Below, piece after piece: positions 1 to 64,000 of a stretch of DNA of 64,000 bases. The notes under the pieces are model-generated. The model saw only the letters and a list, made by a program, of their open reading frames with translations. It was not told the origin of the DNA and ran no database searches. A program made the position numbers and the translations under genes. Location: assembly GCF_002917925.1 (NCBI RefSeq), contig NZ_PPFE01000005.1, forward strand, positions 186,001 to 250,000, given 5' to 3'. This DNA is from Roseovarius confluentis (GTDB lineage Bacteria; Pseudomonadota; Alphaproteobacteria; Rhodobacterales; Rhodobacteraceae). Position 1 is the first letter of the stretch, and each line of letters opens with the position of its first letter.

Positions 1-659
1 AAATAGCGCGGCTGTTTCGGGTCGGCCTCGATCTTGCGCCGCAACCGGGTGATCTGAACATCCACCGCGCGTTCCTGCGCCTGCCCCTTGTCGCGCCCCA
101 GATCCTCGACCAGCTTGGTGCGGCTGACCGGCTCGCGCAGGTTCTCGGCGAAGATGCGCATCAGCTGAACCTCGGTTGCCGTCAGCCGGACAAGGTCTTC
201 TCCGCGCATCAGTTCCGACCGTTCGATATCGAATCGCACCGGCCCCATGCTCAGCACCTTCGGTGCGGTATGCTCCGGCAGGGGTTCAGGCATCCGGCGC
301 AAGATCGCGTTGATCCGCAACAGCAATTCCTTGGGCTCGAACGGCTTGGCAAGATAGTCGTCCGCTCCGGCCTCCAGCCCCGCGATGCGCTCGTCGGTCT
401 CGCCCTTGGCGGTCAGCAAAAGGATGGGAGTCTCTATCGTCTCACGCAGCGACCGCGTCAGCGTCACGCCATCTTCGCCCGGCATCATCACGTCCATCAC
501 GATCAGGTCGAATTCAAGCCCCGACAACACGCGGCGCGCATGGCTTGCGTCCCGCGCGACCGAGACCAGAAACCCATTGCGCGCAAGGAACTTGCGCAGA
601 AGATCGCGGATGCGCTCGTCGTCATCGACGATCAGCAGGTGCGGCGCCGGATCGTTCAT
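1..659 (-). CDS. petR: OmpR-family response regulator, PetR-like (partial)
   Basis: The reading frame starts at 659 on the minus strand and runs off the left edge of the window, so the last residues are missing. About 219 codons are visible. The N-terminal receiver domain has the acidic cluster VDDDE at residues 11-15, the phospho-acceptor Asp56 in VMDVMMPG, and a conserved Lys in the LAKPFEPKEL stretch. A winged-helix DNA-binding domain of OmpR/PhoB type follows. The ATG overlaps the stop of the upstream MarR gene by ATGA, so the two are translationally coupled. An OmpR regulator directly behind a MarR regulator matches petP-petR of Rhodobacter capsulatus, known from the cytochrome bc1 region. 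That name is inferred from gene order and remembered similarity; the family assignment is secure. No histidine kinase is visible in the window. Confidence 0.85.
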   Translation of the reverse strand, partial: MNDPAPHLLIVDDDERIRDLLRKFLARNGFLVSVARDASHARRVLSGLEFDLIVMDVMMPGEDGVTLTRSLRETIETPILLLTAKGETDERIAGLEAGADDYLAKPFEPKELLLRINAILRRMPEPLPEHTAPKVLSMGPVRFDIERSELMRGEDLVRLTATEVQLMRIFAENLREPVSRTKLVEDLGRDKGQAQERAVDVQITRLRRKIEADPKQPRY

Positions 660-1153
660 GTATCTGCCTCCCGGATCGCATGGTACTTCCGCCGCATATC
701 CGGGTCCATCATTGCTTCCAGCACCTGCCGGAATCCCGCCACGGCCTCGGGGCCCGCCTTGCGATAGGCCGCCCGCATCCGGGCCCTTTGCGCATCGGAC
801 AAGGTCTGTTCCAGTCCGCGCCCCTTGTCCGTGAGGGTCAGGTGCCGTTCCCGCCGGTCCGTCTTGCCTTGCTGGCTTTCGACAAGTCCATCCTCGATCA
901 ACGTCCGCAGCACCCGGTTCAAGGATTGCTTCGTGACGCCCAGTATCCCCAATAGGTTGTTCACGGTCGTGCCGGGACGACGCGCGATGAAGTGCAGCGC
1001 GCGGTGATGTGCTCGGCCATAGGCCATCGTGGCAAGAATACGGTCCGGGTCGGCGGTGAACCCGCGATAGGCAAAGAACATTGCCTCGATCCCCTGGCGC
1101 AGCTGTTCATCCGTCAGAAACAGCAGGTTTTCGCCGCTATGCACCTCGGCCAT
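656..1153 (-). CDS. petP: MarR-family transcriptional regulator, PetP-like
   Basis: This gene encodes a 165-residue winged-helix regulator. The central region, with GILGVTKQSLNRVLRTLI as recognition helix and a TDRRERHLTLTDKG wing, is typical MarR. I chose the ATG at 1153 because a strong GGGAGG lies 6 nt upstream; an in-frame ATG at 1204 has no comparable site and would add 17 poorly conserved residues. The stop overlaps the start of the downstream response regulator (ATGA), so the pair is one operon. MarR proteins bind DNA as dimers and usually respond to small ligands; the ligand here is unknown. The PetP name is inferred from the petP-petR arrangement of Rhodobacter. Confidence 0.83.
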   Translation of the reverse strand: MAEVHSGENLLFLTDEQLRQGIEAMFFAYRGFTADPDRILATMAYGRAHHRALHFIARRPGTTVNNLLGILGVTKQSLNRVLRTLIEDGLVESQQGKTDRRERHLTLTDKGRGLEQTLSDAQRARMRAAYRKAGPEAVAGFRQVLEAMMDPDMRRKYHAIREADT

Positions 1154-1309
1154 GTTCGTCCTCCCGTCGCCTTGGCTGCCAAGATACGTCAGCCTTGTTG
1201 ACATTCCAAGATCAAACTGGTAGCGAATCGCAGTTTATGCGCAATTTTATGTCCACTTCGGACGTTTCTAGCGCAACAAATGAAAAGAGTCTGGGCTGAG
1301 GAGGCGAAA

Positions 1310-2176
1310 ATGGCAGCGTATGACGATCGCGACGGCAAGATCTGGATGGATGGCAAACTGGTCGAATGGCGGGACGCGAATGTGCATATCCTGACCCACG
1401 GCCTGCACTATGCCAGTTCCGTGTTCGAAGGCGAGCGGTGCTACAACGGCAAGATCTTTGAGAGCCGCAAGCACTCGGAACGTCTGCATTATTCTGCCGG
1501 GCAACTGGATTTCGAGATCCCCTATACAGTGGACGAGATCGAAGCCGCCAAAATGGAAGTACTGCAAGCCAACGGGTTCGAGAACGCCTATGTCCGCGCG
1601 GTCGCGTGGCGCGGCGCGGGCGAGGATATGGGCGTCGCATCGGCTCGTAATCCCGTTCGCCTGGCCATCGCCGCCTGGGAATGGGGCGCCTATTACGGTG
1701 ACGCCAAGATGAAGGGTGCCAAGCTCGATATCTCCAAGTGGAAGCGGCCCAGCCCCGAAACTATCCCCAGCCACGCCAAGGCGGCCGGTCTTTACATGAT
1801 CTGCACCCTTTCGAAACACGCCGCCGAGGCGAAGGGCTGTTCGGACGCCATGATGTTCGACTATCGCGGCTACGTGGCCGAGGCGACGGGCGCCAACATG
1901 TTCTTCGTCAAGGACGGCGAGGTGCATACGCCCGATCCCGATTGCTTTTTGAACGGGATCACGCGCCAGACGGTCATCGGGATGCTGAAGGACCGCCAGG
2001 TCAAGGTGCACGAGCGGCACATCATGCCCGAGGAACTGGAAGGTTTCGAGCAATGCTGGCTGACCGGCACCGCCGCCGAGGTCACGCCCGTGGGCCAGAT
2101 CGGTGATTACAATTTCGAGGTCGGCGCGCTGACTCGCGACATCGCGGAAAGCTACGAAAAACTGGTGCGCGCTTAG
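1310..2176 (+). CDS. ilvE: branched-chain amino acid aminotransferase
   Basis: This is a class IV PLP aminotransferase of 288 residues that interconverts leucine, isoleucine and valine with their 2-oxo acids, using 2-oxoglutarate/glutamate. Visible family signatures are THGLHYASSVFEGER near residues 29-43, the PLP-lysine context IPSHAKAAG with Lys157, and the C-terminal EATGANMFFVKDGE and LTGTAAEVTPV blocks. The start is fixed by TGAGGAGG at 1297-1304, just upstream of the ATG at 1310. A longer reading from 1280 lacks a ribosome site. It is divergent from the MarR/response-regulator pair and has the usual length of bacterial IlvE. It is probably cytoplasmic and stands alone. Confidence 0.93.
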   Translation: MAAYDDRDGKIWMDGKLVEWRDANVHILTHGLHYASSVFEGERCYNGKIFESRKHSERLHYSAGQLDFEIPYTVDEIEAAKMEVLQANGFENAYVRAVAWRGAGEDMGVASARNPVRLAIAAWEWGAYYGDAKMKGAKLDISKWKRPSPETIPSHAKAAGLYMICTLSKHAAEAKGCSDAMMFDYRGYVAEATGANMFFVKDGEVHTPDPDCFLNGITRQTVIGMLKDRQVKVHERHIMPEELEGFEQCWLTGTAAEVTPVGQIGDYNFEVGALTRDIAESYEKLVRA

Positions 2177-2205
2177 GTCTTGGCCTTCGCGTCGCAGACG
2201 ACCGC

Positions 2206-3594
2206 ATGAGCGTACGCACCGCAATTTCGGCCGCAGGCCTGGCTGACGGTGCGACGCTGTCGTTTCACCATCACCTGCGGAACGGCGACGACCTGATGCG
2301 CGAGGTCCTGCAGATCTGCGCCGAAGAGGGCCTGCGCAACCTGCACATCGCGCCCTCTTCGCTCTTTCCCTGCCATGCGGCACTGATCCCTTTCGTGAAA
2401 GACGGCACCGTTACACGGATCACCACATCCTACATGAACGGGCCTCTCGCCGAGGCGGTACAGCGCGGCCTTCTGCTTCATCCGGTCCGTCTGCAAACCC
2501 ATGGCGGGCGGGCTGAGGCCATTGCCTCAGGCCGACTGAAAATCGACGCGGCGTTCATCGCCACTCCGGCGGTGGACGCCAAACGCAACCTCGGCGGCGC
2601 CGCCGGCCCGAACGCGTGCGGCCCGCTGGGATACGCAATGGTCGATGCCGCCCATGCCGGCTTTGTCACGGCGGTCACCGATCATTATGTCCATGACCTG
2701 CCACGGGTTTGCATCCCGGCCGAGCAGGTCGATCTCGTGGTCACCGTCGACAGCATTGGTGATGCGCAGCAGGTGGCCTCTGGTACGACCGCCCGTGCGC
2801 CGTCTGCCAAGGGTCAGGCCATCGCCAACCTGACTGCCCGCCTCATTGCATGCAGCGGCCTTCTGAAAGATGGGTTCAGTTTCCAGACCGGCGCTGGCGC
2901 GACATCTCTTGCAGTCGCACGCAGCCTGGCGCCCGTCATGGCCGAACGCGGCGTGGTTGGCGACTTCGCGGCGGGCGGCATCACCGGGCCACTGGTGCAA
3001 ATGCTGCATTCCGGACTCTTCCGCCGTTTGCTCGACGTTCAGGCCTTCGACGGAGCCGCCGTGACCTCCTATGCCAATGACACCGCGCATCACGCGATGT
3101 CCGCGTGGGACTACGCGAGCCCTGCCAATCCCGACAGCGCGGCCTCCCGGCTTGACGTGATGATCCTCGGCGCGGCAGAGGTCGACATGAATTTCAACGT
3201 CAACGTGACCTGCACCAGCGACGGGCGGATCATCGGCGGATCGGGCGGCCATGCCGACACCGCTGCGGGCGCGAAGCTGGCCATCGTGACAACCCCGCTT
3301 TGCGCCGGCGGATTTCCCAAGCTGGTCGAACGCCTGACCTGTCTCACCACGCCGGGCAACACCATCGGCGCCGTGGTTACGGAAGAAGGCATCGCCATTT
3401 CCCCTGCCGCCCCGGAACTGGCGCGGGCCGCGAAGAGCGCCGGGTTGCCGCTGTCATCGCTCGACGAGCTGCGCCACAAGGCCGAAGCGCAGGCCACGCA
3501 ACGTGCAGCGCCGAAATTTGCGGACCGGGTTATTGCCGAATGCGAAGCGCCGGACGGCAAAGTTATAGATCACGTGCGCGCGCTTGTACCTTGA
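2206..3594 (+). CDS. citF: citrate lyase alpha subunit homologue (citrate:acetyl-ACP transferase type)
   Basis: The 462-residue protein aligns by eye with CitF along nearly its whole length. Shared blocks are TLSFHHHLRNGD near the N-terminus, SYMNGPLAEAVQRG, QTHGGRAEAI, FQTGAGATSLAVARSL, and the C-terminal pair MNFNVNVTCTSDG / GSGGHADTAAGAKL. CitF transfers the acyl carrier between acetyl and citryl groups in the citrate lyase complex. It is about 40 residues shorter than E. coli CitF at the N-terminus, and no clear ribosome site precedes 2206. It begins only 29 nt after ilvE, which suggests read-through or coupled expression. No citE, citD, citC or citG lies in the window, so a standard citrate lyase role cannot be assumed. 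It may be a stand-alone CoA-transferase. Confidence 0.82.
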   Translation: MSVRTAISAAGLADGATLSFHHHLRNGDDLMREVLQICAEEGLRNLHIAPSSLFPCHAALIPFVKDGTVTRITTSYMNGPLAEAVQRGLLLHPVRLQTHGGRAEAIASGRLKIDAAFIATPAVDAKRNLGGAAGPNACGPLGYAMVDAAHAGFVTAVTDHYVHDLPRVCIPAEQVDLVVTVDSIGDAQQVASGTTARAPSAKGQAIANLTARLIACSGLLKDGFSFQTGAGATSLAVARSLAPVMAERGVVGDFAAGGITGPLVQMLHSGLFRRLLDVQAFDGAAVTSYANDTAHHAMSAWDYASPANPDSAASRLDVMILGAAEVDMNFNVNVTCTSDGRIIGGSGGHADTAAGAKLAIVTTPLCAGGFPKLVERLTCLTTPGNTIGAVVTEEGIAISPAAPELARAAKSAGLPLSSLDELRHKAEAQATQRAAPKFADRVIAECEAPDGKVIDHVRALVP

Positions 3595-3601
3595 GCAAAA
3601 G

Positions 3602-3630
3602 AAAAGCCGGGCAAGCAGGCCCGGCTTCTC
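3602..3630. terminator. bidirectional terminator between convergent genes
   Basis: A perfect 9-bp inverted repeat, AAGCCGGGC (3604-3612) and GCCCGGCTT (3619-3627), has a 6-nt loop. It is flanked by A-rich sequence on the left and a C/T stretch on the right. It lies in the short gap between convergent citF and the ABC permease, so it can terminate both. Confidence 0.8.
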
Positions 3631-3648
3631 CTAAAGTTATCGTCAGGT

Positions 3649-4878
3649 TCAGCCCGGACTCAGCCCGCGCAGACGCTCGGACCGGCGGCGCAACAGCTCC
3701 ACCGTCGTCAGCAGCAGGATCGAGATCGTCACGAGGATCGTCGCCGCCGCAAGAATGGTGGGCGAGATCTGTTCGCGCAGGCCGGTAAACATCTGCCACG
3801 GCAGCGTCTGCTGCTGCGCCGAGCCGACGAACAGCACCACGACCACCTCGTCAAAGGACGTGATGAAGGCAAAGAGCCCGCCAGAGATCACCCCCGGCAA
3901 TATCAGCGGCATTTGAACCCGGAAGAACGTCGTCACCGGGTTCGCGCCCATGTTGGCCGAGGCCCGTGTCAGCGAGCGGTCAAAGCCAACAAGTGTTGCC
4001 GTCACCGTGATGATCACGAACGGCACGCCCAGTGCCGCGTGCGCCAGGATAACCTTCACATAGCCCACGAACGCTTGGTCGAGGCCAAGATTCGCCTCCA
4101 GCCAGTTGCCCAGCGGCGCGTAGAAGAAGAACATGCCGGTGGCCGAGATGATCAGCGGCACGATCATCGGCGAGATCAGGATTGCCATGATCGCCTGTCG
4201 CCCGGGAACGTGGCTTTGGGAAAGGCCGATGGCAGCCAATGTGCCGAGGCTTACCGAAATGAACGTGGCGAAAGGCGCGATGATCAGCGAGTTCTTCAGC
4301 GGCGTCATCCACTCGTCGGTGCCCAGGAAGTCGCGGTAGTGCTTCAGCGAATAGCCCTCGGCCTGGAAATTCAACATCTCGGGCGTGAAGGTAAAGAAGT
4401 TCTCGGCATTGAAGCTGAGCCACATCACGGGGATCAGCGGTGCGATCAGGAAGAAGAACACGAAGCCGCAGATGAAAAGGAACGTATTGTGCCAGAGAAC
4501 CTGCCCGGGAGTGTAGTAAATGGGCACGTTCTTGCGATAATCGCCGGTGTCGAGCCAGTAGGCGAACCAACTGAGCACCGCGCCGATGATGACACCGGAA
4601 ATCGCCGCGCCAAGACCGCCGGCAAGAAAGCCCGCGACAGCGAAAGCCGCGATTATACCCCAACGGGTTTGAGTGCGCTGGCCCGACATCTGATGCGCCA
4701 GCGCCGCGATACCCGCCCCGATCACCGCGCCGACCAGCGCGCCAAGCCACGGCTGGCCGTAAACATTACCCGCGACAAAGCCGAACATGGCGCCCAGAAC
4801 CGCCGTCAGCGGCAAAGTGAACCCGGTCAGCGGCGGGCGCGGAATGGTGACTGTGTAGCCATCGTCTTGATCGGTCAT
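3649..4878 (-). CDS. ABC transporter permease, PotC-type (spermidine/putrescine family)
   Basis: This inner-membrane permease has 409 residues and is the second permease of a four-gene uptake operon (ATPase, binding protein, permease, permease). The C-terminal half holds the binding-protein-dependent permease domain, with the EAA-like loop around TRASANMGANPVTTFFRVQMPLILPGV that contacts the ATPase. It is about 130 residues longer than ordinary PotC because of extra N-terminal hydrophobic segments (roughly residues 15-130), including a glycine/alanine-rich pair of helices. The start at 4878 lies 3 nt after the stop of the preceding permease, with a G-rich ribosome site inside that gene. Substrate is not determinable; the family transports polyamines or similar cations. 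Confidence 0.86.
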   Translation of the reverse strand: MTDQDDGYTVTIPRPPLTGFTLPLTAVLGAMFGFVAGNVYGQPWLGALVGAVIGAGIAALAHQMSGQRTQTRWGIIAAFAVAGFLAGGLGAAISGVIIGAVLSWFAYWLDTGDYRKNVPIYYTPGQVLWHNTFLFICGFVFFFLIAPLIPVMWLSFNAENFFTFTPEMLNFQAEGYSLKHYRDFLGTDEWMTPLKNSLIIAPFATFISVSLGTLAAIGLSQSHVPGRQAIMAILISPMIVPLIISATGMFFFYAPLGNWLEANLGLDQAFVGYVKVILAHAALGVPFVIITVTATLVGFDRSLTRASANMGANPVTTFFRVQMPLILPGVISGGLFAFITSFDEVVVVLFVGSAQQQTLPWQMFTGLREQISPTILAAATILVTISILLLTTVELLRRRSERLRGLSPG

Positions 4879-4881
4879 GAC

Positions 4882-6621
4882 CTAGCCCCCCAACTTGACG
4901 TTATCGATGCCCACGATCCTGTCGTAGCACCAGTAGAGCACCAGCACGACGACCAGCAGGATCGTTCCCAGCGCGGCCGCCAGACCCCAGTTCAGCGAGC
5001 TGGAAATGTGGTAAGCGATCCGGTTCGAGATGAAGACACCGTCGGTGCCGCCCACGATCTCGGGCGTGATGTAGTACCCGATCGACAGGATGAACACGAG
5101 GATCGAGCCCGCGCCGATGCCCGGCACCGATTGCGGGAAATAGACCCGCCAGAAGGCCGTGACGTTCGTCGCGCCCAGCGATTTCGCCGCACGAAGGTAA
5201 GATGGCGGGATTGTCTTCATCACCGAGTAGAGCGGCAGGATCATGAACGGCAACAGGATATGCGTCATGGCGATGATCGTGCCCGTCGCGTTGTTCATCA
5301 AGATTAATCGGTTCGCGTCATCCACGAAGCCAAGCCAGACGAGGATCTCGTTGATCACGCCCTGTTGCTGCAACAGCACCTTCCACGCGGAGGTCCGTAC
5401 CAGCAGTGAGGTCCAGAAGGGCAACAGAACAAGGATCATCAGCACGTTCGCCGTGCGCAGCGGCAAATTGGCGAGGATCCACGCCACCGGATAGCCCAGC
5501 AGGATACAGCTGCCGGTGATGACCAGCGACATGTAAAGCGTGCGCATGAACAGCTTGATGTAGATCTGCTGGTTCTCGGGCCGTGCCTCGACCCCGTCGA
5601 AACCAAGCTGGTAATCTGCGGCGTTCAGGAAGTAGCCCGATGTGTAGGGCGACTTGTAAACGTTGATCGTTTTCCAAGTCTGCGGGTTGCCCCAGCCCTC
5701 ATCGATCTCGAGGAACGATTCCTTGAAATTCTGTTGCGGCTGATCGGCCAGCATCTCCTGCGCAGCGCGAAGTTCCTCGGCGCCAAAGCCATTGTAGGAG
5801 GACACGTCGGCACCGGCCTGCAGTTCTTCGATCAGGGCAATCTTCACAGATTCCCACGGCTCTTCCTCGGCCACCACGTCTTCTTCGGCGATGGCCGTAA
5901 AAACCGCGAAGCTGGCGTATTCATAGGCCGTTCGCGGGAGAAGCGCGGAAATTTCCGCGCCGGGCAGGAAGCCGGTGCCGCCTGTGAACGCGTCGCCCGT
6001 CAGGGCTCGCAACCGGGCACGGGCACGGTCCAGCACGTCCTGGTCGGTGTTCTCGGCATTCTCACCGCCGCGCATCAGGTCGAACCAGAACGCCTCATTA
6101 TCCCAAGTGTCCTCGGCCAGATCCTCGAGCGCGTCGATCTGGTCTTCGCCAATCTCATCAAGGTCGCGCCCGACGGAGCGGAACTGCGAGGACAGGCCGG
6201 TTTGTTCGTAGTTCAGGCGCGTGCCCAGCTTGGTGTGTTCCTTCGCCTCGGAGGCGAGGAACAGGTCATAATAAAGCGCCTCGTAGACGGGCTCGTCCGG
6301 CAGGTCGCTTGCATTCGGATCCCACTCGGAAATCACGCTGACCGTCTGCGGCAGCGTGTCCGGTACAATCGTGTTGTCGACCGAACGCAACAGCATTGAA
6401 ACGATGGGAACGATAAAGGTAACCAGAACGAAGATCAGAAGCGGGGCGATCAGCAGCAGCGCCCGCATCTTCTGGCGGCGTAAGGTGCGCGAAAGACTTT
6501 TCTTGAGCGGTGTGCCGTCTGCGGCCAGAACCGGGCCGCTGTCGTTGCTGTCCGCAATGCGTAGCCCATCATCTGGCGTGGGCGCCGCCTTGCCGGTCGT
6601 GGCGTCAGTCACATCGCTCAT
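4882..6621 (-). CDS. ABC transporter permease, PotB-type with large extracytoplasmic insertion
   Basis: The 579-residue protein is the first permease of the Pot-type operon. One hydrophobic helix (about residues 52-80) is followed by some 275 mostly polar, acidic residues (about 81-356), then the usual PotB-like membrane core beginning near IYIKLFMRTLYMSLVITGS. The EAA-type motif LRAAKSLGATNVTAFWRVYFP lies near the C-terminal third. Ordinary PotB proteins are about 280-310 residues, so the insertion nearly doubles the length. By topology it should face the periplasm. The ATG at 6621 is preferred over more upstream starts because GGGGA precedes it. The insertion is acidic and helix-prone and matches nothing I recognise. 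Confidence 0.84.
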   Translation of the reverse strand: MSDVTDATTGKAAPTPDDGLRIADSNDSGPVLAADGTPLKKSLSRTLRRQKMRALLLIAPLLIFVLVTFIVPIVSMLLRSVDNTIVPDTLPQTVSVISEWDPNASDLPDEPVYEALYYDLFLASEAKEHTKLGTRLNYEQTGLSSQFRSVGRDLDEIGEDQIDALEDLAEDTWDNEAFWFDLMRGGENAENTDQDVLDRARARLRALTGDAFTGGTGFLPGAEISALLPRTAYEYASFAVFTAIAEEDVVAEEEPWESVKIALIEELQAGADVSSYNGFGAEELRAAQEMLADQPQQNFKESFLEIDEGWGNPQTWKTINVYKSPYTSGYFLNAADYQLGFDGVEARPENQQIYIKLFMRTLYMSLVITGSCILLGYPVAWILANLPLRTANVLMILVLLPFWTSLLVRTSAWKVLLQQQGVINEILVWLGFVDDANRLILMNNATGTIIAMTHILLPFMILPLYSVMKTIPPSYLRAAKSLGATNVTAFWRVYFPQSVPGIGAGSILVFILSIGYYITPEIVGGTDGVFISNRIAYHISSSLNWGLAAALGTILLVVVLVLYWCYDRIVGIDNVKLGG

Positions 6622-6666
6622 AAAGTCCCCGTCGGCAGATTGTTGATTTGTTTTTCTTATCGGTGT

Positions 6667-6690
6667 GGAAGGGCCGCGCGCGGCCCTTCC
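6667..6690. promoter_or_regulatory. intercistronic GC-rich hairpin after binding-protein gene
   Basis: A perfect 24-bp palindrome with arms GGAAGGGCCGCG / CGCGGCCCTTCC lies between the binding-protein stop (6712) and the next permease (start 6621). There is no T-run after it in the transcribed direction. It therefore looks like an mRNA-stabilising or partial-termination element rather than a full terminator. Confidence 0.6.
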
Positions 6691-6711
6691 AGGTAGCTTC
6701 AAGCGGACCGC

Positions 6712-7824
6712 TTATTGCGCCAGCCACGCCTGGAATTTGGCGTCGATGTCGTCGCGGTAGTCAGCCCAGAACTCGTAGTTGTAGAGGAACGTGTTCTCGG
6801 CGTTGTCCGGGTCGGTCGGCATGTGCGGAGCCATGTCGATACCCAGTTCCGCGTGCTGACCCACCAGCGGTGCCGAGGAGGCACGGGCCGGACCGTACGA
6901 GATGTACTTGGCCTGGTCGGCCAGACGCTGCGTGTCGGTCGCGAACATGATGAAGTCCTTGGCGCGGGCCAGGCGATCCTCGGGCAGGCCCTCGGGGATG
7001 ATCCAGCCGTCCAGGTCAAAGACCTGCGCGTCCCACATCATGCCGATCGGCTGATCCTGTTCTTCGATCGCGGCAAACAGGCGACCGTTGTAGGTCGAGC
7101 CCATGAAGACTTCGCCATCAGCCAGAAGCTGCGGCGTGTCGGCACCGGCGGACCACCAGATTACGTCGTCCTTGATGGTTGCCAGCTTGTCCAACGCCTG
7201 TTGCTGACCTTCAGCTGTGGCCAGAACGTCGTAGACTTCTTCTTTCGGAACGCCGTCACACAGCAGCGCCCATTCGACGTTGTTGATCGGGCGCTTCTCC
7301 AGCGCGCGCTTGCCCGGGTAGGTTTCCAAGTCGAACACGTCGCAGATGTCGTTGGGCGCTTCCACGCCTTCCGGAACCATGTCGGTGCGATAGCCGAAGG
7401 TGGTCGAATAGACGATCTGCGGGATGAAGCAGTCACCGACCAGCAGTTCACCGAAGTCTTCCTCGGCCGAGGTTCCGTCGGGTGCCGCGGCCAGGTCTTC
7501 CTCGGGGTCGATTTCCATCGCCAGACCTTCGTCGCACAGGCGCAGCGCGTCAGCGGCCACGACGTCGACGACGTCCCAGGTGATGTTCCCGGCCTCGTCC
7601 ATCGCGCGCAGCTTGGCCACGGCCTCGTTTAAGCTTTCGTCCCAGATCACTTCCAGGCCTTCGTTCATTTCCTGGTAGGGGTCGGTATACGCGTTCTTCT
7701 GGCTCGCCTGATAGGCGCCGCCCCAGGACACGACGGTCATCGAGTCGGCCATTTCCTGTGCGTGAGCCGACGCGGCTGCAACCGTCAGTGCGGTTGTGGC
7801 CATGAGTGTTTTCGTCAGTTTCAT
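6712..7824 (-). CDS. periplasmic substrate-binding protein, PotD/PotF family
   Basis: This exported binding protein of 370 residues begins with a clear signal peptide, MKLTKTLMATTALTVAAAS, cleaved near AHAQ. The mature part has the PotD-like opening (DSMTVVSWGGAYQASQKNAY) and late motifs such as PEGLPEDRLARAKDFIMF, typical of family 1 extracellular binding proteins for polyamine-type transporters. The ATG at 7824 was chosen because it starts the signal peptide and follows GGGAGT. It is the second gene of the operon, after the ATPase and before the two permeases. The true ligand is not predictable by eye. Other members of this group bind spermidine, putrescine or opine-like compounds. Confidence 0.87.
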   Translation of the reverse strand: MKLTKTLMATTALTVAAASAHAQEMADSMTVVSWGGAYQASQKNAYTDPYQEMNEGLEVIWDESLNEAVAKLRAMDEAGNITWDVVDVVAADALRLCDEGLAMEIDPEEDLAAAPDGTSAEEDFGELLVGDCFIPQIVYSTTFGYRTDMVPEGVEAPNDICDVFDLETYPGKRALEKRPINNVEWALLCDGVPKEEVYDVLATAEGQQQALDKLATIKDDVIWWSAGADTPQLLADGEVFMGSTYNGRLFAAIEEQDQPIGMMWDAQVFDLDGWIIPEGLPEDRLARAKDFIMFATDTQRLADQAKYISYGPARASSAPLVGQHAELGIDMAPHMPTDPDNAENTFLYNYEFWADYRDDIDAKFQAWLAQ

Positions 7825-7938
7825 GTCATACTCCCAAAAGTACTCCCGTTTACCTTTCGGGCCCCATGTCACGGGAACAACATGCGGACCTCGTTCTATC
7901 CGGGCTAGCTCAGAGGCCCGCCCGAATGCCTTAAACTC

Positions 7939-9042
7939 CTAGTTCGCATCCAGTGCGCGGCAATCTTCGGGCAGCCAGCCGATCTCTATCGTCTCACCCG
8001 GCTTGAGCCGCGTCTGGTCCGGCGCGTTCCGCGACTTGATCACGAAATTGTCGTTGCCCGCCACGCTGAGGCGCGTGCGGAAGATGTCACCCATATAGAT
8101 GAATTCCAGCACTTCGGCCTTGATCGTATGAGTGCCTTCCTTGAGGCGCTTCTTGTCGAATTCGACACGTTCAGGCCGGATCGAGACGCGGGTACGTTCG
8201 CCTACTTCGCTGACGTTGACCGGCTTGCAATCGATGATTCCACCATCGTCCAGCTGCACCTGCGCGAGACCGCCCTGGATCTCCTTGACGGTGCCTTCCA
8301 GCGTGTTGTTCTCGCCGATGAACTGCGCGACGAAGCTGTTCTGCGGGCTTTCGTACAGCTCGTCCGGTGGCGCAAGCTGCTGGATGCGGCCATCGTCGAA
8401 CACCGCGACGCGGTCCGACATTGTCAGTGCCTCGGTCTGGTCGTGGGTCACGTAGACCGTGGTGATGCCAAGATCATGCGCCAGATTGGTGATCTCGAAC
8501 TGCATGTGCTCACGCAATTGTTTGTCGAGTGCGCCCAGCGGTTCGTCCATAAGCACCAGCTCGGGCTCGAACACCAGAGCGCGGGCCAGCGCGATCCGCT
8601 GTTGCTGACCGCCCGAAAGCTGAGCCGGACGTCGGCCACCGAAGTCGCCCATCTGCACCATGTCCAGCGCCCGCTTGACCTTGGCCTCGCGGTCGGACTT
8701 GCCGATCTTGCGCACTTCCAGCGGGAAAGACAGGTTCTCGGCCACGGTCATGTGAGGAAATAGGGCGTAGTTCTGGAACACCATGCCGATGCCACGCTTG
8801 TGCGGCGGGATATCGTTGATGGAAACGCCATCAAGCAGAATGCGGCCGTGGGTGGCGGTCTCAAACCCCGCCAGCATCATCAGGCAGGTGGTCTTGCCCG
8901 ACCCGGACGGCCCGAGCATGGTCAGGAACTCGCCCTTGGGCATGGAAAGGTTCAGATCCTTCACGACAAGCGTCTCGCCGTCGTAGCTTTTCTGAACGCG
9001 ATCAAATGCGACGAACGCATCGCTCGCTTGCGCTTCGGTCAA
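7939..9042 (-). CDS. ABC transporter ATP-binding protein, PotA-type
   Basis: This is the cytoplasmic ATPase of the transporter, 367 residues from a TTG start at 9042. The TTG has GGGGAGACA just upstream, whereas an in-frame ATG at 9120 has no such site. Walker A (GPSGSGKT) lies at about residues 44-51, the signature LSGGQQQ at 142-148, and Walker B with MDEP at 165-168. A TOBE-type C-terminal domain follows (SIRPERVEF onwards), typical of PotA/MalK-like ATPases. It is the first gene of the leftward operon and shares a 430-nt divergent region with the M24 enzyme gene. The TTG start is my inference. Confidence 0.88.
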   Translation of the reverse strand: MTEAQASDAFVAFDRVQKSYDGETLVVKDLNLSMPKGEFLTMLGPSGSGKTTCLMMLAGFETATHGRILLDGVSINDIPPHKRGIGMVFQNYALFPHMTVAENLSFPLEVRKIGKSDREAKVKRALDMVQMGDFGGRRPAQLSGGQQQRIALARALVFEPELVLMDEPLGALDKQLREHMQFEITNLAHDLGITTVYVTHDQTEALTMSDRVAVFDDGRIQQLAPPDELYESPQNSFVAQFIGENNTLEGTVKEIQGGLAQVQLDDGGIIDCKPVNVSEVGERTRVSIRPERVEFDKKRLKEGTHTIKAEVLEFIYMGDIFRTRLSVAGNDNFVIKSRNAPDQTRLKPGETIEIGWLPEDCRALDAN

Positions 9043-9472
9043 GAGTGTCTCCCCATCGTTTTTGTCCGCGGTTTCCCCGCGCTTTGCTTGGAATAAAGCT
9101 AGTTTCCGCCGCTGATGCAAGCAGACTCATAAACTCATCCGGCTCGATATACGCTTGAAGGCAAATCGCCTGCATCTGCCCAGTAAAAAGTCACTTTTCC
9201 CGTGTTTCACGCTGTATCGCGTCGAACGACGCTCAAAAATTCATCGAAATCCGCGGCTTGTCGCGGTCTGGAACGCCCGGTTTGGCAGGGGTTCGACGCG
9301 TCATTCGGCCGATACAAAGGGCCAGAGCCGCACCCGCGCGCAAGATTACTTCGTCGGTCGGTCACAACGTTCTGAAGCGAATTTTTTGCGTGCAATCCCC
9401 TGAATTGGGATGCAGGCTCGACACGCTGCGGATGTTCCATCCCGCCCGACGATGATGAGGAGCACCATCACA
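9043..9472. other. divergent intergenic region
   Basis: These 430 nt separate the leftward transporter operon from the rightward M24 gene and must contain both promoters. I see no convincing inverted repeat, attachment site or small gene. A ribosome site (GATGAGGAG, about 9454-9462) serves the M24 gene. Confidence 0.5.
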
Positions 9473-10654
9473 ATGAAAGACCTGCCCTTTACCCCTGTCG
9501 AGTACGACCGCCGCTTGAAACGGGCCCGTGCCGCGATGGAAGAGCGCGGCCTCGACGCCGTTTTCATCACCGATCCGTCCAACCAGAACTGGCTGACCGG
9601 CTATGACGGATGGTCCTTCTACGTGCACCAGGGGGCGATCCTGACGATGGACGGCCCGCCGCTTTGGTGGGGCCGGCACATGGACATGCTGGGGGGGCGC
9701 AGGACCTGTTGGATGGAGCACGATTTCATCCTTGGATATGGCGACCATTTCGTGCAGTCGACCGAACGCCATCCGATGCAGGATCTGGCGGAAGTGCTCA
9801 AGCGGTACGGGCTGGAAACCGCGACGATCGGCGTGGAAATGGAGAACTATTACTACTCCGCCAAGGCCCATGCCGTGCTGTGCGAGGAAATGCCGAAAGC
9901 CAAGATCGTCGACGCCACGACGCTTGTGAACTGGCAGCGGATCGTCAAATCCGAAGAGGAGCTGGTGTTGATCCGCAAGGCCGCCCGCATCTCGGAAAAG
10001 GTGATGCGCACCGCCATCGACATGGCGGAGCCCGGGCTGCGCAAGAACGACCTTGTGGCCAACATCCTGAAGGCCGGGATCGAGGGCGTGGATGACGACT
10101 GGGGCGACTATCCGGCGATCATGCCGCTGACCCCTTCGGGCCTCGATGCCACCGCCGCGCACCTGACTTGGAACGGCAACCCGATGCAGGCCGGCGAGGC
10201 GACTTTCTTCGAACTTTCAGGGTGTTACCGCCGCTATCATGCGCCGCTGTGCCGGACGGTTTTCCTTGGCGGCGAGCCGCCGCAGGACATACGCGACGCC
10301 GAGAGAGCGCAGCTGGAAGGCATCGAGGCGGGGCTGGAAGCGGCGCGACCCGGCAACCGCACCTGCGATATCGCGCAGGCCCTTCTGGATGTTCTGGCCA
10401 AGTACGAAATCAAGCGCGAAGGGCGCATGGGCTACCCTGTCGGCGTCAGCTATCCACCCGACTGGGGCGAGCGGACGGCGTCGATCAGGTTGGAGGATGA
10501 CACGGTGCTGGAACCCGGCATGGTGTTCCACTTCATGCCGGCCCTCTGGATGGATACCTGGGGTCTGGAGACGACCGAGACGATCCTGATCAACGAGGAC
10601 GGACCGGCGGAATGCCTGTGCAACATGCCCCGGCAGATGTTCGTCAAGGACTGA
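9473..10654 (+). CDS. M24-family metallopeptidase-like enzyme, probably ectoine hydrolase (DoeA-type)
   Basis: This 393-residue creatinase/Xaa-Pro-dipeptidase-fold protein closely resembles DoeA/EutD. Shared stretches are DPSNQNWLTGYDGWSFYVHQ, HFVQSTERHPM, IGVEMENYYYSAKA, DATTLVNWQRIVKS and AAHLTWNGNPM. DoeA opens the ectoine ring to give N-acetyl-diaminobutyrate. The start at 9473 has GAGGAG upstream. Usual partners (doeB deacetylase, doeC, doeX, ehu/uehABC transporter) are not adjacent, so the substrate may be ectoine or a related cyclic or dipeptide-like compound. The Pot-type transporter is divergent from it and could supply the substrate; that link is inference. The protein is soluble and lacks a signal peptide. 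Confidence 0.78.
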   Translation: MKDLPFTPVEYDRRLKRARAAMEERGLDAVFITDPSNQNWLTGYDGWSFYVHQGAILTMDGPPLWWGRHMDMLGGRRTCWMEHDFILGYGDHFVQSTERHPMQDLAEVLKRYGLETATIGVEMENYYYSAKAHAVLCEEMPKAKIVDATTLVNWQRIVKSEEELVLIRKAARISEKVMRTAIDMAEPGLRKNDLVANILKAGIEGVDDDWGDYPAIMPLTPSGLDATAAHLTWNGNPMQAGEATFFELSGCYRRYHAPLCRTVFLGGEPPQDIRDAERAQLEGIEAGLEAARPGNRTCDIAQALLDVLAKYEIKREGRMGYPVGVSYPPDWGERTASIRLEDDTVLEPGMVFHFMPALWMDTWGLETTETILINEDGPAECLCNMPRQMFVKD

Positions 10655-10810
10655 CGCGAATCAGCCGGCGGGAACCACGGTAAACGCTGGCTGAGACGCC
10701 GAAATGGCACGTCGGTATCGCGTCGGTATCCGGGTGGTATGGCGACGGTGCCATGTTCGGCATCCTGGAGGGTTTGCAGAGCGTACGGCGCATCGAGCCG
10801 GCGTTTACGT

Positions 10811-11998
10811 TTACTGCCGTACCGTGATCCAATCGCGGCCCAGAAGCGGACCGATATCGGCCCGATCCGCATCCTTGAGCTCCAACGTCCTGAGCTTGGG
10901 CAGGTCAGCAATCGGGGTCAGGTCGCGCACCGGCGTCGCGCTTAGATCGAGGCGGGAGAGCTCGGGCAAGCCTGACAAGGGCACAAGGTCGCTCACCTGC
11001 GTTTCGCTGAGATAGAGCCTGTTCAGGGACTTCATGCCCGAAAGGGACGAGAGATCCGACACCGCCGTTCGATCCATGTCGAGGGTCGTAAGTTGGGTCA
11101 TCCCGGCGAGCGGCTTGATATCGGTGACGGCAGCGCCGCCGAGGTAAAGCGAGCGCAGCTCGGTCAGATCCGACAGCGGCGACAGGTCGGACACCGGCAT
11201 GTCCCGAAGCGACAGGGTGTTCAACCGCGTCAAGCCTGCCAGCGGCGACAGGTCAGCCACCTCCGTCTGTTCCATCACCAGTTTGACCAATGTCGACACG
11301 TCGGCGAGGGGCGACAGGTCGGTCACGGCGGTCTGGGAAATGTCCAGTTCCTGCAGCGCGGGATGCCCGGCAAGCGGGGACAGGTCCGAGATGTCGGTCG
11401 CGAAGATCTGCAAAACGCGAAGGTTGGGCATATCCGCGACGAAGGAAATATCGGAGATGTTGCTGGACCCGATGTTCAGCACGGTCAGATCGTTCAATTT
11501 CGACAAGGTGCTGAAATCGTTCACCTTCGCCCCGAAAAGGCTCAGGCGGGTCAGGTTCGGCAGGCCGGTCAGCAGGCTCAGATCATCAGCCTCGGCCCCC
11601 GTGCTCATGATCGTGCGGATCGAGGTATTGCCCTGAAACTCCGACAGCCAGCCGAATTGCGGGCCGCGCATCGAAACGATGCTCTCGGATTGGGACGTCA
11701 CGCATTGCGATCCGAAACGGATACCCGGCAAGCCGTCCGCGTCACAAGGGATCGGGGGACCGTTCTGTTCGGCGACGGTGGTGCGGGCTTTTTCGAGGAT
11801 GAATTCCGAGGTTCGTGGCGCCCGCGCTTTGACGACCGGGTCCTTCGCCATCTCCTCGATCTTGGCCAGCAGCTTTTCGTCATGGCTGGGTTCAGCCGTG
11901 GCCTTGGGGCCGATGGCCTGAGACCACGTCACGAGCCCCGCGCCCACGATAAGAATGACACCGAGGATCAGCCCGATAAATGCAATGTATTTAGACAC
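10811..11998 (-). CDS. membrane-anchored leucine-rich-repeat protein
   Basis: The 395-residue protein starts with an uncleaved-looking hydrophobic helix (residues about 5-28) followed by a charged, helix-prone linker. From about residue 130 to the end it consists of roughly twelve 22-residue leucine-rich repeats, with the recurring pattern V-x-DLSPL-x-x-L-x-x-L-x-x-L of internalin/SDS22-like repeats. A Cys pair (PCDADG...SQCVTS) precedes the repeats. The topology suggests the repeat arc sits in the periplasm, as a binding surface for an unknown partner. It is monocistronic, transcribed leftward and convergent with the M24 gene. I do not recognise a specific family and no function is assigned. 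Confidence 0.8.
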   Translation of the reverse strand: MSKYIAFIGLILGVILIVGAGLVTWSQAIGPKATAEPSHDEKLLAKIEEMAKDPVVKARAPRTSEFILEKARTTVAEQNGPPIPCDADGLPGIRFGSQCVTSQSESIVSMRGPQFGWLSEFQGNTSIRTIMSTGAEADDLSLLTGLPNLTRLSLFGAKVNDFSTLSKLNDLTVLNIGSSNISDISFVADMPNLRVLQIFATDISDLSPLAGHPALQELDISQTAVTDLSPLADVSTLVKLVMEQTEVADLSPLAGLTRLNTLSLRDMPVSDLSPLSDLTELRSLYLGGAAVTDIKPLAGMTQLTTLDMDRTAVSDLSSLSGMKSLNRLYLSETQVSDLVPLSGLPELSRLDLSATPVRDLTPIADLPKLRTLELKDADRADIGPLLGRDWITVRQ

Positions 11999-12103
11999 TG
12001 TTCTGCCCCTGAAATGAAACTGCCACGCAATTGCTTTGCGCGGCAGTCTCTTTCTTCATTGGGACGAAAGATGGGCGTCCTTGGTCAATTTCAATGGCGC
12101 GGC

Positions 12104-13501
12104 CTAGCTGGCCGCTTTCATCAGGCCTTCGTCTTTCAATTGCTTGTGCGCGAGGTCGAGGGCGATGTTTGCCCGTTCGACCAGCGTGTCGATCTCGGAC
12201 TTGGTGATGACCAGCGGCGGCGAGATCACCATGCGGTCGCCGACGTGACGCATGATCAGGCCGTTGGAAAAGCAATGCTCGCGACAGATCAGGCCCGCGG
12301 TGCCGGCATCGGCGGCGAACCTGGCGCGGTTGGCCTTGTCGGGGCTGAGCGCGATGGAGCCCATCAGGCCGCAGATCGCGGCCTCGCCCACCAGCGGGTG
12401 ATCGGCTAGGGTTTCCCATTTTTCCTTCAGGTAAGGCGCGGTCTCGGACCCGACGCGGGTGACGATGCCTTCCTCGTCGAGGATGCGCAGGTTTTCCAGC
12501 GCCACCGCGCAGGTCACCGGGTGGCCGGAATAGGTGTAGCCGTGGGCGAACTCGCAGCCGTTCAGCACCTCGGCCACCTCGTCGCTGACCAGTGAGCCGC
12601 CGACAGGGGCATAGCCCGAGCTGACACCCTTGGCGATGGTCATGACGTCGGGCTTGATGTCGAAGGTTTCCGAGCCGAACCAGTTGCCGGTGCGCCCGAA
12701 GCCGCAGATCACCTCGTCGGCGATCAACAGGATGTTGTACTTGCGGCAGATGCGCTGGATTTCGGGCCAGTAGGTTTCGGGCGGAACGATCACGCCGCCC
12801 GCGCCCTGCACCGGCTCGCCGATGAAGGCGGCGACCTTGTCTTCGCCCAGTTCGAGGATCTTGTCCTCGAGCTGGCGGGCGCGCTCAAGCCCGAATTCGG
12901 CTGGATCAGTGTCTTTTCCCTCGCCGTACCAGTAGGGCTGGTCGATGTGATGGATGTCGGGGATCGGCATGCCGCCCTGGGCATGCATCGCGGCCATGCC
13001 GCCCAAGCTGGCACTGCCCATGGACGAGCCATGGTATGCGTTCTTGCGGCTGATGATGGCCTTTTTCTCGGGATGGCCCTTCTGCTCCCAATAGGTGCGG
13101 ACGAGGCGGATATTGGTGTCGTTCGCCTCGGACCCCGAGGAGGCGAAGAAGACGTGGTTCAGGTCGTGCGGCGTCAGCTGCGCCAGCTTGTCGGCCAGCG
13201 CGATGGCGGGCACGTGGGTCGTCTGGAAGAAGGTGTTGTAATAGGGCAGTTCCTTCATCTGGCGGGCGGCGGCCTCGGCCAGTTCCTCGCGGCCATAGCC
13301 GATATTGACGCACCACAGGCCCGCCATGGCGTCGAGATAATCATGCCCTTCGCTGTCGGTCAGGGTCACGCCCCTGGCGCGGGTGATGACACGCGCGCCC
13401 TTCTTGTTGAGCGCGTCGCCATGGGTGAAGGGGTGCAGGTGATGCGCGGCATCCAGCGCCTGAAGCTCGGCGGTGGGCATATGATTGGTGATGGCGGTCA
13501 T
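12104..13501 (-). CDS. spuC: class III PLP aminotransferase, probably putrescine:pyruvate type
   Basis: This omega-aminotransferase has 465 residues. The family blocks are visible: HPFTHGDAL near the N-terminus, DAMAGLWCVNIGYGREEL, the cofactor region FFASSGSEANDTNIR, the Asp in LLIADEVICGFGRTG, and the Schiff-base lysine in TIAKGVSSGYAPVGG. The start at 13501 is preferred over 13516 because of AAAGG upstream. It is transcribed leftward, with the GntR gene just behind it and potFGHI plus a PuuB-like oxidase divergent. That context points to putrescine or cadaverine deamination. Close relatives also act on taurine, beta-alanine or aromatic amines, so substrate is inferred from context. Confidence 0.82.
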   Translation of the reverse strand: MTAITNHMPTAELQALDAAHHLHPFTHGDALNKKGARVITRARGVTLTDSEGHDYLDAMAGLWCVNIGYGREELAEAAARQMKELPYYNTFFQTTHVPAIALADKLAQLTPHDLNHVFFASSGSEANDTNIRLVRTYWEQKGHPEKKAIISRKNAYHGSSMGSASLGGMAAMHAQGGMPIPDIHHIDQPYWYGEGKDTDPAEFGLERARQLEDKILELGEDKVAAFIGEPVQGAGGVIVPPETYWPEIQRICRKYNILLIADEVICGFGRTGNWFGSETFDIKPDVMTIAKGVSSGYAPVGGSLVSDEVAEVLNGCEFAHGYTYSGHPVTCAVALENLRILDEEGIVTRVGSETAPYLKEKWETLADHPLVGEAAICGLMGSIALSPDKANRARFAADAGTAGLICREHCFSNGLIMRHVGDRMVISPPLVITKSEIDTLVERANIALDLAHKQLKDEGLMKAAS

Positions 13502-13555
13502 GGCGGTACCTTTCATGATCGGGGGACCGGACAGGGCGGGCCGGTCCGTTTGCGC

Positions 13556-13578
13556 CAGAATATGATCAAATTATTCTG
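13556..13578. promoter_or_regulatory. candidate GntR operator upstream of aminotransferase
   Basis: There is a perfect 7-bp inverted repeat, CAGAATA (13556-13562) and TATTCTG (13572-13578), with a 9-nt centre TGATCAAAT. It lies between the GntR stop and the aminotransferase start, where a repressor or activator of that gene would bind. The same centre recurs upstream of potF. Confidence 0.5.
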
Positions 13579-13589
13579 AGTCAATCGAA

Positions 13590-14285
13590 TCACGTCAAAC
13601 CGGCGGACTGCTCCAGCGAAACGCGGACCTGCTCCATTCCCTGGATCACGTCCTCGCGGATGGCGCGGGCCGCGGCTTCGGCATCGCGGGCGTGCATGGC
13701 GTCCAGCATATCCTTGTGCTTGTCCGGCAGGTTCTGGGTGCCCATGCGCCCGCAGACGACCCGCAGGGACGGGCCGAACCGCAGCCACAACCCATCGGCC
13801 AGATCGGCGAGTATGGGGGCGTCCGCGATGGTGTAGATATGCGCGTGAAAGGCGTAGTTCAGCTCGAGATAGGACCGCAGGTCGCCGCCGTCGATGGCCG
13901 CATCGAGGTCACTGTCGAGCGCGGTCAGGTGGTCGAGGTCTTCCAGTGCTGCACGCTCGGTCGCCCTTAAAGTAAGGTGCGGATCGAGCCATTGGCGGGC
14001 CAGGATCAGCTCGGAGATATTGTCGGCGGTCAGGGTCGGGACCACCACGCGGCGGTTGCCGCGAAACTCCAGCGCGCCCTCGGCGGTCAGCCGGCGGATC
14101 GCCTCGCGCACCGGGGTCATGCCGGCGCCAAGGCGGTCGGTCAGGCCCTGTATCGTCACCGCCTGCCCCGGCGCCAGGTCGCCGAACAGCACCAACGCGC
14201 GCAATTCGCGATAGATCAACTCATGCGCCGGAACGCGCGTCTCCGGCGCGCCATCGGTGCCGAATTTCTGGGCGTGTCTGGTCAT
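13590..14285 (-). CDS. GntR-family transcriptional regulator (FadR subfamily, FCD domain)
   Basis: The 231-residue protein has an N-terminal winged helix (VPAHELIYRELRALVLFGDL through VREAIRRLTAEGALE) and an all-helical C-terminal FCD ligand domain with metal-site type residues (FHAHIY, and DKHKDMLDAMHARD near the end). FCD regulators respond to small carboxylates or amino acids. The start at 14285 opens a short polar tail before the HTH; a start 11 codons upstream is possible. It sits between a putative putrescine aminotransferase (same strand, 88 nt downstream) and divergent potFGHI, so it probably controls both. Two related sequence elements lie in the right places. Confidence 0.85.
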   Translation of the reverse strand: MTRHAQKFGTDGAPETRVPAHELIYRELRALVLFGDLAPGQAVTIQGLTDRLGAGMTPVREAIRRLTAEGALEFRGNRRVVVPTLTADNISELILARQWLDPHLTLRATERAALEDLDHLTALDSDLDAAIDGGDLRSYLELNYAFHAHIYTIADAPILADLADGLWLRFGPSLRVVCGRMGTQNLPDKHKDMLDAMHARDAEAAARAIREDVIQGMEQVRVSLEQSAGLT

Positions 14286-14377
14286 TCGATCTGCTTTCCG
14301 TCGCGGCGATCCATGCAATCGCCTTGCGAGTTTAGCGGCTGCGTGAAAGCATTACCATATTGCCATGTCCGGTTTTG

Positions 14378-14388
14378 TTTGATCAAAT
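14378..14388. promoter_or_regulatory. candidate operator upstream of potF
   Basis: The palindromic core TTTGATCAAA plus T shares TGATCAAAT with the centre of the inverted repeat at 13556-13578. It lies in the divergent gap between the GntR gene and potF, about 45 nt before the potF start. It could equally be a CRP/FNR-type half site. Confidence 0.4.
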
Positions 14389-14432
14389 CCCGGGCCAAGG
14401 CGCAACAAGCGCCGAACCAAGGGAGATACCGA

Positions 14433-15527
14433 ATGACACAGAAGTTTCTGACCATGACCGCCGTGCTGGCGCTGGGCGCGACGAGCGCCATGGCGCAGGA
14501 AGTGCGCGTCTACAACTGGTCCGACTATATCGACGAGGACCTGCTGACCCAGTTCGAGGAAGAGACCGGGCTGGAGCTGGTCTATGACGTGTTCGACAGC
14601 AACGAAGTGCTGGAAACCAAGATGCTGGCCGGTGGCTCGGGCTATGACGTGGTGGTGCCCACGGGCAGCTTCCTGCTGCGCCAGATCCAGGCGGGCGCGT
14701 TCCAGAAGCTGGATTATGACCAGCTGCCCAACTCGGACAACCTGTGGGACGTGATCAAGGACCGCCTGACGGGCTATGATTCCGACATTCCGATCAGCGA
14801 ATACGCGATCAACTACATGTGGGGCACGACGGGCATCGGCGTGAACACCGGCAAGGTGCAGGAAGTCCTGGGCGAGGATGCCCCGATCGACAGCCTGTCG
14901 CTGATCTTCGAGCCCGAGAACATGGAAAAGCTGGCCGAATGCGGCGTGCATTTCCTTGATGCGCCGGACGAGGTGATCCCGGCGGCGTTGACCTATCTTG
15001 GTCTCGACCCGAACAGCCATGACGAGGACGAGCTTGAACAGGCCGGCGAACTGCTGATGTCCGTGCGGCCGCATGTGCAGAAATTCCACAGCAGCGAGTA
15101 CATCAACGGGCTGGCCAATGGCGATATCTGCGTGGCGATCGGCTGGTCCGGCGACGTGCTGCAGGCGCGGGACCGTGCCGCCGAGGCGGATAACGGTGTC
15201 GAGATCGCCTATAACGCGCCGAGCGAAGGCGCGGTGATGTGGTTCGACATGATGGCGATCCCCGCCGACGCGCCGAACCCGGAGGGTGCGCACAAGTTCC
15301 TGAACTTCATCATGGATGCCGAGAACATGGCGGCGGCCTCGAACTATGTCTACTACGCCAATGGCAACAAGGCGTCGCAGGAGTATCTGGAGGAAGACGT
15401 GATCAACGATCCGGCAATCTATCCGTCGGAAGCCGCTCTTGAGAACACCTATATCAAGAAGCCCTATCCGGCGAAGGTGCAAAGGACGGTGACCCGTCTC
15501 TGGACCAAGATCAAGTCCGGCACGTAA
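14433..15527 (+). CDS. potF: putrescine-type periplasmic binding protein
   Basis: This exported binding protein of 364 residues has a signal peptide (MTQKFLTMTAVLALGATSA, then MAQ). The mature start EVRVYNWSDYIDEDLLTQFE is highly characteristic of PotF/SpuD. Later motifs (YMWGTTGIGVN, AIGWSGDVLQAR, MMAIPADAPNPEGAHKF) also fit. GGGAGA at 14421-14426 sets the ATG at 14433; the open frame continues upstream to about 13977 but only as antisense shadow of the GntR gene. It is the first gene of potFGHI and is followed by a strong hairpin. It captures putrescine or a related polyamine in the periplasm. Confidence 0.92.
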   Translation: MTQKFLTMTAVLALGATSAMAQEVRVYNWSDYIDEDLLTQFEEETGLELVYDVFDSNEVLETKMLAGGSGYDVVVPTGSFLLRQIQAGAFQKLDYDQLPNSDNLWDVIKDRLTGYDSDIPISEYAINYMWGTTGIGVNTGKVQEVLGEDAPIDSLSLIFEPENMEKLAECGVHFLDAPDEVIPAALTYLGLDPNSHDEDELEQAGELLMSVRPHVQKFHSSEYINGLANGDICVAIGWSGDVLQARDRAAEADNGVEIAYNAPSEGAVMWFDMMAIPADAPNPEGAHKFLNFIMDAENMAAASNYVYYANGNKASQEYLEEDVINDPAIYPSEAALENTYIKKPYPAKVQRTVTRLWTKIKSGT

Positions 15528-15543
15528 GACACCAGACGTCAGG

Positions 15544-15568
15544 ACCCGCGCAGCACGGTTGCGCGGGT
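15544..15568. promoter_or_regulatory. intercistronic hairpin after potF
   Basis: Inverted repeat ACCCGCGCA (15544-15552) / TGCGCGGGT (15560-15568) with a 7-nt loop lies 16 nt after the potF stop and before potG. It is placed as in other transporter operons where the binding protein is made in excess over the membrane components. Confidence 0.6.
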
Positions 15569-15590
15569 TCATTCCTTCAAGGGGACAGCA

Positions 15591-17087
15591 ATGCCGGAAT
15601 GCAGGTTCGCGCCGTGGAACGATCCGAATGAAAAGCCGCTGATCCAGTTCAAGAACGTGACCAAGCGGTTCGGCACGTTCACCGCCATCGACGACCAGTC
15701 GTTCGACATCTACGCGCAGGAATTCTTTGCCCTGCTGGGCCCGTCGGGCTGTGGCAAGACGACGATGATGCGGATGCTGGCGGGGTTCGAGACGCCGACC
15801 GAGGGCACGATCCTGCTGGGCGGGCGCGACATCGCGCCGATCCCGCCGAACAAGCGGGAAGTGAACATGATGTTCCAGTCCTACGCGCTGTTTCCGCACC
15901 TGTCGGTGCGCGACAACATCGCGTTTGGCCTGAAGCGCGACAAGTTGCCCGCCGACAAGATCGCGGCGCGGGTGGACGAGATGCTGAAGCTGACCCGGCT
16001 GGAGAAGTTCGCGGGCCGCAAGCCGCACCAGATTTCCGGCGGGCAACGGCAGCGCGTGGCGCTGGCGCGCAGCCTGGCAAAGGGGCCGAAGCTGCTTTTG
16101 CTCGATGAACCGCTGGGGGCGCTGGATGCCAAGCTGCGGCAGGACACGCAGTTCGAGTTGATGGATATCCAGGAAAAGACCGGCACGACGTTCGTGATCG
16201 TCACCCACGACCAGGAAGAGGCGATGACCGTGGCCAGCCGCGTCGCGGTGATGGATGACGGTCGGATCGTGCAGATCGCCACACCGGACGAGATTTACGA
16301 GGCGCCGATCTCGGCCTATGTGGCGGATTTCATCGGCGACGTGACGCTGTTTTCCGGCACGGCGATGAATCGGACGCCGGGGGCGAAGCCTGCGGCTGCC
16401 GACGCGTCCGAGACCGAGGCCGAACCTGCACCGCAAGAGGCCGAAACGCCTGAAACAGAGACTGTCGAGACGCCCGAGGCGGTGGCCGAGATCGGCGTAC
16501 CGGCAGACCCGGAGGCGCCTGTCGCGTCCGATGACCCCGCGCCCGCCGAGCCGAAAGCGGCAAAGGCGACACCTGCGCAAGGGCCGCAACCCAACAAGTT
16601 GGGTCTCTGGCTGCATGACAAGGTCTGGGCCAGGGTCTTTGGGCCACGCACCGATATCGTGCGGCAACTGCCGCCGCCAAGCGACGCGGAACGCACGGCG
16701 AAGCGTGAAGAACCAGAGACTGTTCCCGCCGAAACCAACGATATCCCGGAAGGCGGTATCACCATCGACTGGGCCGAGGGGCAGCCGCCTCTGATCGCGC
16801 TCGACGCGCCGGATCTGGAGGATGGCACGCAAGTGAAGCTGGCGCTGCGCCCCGAGAAGGTCGGCATTTCCAAGACCAGGCCCGACGCGGTCAATGCGCT
16901 GAAGGGCAAGGTGATCGACATCGCTTATCTCGGCAATCTGTCGACCTATCACGTCGAGTTGGAAAACGGCACGATGATCAAGGCGCAGTTGGCCAACACC
17001 CGGCGCATCTCGCGCCGGGACATCACCTGGGAAGACGAGGTCTGGGTCAGCTGGACCGGCACGGCGGGCGTGGTGTTGACGTCATGA
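15591..17087 (+). CDS. potG: polyamine ABC transporter ATP-binding protein with low-complexity insertion
   Basis: The 498-residue ATPase has Walker A GPSGCGKT at 50-57, the signature ISGGQRQR near 148-155, Walker B LLLLDEP at 168-174 and the switch His206 in VTHDQEE. Between the nucleotide-binding domain and the C-terminal TOBE part (KLALRPEKVGISK onwards, about 416) there are some 125 extra residues (about 262-385). They are rich in Ala, Pro, Glu and Thr and contain one short predicted helix (KLGLWLHDKVWARVFG). Normal PotG is about 375 residues. The stop overlaps the potH start by 4 nt (ATGA). Confidence 0.9.
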   Translation: MPECRFAPWNDPNEKPLIQFKNVTKRFGTFTAIDDQSFDIYAQEFFALLGPSGCGKTTMMRMLAGFETPTEGTILLGGRDIAPIPPNKREVNMMFQSYALFPHLSVRDNIAFGLKRDKLPADKIAARVDEMLKLTRLEKFAGRKPHQISGGQRQRVALARSLAKGPKLLLLDEPLGALDAKLRQDTQFELMDIQEKTGTTFVIVTHDQEEAMTVASRVAVMDDGRIVQIATPDEIYEAPISAYVADFIGDVTLFSGTAMNRTPGAKPAAADASETEAEPAPQEAETPETETVETPEAVAEIGVPADPEAPVASDDPAPAEPKAAKATPAQGPQPNKLGLWLHDKVWARVFGPRTDIVRQLPPPSDAERTAKREEPETVPAETNDIPEGGITIDWAEGQPPLIALDAPDLEDGTQVKLALRPEKVGISKTRPDAVNALKGKVIDIAYLGNLSTYHVELENGTMIKAQLANTRRISRRDITWEDEVWVSWTGTAGVVLTS

Positions 17088-17974
17088 GGCGCGTGGCCCT
17101 CATCATCGTGCCTTACCTGTGGCTTCTGGCGCTGTTCCTGGTGCCGTTTGCCATCGTGCTGAAGATCAGCCTTTCGGATATCGAGCTGTCGATCCCGCCC
17201 TACACGCCGCAGCTGGACCTGTCCGAAGGGTGGGAGGGCGTGAAGGCGTTCTTCGCCGCGCTCGATTTCGAGAATTTCGTGTTCCTGACAGAGGACGACC
17301 TATACTGGAAATCCTACCTGTCCTCGCTGCAGATCGCGGTGATTTCGACCATCCTGACGCTGCTGGTGGGCTACCCGATCGCCTATGCCATGGCGCGCGC
17401 GCCGAACCACTGGCGGCCGACGCTGCTGATGCTGGTGATCCTGCCGTTCTGGACCAGCTTTCTGATCCGGGTCTATTCGTGGATGGGGATCCTGTCGACC
17501 GAAGGGTATCTGAACCAGCTTCTGCTGGGTTTGGGTCTGATTTCGGAACCTCTGATGATTCTGAACACCAATGTCGCGGTCTATATCGGGATCATCTATA
17601 CCTATCTGCCGTTCATGATCCTGCCGATCTATTCGACGCTGGAGCGAATGGATGACAGCCTGCTGGAAGCGGCCGAAGACCTTGGGTGTTCGCGGCTGAC
17701 GGCCTTCTGGCTGGTGACGCTGCCACTGTCGAAGAACGGGATCATCGCGGGGTGCTTCCTTGTCTTCATCCCGGTGATGGGCGAATTCGTGATCCCATCG
17801 CTGCTGGGCGGGTCGCAGACTCTGATGATCGGCAAGGTGCTGTTCGAGGAATTCTTCAACAACCGCGACTGGCCGGTGGCGAGCGCGGTGGCGGTCATCC
17901 TGCTGTTGATCCTGATCATTCCCATCGTGCTGTTCCAGCGCAACGAGCAGAAGCAGCGGGAGGCGGAAGGATGA
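17084..17974 (+). CDS. potH: polyamine ABC transporter permease
   Basis: This inner-membrane permease has 296 residues and about six helices. The ATPase-contact loop LLEAAEDLGCSRLTAFWLVTLP lies at about 190-211, and VMGEFVIPSLLGGSQTLMIGK follows, both typical of PotH. The ATG overlaps the potG stop, so translation is coupled. Together with PotI it forms the channel for substrate delivered by PotF. Two perfect hairpins separate it from potI, which is unusual for paired permeases. Confidence 0.92.
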   Translation: MRRVALIIVPYLWLLALFLVPFAIVLKISLSDIELSIPPYTPQLDLSEGWEGVKAFFAALDFENFVFLTEDDLYWKSYLSSLQIAVISTILTLLVGYPIAYAMARAPNHWRPTLLMLVILPFWTSFLIRVYSWMGILSTEGYLNQLLLGLGLISEPLMILNTNVAVYIGIIYTYLPFMILPIYSTLERMDDSLLEAAEDLGCSRLTAFWLVTLPLSKNGIIAGCFLVFIPVMGEFVIPSLLGGSQTLMIGKVLFEEFFNNRDWPVASAVAVILLLILIIPIVLFQRNEQKQREAEG

Positions 17975-17980
17975 GGGGCC

Positions 17981-18030
17981 GCAAAACTCTTGAGAAGAGT
18001 TTTGCCAAAAGCTTTGTCAAAGCTTTTGGC
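17981..18030. repeat. two tandem perfect hairpins between potH and potI
   Basis: Hairpin 1 is GCAAAACTCTT / AAGAGTTTTGC (17981-17991 and 17995-18005) with loop GAG. Hairpin 2 is GCCAAAAGCTTT / AAAGCTTTTGGC (18004-18015 and 18019-18030) with loop GTC. The two share two nucleotides. They are AT-rich inside a GC-rich operon and look like a REP-type intergenic element or an attenuating structure. Confidence 0.7.
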
Positions 18031-18053
18031 GCTCCGGCGTGGAGGGCTGTACG

Positions 18054-18875
18054 ATGAGACGCCTGTCATGGTTCAACACGACGTCCCTGACGCTGGGCTT
18101 TGCGTTCCTGTACCTGCCGATGGTCATTCTGGTGATCTACAGCTTCAACGCGTCGCAACTGGTGACTGTCTGGGCGGGATTCTCGACCAGGTGGTATGGC
18201 GAGTTGTTGCAGAACGAGGCGTTCCTCGATGCGGCCTGGGTCACGTTGCAGGTGGCGGTCGTCAGCTCCACCATCGCGACGGTGCTGGGCACGATGGCGG
18301 CCTATGTGCTGGTGCGGGCCGGGCGATTCTGGGGCCGGACGCTGTTTTCAGGCATGATCTATGCGCCGCTGGTGATGCCCGAGGTGATCACGGGCCTGTC
18401 GCTCTTGCTGCTCTTCATCGGGATCGGGCTGGACCGGGGGGTGCTGACGATCATCCTGGCGCACACGACCTTTTCGATGTGCTTCGTGTCGGTCGTGGTA
18501 TCCTCGCGGCTGATCAGTTTCGACAGGTCGCTGGAGGAGGCGGCGCTGGACCTGGGCTGTTCCCCGTTCCAGGCGTTCCGGCTGGTCACCCTGCCGATCA
18601 TCGCGCCGGCGGTGATTTCCGGCTGGTTGCTGGCATTCACGCTGTCGCTGGACGATCTTGTGATCGCTAGCTTTACCGCCGGGCCGTCGGCCACGACGCT
18701 GCCGATCAAGATCTGGTCGTCGATCAGGCTGGGCGTCAGCCCCGAGATCAATGCGCTGTCGACGATCCTGATCGCGATCGTGGCGGTGGGGGTCATCGGC
18801 GCGTCGCTGATTTCCAAGCGCCAGCTGTTGCGGCAGGACGCCGATGAAAAGGCCGCGGTGCGGGCCGAGGCATGA
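18054..18875 (+). CDS. potI: polyamine ABC transporter permease
   Basis: The second permease has 273 residues. The N-terminal helix LTLGFAFLYLPMVILVIYSF and the contact loop LEEAALDLGCSPFQAFRLVTLP identify it as a PotI/PotC-type protein. GGAGGGC upstream sets the ATG at 18054 rather than the in-frame one at 18039. It overlaps the following oxidase gene by 4 nt (ATGA), tying polyamine import directly to oxidation in one transcript. Confidence 0.92.
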   Translation: MRRLSWFNTTSLTLGFAFLYLPMVILVIYSFNASQLVTVWAGFSTRWYGELLQNEAFLDAAWVTLQVAVVSSTIATVLGTMAAYVLVRAGRFWGRTLFSGMIYAPLVMPEVITGLSLLLLFIGIGLDRGVLTIILAHTTFSMCFVSVVVSSRLISFDRSLEEAALDLGCSPFQAFRLVTLPIIAPAVISGWLLAFTLSLDDLVIASFTAGPSATTLPIKIWSSIRLGVSPEINALSTILIAIVAVGVIGASLISKRQLLRQDADEKAAVRAEA

Positions 18876-20212
18876 CCACGCTCAAAAGGATCTGGGAAGA
18901 CGGCGCTTACGGCGCCGCGCCGGTGGCCGATTGCTGGTGGGCCGATACCGTGCCGCCGGGCGATTGGCCGGCGTTGCAGGGCGACACGACGACCGAGGTC
19001 GCGGTCATCGGCGCAGGGTTCACCGGGCTGAACGCGGCGCTGGCGCTGGCCGAGTCGGGCGTCGGCGTGACCGTGCTGGAGGCGCAGCATCCGTTCTGGG
19101 GCGCGTCGGGGCGCAATGGCGGGTTCTGTTGCCTGGGCGGGGCCAAGGCCAGTCACGACACCATGAAGGCGAAGTTCGGCGAGGCCGAGGCGCGTGGATT
19201 TGCGCAGGCGGAACTGGCGGCGGTCGCGCATGTGGGCGGCCTGATCGACCGGCTGGGGCTGGATGTCGACCGCCATTCGGAAGGCGAGACGCAGCTGGCG
19301 CACCGCCCACGCGATTTCGACGCGATGCGCGAGGATGTCGAGGCGACGCGGGCTCTTTATGGTGTCACGCCGACCATTACCCCGCCAGACGAGCTGGCGC
19401 AGGTGGGGCTTCGGGGGCCGTTTCACGGCGCGTCGACCATGCCGATCGGCTTTGCCCTCAACCCGCGGAAATACGCGCTTGGCCTGTGCCAGGCAGCCGA
19501 GGCGGCGGGGGCCGTGGTGCATGGGCACAGCCCGGTCACCCGGATCGAGAGTTTGGCCGATGGGCGCTATCGGCTGCACACCGATAAAGGCTCTGTTACA
19601 GCTGAAAAATTCATTATCGCCACGAACGGCTATAGCTCGGACAACCTGCCCGACTGGATGGGCGGGCGGTACCTGCCGACACAATCGAGCGTGATCGTCA
19701 CGCGGCCCATGAGCGATGACGAGCTGGCCGCGCAGGGCTGGACCAGCCGGCAGATGTGCTACGATTCACGGCACCTGCTGCACTATTTCCGCCTGATGCC
19801 GGACAACCGGATGCTGATGGGGATGCGCGGCGGGCTGCGGCATTCGCCCGGCACCGAGGCGCAGATCAGGGCGATGATCCGCGCCGATTTCGAAAAGATG
19901 TTTCCCGCCTGGACGCATGTGGAAACGCCACATTATTGGTCCGGCTTCGTGTGCTTGTCGCGCGACCTGATGCCTTATGCAGGGCCGATTCCCGAGATGC
20001 CGGGCGGGTTCGCGGCGTTCGCCTATCACGGGAACGGGGTGTCGATGGGCAGTTACGCCGGGCGTCTGTTGGCAGATCTGGTTCGTGGCCAGACACCCGA
20101 GACGCCCTATCCCGCACCGTTGCGACATACGCCGCGCAAGTTCCCGCTGGGCCGGTTTCGCCGGATGCTGATGCGGCCGGCCTACCTGCATTACGCTTGG
20201 CTCGATCGCTAG
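18872..20212 (+). CDS. puuB: FAD-dependent amine oxidoreductase, gamma-glutamylputrescine oxidase-like
   Basis: This 446-residue DAO-family flavoenzyme has the FAD-binding VAVIGAGFTGLNAALALAE at about 48-66, then GASGRNGGFC, which is characteristic of PuuB and its relatives. The C-terminal FAD contact block is FAYHGNGVSMGSYAGRLLADL. PuuB oxidises gamma-glutamylputrescine to the aldehyde with release of ammonia and peroxide. It overlaps potI and so is co-expressed with uptake. The gamma-glutamylputrescine synthetase PuuA needed to make that substrate is not in the window, so the protein may act on another amine. It ends with a 4-nt convergent overlap with the DMT exporter gene. Confidence 0.82.
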   Translation: MTTLKRIWEDGAYGAAPVADCWWADTVPPGDWPALQGDTTTEVAVIGAGFTGLNAALALAESGVGVTVLEAQHPFWGASGRNGGFCCLGGAKASHDTMKAKFGEAEARGFAQAELAAVAHVGGLIDRLGLDVDRHSEGETQLAHRPRDFDAMREDVEATRALYGVTPTITPPDELAQVGLRGPFHGASTMPIGFALNPRKYALGLCQAAEAAGAVVHGHSPVTRIESLADGRYRLHTDKGSVTAEKFIIATNGYSSDNLPDWMGGRYLPTQSSVIVTRPMSDDELAAQGWTSRQMCYDSRHLLHYFRLMPDNRMLMGMRGGLRHSPGTEAQIRAMIRADFEKMFPAWTHVETPHYWSGFVCLSRDLMPYAGPIPEMPGGFAAFAYHGNGVSMGSYAGRLLADLVRGQTPETPYPAPLRHTPRKFPLGRFRRMLMRPAYLHYAWLDR

Positions 20213-21132
20213 CCCTGCGGGGTCTTTGCCGCCTTGGCCTTTCCGCGTTGAAGGCCAAGCTGACGTTCGCGCAGGATAATGATGATCCCGGCCAGCACGA
20301 TCAGCGCGGCGCCGATCAGCATTTGCGATGTCGGCACCTCGTCGAAGATGAAGTACCCGATGGCGATGGCGAACAGCATCGAGGCGTAGTCGAAGGGCGC
20401 GATGACGCTGGCATCGGCAAAGCGGTAGGCGGAGGTCAGGAAGATCTGGGCGAGCCCGCCGAAGAGACCGGCGAGCACGAGATAAACAGTCTCCGTTCCG
20501 CCCGGAATGACCCATCCGAAGGGCAGGGTCAGCAACGACAGCAGCGTCGAGGTAAGCGAGAAATAAAACACGATCGCACTGGTCTGTTCGGTCTGGACCA
20601 GCTTGCGAATGTAGATCTGCGCCAGCGCGGCACAGACCGCGCCCAGAAGGACCAGCACCGCGCCGACCGCCTGCGCGGTTTCCACCGTCGGCCCGCCCAG
20701 CGTGGTCAGGCGCGGCGTCAGCACCACCAGAACGCCGACGAGGCCCAACGCCACGGCGGCAAGTCGAAAGACGCCGACCTTTTCATCGAGAAACATCGCC
20801 GCGAAGACCACCACCAGCAGCGGGGCGGCATAGCTGAGCGCCGTGACTTCGGGCAGGGGCAACAGGCCGAGACCGGCAAACGTCAGGCCCATTGCCGTGG
20901 TGCCGACGAAGCCGCGCCAGAAATGGCCCATGCGCGACGCCACTTTCAGGCCCGTGGACATTTCCCCGCGGATCGCGAGCCAGGCGAGGATCACCGGGAT
21001 TGCGAAGAACGAGCGGAAGAAAACCGCCTGTCCTGGTGGAACAGTGTCTGATGCGGCCTTGATCAGGGCCGACATGACGATGAACAGCGTCACCGCGACA
21101 AGCTTGAGGGCAATACCCTTGAGAGGTTTCAT
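20209..21132 (-). CDS. EamA/DMT-superfamily transporter
   Basis: This 307-residue membrane protein has about ten hydrophobic helices arranged as two EamA repeats; the second starts near TVETAQAVGAVLVLLGAVCA. Such proteins export metabolites or amino acids. The ATG at 21132 follows GGAG and begins MKPLKGIALKLVAVTLFIVM; an upstream frame extension from 21195 lacks a ribosome site. Substrate is not predictable. It is monocistronic, convergent with puuB and divergent from the glutathione peroxidase gene. Confidence 0.87.
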   Translation of the reverse strand: MKPLKGIALKLVAVTLFIVMSALIKAASDTVPPGQAVFFRSFFAIPVILAWLAIRGEMSTGLKVASRMGHFWRGFVGTTAMGLTFAGLGLLPLPEVTALSYAAPLLVVVFAAMFLDEKVGVFRLAAVALGLVGVLVVLTPRLTTLGGPTVETAQAVGAVLVLLGAVCAALAQIYIRKLVQTEQTSAIVFYFSLTSTLLSLLTLPFGWVIPGGTETVYLVLAGLFGGLAQIFLTSAYRFADASVIAPFDYASMLFAIAIGYFIFDEVPTSQMLIGAALIVLAGIIIILRERQLGLQRGKAKAAKTPQG

Positions 21133-21258
21133 GGAGCGTCTCCGTCCCATTGACCTGACCGAAAGTAGTGGCAAAATCAATCTACAAGCGTGCAAGGCCG
21201 CTATGACGCGAATGATCCAGGCTGGGCCACGGCACGTAATGCTCTATCATTACGGAGT

Positions 21259-21795
21259 ATGATGATGCGCTTTCTTCTCGGCCTCGTGGCCGCTGTTTTC
21301 GCCCTTCCCGCGCTTGCGCTGGACCTGCAATCCACCTTCACCAATATTGACGGCGGCACGCACCGATTGTCGCATTGGCAAGGTCAGCCGGTGCTGGTGG
21401 TGAACACCGCGTCGATGTGCGGGTTCACCGGGCAATATTCGGATTTGCAGGCGCTTTACGACACCTACCGCGACCGGGGACTGGTGGTGCTGGCCGTGCC
21501 GTCGGACGATTTCAACCAAGAGTTGGCGAGCGAGGACGAGGTCAAGGATTTCTGCGAGGTGAACTATGACCTGACCTTGCCGATGACCGGCATCACCAAG
21601 GTACGGGGCGCGGACGCGCATCCTTTCTATCGCTCGGTCGCACAGGAAGCCGGGTTCACGCCGCGCTGGAACTTCAACAAGATCCTGCTGAGCCCCGAGG
21701 GCAAGGTCGTGGGCACCTACGGTTCGCCCGTCAAGCCGATGTCGTCCACGATCACCGGCGAGATCGAGAAGATGCTGGCCCGGACGGGCGGCTGA
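21259..21795 (+). CDS. glutathione peroxidase family protein, exported
   Basis: The 178-residue thiol peroxidase begins with a signal peptide (FLLGLVAAVFALPALALD). The catalytic Cys lies in NTASMCGFTGQYSDLQ, and the Trp-Asn pair in PRWNFNKILL completes the family tetrad. It should reduce hydroperoxides in the periplasm. Three ATGs occur in a row (21259, 21262, 21265); GGAG at 21254 favours the third. Its last 44 nt overlap the 3' end of the convergent GlxA-type regulator gene. Confidence 0.86.
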   Translation: MMMRFLLGLVAAVFALPALALDLQSTFTNIDGGTHRLSHWQGQPVLVVNTASMCGFTGQYSDLQALYDTYRDRGLVVLAVPSDDFNQELASEDEVKDFCEVNYDLTLPMTGITKVRGADAHPFYRSVAQEAGFTPRWNFNKILLSPEGKVVGTYGSPVKPMSSTITGEIEKMLARTGG

Positions 21796-22762
21796 TCGGC
21801 GTGGTCGCGTCGGCCTCCTTGCTGGGGGCGATGCTGTACAGCTTGCGATATGCCCGCGAGAAATGCGTGGGGCTTGTGAAACCGCAGAGAACGCTGATGT
21901 CGGTGATGCTCATCTCGGTCTGACGCAGCAGATTTCGAGCCTTTTCCAGCCGAATTTCGAGGTAATAGCGGCTGGGCGAGATATTGAGGAAGGCCATGAA
22001 AAGTCGCTCCAACTGCCGCACCGAGACGCCGACCATCGCCGCCAGTTCACTGAGCTTCAGTGGGTCTTCGATATTGCCGCGCATGATCTCGATCGCCTGC
22101 GTCAGACGGCGGTTGCCACGCCCGACGCGGGCGGGCAGCGACAGGCGCTGCGACTGGCTGTGGTCGCGCGGCGCGGTATAGACCATCTGCTCGGCCACGT
22201 ATTCCACCAGTTTGGGCCCGTAATCCTCGCCGATGAGGTGCAGCATGAGGTCCATCGAGGAGGCACCACCGGCACAGGAAAACACGCGGCCGTCGACGGA
22301 ATAGATCGTGTCCTGCACGGTGACTTGCGGCAGCGCCTCGGTCAGGGCATCGACATATTCCCAATGGGTGCTGACCCGCCGCCCCGCGATCAGCCCCGCC
22401 AGCGCGAGGGTATAGGCCCCGCTGGATAGCGAGCCGAAACTGATACCCTTGCGCGTCTCGCGGCGCAGCCAGGCAAGTACGTCCTTGGTGCTACCCGCAG
22501 CAGCCGCATGGCCAGCACAGACCACCAGCGTATCGTCGCGGCGCAACTCCTCCAGCGCGCCGTCGACGGCCACGGTGACACCATTCCAGGCCCGCGCGAC
22601 GGCGCCATCGGCACTGAGAAGGCGCCATTCATAGTAGTCGCGGGTGCTGGATTGCCGGTTCGCGAGACTGAGGGTTTCCAGCGCACAGGTGAAGCCCAGC
22701 ATGGAAAAGCCGGGGATCAGCAGGAAGACATACCGTTTCGGCGGTTGGGTGCTGTCGCGCAT
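21752..22762 (-). CDS. GlxA-type transcriptional regulator (DJ-1/PfpI-like + AraC HTH)
   Basis: The 336-residue protein has an N-terminal class I glutamine-amidotransferase-like (DJ-1/PfpI) domain, about residues 9-190, with the elbow region FSCAGGASSMDLMLHLI. The C-terminal AraC double HTH runs from about 220, with MVGVSVRQLERLF and ISVLCGFTSPTHFSRAYRK. Regulators of this group control catabolism of glycine betaine, carnitine, arginine or threonine-derived compounds. It lies downstream of kbl/tdh on the same strand, with a 169-nt gap, so it may regulate them. That is inference. Its 3' end overlaps the convergent peroxidase gene. Confidence 0.86.
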   Translation of the reverse strand: MRDSTQPPKRYVFLLIPGFSMLGFTCALETLSLANRQSSTRDYYEWRLLSADGAVARAWNGVTVAVDGALEELRRDDTLVVCAGHAAAAGSTKDVLAWLRRETRKGISFGSLSSGAYTLALAGLIAGRRVSTHWEYVDALTEALPQVTVQDTIYSVDGRVFSCAGGASSMDLMLHLIGEDYGPKLVEYVAEQMVYTAPRDHSQSQRLSLPARVGRGNRRLTQAIEIMRGNIEDPLKLSELAAMVGVSVRQLERLFMAFLNISPSRYYLEIRLEKARNLLRQTEMSITDISVLCGFTSPTHFSRAYRKLYSIAPSKEADATTPISRPSGPASSRSRR

Positions 22763-22931
22763 CGAGAGGTCCCTGGCTGTGGGTCACGAAAGGCTCCCCG
22801 GCGGGAGGCATGATCGTGTACTCTTCATCCTGACCGGCCCTGCCCGTCGCGTTTGATTTCGGCACGAAGATGTCCGCAGGCGACATGACTCGACCCGATC
22901 CGCCAAATTCGGCCTGCACCGGTGCATCGCC

Positions 22932-23975
22932 TCAGGACACGCCCCAGTCCATCACCACCTTGCCGGAATTGCCCGAGATCATCGCGGCGAAGCCCTCCTC
23001 GAACGCGTCGATGCCGATCCGGTGCGTAATCAGGCCGGACACGTCCAGCCCCGACTGCACCAGCGCGATCATCTTGTACCACGTCTCGTACATTTCGCGG
23101 CCGTAGATACCCTTGATATGCAGCATCTTGAAAATGACGGTGTTCCAGTCGACCGGGAATTCGGTGGGAGCGATGCCCAGCAGGGCGACCTTGCCGCCGT
23201 TGTTCATGCGCGCGATCATCTGTTGCATGGCCGCCGAGGCGCCGGACATTTCAAGGCCAACGTCGAAGCCTTCGGTCATGCCGATCTGATCCATCACGTC
23301 GCGCAGCTGTTCGCGGCTGGTATCGACCACGTGTTGCACGCCCATCTTTTGGGCGAGGTCTAGGCGATAGGGGTTGATGTCGGTGATCACGGTCTTTCGC
23401 GCGCCGACCTTCTGCGCCACGAGAGCGCCCATGATGCCGATGGGGCCGGCGCCGGTGACCAGCACATCCTCGCCCACCAGGTCAAAGCTGAGCGCGGTGT
23501 GCACCGCGTTGCCGAACGGGTCGAAGATGGCGGCGATCTCGTCGGGGATATCCTCGGGGATCGGCACCACGTTGGATTCGGGGATGCAGAGATACTCGGC
23601 AAAGCTGCCGGGGCGGTTGACGCCGACGCCCTTGGTGTTGCGGCAGAGGTGCCCACGCCCGGCGCGGCAGTTGCGGCAGGCGCCACAGACGATGTGCCCC
23701 TCGCCGCTGACTCGCTGGCCGATCCGGTATTTCAGCGCGGCAGGGCCCATATCGACGATCTCGCCGACGAATTCGTGGCCGACCACCATGGGCACGGGCA
23801 CGGTCTTGGCGCTGAATTCGTCCCATTTCCAGATATGCACGTCAGTGCCGCAAATGGCCGATTTCTTGACCTTGATCAGCACGTCGCTCGGCCCCGGTTC
23901 AGGGACCGGGACATGTTCCATCCACAGGCCCGGTTCGGGTTTGGACTTCACGAGGGCTTTCATCTGGTTCTGCAT
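22932..23975 (-). CDS. tdh: L-threonine 3-dehydrogenase
   Basis: This 347-residue zinc-dependent medium-chain dehydrogenase oxidises L-threonine to 2-amino-3-oxobutyrate with NAD. The catalytic zinc ligands are in [15 protein letters not shown] and VVGHEFVGE. The structural zinc site is the four-Cys loop [15 protein letters not shown]. The Rossmann motif is [16 protein letters not shown]. The start overlaps nothing but lies 3 nt after the cysK-like stop, without a separate ribosome site, so translation is coupled. It works with Kbl, encoded two genes upstream in the same operon, to give glycine and acetyl-CoA. Confidence 0.95.
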
Positions 23976-23978
23976 GGT

Positions 23979-24899
23979 CTAGTCCCACAAATCGGTGCTG
24001 AGATATTTCAGGCCGCTGTCGCACATCACGATAGCGACTGTGCCGCCCTGTTCCACACCGCCCAGAAGCTGGATCGCGCCGGCCAGGTTGGCCCCGGCGG
24101 AATAGCCGGCAAAGATGCCTTCGGTGCGGGCCAGCAGGCGGGCGGCCTCGGCGGCGTCTCGGCCGGAAACAGTGACTGTTCCGGCCAAATTGGCGTTTTT
24201 CAGATGCGTGAGGTCCGGCATGGAATAGCCGCCGCCCTGGATCGGATGGCCGGGTTTGTCAGGGTCGATGCCGTAACAGCGCACGCCTTTTGGGCCAAGA
24301 TAGGCTGTCACCCCGGCCAGAGTGCCGCCGGAGCCGACGAAGTCGCAAAAGGCGGTGACTGCGCCGCCCGACTGCGCCCAGATCTCTGGCCCGGTGTCCA
24401 TCTCGTGCGCCATGGGATTGCCCGCCCGCTCGAACTGGTCGGCGCGATAGGCGCCCCGCTCCGCGGTGATGTCCTGCGCGGCGGTATCGACCAGCGCGAG
24501 GTCCGCGCCGGAGACCTCACCCTTGCGGCTGCCATTGGCCTGCGGGACGAGGATCACCTCTGCCCCCAAGGCCCCCATCATGCGGGCGCGCTCCTCGGAA
24601 TTGCCTTCGCTCATCACCGCGACGAACGGGTGGCCCAGGACGCCACAGACGATGGCCAGCCCCGTGCCCATGTTGCCCGAGGTCAGTTCCACCACTGTCT
24701 GGCCCGGCGCCAGCTCGCCCGTGGCACGCGCGCCTTCGATGATCGCCCGCGCCGCGCGGTCCTTCTTGGAAAAGCCCGGCATCAGGTAATCGAGCTTGGC
24801 GAGGATGCGGCCGTCGAGGTTCAATGCGTCTCTGATCCGGCTCAATTCGACCAAGGGCGTCTCTCCCATGGCCTCGATGACGGAGGGCAGGACGGTCAC
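23979..24899 (-). CDS. PLP-dependent cysteine synthase family protein
   Basis: The 306-residue fold-type II PLP enzyme starts with GTG at 24899, overlapping the kbl stop as GTGA. Family motifs are visible: [11 protein letters not shown], the PLP lysine in [10 protein letters not shown], the substrate loop [14 protein letters not shown], the phosphate clamp GSGGTLAG, and the C-terminal SAGANLAGA. The motifs deviate from classical CysK (for example Met in TSGNMG, where CysK has Thr), so it may not be an O-acetylserine sulfhydrylase. Its position between kbl and tdh suggests a role linked to threonine or aminoketone metabolism. The reaction is unknown. Confidence 0.83.
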
Positions 24900-26095
24900 G
24901 CGATGACCTCCAGCTCGCGGCCCACCGCCTCGAACGCGTCGATGGCGCGGTCCAGCATGGGCCGCGTCAGGGCCGCGCTCATCTGGGTGCGGATGCGGTC
25001 CTGTTCGCGCGGCACGACAGGAAAGCTGAAGGCGGTGACATAGACGCCGCGGTCGTTCAGCCGTTTGGCCATCTCCTGCGCCAGCTTGGGGTCGCGCAGC
25101 ATGACGGGGATGATCGCATGCTGCCCGGGCAGCAGTTCGAAGCCCAGCTTGCCCATCCGCTCGCGGAAATACGCGGCGTTGTCCCAAAGCTGGCTGCGCA
25201 AGGCGTCGCCCCGTTCCTCCAAAAGGTCAAATACGCGCAAGGACGCGGCGGCGATGACCGGGGCCAGCGTGTTGGAAAACAGGTAAGGCCGCGAGCGCTG
25301 GCGCAGCCAGTCCACAACCGGCGCGCTGGCCGCGGTATAGCCGCCCGAGGCACCGCCCATCGCCTTGCCCAGCGTGCCGGTCAGGATATCGACGCGGCCC
25401 ATGACGCCGCAATGTTCATGGCTGCCGCGCCCGGTGTCGCCCAGGAACCCGGTGGCGTGGCAGTCGTCGACCATGACCATCGCATCGTACCGCTCGGCCA
25501 GGTCGCAGATCTGGTCCAGCTTGGCGATATAGCCATCCATGCTGAACACCCCGTCGGTGGCGATCAGGCGGTGGCGCGCGCCCTCCGCCTCTTTCAGGCA
25601 GCGTTCCAGATCCGCCATGTCACTGTTGGCATAGCGATAGCGCTGCGCCTTGCACAGGCGCACACCGTCGATGATGCTGGCGTGGTTCAGGGCGTCGGAT
25701 ATGATGGCGTCCTCGGGACCCAGAATCGTCTCGAACAAACCTGCATTCGCGTCGAAGGCGGCGGCGTACAGGATGCTGTCATCGGTCCCCAGGAAGTCTG
25801 CAATCCGGACTTCCAACGCCTTGTGCTCTTCCTGCGTGCCGCAGATAAAGCGCACGCTGGCCATGCCGAACCCGTAGCGGTCGAGCGCGGCGTGCGCGGC
25901 GGCAATCACCTCCGGATCGTCGGCAAGGCCAAGGTAATTGTTGGCACAAAGGTTCACGACCTCGTGCCCGCCTTCCAGCGTGACCTCGCCCGCCTGCATC
26001 GAGGTGATTACCCATTCGGTCTTGTAAAGCCCGTCATCGCGCAGCCCGTCGAGGCGACCGGCAATATCCGCGTCAAATTTCTCGGCCGCCCGCAT
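24896..26095 (-). CDS. kbl: glycine C-acetyltransferase (2-amino-3-oxobutyrate CoA ligase)
   Basis: This 399-residue alpha-oxoamine synthase of the PLP family cleaves 2-amino-3-oxobutyrate with CoA to glycine and acetyl-CoA. Motifs are [38 protein letters not shown], the Asp-His pair in [11 protein letters not shown], and the PLP lysine in [16 protein letters not shown]. The ATG at 26095 follows GGGAGCG; a longer upstream frame lacks support. It is the first gene of the kbl-cysK-like-tdh operon, and a GTGA overlap links it to the second gene. Confidence 0.95.
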
Positions 26096-26183
26096 GGTGC
26101 GCTCCCTCTGGCGTTCATCGTTCCTCGAATACTCAATGTAACAGCTGCCGATCACAAGCGCAGCCGTCAGATGGGTGACCCGG

Positions 26184-28184
26184 TCACGAGGCGATGCGCG
26201 GCCGGCCGCTGACCTCGACGGTGATTGTGGCCTCGAGGAAAACCTCGCGCGCCTCGGCCTGCGCGGTCTTGATGTCGCGGGAAATGTCCGTCTGAAGATT
26301 CTCCGCGCCAGCGGCGAGGGCTGTCTGACGTGCATCGGATTTCAACACGTCTTCGAGCCGTTCCATGGCTTCGTCGGACTCGACGAAATCCTCCGGCCCG
26401 GTTTCCAGATGCACGCGAAAGCGGCCCTCGGCGGGGCTGGTGATGGTGCCCTGCCGCCGGATCGTGACGCGCCCGACCACCGCGCCGATGGCATTGGCGA
26501 CCCCGGCATGTTCGGGCAGGATCATGTCGCAGCCAAGCCGCGCGCCGACCGCCGGATAATAGCTGCTGGCCGAGGCGCCCAGCCCGATCACTGGCACGTT
26601 CAGCCCGGTATCGAGCCGCACCAATCCGCGATGCCGGTCCAGCCCTTTCTGCATCAGGACATGCCGCGCCAGCTGTGCGGCAGGCAGGCCGAAGTCGTGG
26701 TCGTCCTCGGCAAAAGCAGTCTCTAACAAGGCCAGACTCGTCTGGTGGGTCAGTTGATCGACGATCATCTGCGCCATCGCCTCGGGGTCGGGGCACAGGC
26801 GGTTGCCATTGCCGGTGCGCTTGCGGCCGACCAGTTGCACGGCCTTGCGCGCGGCCCCGGCATCCCAGGCATCGAGCCGCCCCAGCACGTGGCTGGCATC
26901 GGACGGCGTGACGCCGGCCACCTGCACGAGGCCTCGCGCCACCAACCGCCGCAACGCCGCGCCGTCCATCCGGTTGCGCAGCACCGTGCCCAGCGGCTGA
27001 ACGCCAGTGCCGATCCGCTCCAGCAGCGCAGTGTCTTTCGGCCCCAGTCCGTCCGCGTCCACGCCCGGCACGATGCGCACGAACCGGCCATCATGTTCGC
27101 CCGGCGTGTCGTTGCGCAACTGGTCGTCCAGCACGGCGTGCAGGGCGGCGGGATCTTCCAACGCGATCAGGCTGACCGGCACCACCCGGCGCGGGCCCAG
27201 CGTGACGCCGCCAACCAGCCCTTCGTCGATCACGTGCACCTCGCTGTCGCCGCCGAGGCCGGTGGTGCACATCGCAACCGCCTCGACCATGGTGCGCCAC
27301 GGACCCACCTGCGCGCCCGCCGGGTCGATCATCGGGCGGCCGTCGCGCAGCACAGCGACATCCGTGGTGGTGCCGCCGATATCCGAGACCAGCGCGTGAT
27401 CGGCGCCGGTCATCCAGCGCGCGCCGACGATGCTGGCGGCCGGGCCGCTGAGAATGGTCTCGATGGGGCGTTCCCGCGCCTGGGCGCTGGAAATGAGCGC
27501 GCCATCGCCGCGCACCACCATCAGCGGAGCGTCGATGCCGAACCGGTTCAGCGTCGCCTCGGCCTTTTCGATCAGCCGCGCGATCATCCCGATCAGCCGC
27601 GCATTCAGCAGCGCGGTCAGCGCCCGCTTCGGGCCATTCAGCTTGGCCGACAGGTGATGTGAGCAGCTGACCGGCTTGCCGGTCGCGGCGCGGATCATCT
27701 CGGCCACGCGCAACTCGTGGCTGGGGTTGCGGGTGGCGAACTGGCTGGCGACGGCGAAGGCAGAGGCACCCAATTCAGTGTCTAACCAAGCGGAAAGGGC
27801 GCTTTCATCTAATTGTGCCGCCTCGCTGCCCGCGTGGTTGTGCCCGCCGCTCATCACGAGTGCGGGATCCCCGGCCAGCGCCTCTGTCAGGCCATGCGTG
27901 TCAAGATCACGCTCACGAAACCCGATACAGACCAGCCCGACGCGACCGCCCTGCCCCTCGACCAGCGCATTCGTGGCCAGCGTGGTGGAGAGCGAGGCAA
28001 GCCCGATCTGATCGGGCGTCACACCGCTTTGCGCCAGCACCGCCTCGATTGAGTCACCGATGCCGATCGACAGGTCCTGGCGCGTGGTCAGCGCCTTGGC
28101 GCTTGCGATGACCTCACGCTCGTCGCGCACCAGAACCGCGTCGGTATAGGTGCCGCCAGTATCCACGCCCAACAGAATTGCCAT
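26184..28184 (-). CDS. hydantoinase/oxoprolinase family protein, HyuA-type
   Basis: The 666-residue protein has the actin-like ATPase opening [37 protein letters not shown] in the middle, and [12 protein letters not shown] late. It is the A-type subunit of ATP-dependent N-methylhydantoinase, 5-oxoprolinase or acetone carboxylase-like enzymes. It starts with ATG at 28184 after AGGGGACA. The usual HyuB partner is absent from both sides, so it may act alone or with a distant partner. It lies 88 nt upstream of kbl on the same strand and could share its transcript. Substrate is not assigned. Confidence 0.86.
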
Positions 28185-28228
28185 GAGTGTCCCCTTTGTC
28201 TGGGTTCTGGCTTACGGGAAATCGAGGG

Positions 28229-29278
28229 CTAATCGCGCCCGTTTGCGGCATGATCGAGACGCTTTACCGCCCATTGCGCCGCATCGGCCACGGTAGCGTC
28301 CGGGTCGTCGCACAGATCCTGCGCCACCGGTCGCAGGTTGGGGCGGCCCGAATTGCCGATAGCGTACAGCACGTTGCGCACGAAGCGATCGCGCCCGATG
28401 CGCTTGATCGGACTGCCGGAAAACCGCGCCCGAAATCCGGCATCATCCAGTTGGGCCAGCTCTGCCAGCGGCGGCGCGACAAGATCGTCGCGCGCGTGAT
28501 AGCGAAGTTCCGTCGCCTCGACCGCGAACTTGTTCCAAGGGCAGACCGCAAGGCAATCGTCACAGCCATAAATCCGGTTGCCCATCTTTTCGCGCAAGTC
28601 CTCGTCCACCGGACCCTTGTGCTCAATCGTCAGGTAGGAAATGCAGCGCCGCGCATCCAGCTGGTAGGGCGCGGGAAAGGCATCGGTCGGGCACACGTCA
28701 AGACAGGCCCGGCAAGAGCCGCAATGGTCAACTTCCGCCGGATCAGTGTCTATTTCCAGCGTGGTGAACACCGACCCGATGAAAAACCAACTGCCCATGT
28801 CGCGGCTGACCAGGTTGGTGTGCTTGCCCTGCCAGCCCAGCCCTGCCGCCTCGCCCAGCGGCTTTTCCGGCACCGGGGCGGTATCGACGAACACCTTCAC
28901 CTCGCCGCCGCCTTCCGCGATCAGCCAACGCGCGAGCCGCTTCAGCCGTTTCTTCACCACATCGTGGTAGTCGCGGTTGCGGGCATAGACCGAGACCGTA
29001 CCAACCTCGGGGTCGTCCAGCGTCGCCATCGGGTCACTCTCGGGCGTATAGCTTTCGCCCAGCATGATCACGGAGCGCGCCTCGGGCCACAGCACATCGG
29101 GCGCGCCGCGCCACTGCGCCCGGTCGGCCAGCCACGCCATCTGTCCGTGATAGCCCTTGTCCAGAAAGGCCGCCAACCGCTCGGGCACCTGCGGCACGTC
29201 ACCCGGGCGGCACACACGGCAAAGGTCGAAGCCTTCGGCCAGGGCCTGCGCCACCAGTCTCTGTTTCAGCCCATCCAT
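28229..29278 (-). CDS. queG: epoxyqueuosine reductase
   Basis: This 349-residue cobalamin and iron-sulfur enzyme catalyses the last step of queuosine synthesis in tRNA. Two ferredoxin-type cluster motifs are visible, [12 protein letters not shown] and CDDCLAVCP, plus the family stretch [20 protein letters not shown]. The C-terminal part ([14 protein letters not shown]) is the HEAT-like region. I start it at 29278 (MDGLKQRLV); an upstream frame extension runs into a repeat element. It is separated from the GST gene by that palindromic repeat. Confidence 0.93.
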
Positions 29279-29320
29279 GCTTTTTCTTGGCCCAAATACT
29301 CTGGGGTGAGGCCGCAGGCC

Positions 29321-29387
29321 GAGGGGCAAAGCCCCTCATTAGGTGCCGCATATCCGGGGAGCGCAAAACCGGTCCCCACTTTTGCGC
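29321..29387. repeat. short palindromic intergenic repeats between gst and queG
   Basis: There are two inverted repeats: GAGGGGC / GCCCCTC (29321-29327 and 29331-29337) with loop AAA, and GCGCAAAA / TTTTGCGC (29361-29368 and 29380-29387) around CCGGTCCCCAC. The second closely resembles a palindromic unit I remember as abundant in Rhizobiales and related genomes (GCGCAAAAGTGGG-type). It may also terminate the gst transcript. Confidence 0.6.
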
Positions 29388-29395
29388 GACACGCT

Positions 29396-30061
29396 TTAAA
29401 AATCAAGGTCGGCATAATGCGCCGGCGGCGGGAAACCCGGCACCTGGTCGGCCAGGATGCTGCGGAAGGCCGGGCGCGACTTGATCTTGGCGTACCAGTC
29501 CTTGACCACTTCGGAGCGGTTCCAGTCCACGTCCGAGATATAATCGAGGCTGGAAAGGTGCGCGGCGGCGGCGAAATCGGCGAGCGTCATCACGTCGCCA
29601 GCCAGCCAGCGGCGGCGGTCCAGCAGCCACGCCATGTAATCGAGGTGGAACTTGATCGCCTTGGCGCCCGCCTTGACGTTGCTGCTGTCGGGAAAGCCCT
29701 GGCCCATGACCTTCTTGTTCACCCGCTCATAAAGAAGCTTGGAAGACACCTCGTTGTGGAACTTGTCATCGAACCAGCCCACAAGGCGCCGCACCTCGTA
29801 GCGGCCTTCATGCGCCTTGGGCAGCAGGGCAGGCTCGGGGTACTTGTCTTCGAGGTACTCGCAGATCGGCGTGCTTTCCGCCAGGGTCATGCCGTCGAGA
29901 CGCAGCACCGGCACCTTGCCCGCCGGGTTGCGGCGCAGGAAATCGGGATCGGCCTCCCAGTAGCGTTCCTCGACCAACTCGCATTCGATCCGCTTTTCCG
30001 CGAGGCAGAGCCGCACCTTCCGGCAGAAGGGGGAGAGGGGAACGTGGTATAGCTTGGCCAT
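29396..30061 (-). CDS. glutathione S-transferase family protein
   Basis: The 221-residue protein has an N-terminal thioredoxin-like domain (MAKLYHVPLSPFCRKVRLCL, with a Ser/Cys pair at the glutathione site, and GKVPVLRLDGMTLAEST for gamma-glutamyl binding). An all-helical C-terminal domain with the N-capping region VMTLADFAAAAHLS follows. GGAG precedes the ATG. It is cytosolic, and its detoxification substrate is unknown. It is transcribed leftward and bounded by palindromic repeats downstream and by mtgA (58 nt away) running in the same direction. Confidence 0.9.
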   Translation of the reverse strand: MAKLYHVPLSPFCRKVRLCLAEKRIECELVEERYWEADPDFLRRNPAGKVPVLRLDGMTLAESTPICEYLEDKYPEPALLPKAHEGRYEVRRLVGWFDDKFHNEVSSKLLYERVNKKVMGQGFPDSSNVKAGAKAIKFHLDYMAWLLDRRRWLAGDVMTLADFAAAAHLSSLDYISDVDWNRSEVVKDWYAKIKSRPAFRSILADQVPGFPPPAHYADLDF

Positions 30062-30119
30062 GTATACTCCGGGCGGCTGGCGAAAATCTGTTCTTCAATG
30101 CCCGCAATCTGCGCCCATT

Positions 30120-30848
30120 TCAATCCTCGAAACACGCCGCGCGCCCGTCACGGCGAATCGTGGCCGCCCCGTCCATGATACCGGCGGCGCGCTTGCGGGT
30201 CGCGCTGCTGGGCTGGGACGCAGAGCGGCCCTTGGGGTTGGGCAGGATGGCGGCAAGCCGCGCCGCCTGCACGTCACTCAGCGCGTCCGGGGCCACGTCG
30301 AAATAATGCCGCGCGGCGGCGTCGATGCCGAAGATGCCTTCGTCGAACTCGGCCACGTTCAGATAGACCTCGATGATCCGACGCTTGGACCAGAGCAGCT
30401 CGACCACCGGGGTCAGAGCCGCTTCGAGCGCCTTTCGGGTCCAACTGCGCCCGTGCCAGAGATAGACATTCTTGACGACCTGTTGGCTCAGGGTCGAGGC
30501 GCCCCGCCCGCTGCCGTCTTCCAGCGCGTCGCGGATGGCGTTCATGTCGAAACCCCAGTGCAGGCAGAAGTTGGCGTCTTCGGCTGCCACCAGGGACCGC
30601 GCCATCACCGGGGTAACGTCACTCAGCGACACCCACTGGTGCCGGATCTCGCCCAGGCGAAAGGCTTCCTGCTTCATGTAAAGCGTGTCGGGCGGGGCCC
30701 ACCAGCGATGTGCCAGGATCGTGCCGCAGACGATCACCACGACGATCAGGAACACGCGCACGATCCAGACACGCGCCCACACCACGGGGGCGGCGATGCG
30801 ATCCATCACCGAGGGCTTGGATTTTCTGCTGCGTGTTTTCCTGGCCAT
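30120..30848 (-). CDS. mtgA: monofunctional biosynthetic peptidoglycan transglycosylase
   Basis: This is a GT51 glycosyltransferase of 242 residues with one N-terminal membrane anchor (VWIVRVFLIVVVIVCGTILA). The catalytic Glu is in AAEDANFCLHWGFD, and the second family motif is GRGASTLSQQVVKNVYLW. It polymerises lipid II glycan strands at the periplasmic face. No transpeptidase domain follows. I chose the ATG at 30848 (MARKTRSRKSK) so that a short basic segment precedes the anchor. An upstream start at 30938 is possible but unsupported. Confidence 0.93.
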   Translation of the reverse strand: MARKTRSRKSKPSVMDRIAAPVVWARVWIVRVFLIVVVIVCGTILAHRWWAPPDTLYMKQEAFRLGEIRHQWVSLSDVTPVMARSLVAAEDANFCLHWGFDMNAIRDALEDGSGRGASTLSQQVVKNVYLWHGRSWTRKALEAALTPVVELLWSKRRIIEVYLNVAEFDEGIFGIDAAARHYFDVAPDALSDVQAARLAAILPNPKGRSASQPSSATRKRAAGIMDGAATIRRDGRAACFED

Positions 30849-30965
30849 CGCTGCCCGCAATAGTGCAAACCGGGGTCCGATGGTCAATCGACAGTTTCTT
30901 CCGGCCCAAGGTATCCCGGCCGGGGGCATGGCTTGCATTCCCCCAGCCGAAGTATGATTCAGACC

Positions 30966-33900
30966 CTATTCCGCCGGAATGGCGCTGTCCTCGATGCCGA
31001 TGGGATGCTCCAGCTTGCCCAGCATTTCCTTGGGGCAGACCTGCACGAACTTGTCTTTCTCGGCCTCCCAGTATTGCAGGATCTCGGCGGCGCGGCGGCT
31101 GCCGGTTTCCTCGACATGACGCTCGATCAGGTCCTTGAGCTGGGTCAGCCAGTGCAGCTCGGTGACCGGGCAGGTCACCACCGACTCGCGGTTGATCAGC
31201 TTGTCCGTGTCGCCCTCTGGATCATAGAGGAAGGCCATGCCGCCGGTCATGCCCGCGGCAAAGTTCGCGCCGACGGAGCCAAGGATCACGGCCATCCCGC
31301 CGGTCATGTATTCGCAGCCGTTGCTGCCGCAGCCCTCGATCACGACCTTGGCGCCAGAGTTGCGCACGGCAAAGCGTTCGCCCGCGCGACCGGCGGCAAA
31401 GAGGTACCCTTCGGTCGCACCGTAAAGGACGGTGTTGCCGATGATGGTGTTATCGGCGGCCTCAAGCGGGCTGACCATGGGGGGGCGCACCACGACAGTG
31501 CCGCCCGACAGGCCCTTGCCGACATAGTCGTTGGCATCGCCCGACACCTCGATCTTGAGCCCCGGTGCCGCGAAGGCGCCCAGGGACTGACCCGCGCTGC
31601 CCGTCAGCTTGACGGTCAGGTGATCGGGTTGCAGCGCGTTGCGCATGCCGAAGTTGCGGACGATATGGCTGCTGACGCGGGTGCCCACGGTGCGGTGCGT
31701 GTTCTGGACCGCATAGTGAAGCTGCATCTTCTCGCCATCGTTGAGGAACCGCGCGGCATCCCGCACGATTTCGGCGTCCAGCGTATCGGGCACCTCGTTG
31801 CGCGGCTTGTTGCGGTCATAGGTGATGTGCTGCGCCCCATCCACGGTGATCAGCATCGGGTTGAGGTCCAGGTCATCGAGATGCGCCGAGCCACGGCTGA
31901 CCTGGGTCAGCAGATCGGCACGTCCGATTACGTCATCGAGGCTGCGCGCGCCGATGCTGGCCAGCACCTCGCGCACTTCCTGGGCGTAGAAGGTGATCAG
32001 GTTCACCACCTTGTCGGCATTGCCGGTGAACTTCTCGCGCAGCGACTCGTCCTGCGTGCACACGCCCACCGGGCAGGTGTTGGACTGACACTGGCGCACC
32101 ATGATGCAGCCCATGGCGATCAGCGCGGCGGTGCCGATGCCGTATTCCTCGGCCCCCATCATCGCGGCCATGACGATGTCGCGCCCGGTGCGCAGCCCGC
32201 CATCGGTCCGCAGGGTGATGCGGCTGCGCAGGTTGTTCATCGACAGAACCTGGTGCGCCTCAGTCAGGCCCATTTCCCAGGGCAGGCCGGCATATTTGAT
32301 CGACGTGGCGGGGGACGCGCCCGTGCCGCCATTGTGGCCCGAGATCAGGATCACGTCGGCCTTGGCCTTGGCCACACCGGCGGCGATGGTGCCGACACCG
32401 GATTGCGACACCAGCTTGACGCAGACCTTCACGGTCGGGTTGATCTGTTTCAGGTCATAGATCAGCTGCGCCAGATCCTCGATCGAGTAGATGTCGTGGT
32501 GCGGCGGCGGTGAGATCAGGGTCACGCCTTCGGTCGAGTGCCGCAGACGCGCGATCAGCTTGGTCACCTTCATGCCGGGCAGCTGGCCGCCCTCACCGGG
32601 CTTGGCGCCCTGGGCGACCTTGATTTCAAGCTCTTCGCATTGGTTGAGGTATTCCGCCGTCACGCCGAAGCGGCCCGACGCGACCTGCTTGATCTTGGCC
32701 GATGGGTTGTCGCCGTTGGGTTCTGGCACGAAATGCGCCGGATCCTCGCCGCCCTCGCCACTGTCAGAGCGCGCGCCGATGCGGTTCATGGCGACGTTCA
32801 GCGTCTTGTGCGCCTCGGGGCTAAGCGCCCCCAGCGACATGCCGGGCGTGACGAAGCGTTTGCGGATCGCGGTAACGCTTTCCACCTCTTCCAGCGGCAC
32901 GGCCTCGCCCATGGGCTTGATCGCCATCAGGTCGCGCAGGTGAATCGGCGGGTTGGCCTGCATCGCCTGGCTGTAGCGTTTCCACAGCTCGAAGCTGGCC
33001 TTGTTGCAGGCCATCTGCATCATGTGCATCGTCTGCGCGCCCCAGGCGTGGGTTTCGCCCGATTTGCGCGACTTGTAGAAGCCGCCGATCGGCAGCACGT
33101 GCTTGCCGCCGCGGAAGGCCGTGGCGTGGATTTCCTCCAGCTTGGCCTGGATGCCGCTGACACCGATGCCGGAGATGCGGCTGACAAGGCCCGGGAAGTA
33201 CTCGGCGCACATGGCGCGCGAAAGGCCCACAGCCTCGAAATTCAGACCGCCGCGATAGGACGAGATGACACTGATGCCCATCTTCGACATGATCTTCAGA
33301 AGGCCCTGGTCGATGGCGAGGCGATAGCGCGCCACGGCCTCGGTCAGCGAGCAATCCAGCAGGCCGCGTTCGATCCGGTCGGCGAGGCTGTCCTCGGCGA
33401 GGTAGGCGTTGACCACGGTCGCGCCCGCGCCGATCAGAACGGCAAAGTAATGCGGGTCGATGCATTCCGCAGACCGCACGTTGAGGCTGGTGAAGGTGCG
33501 CAGACCCTTGCGGGTCAGGTGGCTGTGGACCGCGCTGGTGGCCAGGATCATCGGCATGGCGATGCGCGTCTCGTTGACGCCCTGGTCGGTCAGCACGATA
33601 TGCCCCGCCCCCGAGCGCACGGCATCCTCGGCCTCGGCGCGAATCCGTTCCAGCCCGGCCTTGAGCGCGCCTTTCCCGGATTCGAAGGTACAGTCGATCT
33701 CGCAGACGTCGGCGTTCAGGCTTTCCAGCATCGCCTGCCACTGCGCGTTGCCGACAAAGGGGCTTTCCAGCACCATGATCTCGGTCTGACTGCTGGACTC
33801 GTCCAAAACGTTCTTGAGGTTGCCGAACCGGGTCTTCAGGCTCATGACGCGGAATTCGCGCAGGCTGTCGATCGGCGGGTTGGTCACCTGGCTGAAGTTC

Positions 33901-35498
33901 TGGCGGAAATAGTGACTGAGCGGGCGGTATTTCTTGGACAGGACCGCGCTGGGCGTGTCGTCACCCATGCTGGCCACGACCTCCTTGCCGTCCTCGGCCA
34001 TGGGGGCGAGAACCTGTTCCAGTTCTTCCACGGAATAGCCCGCGGCGATCTGGCGGCGGCGCAGCTCCGTGCCTTCGCAGGTCGCCGTCTCGGTCACCCC
34101 GGCAAGGCGCTCATCGAGGTCGGTGATCTTGCCCACCCATTCATCAAAGGGCAGGGCGCGGGCCATTTTGTCCTTGATCTCGGTGTCGTGGTAAAGAACG
34201 CCCTTCTGCGTGTCGACGGCCAGCATCTGGCCCGGGCCCAGCGCGCCTTTTTCGCGCACGGTGGCCTCGTCGATCGGCACCATCCCGGCCTCGGACCCCG
34301 CGATCACAAGGCCGTCGCCCGTCACCACATACCGCATCGGGCGCAACCCGTTCCGGTCGAGCCCGGCACAGACCCAGCGGCCATCGGTCATGGCAAGTGC
34401 TGCGGGGCCGTCCCACGGCTCCATCACCGAGTTGCAGTAGGAGTACATGTCGCGCCACGCCTGCGGCAGTTCCTCGGCCTGCTTGGACCAGCTTTCGGGC
34501 ACCAGCATGGTTTTCGCCATGGGCGCCGAGCGTCCGGCGCGCACCAGGACCTCGAAAACAGAGTCTAATGCGGCGGAATCCGACGATCCTTGGGCGATGA
34601 TCGGCTTGATGTCGTCGGCCATTTCACCAAAGGACTGCGAGGCCATGCGGATCTCGTGGCTTTTCATCCAGTTGGTGTTGCCCTTCAGCGTGTTGATCTC
34701 GCCGTTATGGGCCAGCATGCGGAAGGGCTGCGCCAGCCACCATTGCGGGAAGGTGTTGGTGGAATAACGCTGGTGGTAGATGGCGAAGTTCGACTTGAAC
34801 CGCTCGTCCTTGAGGTCGGGATAGAACTCCGCGACCTGCTCGGCCAGCATCATGCCCTTGTAGATGATGCTGCGGCAGCTGAGCGACGCGATGTAAAGCT
34901 GCCCGACACCGGCGGCGGCGGCGGCTTTCTCGATCCGGCGGCGGATGACGTAAAGCTCGCGCTCGAAATCTTCGACATCGATACCCTTGGCGTTGGAAAT
35001 AAGGATCTGCTCGATCTCGGGGCGGGTCGCGTTTGCCTTTTCGCCCAGCACGCTGATATCCACGGGCACGTGGCGCCAGCCGTAGATATAGTGCCCCATG
35101 CGCAGCACTTCGGTTTCCACGATGGTCCGGCAGGTTTCCTGCGCCCCGAAATCGGTGCGCGGCAGAAAGACCTGACCAACGGCGAGAAGTTGATCTTCGC
35201 GCGGCTCGTGTCCGGTGCGGCGCACCTGGTCATAGAAAAACGGCGCGGGAATCTGGATATGGATGCCGGCCCCGTCGCCGGTCTTGCCATCGGCATCGAC
35301 GGCGCCCCGGTGCCAGATCGCCTTGAGCGCGTCGATCCCGGCCTCGACCACCTTGCGGCTTTCCTTGCCGTTGACGGACACCACAAGGCCGACACCACAG
35401 GAGGAATGCTCTTCCTCGTGGGCGTACATGCCGTTTTCTGCCATCCAGTTGCGCTTGGCCTCTTCGCCAGCGGCCCAGGTTTCATCGAATTTCGTCAT
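30966..35498 (-). CDS. gltB: glutamate synthase (NADPH) large subunit
   Basis: The protein has about 1510 residues. The N-terminal glutamine amidotransferase nucleophile is the Cys in HEEEHSSCGVGLVV; the residues before it are the propeptide removed in family members. The FMN/alpha-oxoglutarate domain (SPPPHHDIYSIEDLAQLI, ISGHNGGTGASP) and the 3Fe-4S cysteine set in GCIMVRQCQSNTCPVGVC follow. The C-terminal part is a beta-helix (GNTVLYGATEGYLFAAG). It makes two glutamates from glutamine and 2-oxoglutarate. Start choice lies between GTG 35501 and ATG 35498; GAAGGGG precedes both. The small-subunit gene is directly upstream. Confidence 0.96.
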   Translation of the reverse strand: MTKFDETWAAGEEAKRNWMAENGMYAHEEEHSSCGVGLVVSVNGKESRKVVEAGIDALKAIWHRGAVDADGKTGDGAGIHIQIPAPFFYDQVRRTGHEPREDQLLAVGQVFLPRTDFGAQETCRTIVETEVLRMGHYIYGWRHVPVDISVLGEKANATRPEIEQILISNAKGIDVEDFERELYVIRRRIEKAAAAAGVGQLYIASLSCRSIIYKGMMLAEQVAEFYPDLKDERFKSNFAIYHQRYSTNTFPQWWLAQPFRMLAHNGEINTLKGNTNWMKSHEIRMASQSFGEMADDIKPIIAQGSSDSAALDSVFEVLVRAGRSAPMAKTMLVPESWSKQAEELPQAWRDMYSYCNSVMEPWDGPAALAMTDGRWVCAGLDRNGLRPMRYVVTGDGLVIAGSEAGMVPIDEATVREKGALGPGQMLAVDTQKGVLYHDTEIKDKMARALPFDEWVGKITDLDERLAGVTETATCEGTELRRRQIAAGYSVEELEQVLAPMAEDGKEVVASMGDDTPSAVLSKKYRPLSHYFRQNFSQVTNPPIDSLREFRVMSLKTRFGNLKNVLDESSSQTEIMVLESPFVGNAQWQAMLESLNADVCEIDCTFESGKGALKAGLERIRAEAEDAVRSGAGHIVLTDQGVNETRIAMPMILATSAVHSHLTRKGLRTFTSLNVRSAECIDPHYFAVLIGAGATVVNAYLAEDSLADRIERGLLDCSLTEAVARYRLAIDQGLLKIMSKMGISVISSYRGGLNFEAVGLSRAMCAEYFPGLVSRISGIGVSGIQAKLEEIHATAFRGGKHVLPIGGFYKSRKSGETHAWGAQTMHMMQMACNKASFELWKRYSQAMQANPPIHLRDLMAIKPMGEAVPLEEVESVTAIRKRFVTPGMSLGALSPEAHKTLNVAMNRIGARSDSGEGGEDPAHFVPEPNGDNPSAKIKQVASGRFGVTAEYLNQCEELEIKVAQGAKPGEGGQLPGMKVTKLIARLRHSTEGVTLISPPPHHDIYSIEDLAQLIYDLKQINPTVKVCVKLVSQSGVGTIAAGVAKAKADVILISGHNGGTGASPATSIKYAGLPWEMGLTEAHQVLSMNNLRSRITLRTDGGLRTGRDIVMAAMMGAEEYGIGTAALIAMGCIMVRQCQSNTCPVGVCTQDESLREKFTGNADKVVNLITFYAQEVREVLASIGARSLDDVIGRADLLTQVSRGSAHLDDLDLNPMLITVDGAQHITYDRNKPRNEVPDTLDAEIVRDAARFLNDGEKMQLHYAVQNTHRTVGTRVSSHIVRNFGMRNALQPDHLTVKLTGSAGQSLGAFAAPGLKIEVSGDANDYVGKGLSGGTVVVRPPMVSPLEAADNTIIGNTVLYGATEGYLFAAGRAGERFAVRNSGAKVVIEGCGSNGCEYMTGGMAVILGSVGANFAAGMTGGMAFLYDPEGDTDKLINRESVVTCPVTELHWLTQLKDLIERHVEETGSRRAAEILQYWEAEKDKFVQVCPKEMLGKLEHPIGIEDSAIPAE

Positions 35499-35563
35499 CA
35501 CTATACCCCTTCAATGGGTGCGGGCATGGCCCGAAAAACAGTCTCTAACGTGGCGGAAAACGC

Positions 35564-37000
35564 TTATTCCGCCGCCACCGCCGTTGCGCCGGCGTCCATC
35601 TCTTCAAGAATTGCCGCAGCGGCGTCGCGTCCGTCGCGAATGGCCCAGACCACAAGGCTGGCACCGCGCACGATGTCGCCGACGGCATAGACGCCGGGCA
35701 GAGAGGTCTTGCCGCTGGTAAATTCGGCCCGGATGGTGCCCCAACGGGTCACGGTCAGCTCATCCTGATCCCACAGCGTCGGCAGTTCCTCGGCCTCGAA
35801 GCCCAGCGCCTTGATCACCAGGTCGGCGGGCTCGTCGTAATCCGCGCCTTCGATCTCCTCGGGGCTTTGCCGGCCCGTGGCGTCCGGCGAACCGAGGCGC
35901 ATCTGCTGCACCTTCACGGAGGTCACCGGGTCGCCGTGGAACGCCTTGGGGGCGGAAAGCCACTGGAAGTCCACGCCTTCTTCCTCGGCGTTCATCACCT
36001 CGCGTTGCGAGCCCGGCATATTTGCCCGGTCGCGGCGATAGAGACATTTGACGCTGGTGGCGCCCTGCCGGACGGCGGTGCGCACACAGTCCATCGCGGT
36101 GTCGCCGCCGCCAATCACGATGACGCGCTTGCCCTCGGCATTCAGCTCGCCGTTTTCGAACTCTGGCACGTCATCGCCGAAACTCTTGCGGTTCGACGCC
36201 GTCAGGTAGTCGATGGCCCGCACGATGCCCGCGGCACCCGCGCCGGGGCCGGGCAGTTCGCGGCTTTTGTAGACGCCCGTGGCGATCAGGACCGCGGTGT
36301 GTTTCTGCCGGATCTCGTCAAAGGTGATGTCATTGCCCACGTCGCAGTTCAGCACGAACTCGACACCGCCTTTTTCAAGCTGTTCGACACGGCGCATGAC
36401 AACGGGCTTTTCCAGCTTGAAGCCGGGGATGCCATAGGTCAGCAATCCACCCGCGCGGTCATAGCGGTCATAGACCGTGACCTGCACGCCAGCGTTGCGC
36501 AGCACGTCCGCCGCCGCCAGCCCGCCAGGGCCAGCGCCGATAATGCCAACGCTTTCCTCGCGCTCCTGAACGGGTGCGATGGGCTGCACCCAGCCTTCCT
36601 CCCACGCGGTGTCGGTGATGTATTTCTCGACCGCGCCGATGGTGACCGTGCCGTGCCCGGATTTCTCGATCACGCAGTTGCCTTCGCACAGCCGGTCCTG
36701 CGGGCAGATGCGGCCACAGATCTCGGGGAAAGTGTTAGTCGCCTGGCTTACCTCGTAGGCCTCCTGCAGGCGCCCCTCGGCGGTCAGGCGCAGCCAGTCG
36801 GGGATGTTGTTGTGCAGCGGGCAGTGGTTCTGGCAATAAGGCACGCCACATTGGCTGCACCGGCCGGACTGCTCCTTGGCCTTTTCGTCGGCGTATTCCG
36901 CGTAGATCTCGTTGAAATCTTCCCAGCGCGCATCAGCGGTGCGCTTGGTGGGCATGTCCCGCTCGACGGACACGAATTTCAGCATCGGTGTTTTTGCCAC
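35564..37000 (-). CDS. gltD: glutamate synthase (NADPH) small subunit
   Basis: This 478-residue FAD/NADPH oxidoreductase feeds electrons to GltB. The N-terminal 4Fe-4S ligands are in CSQCGVPYCQNHCPLHNN and CGRICPQDRLCEGNC. FAD binding is seen in VGIIGAGPGGLAAADVL and NADPH binding in VIVIGGGDTAMDCVRTA. I start it at GTG 37000 with GGAGAG 7 nt upstream; a TTG four codons earlier overlaps that site. It is first in the gltD-gltB operon, with a 65-nt gap to gltB. The 220-nt region upstream is shared with divergent uppP. Confidence 0.95.
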   Translation of the reverse strand: MAKTPMLKFVSVERDMPTKRTADARWEDFNEIYAEYADEKAKEQSGRCSQCGVPYCQNHCPLHNNIPDWLRLTAEGRLQEAYEVSQATNTFPEICGRICPQDRLCEGNCVIEKSGHGTVTIGAVEKYITDTAWEEGWVQPIAPVQEREESVGIIGAGPGGLAAADVLRNAGVQVTVYDRYDRAGGLLTYGIPGFKLEKPVVMRRVEQLEKGGVEFVLNCDVGNDITFDEIRQKHTAVLIATGVYKSRELPGPGAGAAGIVRAIDYLTASNRKSFGDDVPEFENGELNAEGKRVIVIGGGDTAMDCVRTAVRQGATSVKCLYRRDRANMPGSQREVMNAEEEGVDFQWLSAPKAFHGDPVTSVKVQQMRLGSPDATGRQSPEEIEGADYDEPADLVIKALGFEAEELPTLWDQDELTVTRWGTIRAEFTSGKTSLPGVYAVGDIVRGASLVVWAIRDGRDAAAAILEEMDAGATAVAAE

Positions 37001-37220
37001 GATTCTCTCCAAAGATCGCCTAGGTTCGGAAGGTGTAGTGCAAGACCAAGCAAAAATAAAGTCAGTACAGTTTACCTATATTGCGATATTTCTACCCTCG
37101 GTACCGCGCTACGTCAAGTTTGATCAAAAACTTAGGTCCGATCCGGACATAAATGTCCACTTCCCTCGGACTCCGAATGCGGTATAGCTAGGAAAAAAAG
37201 ACACGAGCAGGGCCGCGTAC

Positions 37221-38024
37221 ATGCCGCTTTTCCATCTTATACTGGTGGCCGTGATCCAAGGGATCACAGAGTTCCTGCCGGTGTCGTCCTCGGGCCACCT
37301 GATCCTGCTGCCCGGCCTGACCGGACTCGACGATCAAGGTCAGGCGATCGACGTGGCGGTGCATGTCGGTACGCTTTTCGCGGTGATCCTGTATTTCTGG
37401 TCGGACGTGAAACTGGCGCTGTCGGGCCTGCCCCGCGCCCTGAAGGGCCGGATCGACACGGAAGGCTCGAAACTGGCCTTTCTGCTGATCGTGTCGTCGA
37501 TCCCGGTGGTGGCTTTCGGCGTGCTGTTGAAATTGACCGGGCTGGACGACGCCATGCGCTCGATCGCGGTGATCGGCTGGACGATGCTGGTCTTTGGTAT
37601 CGTGCTCTACTGGGCCGACCAGGCGGGCGAGGCGACGCGCACCACCGCGGACTGGTCGCTCCGCGATGCCATGGTGATGGGCGTCTGGCAGGCCATCGCG
37701 CTGATCCCGGGCACGTCGCGGTCCGGGATAACCATCACCGGCGCGCGGTTCATGGGCTACAGCCGGTCCGACGCGGCGCGGCTGTCGATGCTGATGTCGA
37801 TCCCGGTGATCATCGAAAGCGGCGTGTTCCTTGGCGGCGAGGCGATCTACACCGCGAATGTCGCGCTGATCCGGGACAGCGCCATTGCCGCCGCGTTTGC
37901 CTTCTTCTCTGCGCTGCTGGCGCTGACGCTGATGATGCGGCTATTGCGCAGCGTGTCCTTCACGCCATACGTGATCTACCGGATCGTCCTCGGGATCGTG
38001 CTGCTGGTCGTGGCTTATTCGTAG
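37221..38024 (+). CDS. uppP: undecaprenyl-diphosphatase
   Basis: This 267-residue integral membrane enzyme recycles the undecaprenyl carrier lipid for peptidoglycan synthesis. The two active-site segments are visible: QGITEFLPVSSSGHLIL near residues 14-30 and LIPGTSRSGITITGARFMGYSR near 160-181. About eight helices fit the family. It is divergent from gltD and ends with a 10-nt convergent overlap with the next gene. Confidence 0.95.
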   Translation: MPLFHLILVAVIQGITEFLPVSSSGHLILLPGLTGLDDQGQAIDVAVHVGTLFAVILYFWSDVKLALSGLPRALKGRIDTEGSKLAFLLIVSSIPVVAFGVLLKLTGLDDAMRSIAVIGWTMLVFGIVLYWADQAGEATRTTADWSLRDAMVMGVWQAIALIPGTSRSGITITGARFMGYSRSDAARLSMLMSIPVIIESGVFLGGEAIYTANVALIRDSAIAAAFAFFSALLALTLMMRLLRSVSFTPYVIYRIVLGIVLLVVAYS

Positions 38025-38749
38025 ACAGGCAGGTCGCTATGGCGCTCGGGGATGAACAGCGCATAGGTCAGAAAGCCCCAGTAGTCGTTCCAAGCCACAT
38101 CTGTCACGGCGACGGTCACGGTGGGGAAATAGCGCCGGTCGAGCGTGTTCCTCCCGAAATACAGAACCTGGCCGCGCCACTTCTCTGCCATCTCGGGCGA
38201 GGCGCACCACAGGTGCAACGTGTCGCCGAGCGGCAGATCCAGCGACATGAGCACGTGCCCCTTGCGCGCCATCGCCGCCTCGATCGCGCGGACATGCCCG
38301 CCAAAGCCCTTGCGGAAGGCGCGCCATTGATCGTCGCTCGGTCCGGTTTCAGGATCTATTTCACCCGGAAACAGGGTCATGACATCCCTTTGCGGGTCGC
38401 CTGCGAAATCGGCCAGGCCCTGCTGTTCCAGCACCAGCGGCATCTCGTTGATGTATTTGTCCTCGATCCCGAGGATGTGACCGCGGGCGTCGAGCAGGCT
38501 GATGATCCCGTGCAGCGTGCGCTCTGCTGCCGGGGCGTCTTCGAGACCGTAGTACCCGATCGTCTCCAGCGTGGTGGGCGGCGTTTCAATCAGGTCGCGC
38601 GCGGTGGCCATGACCTGGGGATCATTCCCCGAGACGTCCCGCGCAAAATCGACGAAAAGCTGCGCCTGCTTTTCCGGTATCGGTTGGGCACAGACCGCAA
38701 GCGCCGACGAGACAAGCAACAGCGCGGCACATATCGCGCGCCGGATCAT
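38015..38749 (-). CDS. secreted protein of unknown function
   Basis: The 244-residue protein has a cleavable-looking signal peptide ([18 protein letters not shown], then VCAQ). The mature part is mixed alpha/beta and contains [20 protein letters not shown] and an aromatic-rich end ([15 protein letters not shown]). I recognise no motif and assign no function. The ATG overlaps the stop of the NDUFA9-like gene (ATGA), so the two form an operon and are translationally coupled. Its 3' end overlaps uppP by 10 nt. Confidence 0.78.
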
Positions 38750-39729
38750 CCCTGGCGAAGGTTGCGCGCCGATTCCTTGATATCCGAATACTGGCCCGAC
38801 GGGCGGAACCGCCACAGGTAATCGGACAGAACCGCCTCCATCGCCGTGGGCCGGATGCCCAGCGCGGCAAATCCATTTGCGTCGTCCGCGACGACGTTGT
38901 CCCGTTTAAGGCTGGCGACCTGGTCGCGGGTGATTTGCGCCGGGATCAACCCGCCGCTGAGGAACTGGACCCCGTCCATCGCGGCGCCAAGGGGCCGCGC
39001 GATGGCGAAGGGGATGTTCATGATCAGACGGCGACGGCGGATCACCTCCAGCATCTGGTGCATCAGCTCGCGGAAGGTGTGCACGTCAGGTCCGCCCAGC
39101 TCGTAGATGCCGGGGGCGGCGTCGCCCGTGGCGCCCATCACCGCGGCCTCGGCGACGTTGTCGACATAGACCGGCTGGAACTTCGTGCTTGCGCCGACGA
39201 CGGGCAGGATCGGCGAGATCCGGGCCATGCCGGCGAAACGGTTAAAGAAGCTGTCCTCGGCGCCAAAAATCACCGAGGGACGCAGGATGACGGCGTCGGG
39301 CATATGTTCCAGTACGGCCTCTTCGCCCTTGGCCTTGGTCTGGGCGTAGATGCTGGGCGAGCCCGTGTCGGCGCCGATCGCCGAGATCTGCACCATGCGG
39401 CCGACGCCTGTCTCGGCGGCCATACGCGCCACGCGGCGCGCGCCTTCGACCTGAATGGCGTCGAAATTGTTCTTACCGCGCCGATCGAACGTGCCGACGC
39501 AGTTGATCACCGCATCCGCGCCGTGCATCACCGAGCGCACGCTGTCATCATCGCGCAGGTTGCACGCTACGGGCGCGACTTGGCCCACGACACCGTAGGG
39601 TTTGACGAAGATCGCCTCGTGTGGGCGGCGCACCGCGACCCGCACACGCCATCCCTTCTGCGCCATCCGCCGCGCGATATACCGCCCGACAAACCCCGAT
39701 CCGCCGTAAATGGTGACAAGCCTGGACAT
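38746..39729 (-). CDS. NAD(P)-binding protein, complex I NDUFA9-like / NmrA-type
   Basis: This is an atypical short-chain-dehydrogenase-fold protein of 327 residues with the Rossmann motif [20 protein letters not shown] at the start and [22 protein letters not shown] in the middle. Proteins of this type are NAD(P)H-binding and resemble NDUFA9, an accessory subunit of mitochondrial complex I; alphaproteobacterial members are common. The typical SDR YxxxK triad is reduced to [17 protein letters not shown] precedes the ATG at 39729. It is first of a two-gene operon with the secreted protein. A role in complex I assembly is suggested only by family. Confidence 0.84.
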
Positions 39730-39877
39730 GATTGGTGCTCCCGTCTGCGCCTTTGGGTTCCTTTCTACTAGACGTGATGGCCGAAATCGACAAGGCGAAT
39801 TGACCAATGCGAACTATCCGCACGAATCCACGTTGACATGACCCGGCGTGATGTCTAAATGCGCCTCCACGACACCT

Positions 39878-39963
39878 GCCCAGGTGGCGGAATGGTAGAC
39901 GCGCTAGCTTCAGGTGCTAGTGTCCGTATGGACGTGGAGGTTCGAGTCCTCTCCTGGGCACCA
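39878..39963 (+). tRNA. tRNA-Leu (anticodon CAG)
   Basis: The gene has 86 nt including the encoded CCA. The acceptor arms GCCCAGG (39878-39884) and CCTGGGC (39953-39959) pair perfectly. The anticodon stem CTAGC/GCTAG encloses loop TTCAGGT with anticodon CAG at 39911-39913. The long variable arm typical of leucine tRNAs and the T-loop TTCGAGTCC are present. It marks the left edge of the AT-richer accessory stretch. Confidence 0.95.
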
Positions 39964-40661
39964 TTCGTCAACCCCGAAATCCTTATTTTTCTGGTTTTGT
40001 TGGGTTCTGAGCGAATGGCGACCGAAAACTGCCCCACAAATCGCCACGCAAAATGGTTTCCGGCAGCCTCTTGCTGGCGCGGAAAGGGAAGCCACTCGCC
40101 ATTGCAGTTAAGGGACGGCCATATCCGGGGATTGTCCTATAGAGAAAACGCCGATTTGATATCTCGCTCAAGGTCGGTAAGCCTTGCGGCATGCCAGCTC
40201 AGACCGAGGTCGGCAAGCCCACCGAATTGGTACCGGAGATCCGACGCCGCTCCCCAAGTGAAGCTAAACAGACAACAAGAACCGCCACTGGAAAGAAACC
40301 CGGCGGAGATGAGGAATCACCTGCTTCTCATACTCAGGACACAGATACACAGCAGCCGAAGATGCTCTGAGGCGGCTTAAAAGAGCTGGCGTTCGAGTCA
40401 ACCAAGACCCGTACGGGATGTGTTGATAATCGCGATCAGGTAGGTCGCGATTATCAAGAACGCGTTCGTCCGCTTCAAGCCCAAACTGACCCGGGCGTGT
40501 CTTGTCCACGTCGCGCGCGCAGCGAGGTCCGCATCGACAAGGACGGCCCAAATTGGACATTCAAGATGAGTTCAGTCGCTGCAATGCGGCTTCTTTGAAG
40601 CGGACATCCGCATGCAATGCCAAATCAAACCCAGCCTGTGATTGATGACAACAACAGCCAA
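39964..40661. other. gene-poor stretch next to tRNA-Leu
   Basis: About 700 nt lack a convincing gene. There is one 59-codon open frame with an in-frame ATG (40191-40370, basic N-terminal half, ending in Asp/Thr/Gln-rich residues) whose origin I cannot name, and one strong hairpin (40423-40457). Composition is AT-richer than the left part of the window. I see neither an integrase nor a long direct repeat of the tRNA 3' end. Confidence 0.6.
40423..40457. repeat. 13-bp inverted repeat
   Basis: Perfect arms TTGATAATCGCGA (40423-40435) and TCGCGATTATCAA (40445-40457) flank a 9-nt loop. No gene borders it closely. It could be a relic recombination or replication site, a terminator of a lost gene, or part of a structured RNA. 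Confidence 0.65.
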
Positions 40662-42440
40662 TTACTTTTTTAACCATCGCTCGTGAAGGCCAGCGGCCTC
40701 GTTGCGATAGTAGTCAAGGACATGCTGCATGTTCTTTTGTTCTTTCTCGCTTGTGTGCGCAACCTGACGGGCATAGTGACGACGGCCGTCTTCCAGCCTT
40801 TTCATTATATATCTGGGTACATCTTCTTTCGTGGACCGTAGTTTTTGTATGTATACACCCGTCATAACATAAGGTCTGCGCGGATCTAACTTTCCATAGG
40901 TCTCAACCTGAGAAAGCCACAGAGCCTCTGGCAAGGGCTTGCCCCAATGCTTGTCCAAAATGAGGTTTGCAACGTTTTCCGCCTCAAAGGGTAAGACTGG
41001 GAAGAGAGTTCCTATGTACGCGCGTGCATTAGCGAATGTGAAGCGCGCCGCAAGCTCATGCCAAGAGACACATGCATTATTTATGATGATCGGGGTACTG
41101 CTACCAGCTATCGCAACGGGCATCGGAATGAAGTTATTGTCAAACATTGCCATGGCCGCCGATGACCGTACCCGGTCAAGCGTCTCTTTATGAATTGGCT
41201 CAAAGTCTTCTCTGCCCGACCATTCCGAATAGTCCTTGATTGCACTGCCGACGTAGAGATCGGCCTTTGCTACCGGATCGCTCCAATCGACCCCATCAAG
41301 GGAATGGAAGTAAGAAAATTGCACTACTTTGAGTAGATTGTCATCATCGGTACGACCGATACCGATGGCTATATCGACTTTCAACTGACGTTCGATCCCC
41401 TCGCTGTCCGTGAACTCGTAAGTCCATCGCCAGCCATCAGCATCGCCGCAATGCGTTGCGAATACGAGCAGATCATAGGGATAATGATCGACCATGTCTG
41501 TGATTCTTGTGACCTCTGCCGCTTTCCCACGATACGCCCGCACAAAAACGCGCTTTTTGGGCAAAGCCTTGGTGGCCGCATCGATCTCGGGAGCTGGTGT
41601 CTTCTCAGGGTCCACCAAGACTGCCACGTTCACCCCCCTACTGCGGGCCTGTTCAGCCGCAAAACCATTCACCAAGGACACACCACAATCCGGATATGTG
41701 AAGATATGCGTTGAAGGATGCGCCGGAAAACCTACCCCGAAAGGAAGCTGCTTAGTGAAAAATGAGAGCGAGGCACCCGACCCCAATTCAATATCGCCAC
41801 ATAGGTCGCGCAATTCACGCTGCAATTCGAGACGTTGCTGCCCATTTTCAGACGCATAAAACTGTTCAAGGATTTGCTCACTGACTTTAGGGTCGACCTT
41901 GGGGATAATTGTGAGCGAGGCACCAAGAGCATAAGCATAGTTGGCCGCATTCACTTCCGCAAGATCGTTTCCCGCTTCGCACACGACATGATGTCTGCTC
42001 TTTCCAACGACAGAGGCTGTCGTTGGCCCACCATTTTCAAACTCAATGAGACGCCCTTCATGGAGGGCTTGGAGAAGGCCAACACCAATATTCTCAAGCC
42101 CCCAGATAAGCCGTTTGTTGCCAACCATTGATTTCAAAGCGAAGCTTTCGACGTCTGAAGCGCCGCAAAGTCGAACAACTTTACTTGGGAGCAGATCGGT
42201 CATGGCCGTTAATTGAGCGTCCGACAGGCCAGTCAGAACAACACGATCTGCTTCTATCCGAGCTAGCGCATTGTTTCGCCGCAGGGCCTCTGCATTTGCG
42301 TCTGGCCGAGCCATTCTTGGCCCATCCATTACAGTCAGATAGTAAAACTTTCGAGCCATGGCGGAGCTAAAACGGGCGGCCAGATGAGGATCGTCTGAAA
42401 TAACAGCGGTCTTCAGAAGCTTTGGCACGCGTAGCGTCAT
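40662..42440 (-). CDS. stand-alone CHAT/caspase-like putative protease
   Basis: The protein has 592 residues from ATG 42440, preceded by GGGGGAGT. The C-terminal half has the layout of a CHAT (caspase-HetF) domain: the strand-His motif YDLLVFATHCGD with His330, then IIINNACVSWHELAARFTFA with Cys457, then ARAYIGTLFPV and GKPLPEALWLSQ, the usual CHAT tail. The His-Cys pair would be the catalytic dyad of clan CD proteases. The first 290 or so residues have no domain I recognise; CEAGNDLAEVNAANYAYALG looks like one helix of an alpha/beta fold. No signal peptide or membrane helix is seen. It sits alone in the island beyond tRNA-Leu. CHAT proteases elsewhere act in bacterial defence and cell death, so a defence role is plausible but inferred. 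Confidence 0.75.
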   Translation of the reverse strand: MTLRVPKLLKTAVISDDPHLAARFSSAMARKFYYLTVMDGPRMARPDANAEALRRNNALARIEADRVVLTGLSDAQLTAMTDLLPSKVVRLCGASDVESFALKSMVGNKRLIWGLENIGVGLLQALHEGRLIEFENGGPTTASVVGKSRHHVVCEAGNDLAEVNAANYAYALGASLTIIPKVDPKVSEQILEQFYASENGQQRLELQRELRDLCGDIELGSGASLSFFTKQLPFGVGFPAHPSTHIFTYPDCGVSLVNGFAAEQARSRGVNVAVLVDPEKTPAPEIDAATKALPKKRVFVRAYRGKAAEVTRITDMVDHYPYDLLVFATHCGDADGWRWTYEFTDSEGIERQLKVDIAIGIGRTDDDNLLKVVQFSYFHSLDGVDWSDPVAKADLYVGSAIKDYSEWSGREDFEPIHKETLDRVRSSAAMAMFDNNFIPMPVAIAGSSTPIIINNACVSWHELAARFTFANARAYIGTLFPVLPFEAENVANLILDKHWGKPLPEALWLSQVETYGKLDPRRPYVMTGVYIQKLRSTKEDVPRYIMKRLEDGRRHYARQVAHTSEKEQKNMQHVLDYYRNEAAGLHERWLKK

Positions 42441-43540
42441 GGACAGGATACTCCCCCGTACTTCATTAAAAATTTTGGTTCTGCAAAAGGCAAAAACCCT
42501 TAAACACAACAACACACACTGTCTTCACGCAGCAAGACTGATGCACATTTTGTGTCGTTCCATTAGACAATTCAACTGAAAGTCCGCTTCTTGAATGCGG
42601 ACGGGCTGCAGTCGCACCCGCAGAGAATGTCCGCTCCCCGCCCCTCTCCGCCAGATGCTTCATGTGCGAGAAGCAGTCTCTTGCGTATACAGCGAACGGC
42701 GGGAAGATCCGCACAGCTGACACCCGAGACCTTGAAACTGCCCCTCTGATTTCTGCGAGGGCAATAGCCTGTTAGAACCGTGTTACACTCCGGGTCAGGC
42801 GTGGTTCTTTAACGCATCTGGTAAGGGGATTGCGGATCGATGCCAGCCGTTTTTTGTCGCGATACCGGGTTTGATTGGAGCATCTCAGGGCATCCAAATC
42901 CTCGATGACGGTCAGGTGGCCACAGGGCCAGGCGTGGAGCGCTGGAATAGAGCGATGAGTTAGCCATTATTTCGGCATAAACAGTCTCCAGAAAATGAAA
43001 AATGCGGCAACCGCCAATCACAGACGGTCGCCGCTTTCATCATAGAAATCAGTTTTAAACACTCGTTACTGATAGACATCATTGCGTTCTGTCCGTGCGT
43101 TAAATGTGGCGCGATTGTGTCCGAAATTGGCCGTTCAGGGTTTTCTGCGAAACAACCCGTTTCGAAAAACGAACTGCAATGTAAGTCTTCGAACTTTGCT
43201 CCAATCGCATGTCACGCCTCGCGGTAGATTGCCGTCGTTATCCGCAATAGACGCTGGCTACAGCACGGGCCGGATCGAGGGTGCGAATGCATGCTTGGCG
43301 GAGTGCGCGAATTAATCCTTGTTTGCAGCGACAGAGCCACGTCTTCAGATGTGAAGGCAGAAAATCTAGAGCACTGGCATTCCTGAATAAGGTCCGGGCA
43401 GAAGTTTTTGCTGCTTTCTTTCCAACCAGCCGTCGCAATTTTATCCACTTCGCCTTATAGTTGTTTGGGGATGGCGTGATGCACGTAAAATGTATTCGAC
43501 CGCGCGCTGCGAAAAAAGTTTCTGCTTGTGGGAGGAGAAA
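42441..43540. other. 1.1-kb region without recognisable gene
   Basis: Short frames on both strands (up to about 125 codons) lack ribosome sites and family features. The first part upstream of the CHAT-like gene should hold its promoter; the last part holds that of the response regulator, whose ribosome site GGAGGAG is at 43531-43537. Otherwise I see nothing supportable. Confidence 0.55.
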
Positions 43541-44521
43541 ATGCACCTTCTGGCCGTAGATGACGAACCGGCAATCCTCCAGCTCATCGAGCTGTTGGTC
43601 CAGTTCAATGGAGAACACACGGTAACCACTGCAGAATGCGCAGTTGATGCACTTGACGTGCTAGCGCAGCCCGACGCTGAGCCAATTGACTGCTTCCTGG
43701 TGGATATTCAGATGCCCGGAACAGACGGTATTGAGCTTTGCAAGATCCTGCGAAGTCGGCATGATCACAAGAAGACGCCAGTCCTTATGCTGACGGCAAT
43801 GTCGGACAAGTCGTACATCGACCGAGCTTTTTCGGCTGGGGCCACTGACTACATCACCAAACCAATCGACATCGATGATCTGCTCGGGCGTATCAAACTG
43901 ATAGAAGAGATTGTCTTCAGTCGAAAGAAGCAAAACCAACAGCCAGATTTGAGTAACACAGGTGCGACCGAAACCGACGCGCCGCTGGCACTGCACGAAC
44001 CGTTCCACGTGCGCGATATAAACGGGATGATCGATTACCTGGCCCTTGAGAATTACATTTCCTTAATGGCACGCAAGAAGCTGTTCGGTTCAGCTGTGTT
44101 TGCATTCAGCATTCGCGACATCGAAGGCCTGTTCCGACAAACCTCGCGCTTCGAATACGAATGTCTCGTGGCGGATGTGGCCGAGGCCATCACATTGGGT
44201 CTCAGCGAACATCCACATTTAATATCGTATGCTGGGAACGGCACTTTTGTATGCATTGTTGAGGACGGATGGCAGCCGGATTCAGAAGCTCTGGCCGATA
44301 AGGTGAATATAGCCATTCACACCCTAGGACTCTATTTCAATGACGGCAGGCCGATGTCTGTCAAAGTGTCTGCTGGCGATGTCATACGCTTGGTTTGGAA
44401 AAGTGGCGACAGCGCAATAGATGCCCTGTCAGCCGCGCATCAAAGTGCCGAGAAAGAAAGTCGACGTTACGCAAAAGACCTCGAAAACTTCTGGGACGAT
44501 AAGGACATCGTATCACGCTGA
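43541..44521 (+). CDS. response regulator with degenerate GGDEF-like output domain
   Basis: The 326-residue protein has an N-terminal CheY-like receiver (about 1-120): MHLLAVDDEPAI gives the acidic pair, FLVDIQMPGTDGIEL the phospho-acceptor Asp, and DYITKPIDIDDLL the conserved Lys. After a polar linker, residues about 175-320 follow the length and order of a GGDEF domain. The signature position reads YAGNGTFVCIV instead of GGDEF, and the end (DALSAAHQSAEKESRRYA) imitates the GGDEF C-terminal helix. It is probably catalytically inactive and binds a partner or nucleotide. GGAGGAG sets the start. No kinase is adjacent. Confidence 0.78.
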   Translation: MHLLAVDDEPAILQLIELLVQFNGEHTVTTAECAVDALDVLAQPDAEPIDCFLVDIQMPGTDGIELCKILRSRHDHKKTPVLMLTAMSDKSYIDRAFSAGATDYITKPIDIDDLLGRIKLIEEIVFSRKKQNQQPDLSNTGATETDAPLALHEPFHVRDINGMIDYLALENYISLMARKKLFGSAVFAFSIRDIEGLFRQTSRFEYECLVADVAEAITLGLSEHPHLISYAGNGTFVCIVEDGWQPDSEALADKVNIAIHTLGLYFNDGRPMSVKVSAGDVIRLVWKSGDSAIDALSAAHQSAEKESRRYAKDLENFWDDKDIVSR

Positions 44522-44805
44522 CCGGGGCTATTCGCCCAGTCGGAAAAGAATGTTCCTGCCTGAGACGGCAATCGGTTTGACATGCCGGCAAAGGTCGCTC
44601 GAAGCTGGATGCTAGTATTGAAAGTACTTGGAGCGGTATCGGATTTATTGAAAATGCCCGCTCAACATTTCCGTTACTAATTTCAACGCAAAGCGTTATC
44701 GAATTGAGGAGTAATGGGGACAGAAGCCAAAAAAATCTCGGATTCGAAGCGACACCCTTACCCAAAAGTGAAGGTTTCGTACTTACATTTACTCACTTCG
44801 ACCCA

Positions 44806-44833
44806 TTGACACTGTATCATGTCATGATACATA
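44806..44833 (+). promoter_or_regulatory. higBA promoter with palindromic operator
   Basis: A -35 TTGACA (44806-44811) and a -10-like TACATA (44828-44833) have a 16-nt spacer. A perfect 9-bp inverted repeat TGTATCATG-T-CATGATACA (44813-44831) fills the spacer and overlaps the -10. This is the expected place for autorepression by the antitoxin or the toxin-antitoxin complex. The predicted transcription start falls at or next to the toxin ATG at 44841. Confidence 0.72.
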
Positions 44834-44840
44834 CTACGCA

Positions 44841-45122
44841 ATGATTCAGAGCACCAAGGGCAAATTGGCGGATAGGGCCGTTGCCGGGAAATACGGCAAA
44901 GGATGCCCTGCCAACCTTGTAAAGCGAACGATTGCTATGCTCGCCGCGATGGATGCTGCTTCGGTTCTTGAGGATCTCCGGTTCCCACCGGGTAATCACC
45001 TCGAAGAGCTAAAGGGTGACCGCGCTGGTCAGTACTCCGTTCGCATAAACGACCAGTGGCGCATCTGTTTCACCTGGACCGAGCTTGGTCCTGCTGACGT
45101 TGAGATAGTTGATTACCACTGA
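44841..45122 (+). CDS. higB: HigB/RelE-family toxin
   Basis: This small basic protein of 93 residues has the RelE-fold family ending NDQWRICFTWTELGPADVEIVDYH and the middle PGNHLEELKGDRAGQYSVRI, typical of HigB toxins that cut mRNA on the ribosome. It comes first in the operon with its antitoxin 12 nt downstream, the usual HigBA order. No ribosome site lies upstream of the ATG and the promoter -10 is only 7 nt away, so translation may be leaderless. Confidence 0.9.
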   Translation: MIQSTKGKLADRAVAGKYGKGCPANLVKRTIAMLAAMDAASVLEDLRFPPGNHLEELKGDRAGQYSVRINDQWRICFTWTELGPADVEIVDYH

Positions 45123-45134
45123 AAGGAGCCGACT

Positions 45135-45425
45135 ATGACCATGCTGCAAGTGCCGGTCCATCCCGGCGACGTGCTTAATGAGCTTTATCTGGAGCCGCTG
45201 AATATGAGCGCTCCTGCCCTCGCCAAGAAACTTGGAGTGCCTCGCACTCGTATTGAACGCGTATGCAAGGGTGAAGTTGCTCTCAGCGTTGATACGGCTT
45301 TTCGCCTGGCGAAGTTCTTTGGTACGACCCCAGAGTATTGGGTGAATATGCAAAAGAACTATGAACTGATTAGAGCTCGTAGTGAAATAGACGTCTCCAA
45401 CATCCAACCGTTGGAAGAGGCTTAA
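45135..45425 (+). CDS. higA: HigA-family antitoxin
   Basis: The 96-residue XRE-type helix-turn-helix protein begins HPGDVLNELYLEPLNMS, then PALAKKLGVPRTRIERVCKG (HTH), then FRLAKFFGTTPEYWVNMQ, all hallmark HigA sequence. GAAAGGAG precedes the ATG. It neutralises HigB and should repress the operon at the 44813-44831 palindrome. Confidence 0.93.
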   Translation: MTMLQVPVHPGDVLNELYLEPLNMSAPALAKKLGVPRTRIERVCKGEVALSVDTAFRLAKFFGTTPEYWVNMQKNYELIRARSEIDVSNIQPLEEA

Positions 45426-45523
45426 ACTTGCTGCGCCTCTGCCGTTACATCGATTGTAATGCGCTGTGCGCCAGCCTTGATGACCTCAACGCTGGCTAAT
45501 AATCTGTCGCTGGCGTCATCGAC

Positions 45524-45543
45524 AACTCCCCGGAAGGGGAGTT
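45524..45543. terminator. hairpin downstream of higBA
   Basis: Perfect 8-bp stem AACTCCCC / GGGGAGTT with loop GGAA lies about 100 nt after higA. There is no T-run, so termination is uncertain. The minus strand here keeps a short open frame (45422-45571) that may be a gene scrap. Confidence 0.4.
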
Positions 45544-45660
45544 CAAGCTGCCTGCGCGTAAATGGTAAGGATCACCACAAAACAGTCTGTGAATTGCCAC
45601 CAGAAGTGGCTTAACACCCTGCCACGAGCAAAAGCTTTAAGCTATTATTCCAAGGTCTGT

Positions 45661-45760
45661 TTGAGATGCCCCTAGTTTCCTGGACAGCTGCCTTGTTCAG
45701 TTTCTGCGGTCTGATCTCATCGTCAACGGGCGACAGCATGCCGTTGTTCGTATGTTTGCG
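45661..45760 (-). pseudogene. remnant of IS3-family transposase (OrfB C-terminus)
   Basis: The minus-strand frame reads RKHTNNGMLSPVDDEIRPQK and continues to a VQETRGIS-like end. This matches the C-terminal end of IS3-family OrfB (RRHT-NGMLSPV type), which I recognise by motif. No other part of the element or its inverted repeats is visible, so it is a short scrap. Confidence 0.6.
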
Positions 45761-46009
45761 CTACGGGTTAAAGCTTGGTCTGTAAGCTTTCCCTAACGTC
45801 ACGCGTGACCCAATTCGCAGAGGTTTGGTGATCGGGTTGCACTCCATACGCAAACCTGTTTCGTTCCGGCCATCGCTTGCCACACGCGCCATCTGGAATG
45901 CGGCCACCAATCGGTTTCCGCAGGCCCGACCTTTTTGCGTGGTGGCGTCCCGTTGGCGGTCAACGCCCTGACGGCGAAGCTCGCGAAGAAAAACTAAGGA
46001 GATGTCAGA

Positions 46010-46978
46010 ATGAAACGATTTTTGCTGGGAACCGCGTTCGCCGTAGCCACGCCCGTGGCTGCAGCCGCACAGGATTGCGGGGAGGTCTCGATCGCTGAAA
46101 TGAACTGGGCCTCGGCGCAGATCGTCGTCGCGGTCTCGGACTTCCTGCTGACACAGGGCTATTCCTGCGACGTAACCGTTGTTCCGTCGGACACCACACC
46201 GGCCGTCACCTCGCTTTCGGAGAATAACGAACCCGATGTCGTGCCCGAGATGTGGCCGAACTCGGCCGGCGACGCCTATGACAAACTCAAGGAAAACGGG
46301 CGCATTGTCGAGCTGACCAGCGTCCTGAACCCCGGCGGCGTCGAAGGTTGGTGGATCCCGACCTACCTTGCCGAAGAGCATCCTGAACTGACCACCATTG
46401 AGGGTGTGCTCGAAAACCCCGACCTCGTTGGCGGCATGTTCAACAACTGCCCCGATGGTTGGGGGTGCCGCACGGTCAGCGATAACCTGGCCCGTGCTTT
46501 CGATCTCGAAGGCAACGGCATCGAGGTGTTCAACCACGGTTCGGGCGAAACCCTCGCGACCTCGATGGCCTCGGCCTATGAAAGCGAAGAACCGTGGTTC
46601 GGCTACTACTGGGGTCCGACAACGCCGCTGGGCAAGTTCGACATGACCCGCGTGGAGCTGGGCGAGTATGACGAGGAAGCGCATTCCGCCAACCAGAACC
46701 CGGATAATCCGGATCCGCAGCCCTCGGAGTTTCCGACGGCGCCGATCCTGACGGTCGTCACCAAGGACTTTAACGACAACAACCCCGAGCTGGCGGAGTT
46801 CTTCAGCAAGGTGTCGTTCGAGACATCCGAGATGAGCCAACTCCTTGCCTGGCAGGACGAGAACAACGCCTCAACCGAAGAGGCTGCGGTCTACTACCTG
46901 CAAAACAACCAGGACACTTGGAGCGAGTGGCTGAACGAAGAGGCACGCGGGAACCTGTCCGAACTGCTCGAGCAGTAA
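46010..46978 (+). CDS. proX: glycine betaine/choline-type ABC transporter binding protein
   Basis: The 322-residue exported protein has signal peptide MKRFLLGTAFAVATPVAAAA. The mature part has the OpuAC/ProX layout: VSIAEMNWASAQIVVAVSDF, the tryptophan-bearing stretches VPEMWPNSAG and GVEGWWIPTYL that would form the cage for quaternary ammonium, and PWFGYYWGPTTPLGKFDM. GGAG lies just before the ATG. It is followed by a strong hairpin, then proW and proV. Likely ligands are glycine betaine, choline, carnitine or proline betaine; which one cannot be told. Confidence 0.9.
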   Translation: MKRFLLGTAFAVATPVAAAAQDCGEVSIAEMNWASAQIVVAVSDFLLTQGYSCDVTVVPSDTTPAVTSLSENNEPDVVPEMWPNSAGDAYDKLKENGRIVELTSVLNPGGVEGWWIPTYLAEEHPELTTIEGVLENPDLVGGMFNNCPDGWGCRTVSDNLARAFDLEGNGIEVFNHGSGETLATSMASAYESEEPWFGYYWGPTTPLGKFDMTRVELGEYDEEAHSANQNPDNPDPQPSEFPTAPILTVVTKDFNDNNPELAEFFSKVSFETSEMSQLLAWQDENNASTEEAAVYYLQNNQDTWSEWLNEEARGNLSELLEQ

Positions 46979-46995
46979 GCGCGGACGCGTGATGG

Positions 46996-47028
46996 TTCCG
47001 GCGGGAAGGGCACAGCTTCCCGCCGGAA
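46996..47028. promoter_or_regulatory. intercistronic hairpin after proX (partial terminator)
   Basis: Perfect 13-bp arms TTCCGGCGGGAAG / CTTCCCGCCGGAA with a 7-nt loop are followed by TTTGTCTTTT. It could terminate most transcripts after proX and let some continue into proW, 150 nt downstream. Confidence 0.7.
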
Positions 47029-47180
47029 TTTGTCTTTTCCAACATAGCTGCACCGCCCTGAGCGTCCGGGGCAGTTGTGCCACAATAACATGCGAAGGTT
47101 GCTAAAGGCCGGGCGTCTTCAAGGTTCGCCCCAGCCCAAAGACAATCGGACGGTCCGCTCGGGATCCGGGGAAGTGATAC

Positions 47181-48205
47181 ATGGCGACATACGATTTTTT
47201 ATTCGACAAACTGGGCCTTCGAGGCTGGTGCGGCGAAGAGCAGGGCGGCGGCCTGAGCTCGATGGCGGACCTCATGGGGCAGGCCGGAGGCGAAAGTGAC
47301 ACCTCGCTCTGGGAGCTTCCCTTTCCATCGCTCGACGCCCTGAACGATGCCTGCAGCAGCGTCCCGCAATCGCGTGACCTTACGCGCGGACTGGAGCGCG
47401 GCTTTCTCGACATCAAGGACAGCCTGAAAGTCGTGGTCGACCCACTGACCCAACCGCTGAGCTGGGCCCTGGAAAACGCGCTCTGGATCATGCAGTCGGT
47501 TCCGTGGTGGATCATGATACCGCTGCTGATGCTGATCACCTGGGGCGTGGGCCGGTCGGGCAAGCTGGTGGCGCTGGTCGCGGCCTGCTTCGGGTTTCTC
47601 GCCTTCATCGATTTCTACGATCATACCATGCAAACGCTCGCGATAATTTTCGTCTGCGCCTTCATATGCGTGCTCTTCGGTGTGCCCATCGGGATCGCCA
47701 TGTCACGCAATGACAGGGTGCAGAAAGCGCTCATACCTGTGCTGGACATGCTGCAGACGTTACCCCCCTTCGTTTATCTTATCCCGCTGATCTTCCTCTT
47801 CTCGGTGACGGAGCCCAAGCTCTACGGCATTGCCATTATCCTTTATGCCATCGTTCCGGTGGTGCGTTTGACAGACCTCGGAATCCGGTTGGTGGACAAG
47901 GACGTGATCGAGGCCGCCGATGCGTTCGGGATGACCAGGCGGCAGAAGCTATTCGGGGTACAGATCCCGCTGGCCCTGCCCAACATCATGGCCGGCGTGA
48001 ACCAAACGATCATGATGAGCCTCGCGATGGTGGTCATCGCCTCGCTGGTCTCGGCGCCGGGCCTCGGCGTGCTGGTGCTGCGCGGCATCCGCAGCCTCGA
48101 GTTGGGCGTCGGCCTCTTGTCCGGCCTCGGCATCGTGCTGCTGGCGATCATTCTTGACCGGGTCACCAAAGCCGCGCTCGCACGGATCAACGCGGAGCAG
48201 AAATC

Positions 48206-48209
<4 letters not shown>
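47181..48209 (+). CDS. proW: betaine-type ABC transporter permease
   Basis: The 342-residue permease has about 95 polar N-terminal residues and a core with about seven helices. The transport-domain motifs LDMLQTLPPFVYLIPLIF and the ATPase-contact loop VIEAADAFGMTRRQKLFGVQIP are typical of ProW/OpuAB. It sits between proX and proV, overlapping the proV start by 4 nt (ATGA). Confidence 0.92.
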
Positions 48210-49270
<1,061 letters not shown>

Positions 49271-49371
49271 AGACGCCGCTGCCTGGATTCATTCAAGTGT
49301 TTGAAGACCGGTCGCGAAATCATCAGATGGTTGGCAATGCTCTCTGCCAGAACACAGTGATTGGTATGAGC

Positions 49372-49893
49372 GGCCTTGCCAACTTATTTGGATCTGCCCG
49401 AATGCGGCCTGACCCACGCCCGTCAGGTGGTCATTTCAAGTGTGTAGGCGCTCCAAAGATCGAGGGCATCAGCTCTGCTGTGGCGATAGGATTTGGCGGT
49501 GAGACGACAGCGGCGCGGACGCAAGATCGAGTATGTTCCCATTCGCGTCAACTGCCCGCCAGAGCCAGAACTTCACGTCATTGATCGGAACAACGACTTC
49601 ATCCAAGTGCCATTTGTCGCAAATGCCAGGCCTGTCGCGCTTGATACAATCGGCAAAATGAGGGCCAAACCGGTTCATCCAGTTCCGGACGGTTTCCCGG
49701 CTGACCATCACGCCGCGTTCGGCAAGAAGATCCTTGTCATCCGCCGTGCTGAGCGCAAAACGATGGTACGTCCAGACCTTATAGGCGAAGATCTCGCGTG
49801 GAAAACGGTGGCCTTTCAGCCCGGGCATTGTGCAAGGAGTTTTCCTACCTGATGCTTTTGCGAAAGCCAACGAGCAAACAAGTTGGTAATGCC
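49372..49893 (-). mobile_element. IS6-family element, copy 1, internally deleted
   Basis: The copy is 522 bp long. Terminal inverted repeats are GGCCTTGCCAACTTATTTGG on the left and, read inward from the right end, GGCATTACCAACTTGTTTGC. Compared with copy 2 (809 bp) about 287 bp are missing from the middle of the transposase gene, with a short TCG microhomology at the join. It has the same orientation as copy 2. Confidence 0.85.
49423..49846 (-). pseudogene. IS6-family transposase, broken
   Basis: The N-terminal part is intact enough to read (LLAERGVMVSRETVRNWMNR, DKWHLDEVVVPINDVKFWLW, with the first catalytic Asp). The central domain is deleted and the frame is lost, giving an early stop at 49469. 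The position of the start codon reads AGG instead of the ATG in copy 2. It is non-functional. Confidence 0.85.
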
Positions 49894-49963
49894 CGCGGCC
49901 CTGATCCCGCCCGACCTGATGATCCGCCGCACCAGCGGCCCGCCGCAGGACGGTGCCTGACCG

Positions 49964-50956
49964 TCAGCGCACCGACAGGACGATCTTGCCCACATGACCG
50001 CCGTCCTCGAGTTCGGCATGGGCGTCGGCGGCGCGGGCCAGAGGATGGACGGAGTTGATGACCGGTTTGATCTTGCCCTGTTCCAGGAGGGGCCAGACCC
50101 GGGCCAGAAGGTCGGCGGCGATCAGGCCCTTTTCCTGTGGGGATTGTGGGCGCAGTGTGCTGCCGCACAGGGTCTGGCGCTTGCGGATCATGCCTTCGAT
50201 GTCGATCTGGGTCTTGCCGCCGCCAAGGAAGGCGATGATGACCAGTCGCCCTGCCACGGCGAGCGAGGCGAGATTGCGGTCGAGGTAATCGGCGCAAATC
50301 ATGTCGAGGATGACATCGACGCCGCGCCCGTCGGTGAGATGGGCGATCTCTTCCTCGAACCGTGCGGAACGATAGTTGATGGCTTCTGTAGCGCCGAGGT
50401 CGCGGCAGGCCTGGCATTTCTCGTCCGTGCCGGCGGTGGTATAGACGGTGGCGCCTATGGCGCGCGCGATCTGGATCGCCGTGGTGCCGATACCGCTGGC
50501 GCCGCCGTGGATCAGGACAGTCTCGCCCTCGGCGAGGCGCCCGATGCGGAAGAGATTGGTCCAGACGGTGAAATAGGTTTCGGGCAGGGCTGCAGCCTCG
50601 ACCGCCGAAAGACCGGCAGGCCACGGCAGGACCTGGGGGGCGGGCGCGACGCAGTATTCGGCATAGCCGCCGCCTGCGACCAGCGCGACGACCTTGTCGC
50701 CCTCGGCAAAGGACAGCACGTCGTCGCCGCAGGACACGACTTCGCCCGCCACTTCGAGCCCCAGCACCTCGGTCACGCCGGGGGGCGGGGGATAGCCGCC
50801 CTGGCGCTGGCGCAGGTCGGGGCGGTTGACGCCCGCGGCCTCGACACGGATCAGCACTTCGCCCGGCCCCGGCGCCGGTATGGGGACCTCGCGGGGCTCG
50901 AGTACGTCCGGACCCCCCGGGCGGGTTGCGAAGACGGCTTGCATGTTCTGGGTCAT
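49964..50956 (-). CDS. NAD(P)H quinone oxidoreductase-like, zinc-free medium-chain dehydrogenase
   Basis: The 330-residue enzyme of the QOR/PIG3 group contains GVNRPDLRQRQGGYPPPPG, TYFTVWTNLFRIGRL, the Rossmann motif HGGASGIGTTAIQIARA, and AFLGGGKTQIDIEGMI. No zinc-ligand cysteines are present. It reduces quinones or enones with NADPH. It is the last gene of the leftward IclR-controlled cluster, 9 nt after the membrane protein gene, and the cluster ends just before IS6 copy 1. GGACG precedes the ATG. Confidence 0.88.
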   Translation of the reverse strand: MTQNMQAVFATRPGGPDVLEPREVPIPAPGPGEVLIRVEAAGVNRPDLRQRQGGYPPPPGVTEVLGLEVAGEVVSCGDDVLSFAEGDKVVALVAGGGYAEYCVAPAPQVLPWPAGLSAVEAAALPETYFTVWTNLFRIGRLAEGETVLIHGGASGIGTTAIQIARAIGATVYTTAGTDEKCQACRDLGATEAINYRSARFEEEIAHLTDGRGVDVILDMICADYLDRNLASLAVAGRLVIIAFLGGGKTQIDIEGMIRKRQTLCGSTLRPQSPQEKGLIAADLLARVWPLLEQGKIKPVINSVHPLARAADAHAELEDGGHVGKIVLSVR

Positions 50957-50965
50957 ATGTACGTC

Positions 50966-52342
50966 CTAACCTTGCAGGGATATGTAGGAACCGGCGGCGC
51001 AGAACAGGCCCAGCACCGCCAGTGACAGGACCGTCAGCCGGATGTTGTGCCGGCGCAGAAGCGGGCCGGGAGCCACCTGCATAATGCGGGTGGTGATGAG
51101 CACGTTGGCAGTGAACGGCGTGGAGGCGGCGGTGATGCCCCAACCGATGATCGCCGCCAGCGCCAGCCACAGCAGGGCCGCTTCGGGCACCAGCGGGTGC
51201 AGAAGGCCAAGGAGGATGCTTGCCGAGACGATCGGGTTCAGCGCCGATACGCCGCCCAGCACCATACCCATGGGCACGAGCGCGATGAGGACCGGCGCTA
51301 GAGCATCGGGCGGAACGGGCAGGTCGCCGTCGAAGCTGGAGACGAACCACGCGATAACGGCGCCGAGAAAGCCCGCGCAGGACACGATGACGATCTCGTT
51401 GGCACCGCTTGACGCGGTGGCGGCAAGTTCATCGTACAGGCCGGGAGCGCTGCCTGAAGTGACCTGGATCATCCACCAGGCCAGCGAAAAGATCAACACG
51501 GCCAGCAGAACGGACGCGGGCATTGACAGATCCGCGAACCGGTTCAGGGCGAAGGCCACCGCCACGAGAAGGGCGACACGTGCCACCACCCGCAGAAGAA
51601 TCAGCTGTTCGGAGCGCGTGGGCATGACCGGCGTGGCCGTCGCCGGCCCGGACGCGGGAACGGGACCTTTGCGCGCCATGTAGCCGGCGGCAAGGTAAAG
51701 CGCGGCGGCGGCCAGACCGTAGGGCAGGACCTCGAAATAGTTGATCTCGGGCAGGATCGACAGAGTGACGATGGTCGAGAGCGCGAGCGGCGACCACATC
51801 GGCATGGCGCCGAAGCCGCGCAGCATCGACAGGGTCACATCCTCGACCGCGTTCTGGCGTTCCAGCTTGTCACGGGTCTGGGCCAGCAGCGTGGCCATCA
51901 GGCTGGCCGCGCCGAAATTCAGAAAGATCGCGAAGATATGCGTGCCCAGTGAAACGAAGAGATAGCGCGCGCCGCGCGGACGGCTGGCGACCACGACGGC
52001 GGCACTGCGGATATCGGGCGCGCGCGAGGCGGCGCGGCTGAGCATGCCGAGCGCGACCAGGAAGGCCGACAGGAAGGTGACGCGCGATAGTGCCCCGGCC
52101 TCGTCCAGCCAGCCCGCGACAAGGCCCCAGATGACCAGCATGACGACGAGGCTGCCGATGATCCATGCTGGCCGGTTGAGGGCCTGCCGATTGAGCAGGG
52201 CCAGCGCCATGAGCGCCGCCACTGCTGGGATTTCAGGCACCGGTGCGAAGATGGCCGCAGTCCCCGTGCCCAACAGGTACAGGGCCAGCCCCGCATTGAG
52301 GACGAACCGCGACCGGCCCGACGGGGGTGGGCGGTCAGGCAT
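50966..52342 (-). CDS. polytopic membrane protein, unrecognised transporter
   Basis: The 458-residue protein has about eleven or twelve hydrophobic segments and little else. Segments such as GFGAMPMWSPLALSTIVTL and ANEIVIVSCAGFLGAVIAWF, with small-residue-rich reentrant-like turns, resemble ion-transporter-superfamily permeases, but no family is recognised. The ATG overlaps the end of the upstream SDR gene by 8 nt, so it belongs to the catabolic operon. It may be a second transporter of substrate or product. Upstream frame extension to 52528 is only a shadow of the SDR gene. Confidence 0.75.
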   Translation of the reverse strand: MPDRPPPSGRSRFVLNAGLALYLLGTGTAAIFAPVPEIPAVAALMALALLNRQALNRPAWIIGSLVVMLVIWGLVAGWLDEAGALSRVTFLSAFLVALGMLSRAASRAPDIRSAAVVVASRPRGARYLFVSLGTHIFAIFLNFGAASLMATLLAQTRDKLERQNAVEDVTLSMLRGFGAMPMWSPLALSTIVTLSILPEINYFEVLPYGLAAAALYLAAGYMARKGPVPASGPATATPVMPTRSEQLILLRVVARVALLVAVAFALNRFADLSMPASVLLAVLIFSLAWWMIQVTSGSAPGLYDELAATASSGANEIVIVSCAGFLGAVIAWFVSSFDGDLPVPPDALAPVLIALVPMGMVLGGVSALNPIVSASILLGLLHPLVPEAALLWLALAAIIGWGITAASTPFTANVLITTRIMQVAPGPLLRRHNIRLTVLSLAVLGLFCAAGSYISLQG

Positions 52343-53162
52343 CCATCGCCTGCCGGATGCTGGCCGACAGGCCGCCGTCGACCACCAGCTGGGTGCCGGT
52401 GATGTAGCCCGCCTTGTCGGAGGCGAGGAAAGTTGCGGCCTCGGCGATGTCCCAGGCGCTGCCCATGCGGCCCATGGGGCATTGCGCGGCGCGGGTAGCG
52501 CGCATCTGAGCTTCGGTCCGGTCCCCATAGCTGTTGGCCAGTGTCACGCCGATGCGGGGCGTGTCGATCAGCCCCGCGATGATGGAATTGACGCGGATGC
52601 CATTGGGCGCAAGCTCGACCGCGAGGGACCGCACGAACTGGTTCGCGCCGGCCTTGGTGGCGGAATAGGCAAGGTGGGGATAGCCCACGTGCCGGATCGA
52701 GGCGATGGAGGACGTGACCGTTATGACCCCGCCGCCCTGCGCGCGCATCATCGGGATCGCCGCCTGTGCGGCCACGTGCAGCGAGGTCAGATTGGCGTCG
52801 CTGATGCGGCGCCAGTCTGCGGGGGTGGTGGCCTCGGACGGGCCGCTTTTGCCCAGGCCCACGTTGCAGTTCAGGATGTCCAGACGGCCATGTTTGGCCT
52901 CGATGCCAGATATCAAGCCGGTGACGCTGTCGTCGTCAAGGACATCGACGCGGGCCGCCTCGGCGCGACCGCTCTCGTCGGCGATCAGGCCCACGGTTTC
53001 CTCGGCCGACGCAAGATCGTTGTCGGCGGCGATGACATTGGCGCCCTCGCGGGCGAGGCTGATCGCGATGGCCCGGCCGATGCCGATGCCCGACGCGATG
53101 GACCCCGCGCCGATCACCAGCGCGATGCGGCCCTCAAGACCGTTGTCTGCGCCCTCGCTCAT
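52335..53162 (-). CDS. short-chain dehydrogenase/reductase
   Basis: The 275-residue classical SDR has cofactor loop VIGAGSIASGIGIGRAIAI, Ser in TVTSSIASI, catalytic YSATKAG, and the C-terminal TGTQLVVDGGLS. Oxidises or reduces a hydroxy/keto group with NAD(P). The ATG overlaps the tctA stop (ATGA), and the 3' end overlaps the membrane protein gene. Substrate is unknown; it is probably an intermediate of the imported acid. Confidence 0.88.
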   Translation of the reverse strand: MSEGADNGLEGRIALVIGAGSIASGIGIGRAIAISLAREGANVIAADNDLASAEETVGLIADESGRAEAARVDVLDDDSVTGLISGIEAKHGRLDILNCNVGLGKSGPSEATTPADWRRISDANLTSLHVAAQAAIPMMRAQGGGVITVTSSIASIRHVGYPHLAYSATKAGANQFVRSLAVELAPNGIRVNSIIAGLIDTPRIGVTLANSYGDRTEAQMRATRAAQCPMGRMGSAWDIAEAATFLASDKAGYITGTQLVVDGGLSASIRQAMDA

Positions 53163-54664
53163 GCCGCACCCGATGTGCGCAGCGCGCTGCGCTTGGCGCG
53201 GGTGGCGCGCAGCTCGCGACGGACGCCGACATAGGCCGACAGGACGGTGATGACGATGAAGATCCAGCAGATCGGACTGCGGAAGAAGATCGTCACGTCC
53301 TCGGAAATGAGGAACGACCGGCGCAGGTTGTCCTCGAAGAGCGGGCCGAGGATAAAGCCCATGAGGAAGGGCGCCGCGGCCATGTCGATCTTCATCATGA
53401 TATAGCCCAGCACGCCGAAGGCCAGCATCACGCCCACGTCGAACATCTGGCTTTGCACGGCATAGCTGCCGAACACGCAGAACATGAGCACGATGGGCAG
53501 AAGGATGTGGCGGGGAATGTCGGCGATGCGCGAGAAATAGCGGATCGCGAGTTTGCCCGATCCCAGAAGGACGACCGAGCTGAGCATGATGCCGATGAAG
53601 ATGGCATAGATGATGCTGATGTTGTCCTGGAACATCAGGGGCCCCGGGGTGAGGCCCTGAAGCATGAAGGCGCCGAGGATCACCGCCGTCACCACGTCAC
53701 CGGGAATGCCGAGCGCAAGCAGGGGAATGAGCGTGGCGCCAGCGACACCGTTATTGCCCGCCTCCGATGCGGCGACGCCTTCGATATTGCCCTTGCCGAA
53801 GGTTTCGGGAGACTTCGAGGTGCGGCGTGCCTCGCCGTAGGAGAGGAAAGCGGCGGCGGTGGCCCCGGCACCGGGGATGGTGCCGATGATGACGCCGATG
53901 AAGCTGCCTCGCACGATGGTGACGAGGCTGGATTTCAGCTCGGCCAGGCTGACGCGGCTCTTGTCGGCGGTCTTGACCGTGAAAGGCGCGACCTTGCGCA
54001 TGTAGAAGTCGATCACCTCGGGCAGGGCGAAGAGGCCGATCAGCAGGGGGATGTAGCTGACCCCGCCCATCAGGTTGAAGTTGTCGAAGGTGAAGCGTTG
54101 CGTGCCATAGACGAGGTCCAGCCCGATGGTGGATGTGAGAAGGCCCAGCAGGCCGGAAATCAGCCCCTTGGTCAGGGACGACCCCGAGATCGAGATCACT
54201 ACGGTCAGCGAGAAGCAGATCAGCCAGAAATATTCAGGCGGGCCGAAGGCAAGGGCAAGGCCGGCGATCAGGCTGGCGAAGAAGATAAGCGACAGATTGG
54301 ACAGGAAGTCGGCGATGCACGAAGCGTAGAGCGCCATGTTGAGCGCCTTGCCCGCCTGGCCCTGCTGGGCTAGCGGATAGCCATCCAGCAGGGTGCAGGC
54401 GGCCGCGGGCGTGCCGGGCGCGCGAATGAGGATCGCGGTGATCGAGCCGCCGAAGACGCCGCCCTTGTAGACTCCGACCAGCAGCAGGATGCCGGTGACG
54501 GGATCGAGATTGAAGGTGAAGGGCAGGGCGAGCGCCACGGCCATGGTCGCGGTCAGGCCGGGGATTGCGCCCACGGTTACACCGAGGCACACGCCGGCGG
54601 TGATCGCCAGCAGGTTGGCCAGCGTGAAGAACATCTCGAAGCCGGTGGCAATATTCTCTATCAT
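53159..54664 (-). CDS. tctA: tripartite tricarboxylate transporter, large permease TctA
   Basis: The 501-residue protein with about twelve helices has hallmark TctA motifs: GAIPGLTATMAVALALPFTF at the N-terminus, GVYKGGVFGGSITAILIRAPGTPAA, and the second-half repeat GTIPGAGATAAAFLSYGEAR. It forms the ion-coupled channel of the TctABC system. It lies 3 nt after tctB, at coupling distance. Confidence 0.94.
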   Translation of the reverse strand: MIENIATGFEMFFTLANLLAITAGVCLGVTVGAIPGLTATMAVALALPFTFNLDPVTGILLLVGVYKGGVFGGSITAILIRAPGTPAAACTLLDGYPLAQQGQAGKALNMALYASCIADFLSNLSLIFFASLIAGLALAFGPPEYFWLICFSLTVVISISGSSLTKGLISGLLGLLTSTIGLDLVYGTQRFTFDNFNLMGGVSYIPLLIGLFALPEVIDFYMRKVAPFTVKTADKSRVSLAELKSSLVTIVRGSFIGVIIGTIPGAGATAAAFLSYGEARRTSKSPETFGKGNIEGVAASEAGNNGVAGATLIPLLALGIPGDVVTAVILGAFMLQGLTPGPLMFQDNISIIYAIFIGIMLSSVVLLGSGKLAIRYFSRIADIPRHILLPIVLMFCVFGSYAVQSQMFDVGVMLAFGVLGYIMMKIDMAAAPFLMGFILGPLFEDNLRRSFLISEDVTIFFRSPICWIFIVITVLSAYVGVRRELRATRAKRSALRTSGAA

Positions 54665-54667
54665 GGA

Positions 54668-55189
54668 TCACATCCAGTCTTCGAAAAGGCCCATGGGCAG
54701 GGGCACCTGCGCGATGTGGGCGAAAAACAGATAGACCAGCACCGGCACGGCGATGCCGACGCCTAAGAGGATAAGCGGGCGGCGCTCGCCGCCGATGGCC
54801 ATCAATGCGATGGTCACAATGATGGCGGTGAGCGGCATTCCCAGCCGCTCGGGCATCAGAAGGTAGAGCGCCAGCAGGCCGACAAGCAGCAGCAAGCGGG
54901 ATTTCCAGCGCGGATGTGTCCCGAGCGAGGCGTCGTCCTCGCCGGGGATATGCGCGGCAAAGATCGCTTCCAGAAAGTGGATCAGGGCGAAGAGGCCCAC
55001 GCTGATCGTCAGAACGTAAGGCAGGAAGACGGGTGACAGCGGCAGGTGTTTGACCGACGCCGGTCTGGTGACGCCGTTCGGGATGACGACGAAGGCGAAA
55101 ACCAAGGCGGCCAGGATCGTGAGCACCGCGAAGATGATTTCGCGGCGGCGGCCCCTGCGGGCGTCGGTGTCGGTATCTGTTTCGCTCAT
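54668..55189 (-). CDS. tctB: tripartite tricarboxylate transporter, small permease TctB
   Basis: The 173-residue protein has four predicted helices and the usual weakly conserved TctB layout: a charged N-terminus (MSETDTDTDARRGRRRE), first helix FAVLTILAALVFAFVVIP, and a soluble loop before helices three and four. Identification relies on size, topology and position between tctC and tctA. Confidence 0.88.
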   Translation of the reverse strand: MSETDTDTDARRGRRREIIFAVLTILAALVFAFVVIPNGVTRPASVKHLPLSPVFLPYVLTISVGLFALIHFLEAIFAAHIPGEDDASLGTHPRWKSRLLLLVGLLALYLLMPERLGMPLTAIIVTIALMAIGGERRPLILLGVGIAVPVLVYLFFAHIAQVPLPMGLFEDWM

Positions 55190-55219
55190 GGCTGGCCCTC
55201 CTCCATGCCGCCCTTGACG

Positions 55220-55245
55220 GGTGGCGGCCCCGGCGGGCCGCCACC
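55220..55245. promoter_or_regulatory. intercistronic hairpin after tctC
   Basis: Perfect 11-bp arms GGTGGCGGCCC / GGGCCGCCACC with loop CGGC lie between the tctC stop and tctB start. No T-run follows in the transcribed direction, which favours a processing or stability role. Confidence 0.65.
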
Positions 55246-55262
55246 TGGTAATTGTCGAAAGA

Positions 55263-56246
55263 TTACTCGACTGTTACGCCGGCCTCGTCGACGACCGCCT
55301 TCCAGCTGGAAAGCTCGCCCTCGATGTAGGCGGCGAAATCGTCGGGGCTGCCGCCCTCGATCTGGCCGCCGCGGGTGTCGGCGAATTTCTTGAAGCTGTC
55401 GCTTGCAAGGACTTCGCCCATCGCGTCGTTCAAGGTGGCGACGACCGCGTCATCGGTGCCCGCAGGGGCCATCAGGCCGAACCATGAACGCGCGGCGAAC
55501 CCTTCAAGCTCTTCAATGCCCAGCTCGTCCAGGGTCGGCACATCCTCGAGGTGCTCGGAACGCTCCGGCGTAGTGACTGCCAGCGCGCGCAGGGCGCCCG
55601 ACTCGATATGCGGCATGGCCGAGGGCAGGTTGTCGAACATCACGTCCACGTCGCCTGACAGCAGAGCCAGCACGGCCTCGCCACTGCCGCGGAACGGCAC
55701 GTGAGTCATGTCGGCGCCGGTGCTGGCCTTGAACATCTCGCCCGAGAGGTGGATCGAGCTGCCCACGCCCGAGGACCCGAAGGTCATGTTCTCGGATTTC
55801 GCGGCTTCGAGGAATTCTTCGGCCGACTGGTAGGGGCTGTCCTCGTTGACCACCATGACGTTGGGGATCGACATGATCAACTTGATCGGTGCGAAATCCT
55901 CGACCGGATCATATTGCAGGTTCTTGTAGACAGCGGGCGCGATGCCGTGCGACGACACCTGCCCCATGAAGAGCGTGTAGCCATCGGGTCGGGCGTTGGC
56001 CGCCTGGGTGGTGCCCAGAGTGGCGCCGGCACCGGGGCGGTTTTCGACCGTCACCGTCTCGTCCAGCACTTGGCTGAGGCCGTCGGCGACCTGGCGGGCC
56101 AGAACATCGGTTGCGCCGCCGGCGCTGTAGGGCACGATCAGCGTGATGCGCTTGGTCGGGTAGTCCTGCGCCATGGCAGAGCCGCCGAAGGCCAGCATGG
56201 CAGTGGCGCTGACGGCGCCGATCATGGTTCTACGGTTAAGTTTCAT
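55263..56246 (-). CDS. tctC: tripartite tricarboxylate transporter binding protein TctC
   Basis: The 327-residue exported protein has a signal peptide with twin-Arg-like start MKLNRRTMIGAVSATAMLAF, cleaved near AMAQ. Mature TctC hallmarks are KRITLIVPYSAGGATDVLAR, VENRPGAGATLG and YDPVEDFAPIKLI. AAAGGAGGAG precedes the ATG. It delivers an unknown carboxylate to TctAB. It is followed by a strong hairpin. Confidence 0.94.
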   Translation of the reverse strand: MKLNRRTMIGAVSATAMLAFGGSAMAQDYPTKRITLIVPYSAGGATDVLARQVADGLSQVLDETVTVENRPGAGATLGTTQAANARPDGYTLFMGQVSSHGIAPAVYKNLQYDPVEDFAPIKLIMSIPNVMVVNEDSPYQSAEEFLEAAKSENMTFGSSGVGSSIHLSGEMFKASTGADMTHVPFRGSGEAVLALLSGDVDVMFDNLPSAMPHIESGALRALAVTTPERSEHLEDVPTLDELGIEELEGFAARSWFGLMAPAGTDDAVVATLNDAMGEVLASDSFKKFADTRGGQIEGGSPDDFAAYIEGELSSWKAVVDEAGVTVE

Positions 56247-56302
56247 CTTGGTCTCCTCCTTTGATGAAATGCCTTTTCTTTCAGTCTGGTCCGGATTCTT
56301 CT

Positions 56303-57016
56303 TCAGACGGATCCGATGGTCATGCCTCCGCAGACGTAAAGGACCTGTCCGGTCACGAACCCCGCCCTCTCCGAACAGAAGAACGACACGGCGTCGGCCA
56401 CGTCCTCGGGGGTTCCGGTGCGTTTCATGGGCACCGTCGCGATGATCTTTTCGGTGCGCGGGTCGCCCGGCGGGTTCACCTTGTTGAACAGCTCGGTGGC
56501 GATGGGGCCGGGGCCGAGCGCGTTGACGGTGATGCCGTGCTGGCCCAGTTCGAGCGCCCATGTCTTGGTCATGCCGTGCAGACCGGCCTTGGTGGCCGAA
56601 TAGGCAGTGCGCAGCTCCTTGCCCAGCGCAACGCGGCTCGAGATGTTGACGACCCGGCCCAGCCGTGCCTCCTTCATCGATGGCAGGGCGGCTTGCAGGC
56701 ACACGAGAGGCGCGCGCAAGTTGACCGCAGCCACCTTGTCGAGGGAATAGGGATCGGTCGAGGCGACATCCGCAGGTTCTACGATGCCGGCATTGTTCAC
56801 CAACCGCGTCACGCGCCGCCCGTCGCAGAATTTCTCCAGCGCGGTGCGGGTGGCCTCGACATCCGACAGGTCGAGTTCGAGCACCTCGTCGGAGTGGTCA
56901 TGCTCAGGCGCGATGCGGTCCACGACGGCGATGCGCAGCCCGTCGGCCTTGAGCCGCTCTGCAATCGCCGCGCCGATGCCGCGCGCGCCGCCGGTGACGA
57001 TGGCGAAGTCGCTCAT
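56303..57016 (-). CDS. short-chain dehydrogenase/reductase
   Basis: The 237-residue SDR has cofactor motif TGGARGIGAAIAERLK, NNAGIVEPADV, Ser in NISSRVALG and catalytic YSATKAG. Its start overlaps the stop of the citryl-CoA-lyase-like gene (ATGA). It probably handles a hydroxy/keto conversion of the pathway, before or after cleavage. It is distinct from the SDR at 52335-53162. Confidence 0.88.
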   Translation of the reverse strand: MSDFAIVTGGARGIGAAIAERLKADGLRIAVVDRIAPEHDHSDEVLELDLSDVEATRTALEKFCDGRRVTRLVNNAGIVEPADVASTDPYSLDKVAAVNLRAPLVCLQAALPSMKEARLGRVVNISSRVALGKELRTAYSATKAGLHGMTKTWALELGQHGITVNALGPGPIATELFNKVNPPGDPRTEKIIATVPMKRTGTPEDVADAVSFFCSERAGFVTGQVLYVCGGMTIGSV

Positions 57017-57783
57017 GCGTCGTCCTCGAACGGCATGGCCTTGTCGATTGTTTCCCAGATGAAGCGACCGGAGGGTTTCTGCTGCTCTTCGGCGATATGC
57101 GCCACGAGGCCCGCGGCGCGGGAGATGATGGCGAAACCGCGCATCAGTTCCACGGGGATGTCCATGTCGCCCAGAAGCGCGGCGGTGGCGCCGGTGGCGT
57201 TGATGGTGATGTGGCGGTCGAACTCGGCGTCGACGGCGGCGGACAGGGTTTTCAGCGCGCGCAGGTAGCGCGGGTTTTCGGATGCGGTCTCGCCGATCTC
57301 CAGCAGCTTCAACGCGCGGGGATCATCCGGGCGGTGAAGATGGTGACCGAAGCCGGGCAGGTGAGCCTTGCGGGCGCGGTGTTCGCGCACAATTTCGGAC
57401 GCGCGGGTGGCCTGTGCGTCGGCGTCGAGATCGACCAGTTCCGAGAGCAGGCGGGCGTTGTTCTCGATTGTGCCGACAAACTGGCTGCCGACGGCCAGAA
57501 GCCCGGCCGCGACGGCGCCCTGCAAATTTTCGGGCGCGGACATGTAGATCGACCGGGTGGTGATGGCGCTGGGGGTCAGCCCGTGTTCCATCATCACGAT
57601 CAGGATCGCGTTCATCACGCGTTTCTGGCTGGGGCTGACGGGGCGGTTCAGGATGTGCTGCATCATCACGGTGACGAAATCGCTGTCATCGGTCAGCAGT
57701 TCGTCCACCAAGTTGCTGTTGCGATAGAAAATCTCGGTGTCGGTGTAACGGCACAGGGATGTCGTGGGCGCTGGTTTGGACAT
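57013..57783 (-). CDS. citryl-CoA lyase-like protein, citrate synthase fold
   Basis: The 256-residue protein of the short citrate synthase/citryl-CoA lyase group keeps two active-site histidines, His67 in MMEHGLTPSA and His147 in LPGFGHHLHRPDDPR. The third catalytic position, the Asp of the NVDG motif, is Thr197 in ITINATGATAALLGDM, which aligns without gaps. It may therefore cleave or condense a non-standard acyl-CoA. It is encoded between a CoA ligase and an SDR in one operon with TctABC, so it probably splits the CoA ester of the imported acid. That role is inference. Confidence 0.78.
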   Translation of the reverse strand: MSKPAPTTSLCRYTDTEIFYRNSNLVDELLTDDSDFVTVMMQHILNRPVSPSQKRVMNAILIVMMEHGLTPSAITTRSIYMSAPENLQGAVAAGLLAVGSQFVGTIENNARLLSELVDLDADAQATRASEIVREHRARKAHLPGFGHHLHRPDDPRALKLLEIGETASENPRYLRALKTLSAAVDAEFDRHITINATGATAALLGDMDIPVELMRGFAIISRAAGLVAHIAEEQQKPSGRFIWETIDKAMPFEDDA

Positions 57784-57786
57784 GGG

Positions 57787-59310
57787 TCAGCCTTTCTGAA
57801 ATGCGTCGGCGTGCGCGGTGGCGTGCTCTTCCGCAAGTTGGTTTTTCTGAAGCTTGCCGATTGCGTTGCGCGGCAGGCTGTCACGGAGATTGACGGATTT
57901 GGGCGTCTGGACGGGGCCGAGACGCTCGCGGATGAAGGCGATGATCTCGTCTCCGGTGACGGCCTTGGCATCCCGCACCTGAACGGCCGCATGAACCGCC
58001 TCGCCCCACTTGTCGTCAGGCACGCCGTAGACGGCGCAATCAATGATCTCGGGGTGTTCGCCCATGACGGTTTCCACATCCGCCGGGTAGACATTGAAGC
58101 CGCCGGTGATGATCATCTCCTTGGCGCGGCCCCGGATGAAGAGATAGCCGTCCTCGTCCTTCTGGCCGAGGTCGCCGGTGTGGAGCCAGCCATCGGCCAG
58201 CGTCTTCGCGGTGACCTCCGGCTGGTCCCAGTAGCCGGTCATCAGAAGGTCGCCGCGAATGACGATCTCGCCGGTTTCGCCCACGGGCAAGATCTTGCCC
58301 GCGTCGTTCATGATCTCAACCCGGCTGAGAAAGGTCTCGCGGCCTACCGAGGCGCGCTTGGCCGGGTCCTTGAGTTCCTCGGCCGAGATCATCGTGGCGA
58401 TCTGGGGCGCCTCCGTCTGGCCATAGGTCGAGGCAAGGCAGGGGCCGAATATTTCCTGCGCGCGGCCGATCGCGTCGGGGCGCATTGGGCCTGCGCCGTA
58501 GATCAGGTTCTTGAGGTGCGCGTAATCGGCGTCGCGGACGTTTTCGAGCTCCATCAGCATGTAAAGCACGGTGGGCGGCACGAAGGTCGTGGTGATCCGG
58601 GCGTTCTGCAGGAAGTCCAGCGTCTGCTCGGGGCGGGGCCGGTCGAGCAGCACGAGCGTGCCGCCGGTGGCCAGCGTCGGCAGGATATAGGTCGAGGTGC
58701 CGTGGGTGATGGGCGCGGCGGCGAGGTAGCGCTGGCCCTCGTCCAGCGACCAGGCGGCGACCTGCGTGGCGATGTTGGTGTTCCAGGCGCGGTAGGGCTG
58801 CATCACGCCCTTGGGCAGGCCGGTGGTGCCACCGGTGAACTTGATCGCCTGCGTTGCCGAGAGAGGCAGGTCGGCCTCTGCCGGGGTCTGGCCGGCATGG
58901 TCGCGGCAGAGCGCACCCGTGGTGCCATCGCCGCCCTCGGGATCGGAATATAGGAACATGGCCTCGGCACCGGCGAGTTTCGCTGCCGTGTCCTTCTGGA
59001 CGATGACGATGCTTGTGCGAGTGAAGGAAACGGCGCGGACCAGTTCGGCTGCGGCGTTCATCGGTTGCAACGGCACCCAGATCTTGCCCGCGGCCAGAAC
59101 GGCCAACCAGCAGACGAGGTGGTCGATCGTGTTGTAGCTGCAAATGCCGACACGGCTGCCGAACTCGGGATCGAGCTTTTGCAACCCGGTTGCCAGCGCC
59201 TGCACGCGGGCGTGCAGATTCCGATAGCTGAGCTGCTCGTTGCCGTGTTCGATGGCGATGTGATCGGGCCAGAGCTTGGCTGCGCGGTTGAAGAAGTGGA
59301 TGGGATACAT
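57787..59310 (-). CDS. AMP-dependent acyl-CoA ligase
   Basis: This 507-residue adenylate-forming enzyme activates a carboxylic acid to its CoA ester. Motifs are the P-loop KFTGGTTGLPKGV, STYGQTEAPQ, GWLHTGDLGQ with the adenylate-binding Asp, and the C-terminal catalytic Lys in PRNAIGKLQKNQL. It is the first structural gene after iclR (12 nt gap) and the start of the uptake/activation/cleavage operon. The acid is unknown; long-chain fatty acids are unlikely given the TctABC partner. Confidence 0.9.
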   Translation of the reverse strand: MYPIHFFNRAAKLWPDHIAIEHGNEQLSYRNLHARVQALATGLQKLDPEFGSRVGICSYNTIDHLVCWLAVLAAGKIWVPLQPMNAAAELVRAVSFTRTSIVIVQKDTAAKLAGAEAMFLYSDPEGGDGTTGALCRDHAGQTPAEADLPLSATQAIKFTGGTTGLPKGVMQPYRAWNTNIATQVAAWSLDEGQRYLAAAPITHGTSTYILPTLATGGTLVLLDRPRPEQTLDFLQNARITTTFVPPTVLYMLMELENVRDADYAHLKNLIYGAGPMRPDAIGRAQEIFGPCLASTYGQTEAPQIATMISAEELKDPAKRASVGRETFLSRVEIMNDAGKILPVGETGEIVIRGDLLMTGYWDQPEVTAKTLADGWLHTGDLGQKDEDGYLFIRGRAKEMIITGGFNVYPADVETVMGEHPEIIDCAVYGVPDDKWGEAVHAAVQVRDAKAVTGDEIIAFIRERLGPVQTPKSVNLRDSLPRNAIGKLQKNQLAEEHATAHADAFQKG

Positions 59311-59322
59311 GCTTGGTCTGCC

Positions 59323-60144
59323 TTAAGTCTTGAAACCCACGCGCTCGATGGCACGCTTCATTACAGCTACGATTTCCTTGCGATGCTTGGGGCCGAGATG
59401 GGACTTCAGTGCCGCGACCGATATCGCTGCCCTGAGCTGTCCCGTCTGGTCGAAGACTGCCACCGCGATGGCCCCGACATCTGGGATGATAATTGATCCG
59501 TTGATCAGCCAGCGGTGTTCGCGCCAGTGCTGCACCATGCGCCTCACTTCGGCCGCGTTGAGCTCGCCATAGCGGCTGAAGGTGTCGCTGCTGGCGGCGA
59601 TCAGCCGGTCGCACTGTTTTTCTGGCAGGGCGGCGAGGATCGCGGCGCTGCCGGCACCCACGCCAAGCGGACGCCGGGCCCCGACGCGCAAGGTGTTGGC
59701 ACAGAGCGCATAGGTATCACCCGACGCGTCGATGCAGAGCGCCTCGTCGTTGAAGGGTACGGAGAGAAAGGTGGTCTCGCCCGTAACGGTCGCGATCTCG
59801 TTCAATGCCGGACGTAACTCCATGCGAACGGGGTCAAACTGGCGCGGGGAGCCGGGGGCGCCGGCGAGATTGAAGATGCCGATGCCCAGCGTGTAAATCT
59901 TGGAGTAGGGGTCGAAGCTCAGAAGTCCGCCGTCCACGAGCCCTTGCAGAAGCCTGCGCGCCGTCGCCGTCGTCAGGTTCGCCTTCCGTGCCACCGCCGA
60001 CAGGGTGACGCCGCTCTCGTTGCGTTCCGCTACGATGGGCAACAGGCGGATCGCCTTGGCAAGCGAGGTCTCCGCGACGCGGTCCGGCTTGTGACCCGCA
60101 GTTTGGCCCGTGTCTTGTTCGGTATCCTGGCCCGTTCCAGTCAA
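59323..60144 (-). CDS. IclR-family transcriptional regulator
   Basis: The 273-residue protein starts with TTG at 60144 with GGGAGGGAG 6 nt or so upstream; a more upstream TTG has no site. The winged helix is VTLSAVARKANLTTATARRLLQ, then the GAF-like effector domain with LCIDASGDTY and GVGAGSAAILAAL. Members bind aromatic or small organic acids. It lies at the head of the cluster on the same strand, so it is probably co-transcribed and pathway-specific. It ends 12 nt before the ligase start. Confidence 0.87.
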   Translation of the reverse strand: MTGTGQDTEQDTGQTAGHKPDRVAETSLAKAIRLLPIVAERNESGVTLSAVARKANLTTATARRLLQGLVDGGLLSFDPYSKIYTLGIGIFNLAGAPGSPRQFDPVRMELRPALNEIATVTGETTFLSVPFNDEALCIDASGDTYALCANTLRVGARRPLGVGAGSAAILAALPEKQCDRLIAASSDTFSRYGELNAAEVRRMVQHWREHRWLINGSIIIPDVGAIAVAVFDQTGQLRAAISVAALKSHLGPKHRKEIVAVMKRAIERVGFKT

Positions 60145-60433
60145 TTGTGTCTCCCTCCCAGAAGATCCCGTCGTGAGACAGGGAATCTGCTGGGAATTTC
60201 GTGATGTCACACCTCGCTGTCGAGTCAAATTTGATCGATATATGAAATTTTCTTTTCAACATGCGAAATAAAAAAGTGCAGGTTGTTGATTAAAATATGT
60301 TTTGCGTATTTAATTTTTTTAAACCTGCTCAAACGGAAGACGATGGTCATTCATTTGGGGTTTGTTACAACTTGTCTGCTAGACCCCTGCCAGAGGCGCA
60401 GTTTCCGCGGGTGGATTGCCAAGGGCTTTGTCC
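60145..60433. promoter_or_regulatory. promoter region of the IclR-led cluster
   Basis: This AT-rich region between IS6 copy 2 and iclR, including TTTAATTTTTTTAAA-like sequence near 60308, must hold the cluster promoter. TTTGATC-type half sites occur near 60229. I see no single clear operator. Confidence 0.45.
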
Positions 60434-61242
60434 GGCATTGCCAACTTATTTGCATCCGCCCGAATGCGGTCTGACCTGCGCCCGTCAGGCGGTCATTTCG
60501 AGTGTGTAGGCGCTCCAAAGATCGAGGGCATCATCTCTGGCCTGGCGATAGGATTTGGCGGTGAGACGATAGCGGCGGGGACGGAAGATCGTGTTGATCT
60601 GGTCATGTGCGGCCAGAAATCTCTGCGCCTGTCCCGGCGACTTGAAACGCCCCATAAGTTTCTCTCGCTTTCAGGTCGGCCGATGGGATCCTTCGATCCG
60701 GTTGTTCAAGCCCTTGTGCGCCCGATGATCAGCGTTCGCCGCAAGGTTGCAGATCGGCCTGATGTAACTGCGCAGCTTGTCGGTGATCACGACTCGCGGC
60801 GCGCCATGCCGGTCGATCAGCCGCTTCAGGAACCGGCTGGCGGCCTTCGCATTACGTTGCTTTTGTACGAGAATGTCGAGCACGTTCCCATTCGCGTCGA
60901 CTGCCCGCCAGAGCCAGAATTTCACGCCATTGATCGGAACAACGACTTCATCCAAGTGCCATTTGTCACTGGTGCTCGGCCTGTCGCGCTTGATACAATC
61001 AGCGAAATGGCGGCCAAACCGGTTCACCCAGTTCCGCACGGTTTCCCGGCTGACCATCACGCCGCGTTCGGCCAGCAGATCCTCGACATCCGCCGTGCTG
61101 AGCGCAAAACGATGATACGCCCATACTGCATAGGCGACGATCTCGCGTGGAAAACGGTAGCCTGTCAGGCCAGGCATCGTGCACGGTATTTTCATCCCGG
61201 TTGCCTATGCGAAAGCCGGTGGGCAAACAAGTTGGCAATGCC
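60434..61242 (-). mobile_element. IS6-family element, copy 2, full length
   Basis: The element is 809 bp with terminal inverted repeats GGCATTGCCAACTTATTTGC (60434-60453) and, read inward from 61242, GGCATTGCCAACTTGTTTGC; they differ at one position. The usual 8-bp target duplication is absent (CTTTGTCC left, AGCACCTC right), which suggests that flanking DNA was rearranged. It is oriented like copy 1. Confidence 0.9.
60485..61195 (-). pseudogene. IS6-family DDE transposase with one nonsense codon
   Basis: The frame of 237 codons reads through the HTH (ERGVMVSRETVRNWVNR), the DDE domain (DKWHLDEVVVPINGVKFWLW; RVVITDKLRSY; NNRIEGSHRPT) and the tail (MGRFKSPGQAQRFLAAHDQI to LEMTA). It is interrupted only by a TGA at 60671-60673, where relatives have Arg; one CGA-to-TGA change explains it. 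Unless read through, the product lacks about 62 C-terminal residues. Confidence 0.88.
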
Positions 61243-61278
61243 AGCACCTCTGCTTGCAGGTAAGGCGATTTAGTTTCT

Positions 61279-61725
61279 TTAGATTTTTCGGCGTTCGGCG
61301 AGGGCTTCTGCGCAGGCCTTGCCGAACGCAATCTCCACCGCAGAAAAAGGTGGGGCCTTGCGCAGAAAGTTAATCGTGCCGATTACCTGGTTTCCGGCAA
61401 TTACAGGTACGTTCAGAACGGCGTTGAGACCGAGGCCGAGGATCTTTGCGTGGTCGTCAAATGCCCACGCGATGTCATCGGCGCCGAAACCGCAGTTTGT
61501 TTGCTTCTCGATCAGAACCTTTTGGCCCCATGCGCTTTGTCGCTTGGGTTTGCGCCCGCTGATCGGATAGGCGTTGGGCATGGTGGAATAGACACGTTCG
61601 ACCTCCATCGTTTCCCGGTGAAAACGCATCGCGGTGAACAAGGCGTTTGGAATTGCCGCGTCGCAATGCGCGAGAGCTTCTTCAAGCGTCAGGGCGGGCG
61701 AGGAGAGGTGCGAAAAGTCAGTCAT
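61279..61725 (-). CDS. GAF-domain protein
   Basis: This small single-domain GAF protein of 148 residues has GLGLNAVLNVPVIAGNQVIG and INFLRKAPPFSAVEIAFG as the family core. It could bind a small molecule. Neighbouring gamma-glutamyltransferase lies 21 nt upstream on the same strand, so the two are probably co-transcribed. There is no attached output domain. Function is not assigned. Confidence 0.8.
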   Translation of the reverse strand: MTDFSHLSSPALTLEEALAHCDAAIPNALFTAMRFHRETMEVERVYSTMPNAYPISGRKPKRQSAWGQKVLIEKQTNCGFGADDIAWAFDDHAKILGLGLNAVLNVPVIAGNQVIGTINFLRKAPPFSAVEIAFGKACAEALAERRKI

Positions 61726-61746
61726 TTCATAATCCCTTGAGAGGAT

Positions 61747-63423
61747 CTAGCCGGATACGGTTTTGCTCGTGGCCGCGCTACCTGCGCGGCGCGGGTCGGC
61801 TACGGCTTGAACGCCGTTGTCGTCGCGCAGCGCAAGGCAGATGCCGCCGGCGATCCATGTGGCGGCCGGCCATGCCTCGAGGTCGTGGCCACGTGCCTTC
61901 AAATCGGAGACCTGATCAGGGTGAATATCGGATTCGTAGAGCACTTTGTTAGGATGCACATCATGCGGAGCAAAGCTGCCGGGAAAGGAATAGGTGGCGA
62001 CACGTGGCGCACGGACCGCGTCTGCCGGGGATAGCCCGCCGTCCAGGAGATGTAGCAGGACCTGTGCCGTCGCCTGAACCTGCACATCGCCGCCGGGCGT
62101 GCCGAGCGCCAGCCACGGCGTGCCCTCCTTCAGCGCAAGGATTGGGTTGGGGGTCAGGCGCGGTCTCTTGCCTGGGGCAAGGGCATTGAGATGGCCGGGG
62201 ATACTTCGCGATTGCGATCCTCGGGACGACACCGAAAGGCCGGTCCCGGGGACGACCACCGTATCGTAGCTTGGATCGCTGGGAGTGGCCGAGAAGATGT
62301 TTCCGGAACCGTCGATCACGCTGATATGCGTCGTATCGGCACAGCCAACACGGAAGGGAGCGTCGTCGGCGTCGCCGTTTCGAAGCGGCAGGCGGCCGGG
62401 CGCCGGTAACGGATCCGACTGATCGGAGATGCCGCCCAGCCGTTCGGCCAGAAAGTCAGGATCGAGGAGGGCCTCGGGCCGGATCGTCATATGGTCGGGG
62501 TCGGTGACATAGGCTTCTCTGTCCGCAAAGACCCGCTTGAGCACTTCCAGCAGGAAATGCACATTCAACATGCCATCACGACGCGCTGCATCCAGCCCTG
62601 CCGCCTCGATCATGGCGAGAGTTTCAGCCATAGAAATGCCCTGGCACCAGGCTCCACAGCAATGGATTTCCGCGCCTCGGAAAAGAACCGGTATGGACAC
62701 TTCATTCCGCACTTCGTAGCCGGCCAGGTCGGCCGCGGTCAGCAGGCCGCCGTTTGCCGCGTGAAACGCGACGATTCGCTCTGCCACAGGCCCCTGGTAA
62801 AAAGCAGCGCGCGCGGCGGCGAGGCCTGCGCGACGGTCCCCGGGGCAGGCGGCTTCGGCGTCCAGCATCTGTTGCAGGGTCCAGGCGAGATCACGCTGGA
62901 AAAATGTATCCCCGGCCAAGGGCGGCCTTCCGTCCGGCAAGAATATCTCGGCGGTGGAAGGAAAACGCGCATATTTTTCCCGGCGCGTGGCGATGAAATC
63001 GGCCAGAAGAGGATAGACCTTGAAGCCTTCTTCAGCTGCCGTAAGTGCCTCTGCCGCGACGTCGGCCAGGCGCAGGGTCCCCTTTTCCGACAGTGCCTTG
63101 ATCCAGCTTGCCGGGGCGGCGGGGATGACCGTGCGAAGAATACCTTCGGGCACGTGCTCGCCGTGATCGCGGTGCATCTGGTGAACATCCGCTGCGGCAG
63201 GCCAGCCACCGACCCCATCTTGCGCTGTCACCTCTCCGGTTGCCGCGTCGTACATGATGATCGGTGCTACACCCGCAACCGATACGAGGTCTGGCTGTAC
63301 CACGCCGAGGGTCAGTCCGGCGGCCACGCCGGCATCCACTGCGTTGCCGCCGGCACGTAAGACCCGCACCGCTGCCTTGGTCCCCAAAGGGTGTCCGGTG
63401 GCGACTGCCCAATCATTCATCAT
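61747..63423 (-). CDS. gamma-glutamyltransferase family protein
   Basis: The 558-residue Ntn-hydrolase proenzyme has the autocatalytic cleavage and nucleophile Thr in CADTTHISVIDGSGNIFSAT, and the early block GGNAVDAGVAAGLTLGVVQP is typical. No signal peptide is visible (it starts MMNDWAVATGHPLGTKAAVR), so it seems cytoplasmic, unlike classical periplasmic GGT. It may hydrolyse gamma-glutamyl amides or another amide. AGGAAAAG precedes the ATG. Divergent from a GntR/UTRA regulator that probably controls it. Confidence 0.86.
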   Translation of the reverse strand: MMNDWAVATGHPLGTKAAVRVLRAGGNAVDAGVAAGLTLGVVQPDLVSVAGVAPIIMYDAATGEVTAQDGVGGWPAAADVHQMHRDHGEHVPEGILRTVIPAAPASWIKALSEKGTLRLADVAAEALTAAEEGFKVYPLLADFIATRREKYARFPSTAEIFLPDGRPPLAGDTFFQRDLAWTLQQMLDAEAACPGDRRAGLAAARAAFYQGPVAERIVAFHAANGGLLTAADLAGYEVRNEVSIPVLFRGAEIHCCGAWCQGISMAETLAMIEAAGLDAARRDGMLNVHFLLEVLKRVFADREAYVTDPDHMTIRPEALLDPDFLAERLGGISDQSDPLPAPGRLPLRNGDADDAPFRVGCADTTHISVIDGSGNIFSATPSDPSYDTVVVPGTGLSVSSRGSQSRSIPGHLNALAPGKRPRLTPNPILALKEGTPWLALGTPGGDVQVQATAQVLLHLLDGGLSPADAVRAPRVATYSFPGSFAPHDVHPNKVLYESDIHPDQVSDLKARGHDLEAWPAATWIAGGICLALRDDNGVQAVADPRRAGSAATSKTVSG

Positions 63424-63470
63424 CTTTTCCTGGACTCGTAATTTTAATAATTAACTCACCCTAACCCTTT

Positions 63471-63482
63471 AACTACGTAGTT
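63471..63482. promoter_or_regulatory. candidate operator, 12-bp palindrome
   Basis: The perfect palindrome AACTACGTAGTT lies midway in the 93-nt divergent gap between the gamma-glutamyltransferase and the GntR/UTRA gene. This is the usual position for a shared regulator site. Confidence 0.55.
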
Positions 63483-63516
63483 GACTAGCCCTCGACGATA
63501 ATATTAGCGTTGTAAT

Positions 63517-64000
63517 ATGAGCGCGAAACCAGACAACCTGCCCCTTGGGCCCTTGCTTGGCCACTGGAAGGCGTCCGAGGCGACATTGGTCAAGTACCAG
63601 CGTCTGACAGAGGCATTCGCAGCTTGCATTCGCGCTGGGGATTATCGCCCGGGGGGGCGTCTTCCAAACGAGACGGAAATTTGCGCGGCGTTGCCGGTAG
63701 GCCTGTCGACTGTCCAGAAGGCCCTGGCGCAAATGGTAGAAGAGGGGCTGGTGGTACGTCGCCGCAAGTTGGGCAGCTTTATCGCTGAAGCCAGCAACCA
63801 GGTGCCAGAGGTCCATATCTATCGCTTCCGGGATCCGGCGACGGGTGAAGAGATGATGCCTTATACGCGCGTGCTGCGCGTGTCGCGGGTGCAGACCGAA
63901 ACCTACGGTAAGTTGCTGGCGGAGTTCGACGCCGAAGAAGTTATCCGAATTGACCGGCTGGTCTGGGTAGAGGGCGAGCGGCCAGCCTTCAGCGCATTTT
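63517..64000 (+). CDS. GntR-family regulator, HutC/UTRA type (partial)
   Basis: The ATG at 63517 opens a frame that runs off the right edge; 161 codons are visible. The winged helix is RAGDYRPGGRLPNETEICAA with STVQKALAQMVEEGLVVRRR, followed by the beginning of a UTRA effector domain (YRFRDPATGEEMMPYTRVL). No strong ribosome site is seen. It is divergent from the gamma-glutamyltransferase operon and probably regulates it. Confidence 0.84.
   Translation, partial: MSAKPDNLPLGPLLGHWKASEATLVKYQRLTEAFAACIRAGDYRPGGRLPNETEICAALPVGLSTVQKALAQMVEEGLVVRRRKLGSFIAEASNQVPEVHIYRFRDPATGEEMMPYTRVLRVSRVQTETYGKLLAEFDAEEVIRIDRLVWVEGERPAFSAF

Follow-up and report, generated by a model that had tools for sequence, protein, structure and literature searches.

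A diverged CHAT-like protease gene beside a tRNA-Leu in Roseovarius confluentis, with relatives amid phage genes

We identified a gene in Roseovarius confluentis whose product is assigned, with good support from sequence comparisons, to a diverged CHAT subfamily of caspase-like (clan CD) proteases with a longer insert between the predicted catalytic histidine and cysteine. It lies in a low-GC island beside a tRNA-Leu, within a 64,000-nucleotide stretch of DNA (the window) that belongs to contig C21 of a 4.46 Mb genome, and its full-length relatives sit in phage surroundings. This setting makes the protein, whose N-terminal domain has no match in the libraries searched, a candidate for an anti-phage protease encoded by a single gene. 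The coordinates of the gene, its parts and the adjoining tRNA are collected in Table 1.

Table 1. Position of the CHAT-like gene, its predicted parts and neighboring landmarks in the window.
Feature	Position	Strand	Remarks
tRNA-Leu (CAG), edge of variable region	39878..39963	+	synteny break in 4/4 relatives compared
CHAT-like protease gene, diverged	40662..42440	-	592 aa, ATG start, stop codon included; purifying selection
C-terminal helical tail, residues 541-592	40665..40820	-	6/52 positions invariant
CHAT-like protease domain, residues about 222-540	40821..41777	-	P0003/P0004 Pfam matches, hhalign, hmmsearch with controls
Codon of Cys457 (NNAC.SWH), predicted nucleophile	41070..41072	-	invariant 4/4
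Enlarged His-Cys stretch, residues 341-446	41103..41420	-	33/106 positions invariant; partly beta predicted, low confidence
Codon of His330 (ATHCGDA), predicted catalytic	41451..41453	-	invariant 4/4
N-terminal domain, residues 1-215, alpha/beta	41796..42440	-	alignment, AF2 model
GGGGGAG, ribosome-binding-site-like	42451..42457	-	

The first-pass annotation treated this reading frame as a real gene, and several lines of evidence bear it out. The 592-residue translation contains no internal stops, and its ATG at position 42440 is preceded by GGGGGAG about 10 nt upstream and aligns with the start of a relative, P0002. An alternative GTG at 42515 would lengthen the frame in the window, but the spacing of GGGGGAG and the alignment with P0002 make this longer start unlikely. 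Comparing the window gene with P0002 gave a pN of 0.241, far below the pS of 0.814; because synonymous sites are saturated at this distance, we leave the ratio of the two unquoted. Two pieces of a broken copy from Sagittula gave pN 0.231 with pS 0.701 and pN 0.108 with pS 0.792. Amino-acid change in the window gene has clearly been held back, and a chance reading frame is ruled out. A scan for promoters and terminators returned nothing usable above chance numbers.

Searched alone, the window protein (P0001) has no match in Pfam at E values up to 10, CHAT included, in PADLOC/NCBIfam or PHROGs at E up to 1, or in the PDB sequences at E up to 10; further PDB sequence searches gave chance-level entries such as chitinase-3-like protein 2, which were dismissed. 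P0002 likewise has no match to PF12770, the CHAT model. Both proteins nevertheless belong to a family of four full-length members, in which P0002, P0003 and P0004 (591, 612 and 604 residues) are 62, 47 and 45% identical to P0001. A His-Cys dyad, histidine first, is invariant in all four. In the window protein it consists of His330 in FATHCGDA and Cys457 in NNACVSWH, which lie 127 residues apart, exactly as had been proposed from the sequence at the outset. P0003 matches PF12770 with an E value of 8.5e-6 and 25.8 bits, above the gathering score of 24, and the match aligns its residues 465-527 with profile positions 213-279, just after Cys460. In P0004, residues 278-335 align with profile positions 97-151 and end at His335, with an E value of 0.005 and a score of 16.7 bits that is below the cut-off. 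The two matches place the CHAT halves on either side of the dyad, separated by about 130 residues in the family versus 62 profile positions. From the invariant dyad and these matches, on the cysteine side in P0003 and weakly on the histidine side in P0004, we conclude that the family is a diverged CHAT subfamily; since the window protein is 47% identical to P0003 along its length, its own membership follows. The original CHAT assignment therefore holds by way of P0003 and, weakly, P0004, but not through any match of the window protein itself.

Further comparisons addressed the region around the dyad. His and Cys are 127, 127, 127 and 126 residues apart in the four family members, versus 82-86 in 22 of 23 loci with Pfam CHAT domains and 45 in the other one, although this yardstick (23 of 30 fetched loci, those cut at an edge being excluded) is biased because all 23 are best-scoring matches. 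We built a CHAT HMM from 24 sequences, one of which (L066) owed its own discovery to the family profile, and it scored P0003 at 15.0 bits against 4.2 for the best of 1004 shuffled or reversed controls. P0004 (-0.1 bits), P0002 (-2.2) and P0001 (-3.4) all fell under that best control, and in all four proteins the best stretch lay at the same place after the cysteine. Alignment of the family with 23 CHAT sequences by hhalign was weakly supportive, with probabilities of 7.7-9.1%, a score of 30.6 against 28.2 for the best of 50 shuffles (one template), and cysteine on cysteine in two of three template orders, the third alignment beginning after the cysteine. In a run of the family profile over 369 genomes from the class of G815, the TPR-CHAT protein L066 was matched in register with a per-genome E value of 6.8e-4. 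Because the same run matched a transporter (L065) by chance at 5.9e-4, it is the identity of L066, and not its E value, that counts for CHAT. PF12770 scores above its cut-off in 107 of 398 genomes of the phylum, and the model found no CHAT protein in the host genome.

The part of the protein without recognizable relatives turned out to be shorter than the 290 residues first allotted to it. Judging from the profile position of the P0004 match and the alignment, CHAT-like sequence would begin near residue 222, which leaves an unmatched front of about 215 residues. Residues 1-215 have no match in Pfam or PHROGs and only chance-level entries among the PDB sequences, and they carry the conserved motifs DD, DGPR..R.D...E, WG..N, H.V.CEAG and AANYA. 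An AF2 model gives alpha/beta structure for residues 11-220, with block pLDDT values of 50-91. Of the 45 positions at or just after strand ends, 17 are invariant, versus 36 of 180 elsewhere (p 0.012, one-sided Fisher test); for positions up to and including strand starts the figure is 6 of 44. The model that sets the strand limits is shallow, and we take this distribution as no more than a hint that the domain may hold a ligand pocket.

The remainder of the model was less informative. Mean pLDDT was 35 with two alignment rows and 49 with four, and most residues between 230 and 549 had values under 50. The CHAT half is uninterpretable, so we claim no distance between the dyad residues. Foldseek against the PDB, with a model mostly below pLDDT 50 in that half, gave no caspase or CHAT entry among the 50 rows listed of 786 (E up to 10). 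The first match, Cwp6 (5j72_A, E 4.4e-4), was rejected with a TM of 0.22 and an rmsd of 16.8, and a viral structure library contained no match to this low-confidence model at E 0.001 or better.

The family resembles the CHAT domain PF12770 in the order of histidine and cysteine and in its in-register similarity on the cysteine side (P0003) and, weakly, on the histidine side (P0004), but differs in the spacing of 126-127 residues, in the motifs ATHCGDA and NNAC.SWH, and in having no TPR match. SAVED-CHAT effectors of type III CRISPR systems have a sensor-like domain in front of CHAT; the family would be alike in its putatively sensor-like front domain, whereas at the sequence level none of its four members has a SAVED match (Pfam, E up to 10). 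Borvo, a single-gene system, has a CHAT domain in common with the family, but all four members are without a match to the BovA model at the limits used. PMC10952713 places a CHAT protease in both Borvo and type III-E CRISPR. Within type III-E, Craspase/TPR-CHAT (Csx29) is a CHAT protease tied to CRISPR immunity, according to PMC10028731 and PMC9729208; by contrast, the window family has no TPR match (Pfam, E up to 10) and no CRISPR effector is found among the island genes examined in the window. The family has no name. We found no description of it in the literature searched, whose coverage left out most subscription papers, nor in the available parts of PMC10952713, PMC10028731, PMC9729208, PMC11417357, PMC11229360 and PMC10907252.

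All three full-length relatives come from viral contigs, P0002 (locus L003) found with the protein and P0003 (L026) and P0004 (L060) with motif patterns. The viral contigs were scanned eight times, more than any other collection, so the phage location of the relatives is in part a product of ascertainment. Matches elsewhere were few in the genome sets, which overlap. Scanning 40 relatives returned only the window gene's own copy. Of 345 genomes of the same taxonomic family, three gave matches, one being the own copy, another (G301) a broken copy and the third (G363) a short remnant. Two matches in 385 genomes of the class were the own copy and a chance match, three in 398 genomes of the phylum were the own copy and two chance matches, and two in the 369 genomes from the class of G815 were a chance match and an ordinary CHAT protein. 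A scan of genome contigs with one sequence yielded one locus (L002), from Sagittula salina, apparently the G301 copy. This copy is interrupted: its readable pieces extend as far as residue 414 or so, the frame changing near residue 238, an IS1595-type transposase-domain gene comes next, and the remainder beyond it contains stops. The short remnant in the other genome of the same taxonomic family (L005:1339-1659) is decayed, 42% identical to residues 2-90 of P0003, and keeps the motif LDGPRMTRPD.

Other candidates did not hold. In plasmids neither P0001 (at 0.01) nor P0002 (at 10) had a match, and in the phage collection P0001 had none at 0.01; rows for a Leptolyngbya plasmid (E 9) and for phages (H5-H10, E 0.09 to 9) were set aside. 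Loci L008, L058, L059 and L065, each the top pick among hundreds of genomes, gave local tblastn matches with E values of 8e-7 to 0.003 over 38-152 residues, the best being L058 with P0002. We dismissed them as chance, and their reading frames read as other proteins, which we take to be ATPase-like, TPR-like, flagellar or unassigned, and transporter-like. L061-L064 contain no reading frame of the family and no local tblastn match at E up to 0.01.

Each of the three full-length relatives is surrounded by phage genes, and the position differs in every case. Upstream of P0002 are tail-fibre proteins and a lysin-like protein with a CHAP domain; on its other side is a GAF-domain protein followed by IetS, IetA, a D12 methyltransferase and a ParA-like gene. 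PADLOC recognizes IetS with an E value of 9.8e-48 and IetA with 2.1e-82; this AAA ATPase and subtilase pair and the GAF-domain protein fall within L003:10545-14935. With its ParA-like gene, the contig is possibly a phage-plasmid. P0003 occurs in a Mu-like head module in the order Portal_Mu/Mu F protein, virion morphogenesis protein, HSDR_N gene, P0003, head maturation protease. Two features of this module are of separate note, a PBECR2 nuclease-like domain at the end of the Mu portal/F fusion protein (L026:1978-4749) and the stand-alone HSDR_N gene directly before P0003 (L026:5985-7097), which has no PADLOC match. P0004 is located between MerR/flavodoxin-fold genes and the terminase subunits (Terminase_2, Terminase_3). 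Among flanking reading frames (up to 4 kb) at five loci there is no shared neighbor gene; matches of 22-69 residues with E values of 0.001 to 0.008 were taken as chance. The three different phage positions suggest that the family is phage-borne cargo.

In R. confluentis, the gene occupies an island that had been recognized from the sequence, where GC content drops to 50-52% over 40-46 kb versus 59-63% in the 4 kb bordering it to either side. DNA similarity in four relatives reaches the tRNA-Leu and then ends. Among island genes we recognized a response regulator (43490-44521) and a HigB/HigA-like toxin-antitoxin pair (44841-45425), and a glycine-betaine transporter starts at window position 46010. 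The C-terminal half of the response regulator is without assignment. Apart from the HigBA-type pair, no other defence gene was recognized near the window copy, and no phage gene was recognized among the surrounding reading frames scanned. We rejected the response regulator as a partner because in the closest relative (G012, L082) its homologue follows the tRNA-Leu, inverted, with the CHAT gene absent. This result and the five-locus comparison agree with the first-pass annotation that the gene stands alone.

The same tRNA-Leu carries an integrated element in a sister species (G006; L083, about 5748-12428). The 3' end of the tRNA recurs there, imperfectly, about 6.6 kb further on, and this repeat runs on into the same bases that in the window come immediately after the tRNA. 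Between the two copies are a phage-type integrase directly behind the tRNA, a resolvase and a DndB-like gene. The DndB family is linked to defence. The tRNA-Leu thus serves as an integration site in the sister species, and the element inserted there includes a gene from a family linked to defence. In the window, the last 18 nt of the tRNA-Leu occur once at up to 2 mismatches and form no att repeat. The tRNA there still has its native flank behind it, and no second copy was found, so the CHAT stretch does not represent an intact G006-type element. The flanking DNA has no plasmid match, five short flanking reading frames have no Pfam match, and Rfam returned only the tRNA.

Caspase-like proteases of bacterial immunity mostly act with infection-sensing partners. 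We propose that the window gene encodes an anti-phage CHAT protease that is spread by phages, works as a single protein and acts through abortive infection, a proposal that we hold to be evenly balanced between right and wrong. The N-terminal domain (about residues 1-215) would probably sense a ligand or a phage protein; alternatively, infection could be sensed by the His-Cys insert. Sensing would switch on the CHAT protease, which would then cleave host or phage proteins and stop growth. Phages would spread the gene as cargo, and the gene would most likely shield its lysogen or host against other phages. We infer the protease activity, the sensing by the N-terminal domain and the abortive outcome, as well as the defence role, for which the context speaks, namely the phage cargo, IetAS near one relative, and an integration-site tRNA with a DndB-like element in the sister species.

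The tail and lysis, head and terminase neighborhoods of all three relatives would also fit a protease that serves the phage itself, cleaving host proteins or host immune proteins in counter-defence or takeover, with the window copy as a phage remnant. We consider this unlikely, as the position varies from phage to phage, one copy is near an IetAS pair, and the window copy is open, conserved and without recognized phage genes among the reading frames scanned. A factor for prophage maintenance or stress, such as a protease under ligand control that acts on a regulator by cleavage and so governs lysogeny or host physiology, is a distinctly unlikely reading. It would make use of the possible ligand pocket suggested by the enrichment of invariant residues at C-terminal strand edges, and control through a fused domain is common among CHAT proteases. 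Nevertheless, the five loci share no neighbor beyond short weak matches, different phage types carry the family, and no phage gene is recognized around the window copy.

The remaining alternatives concern the protein itself. Weak direct similarity to known CHAT proteases and the unusual His-Cys spacing might point to a CHAT-like scaffold or partner protein that has lost catalysis, an idea to which we give little credence because four proteins, with identities as low as about 45%, keep the dyad and the motifs around it without change and a dead scaffold would not need them. Membership of the window protein in the single-gene Borvo system is highly improbable: PMC10952713 does list a CHAT protease for Borvo, but the PADLOC BovA model does not match P0001, P0003 or P0004 (E up to 1) or P0002 (E up to 0.01), whereas an ordinary TPR-CHAT protein weakly matches it (E 0.0033), showing that the model is present and responsive to CHAT.

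Within our preferred reading of an anti-phage protease, we tentatively picture a phage-disseminated caspase in one polypeptide, in which a new alpha/beta sensor domain would switch a CHAT protease with an enlarged insert and provide immunity for lysogens. With similar reserve, we suggest that such a protein may dispense with TPR, gasdermin, CRISPR and second-messenger partner genes. The four-sequence alignment and the motifs DGPR..R.D...E, ATHCGDA and NNAC.SWH provide a signature for a family that PADLOC 2.0.0 misses. If our reading is true, temperate phages would carry a single-gene system that combines sensing and proteolysis in one chain, and both its trigger and its substrate could therefore be sought directly.
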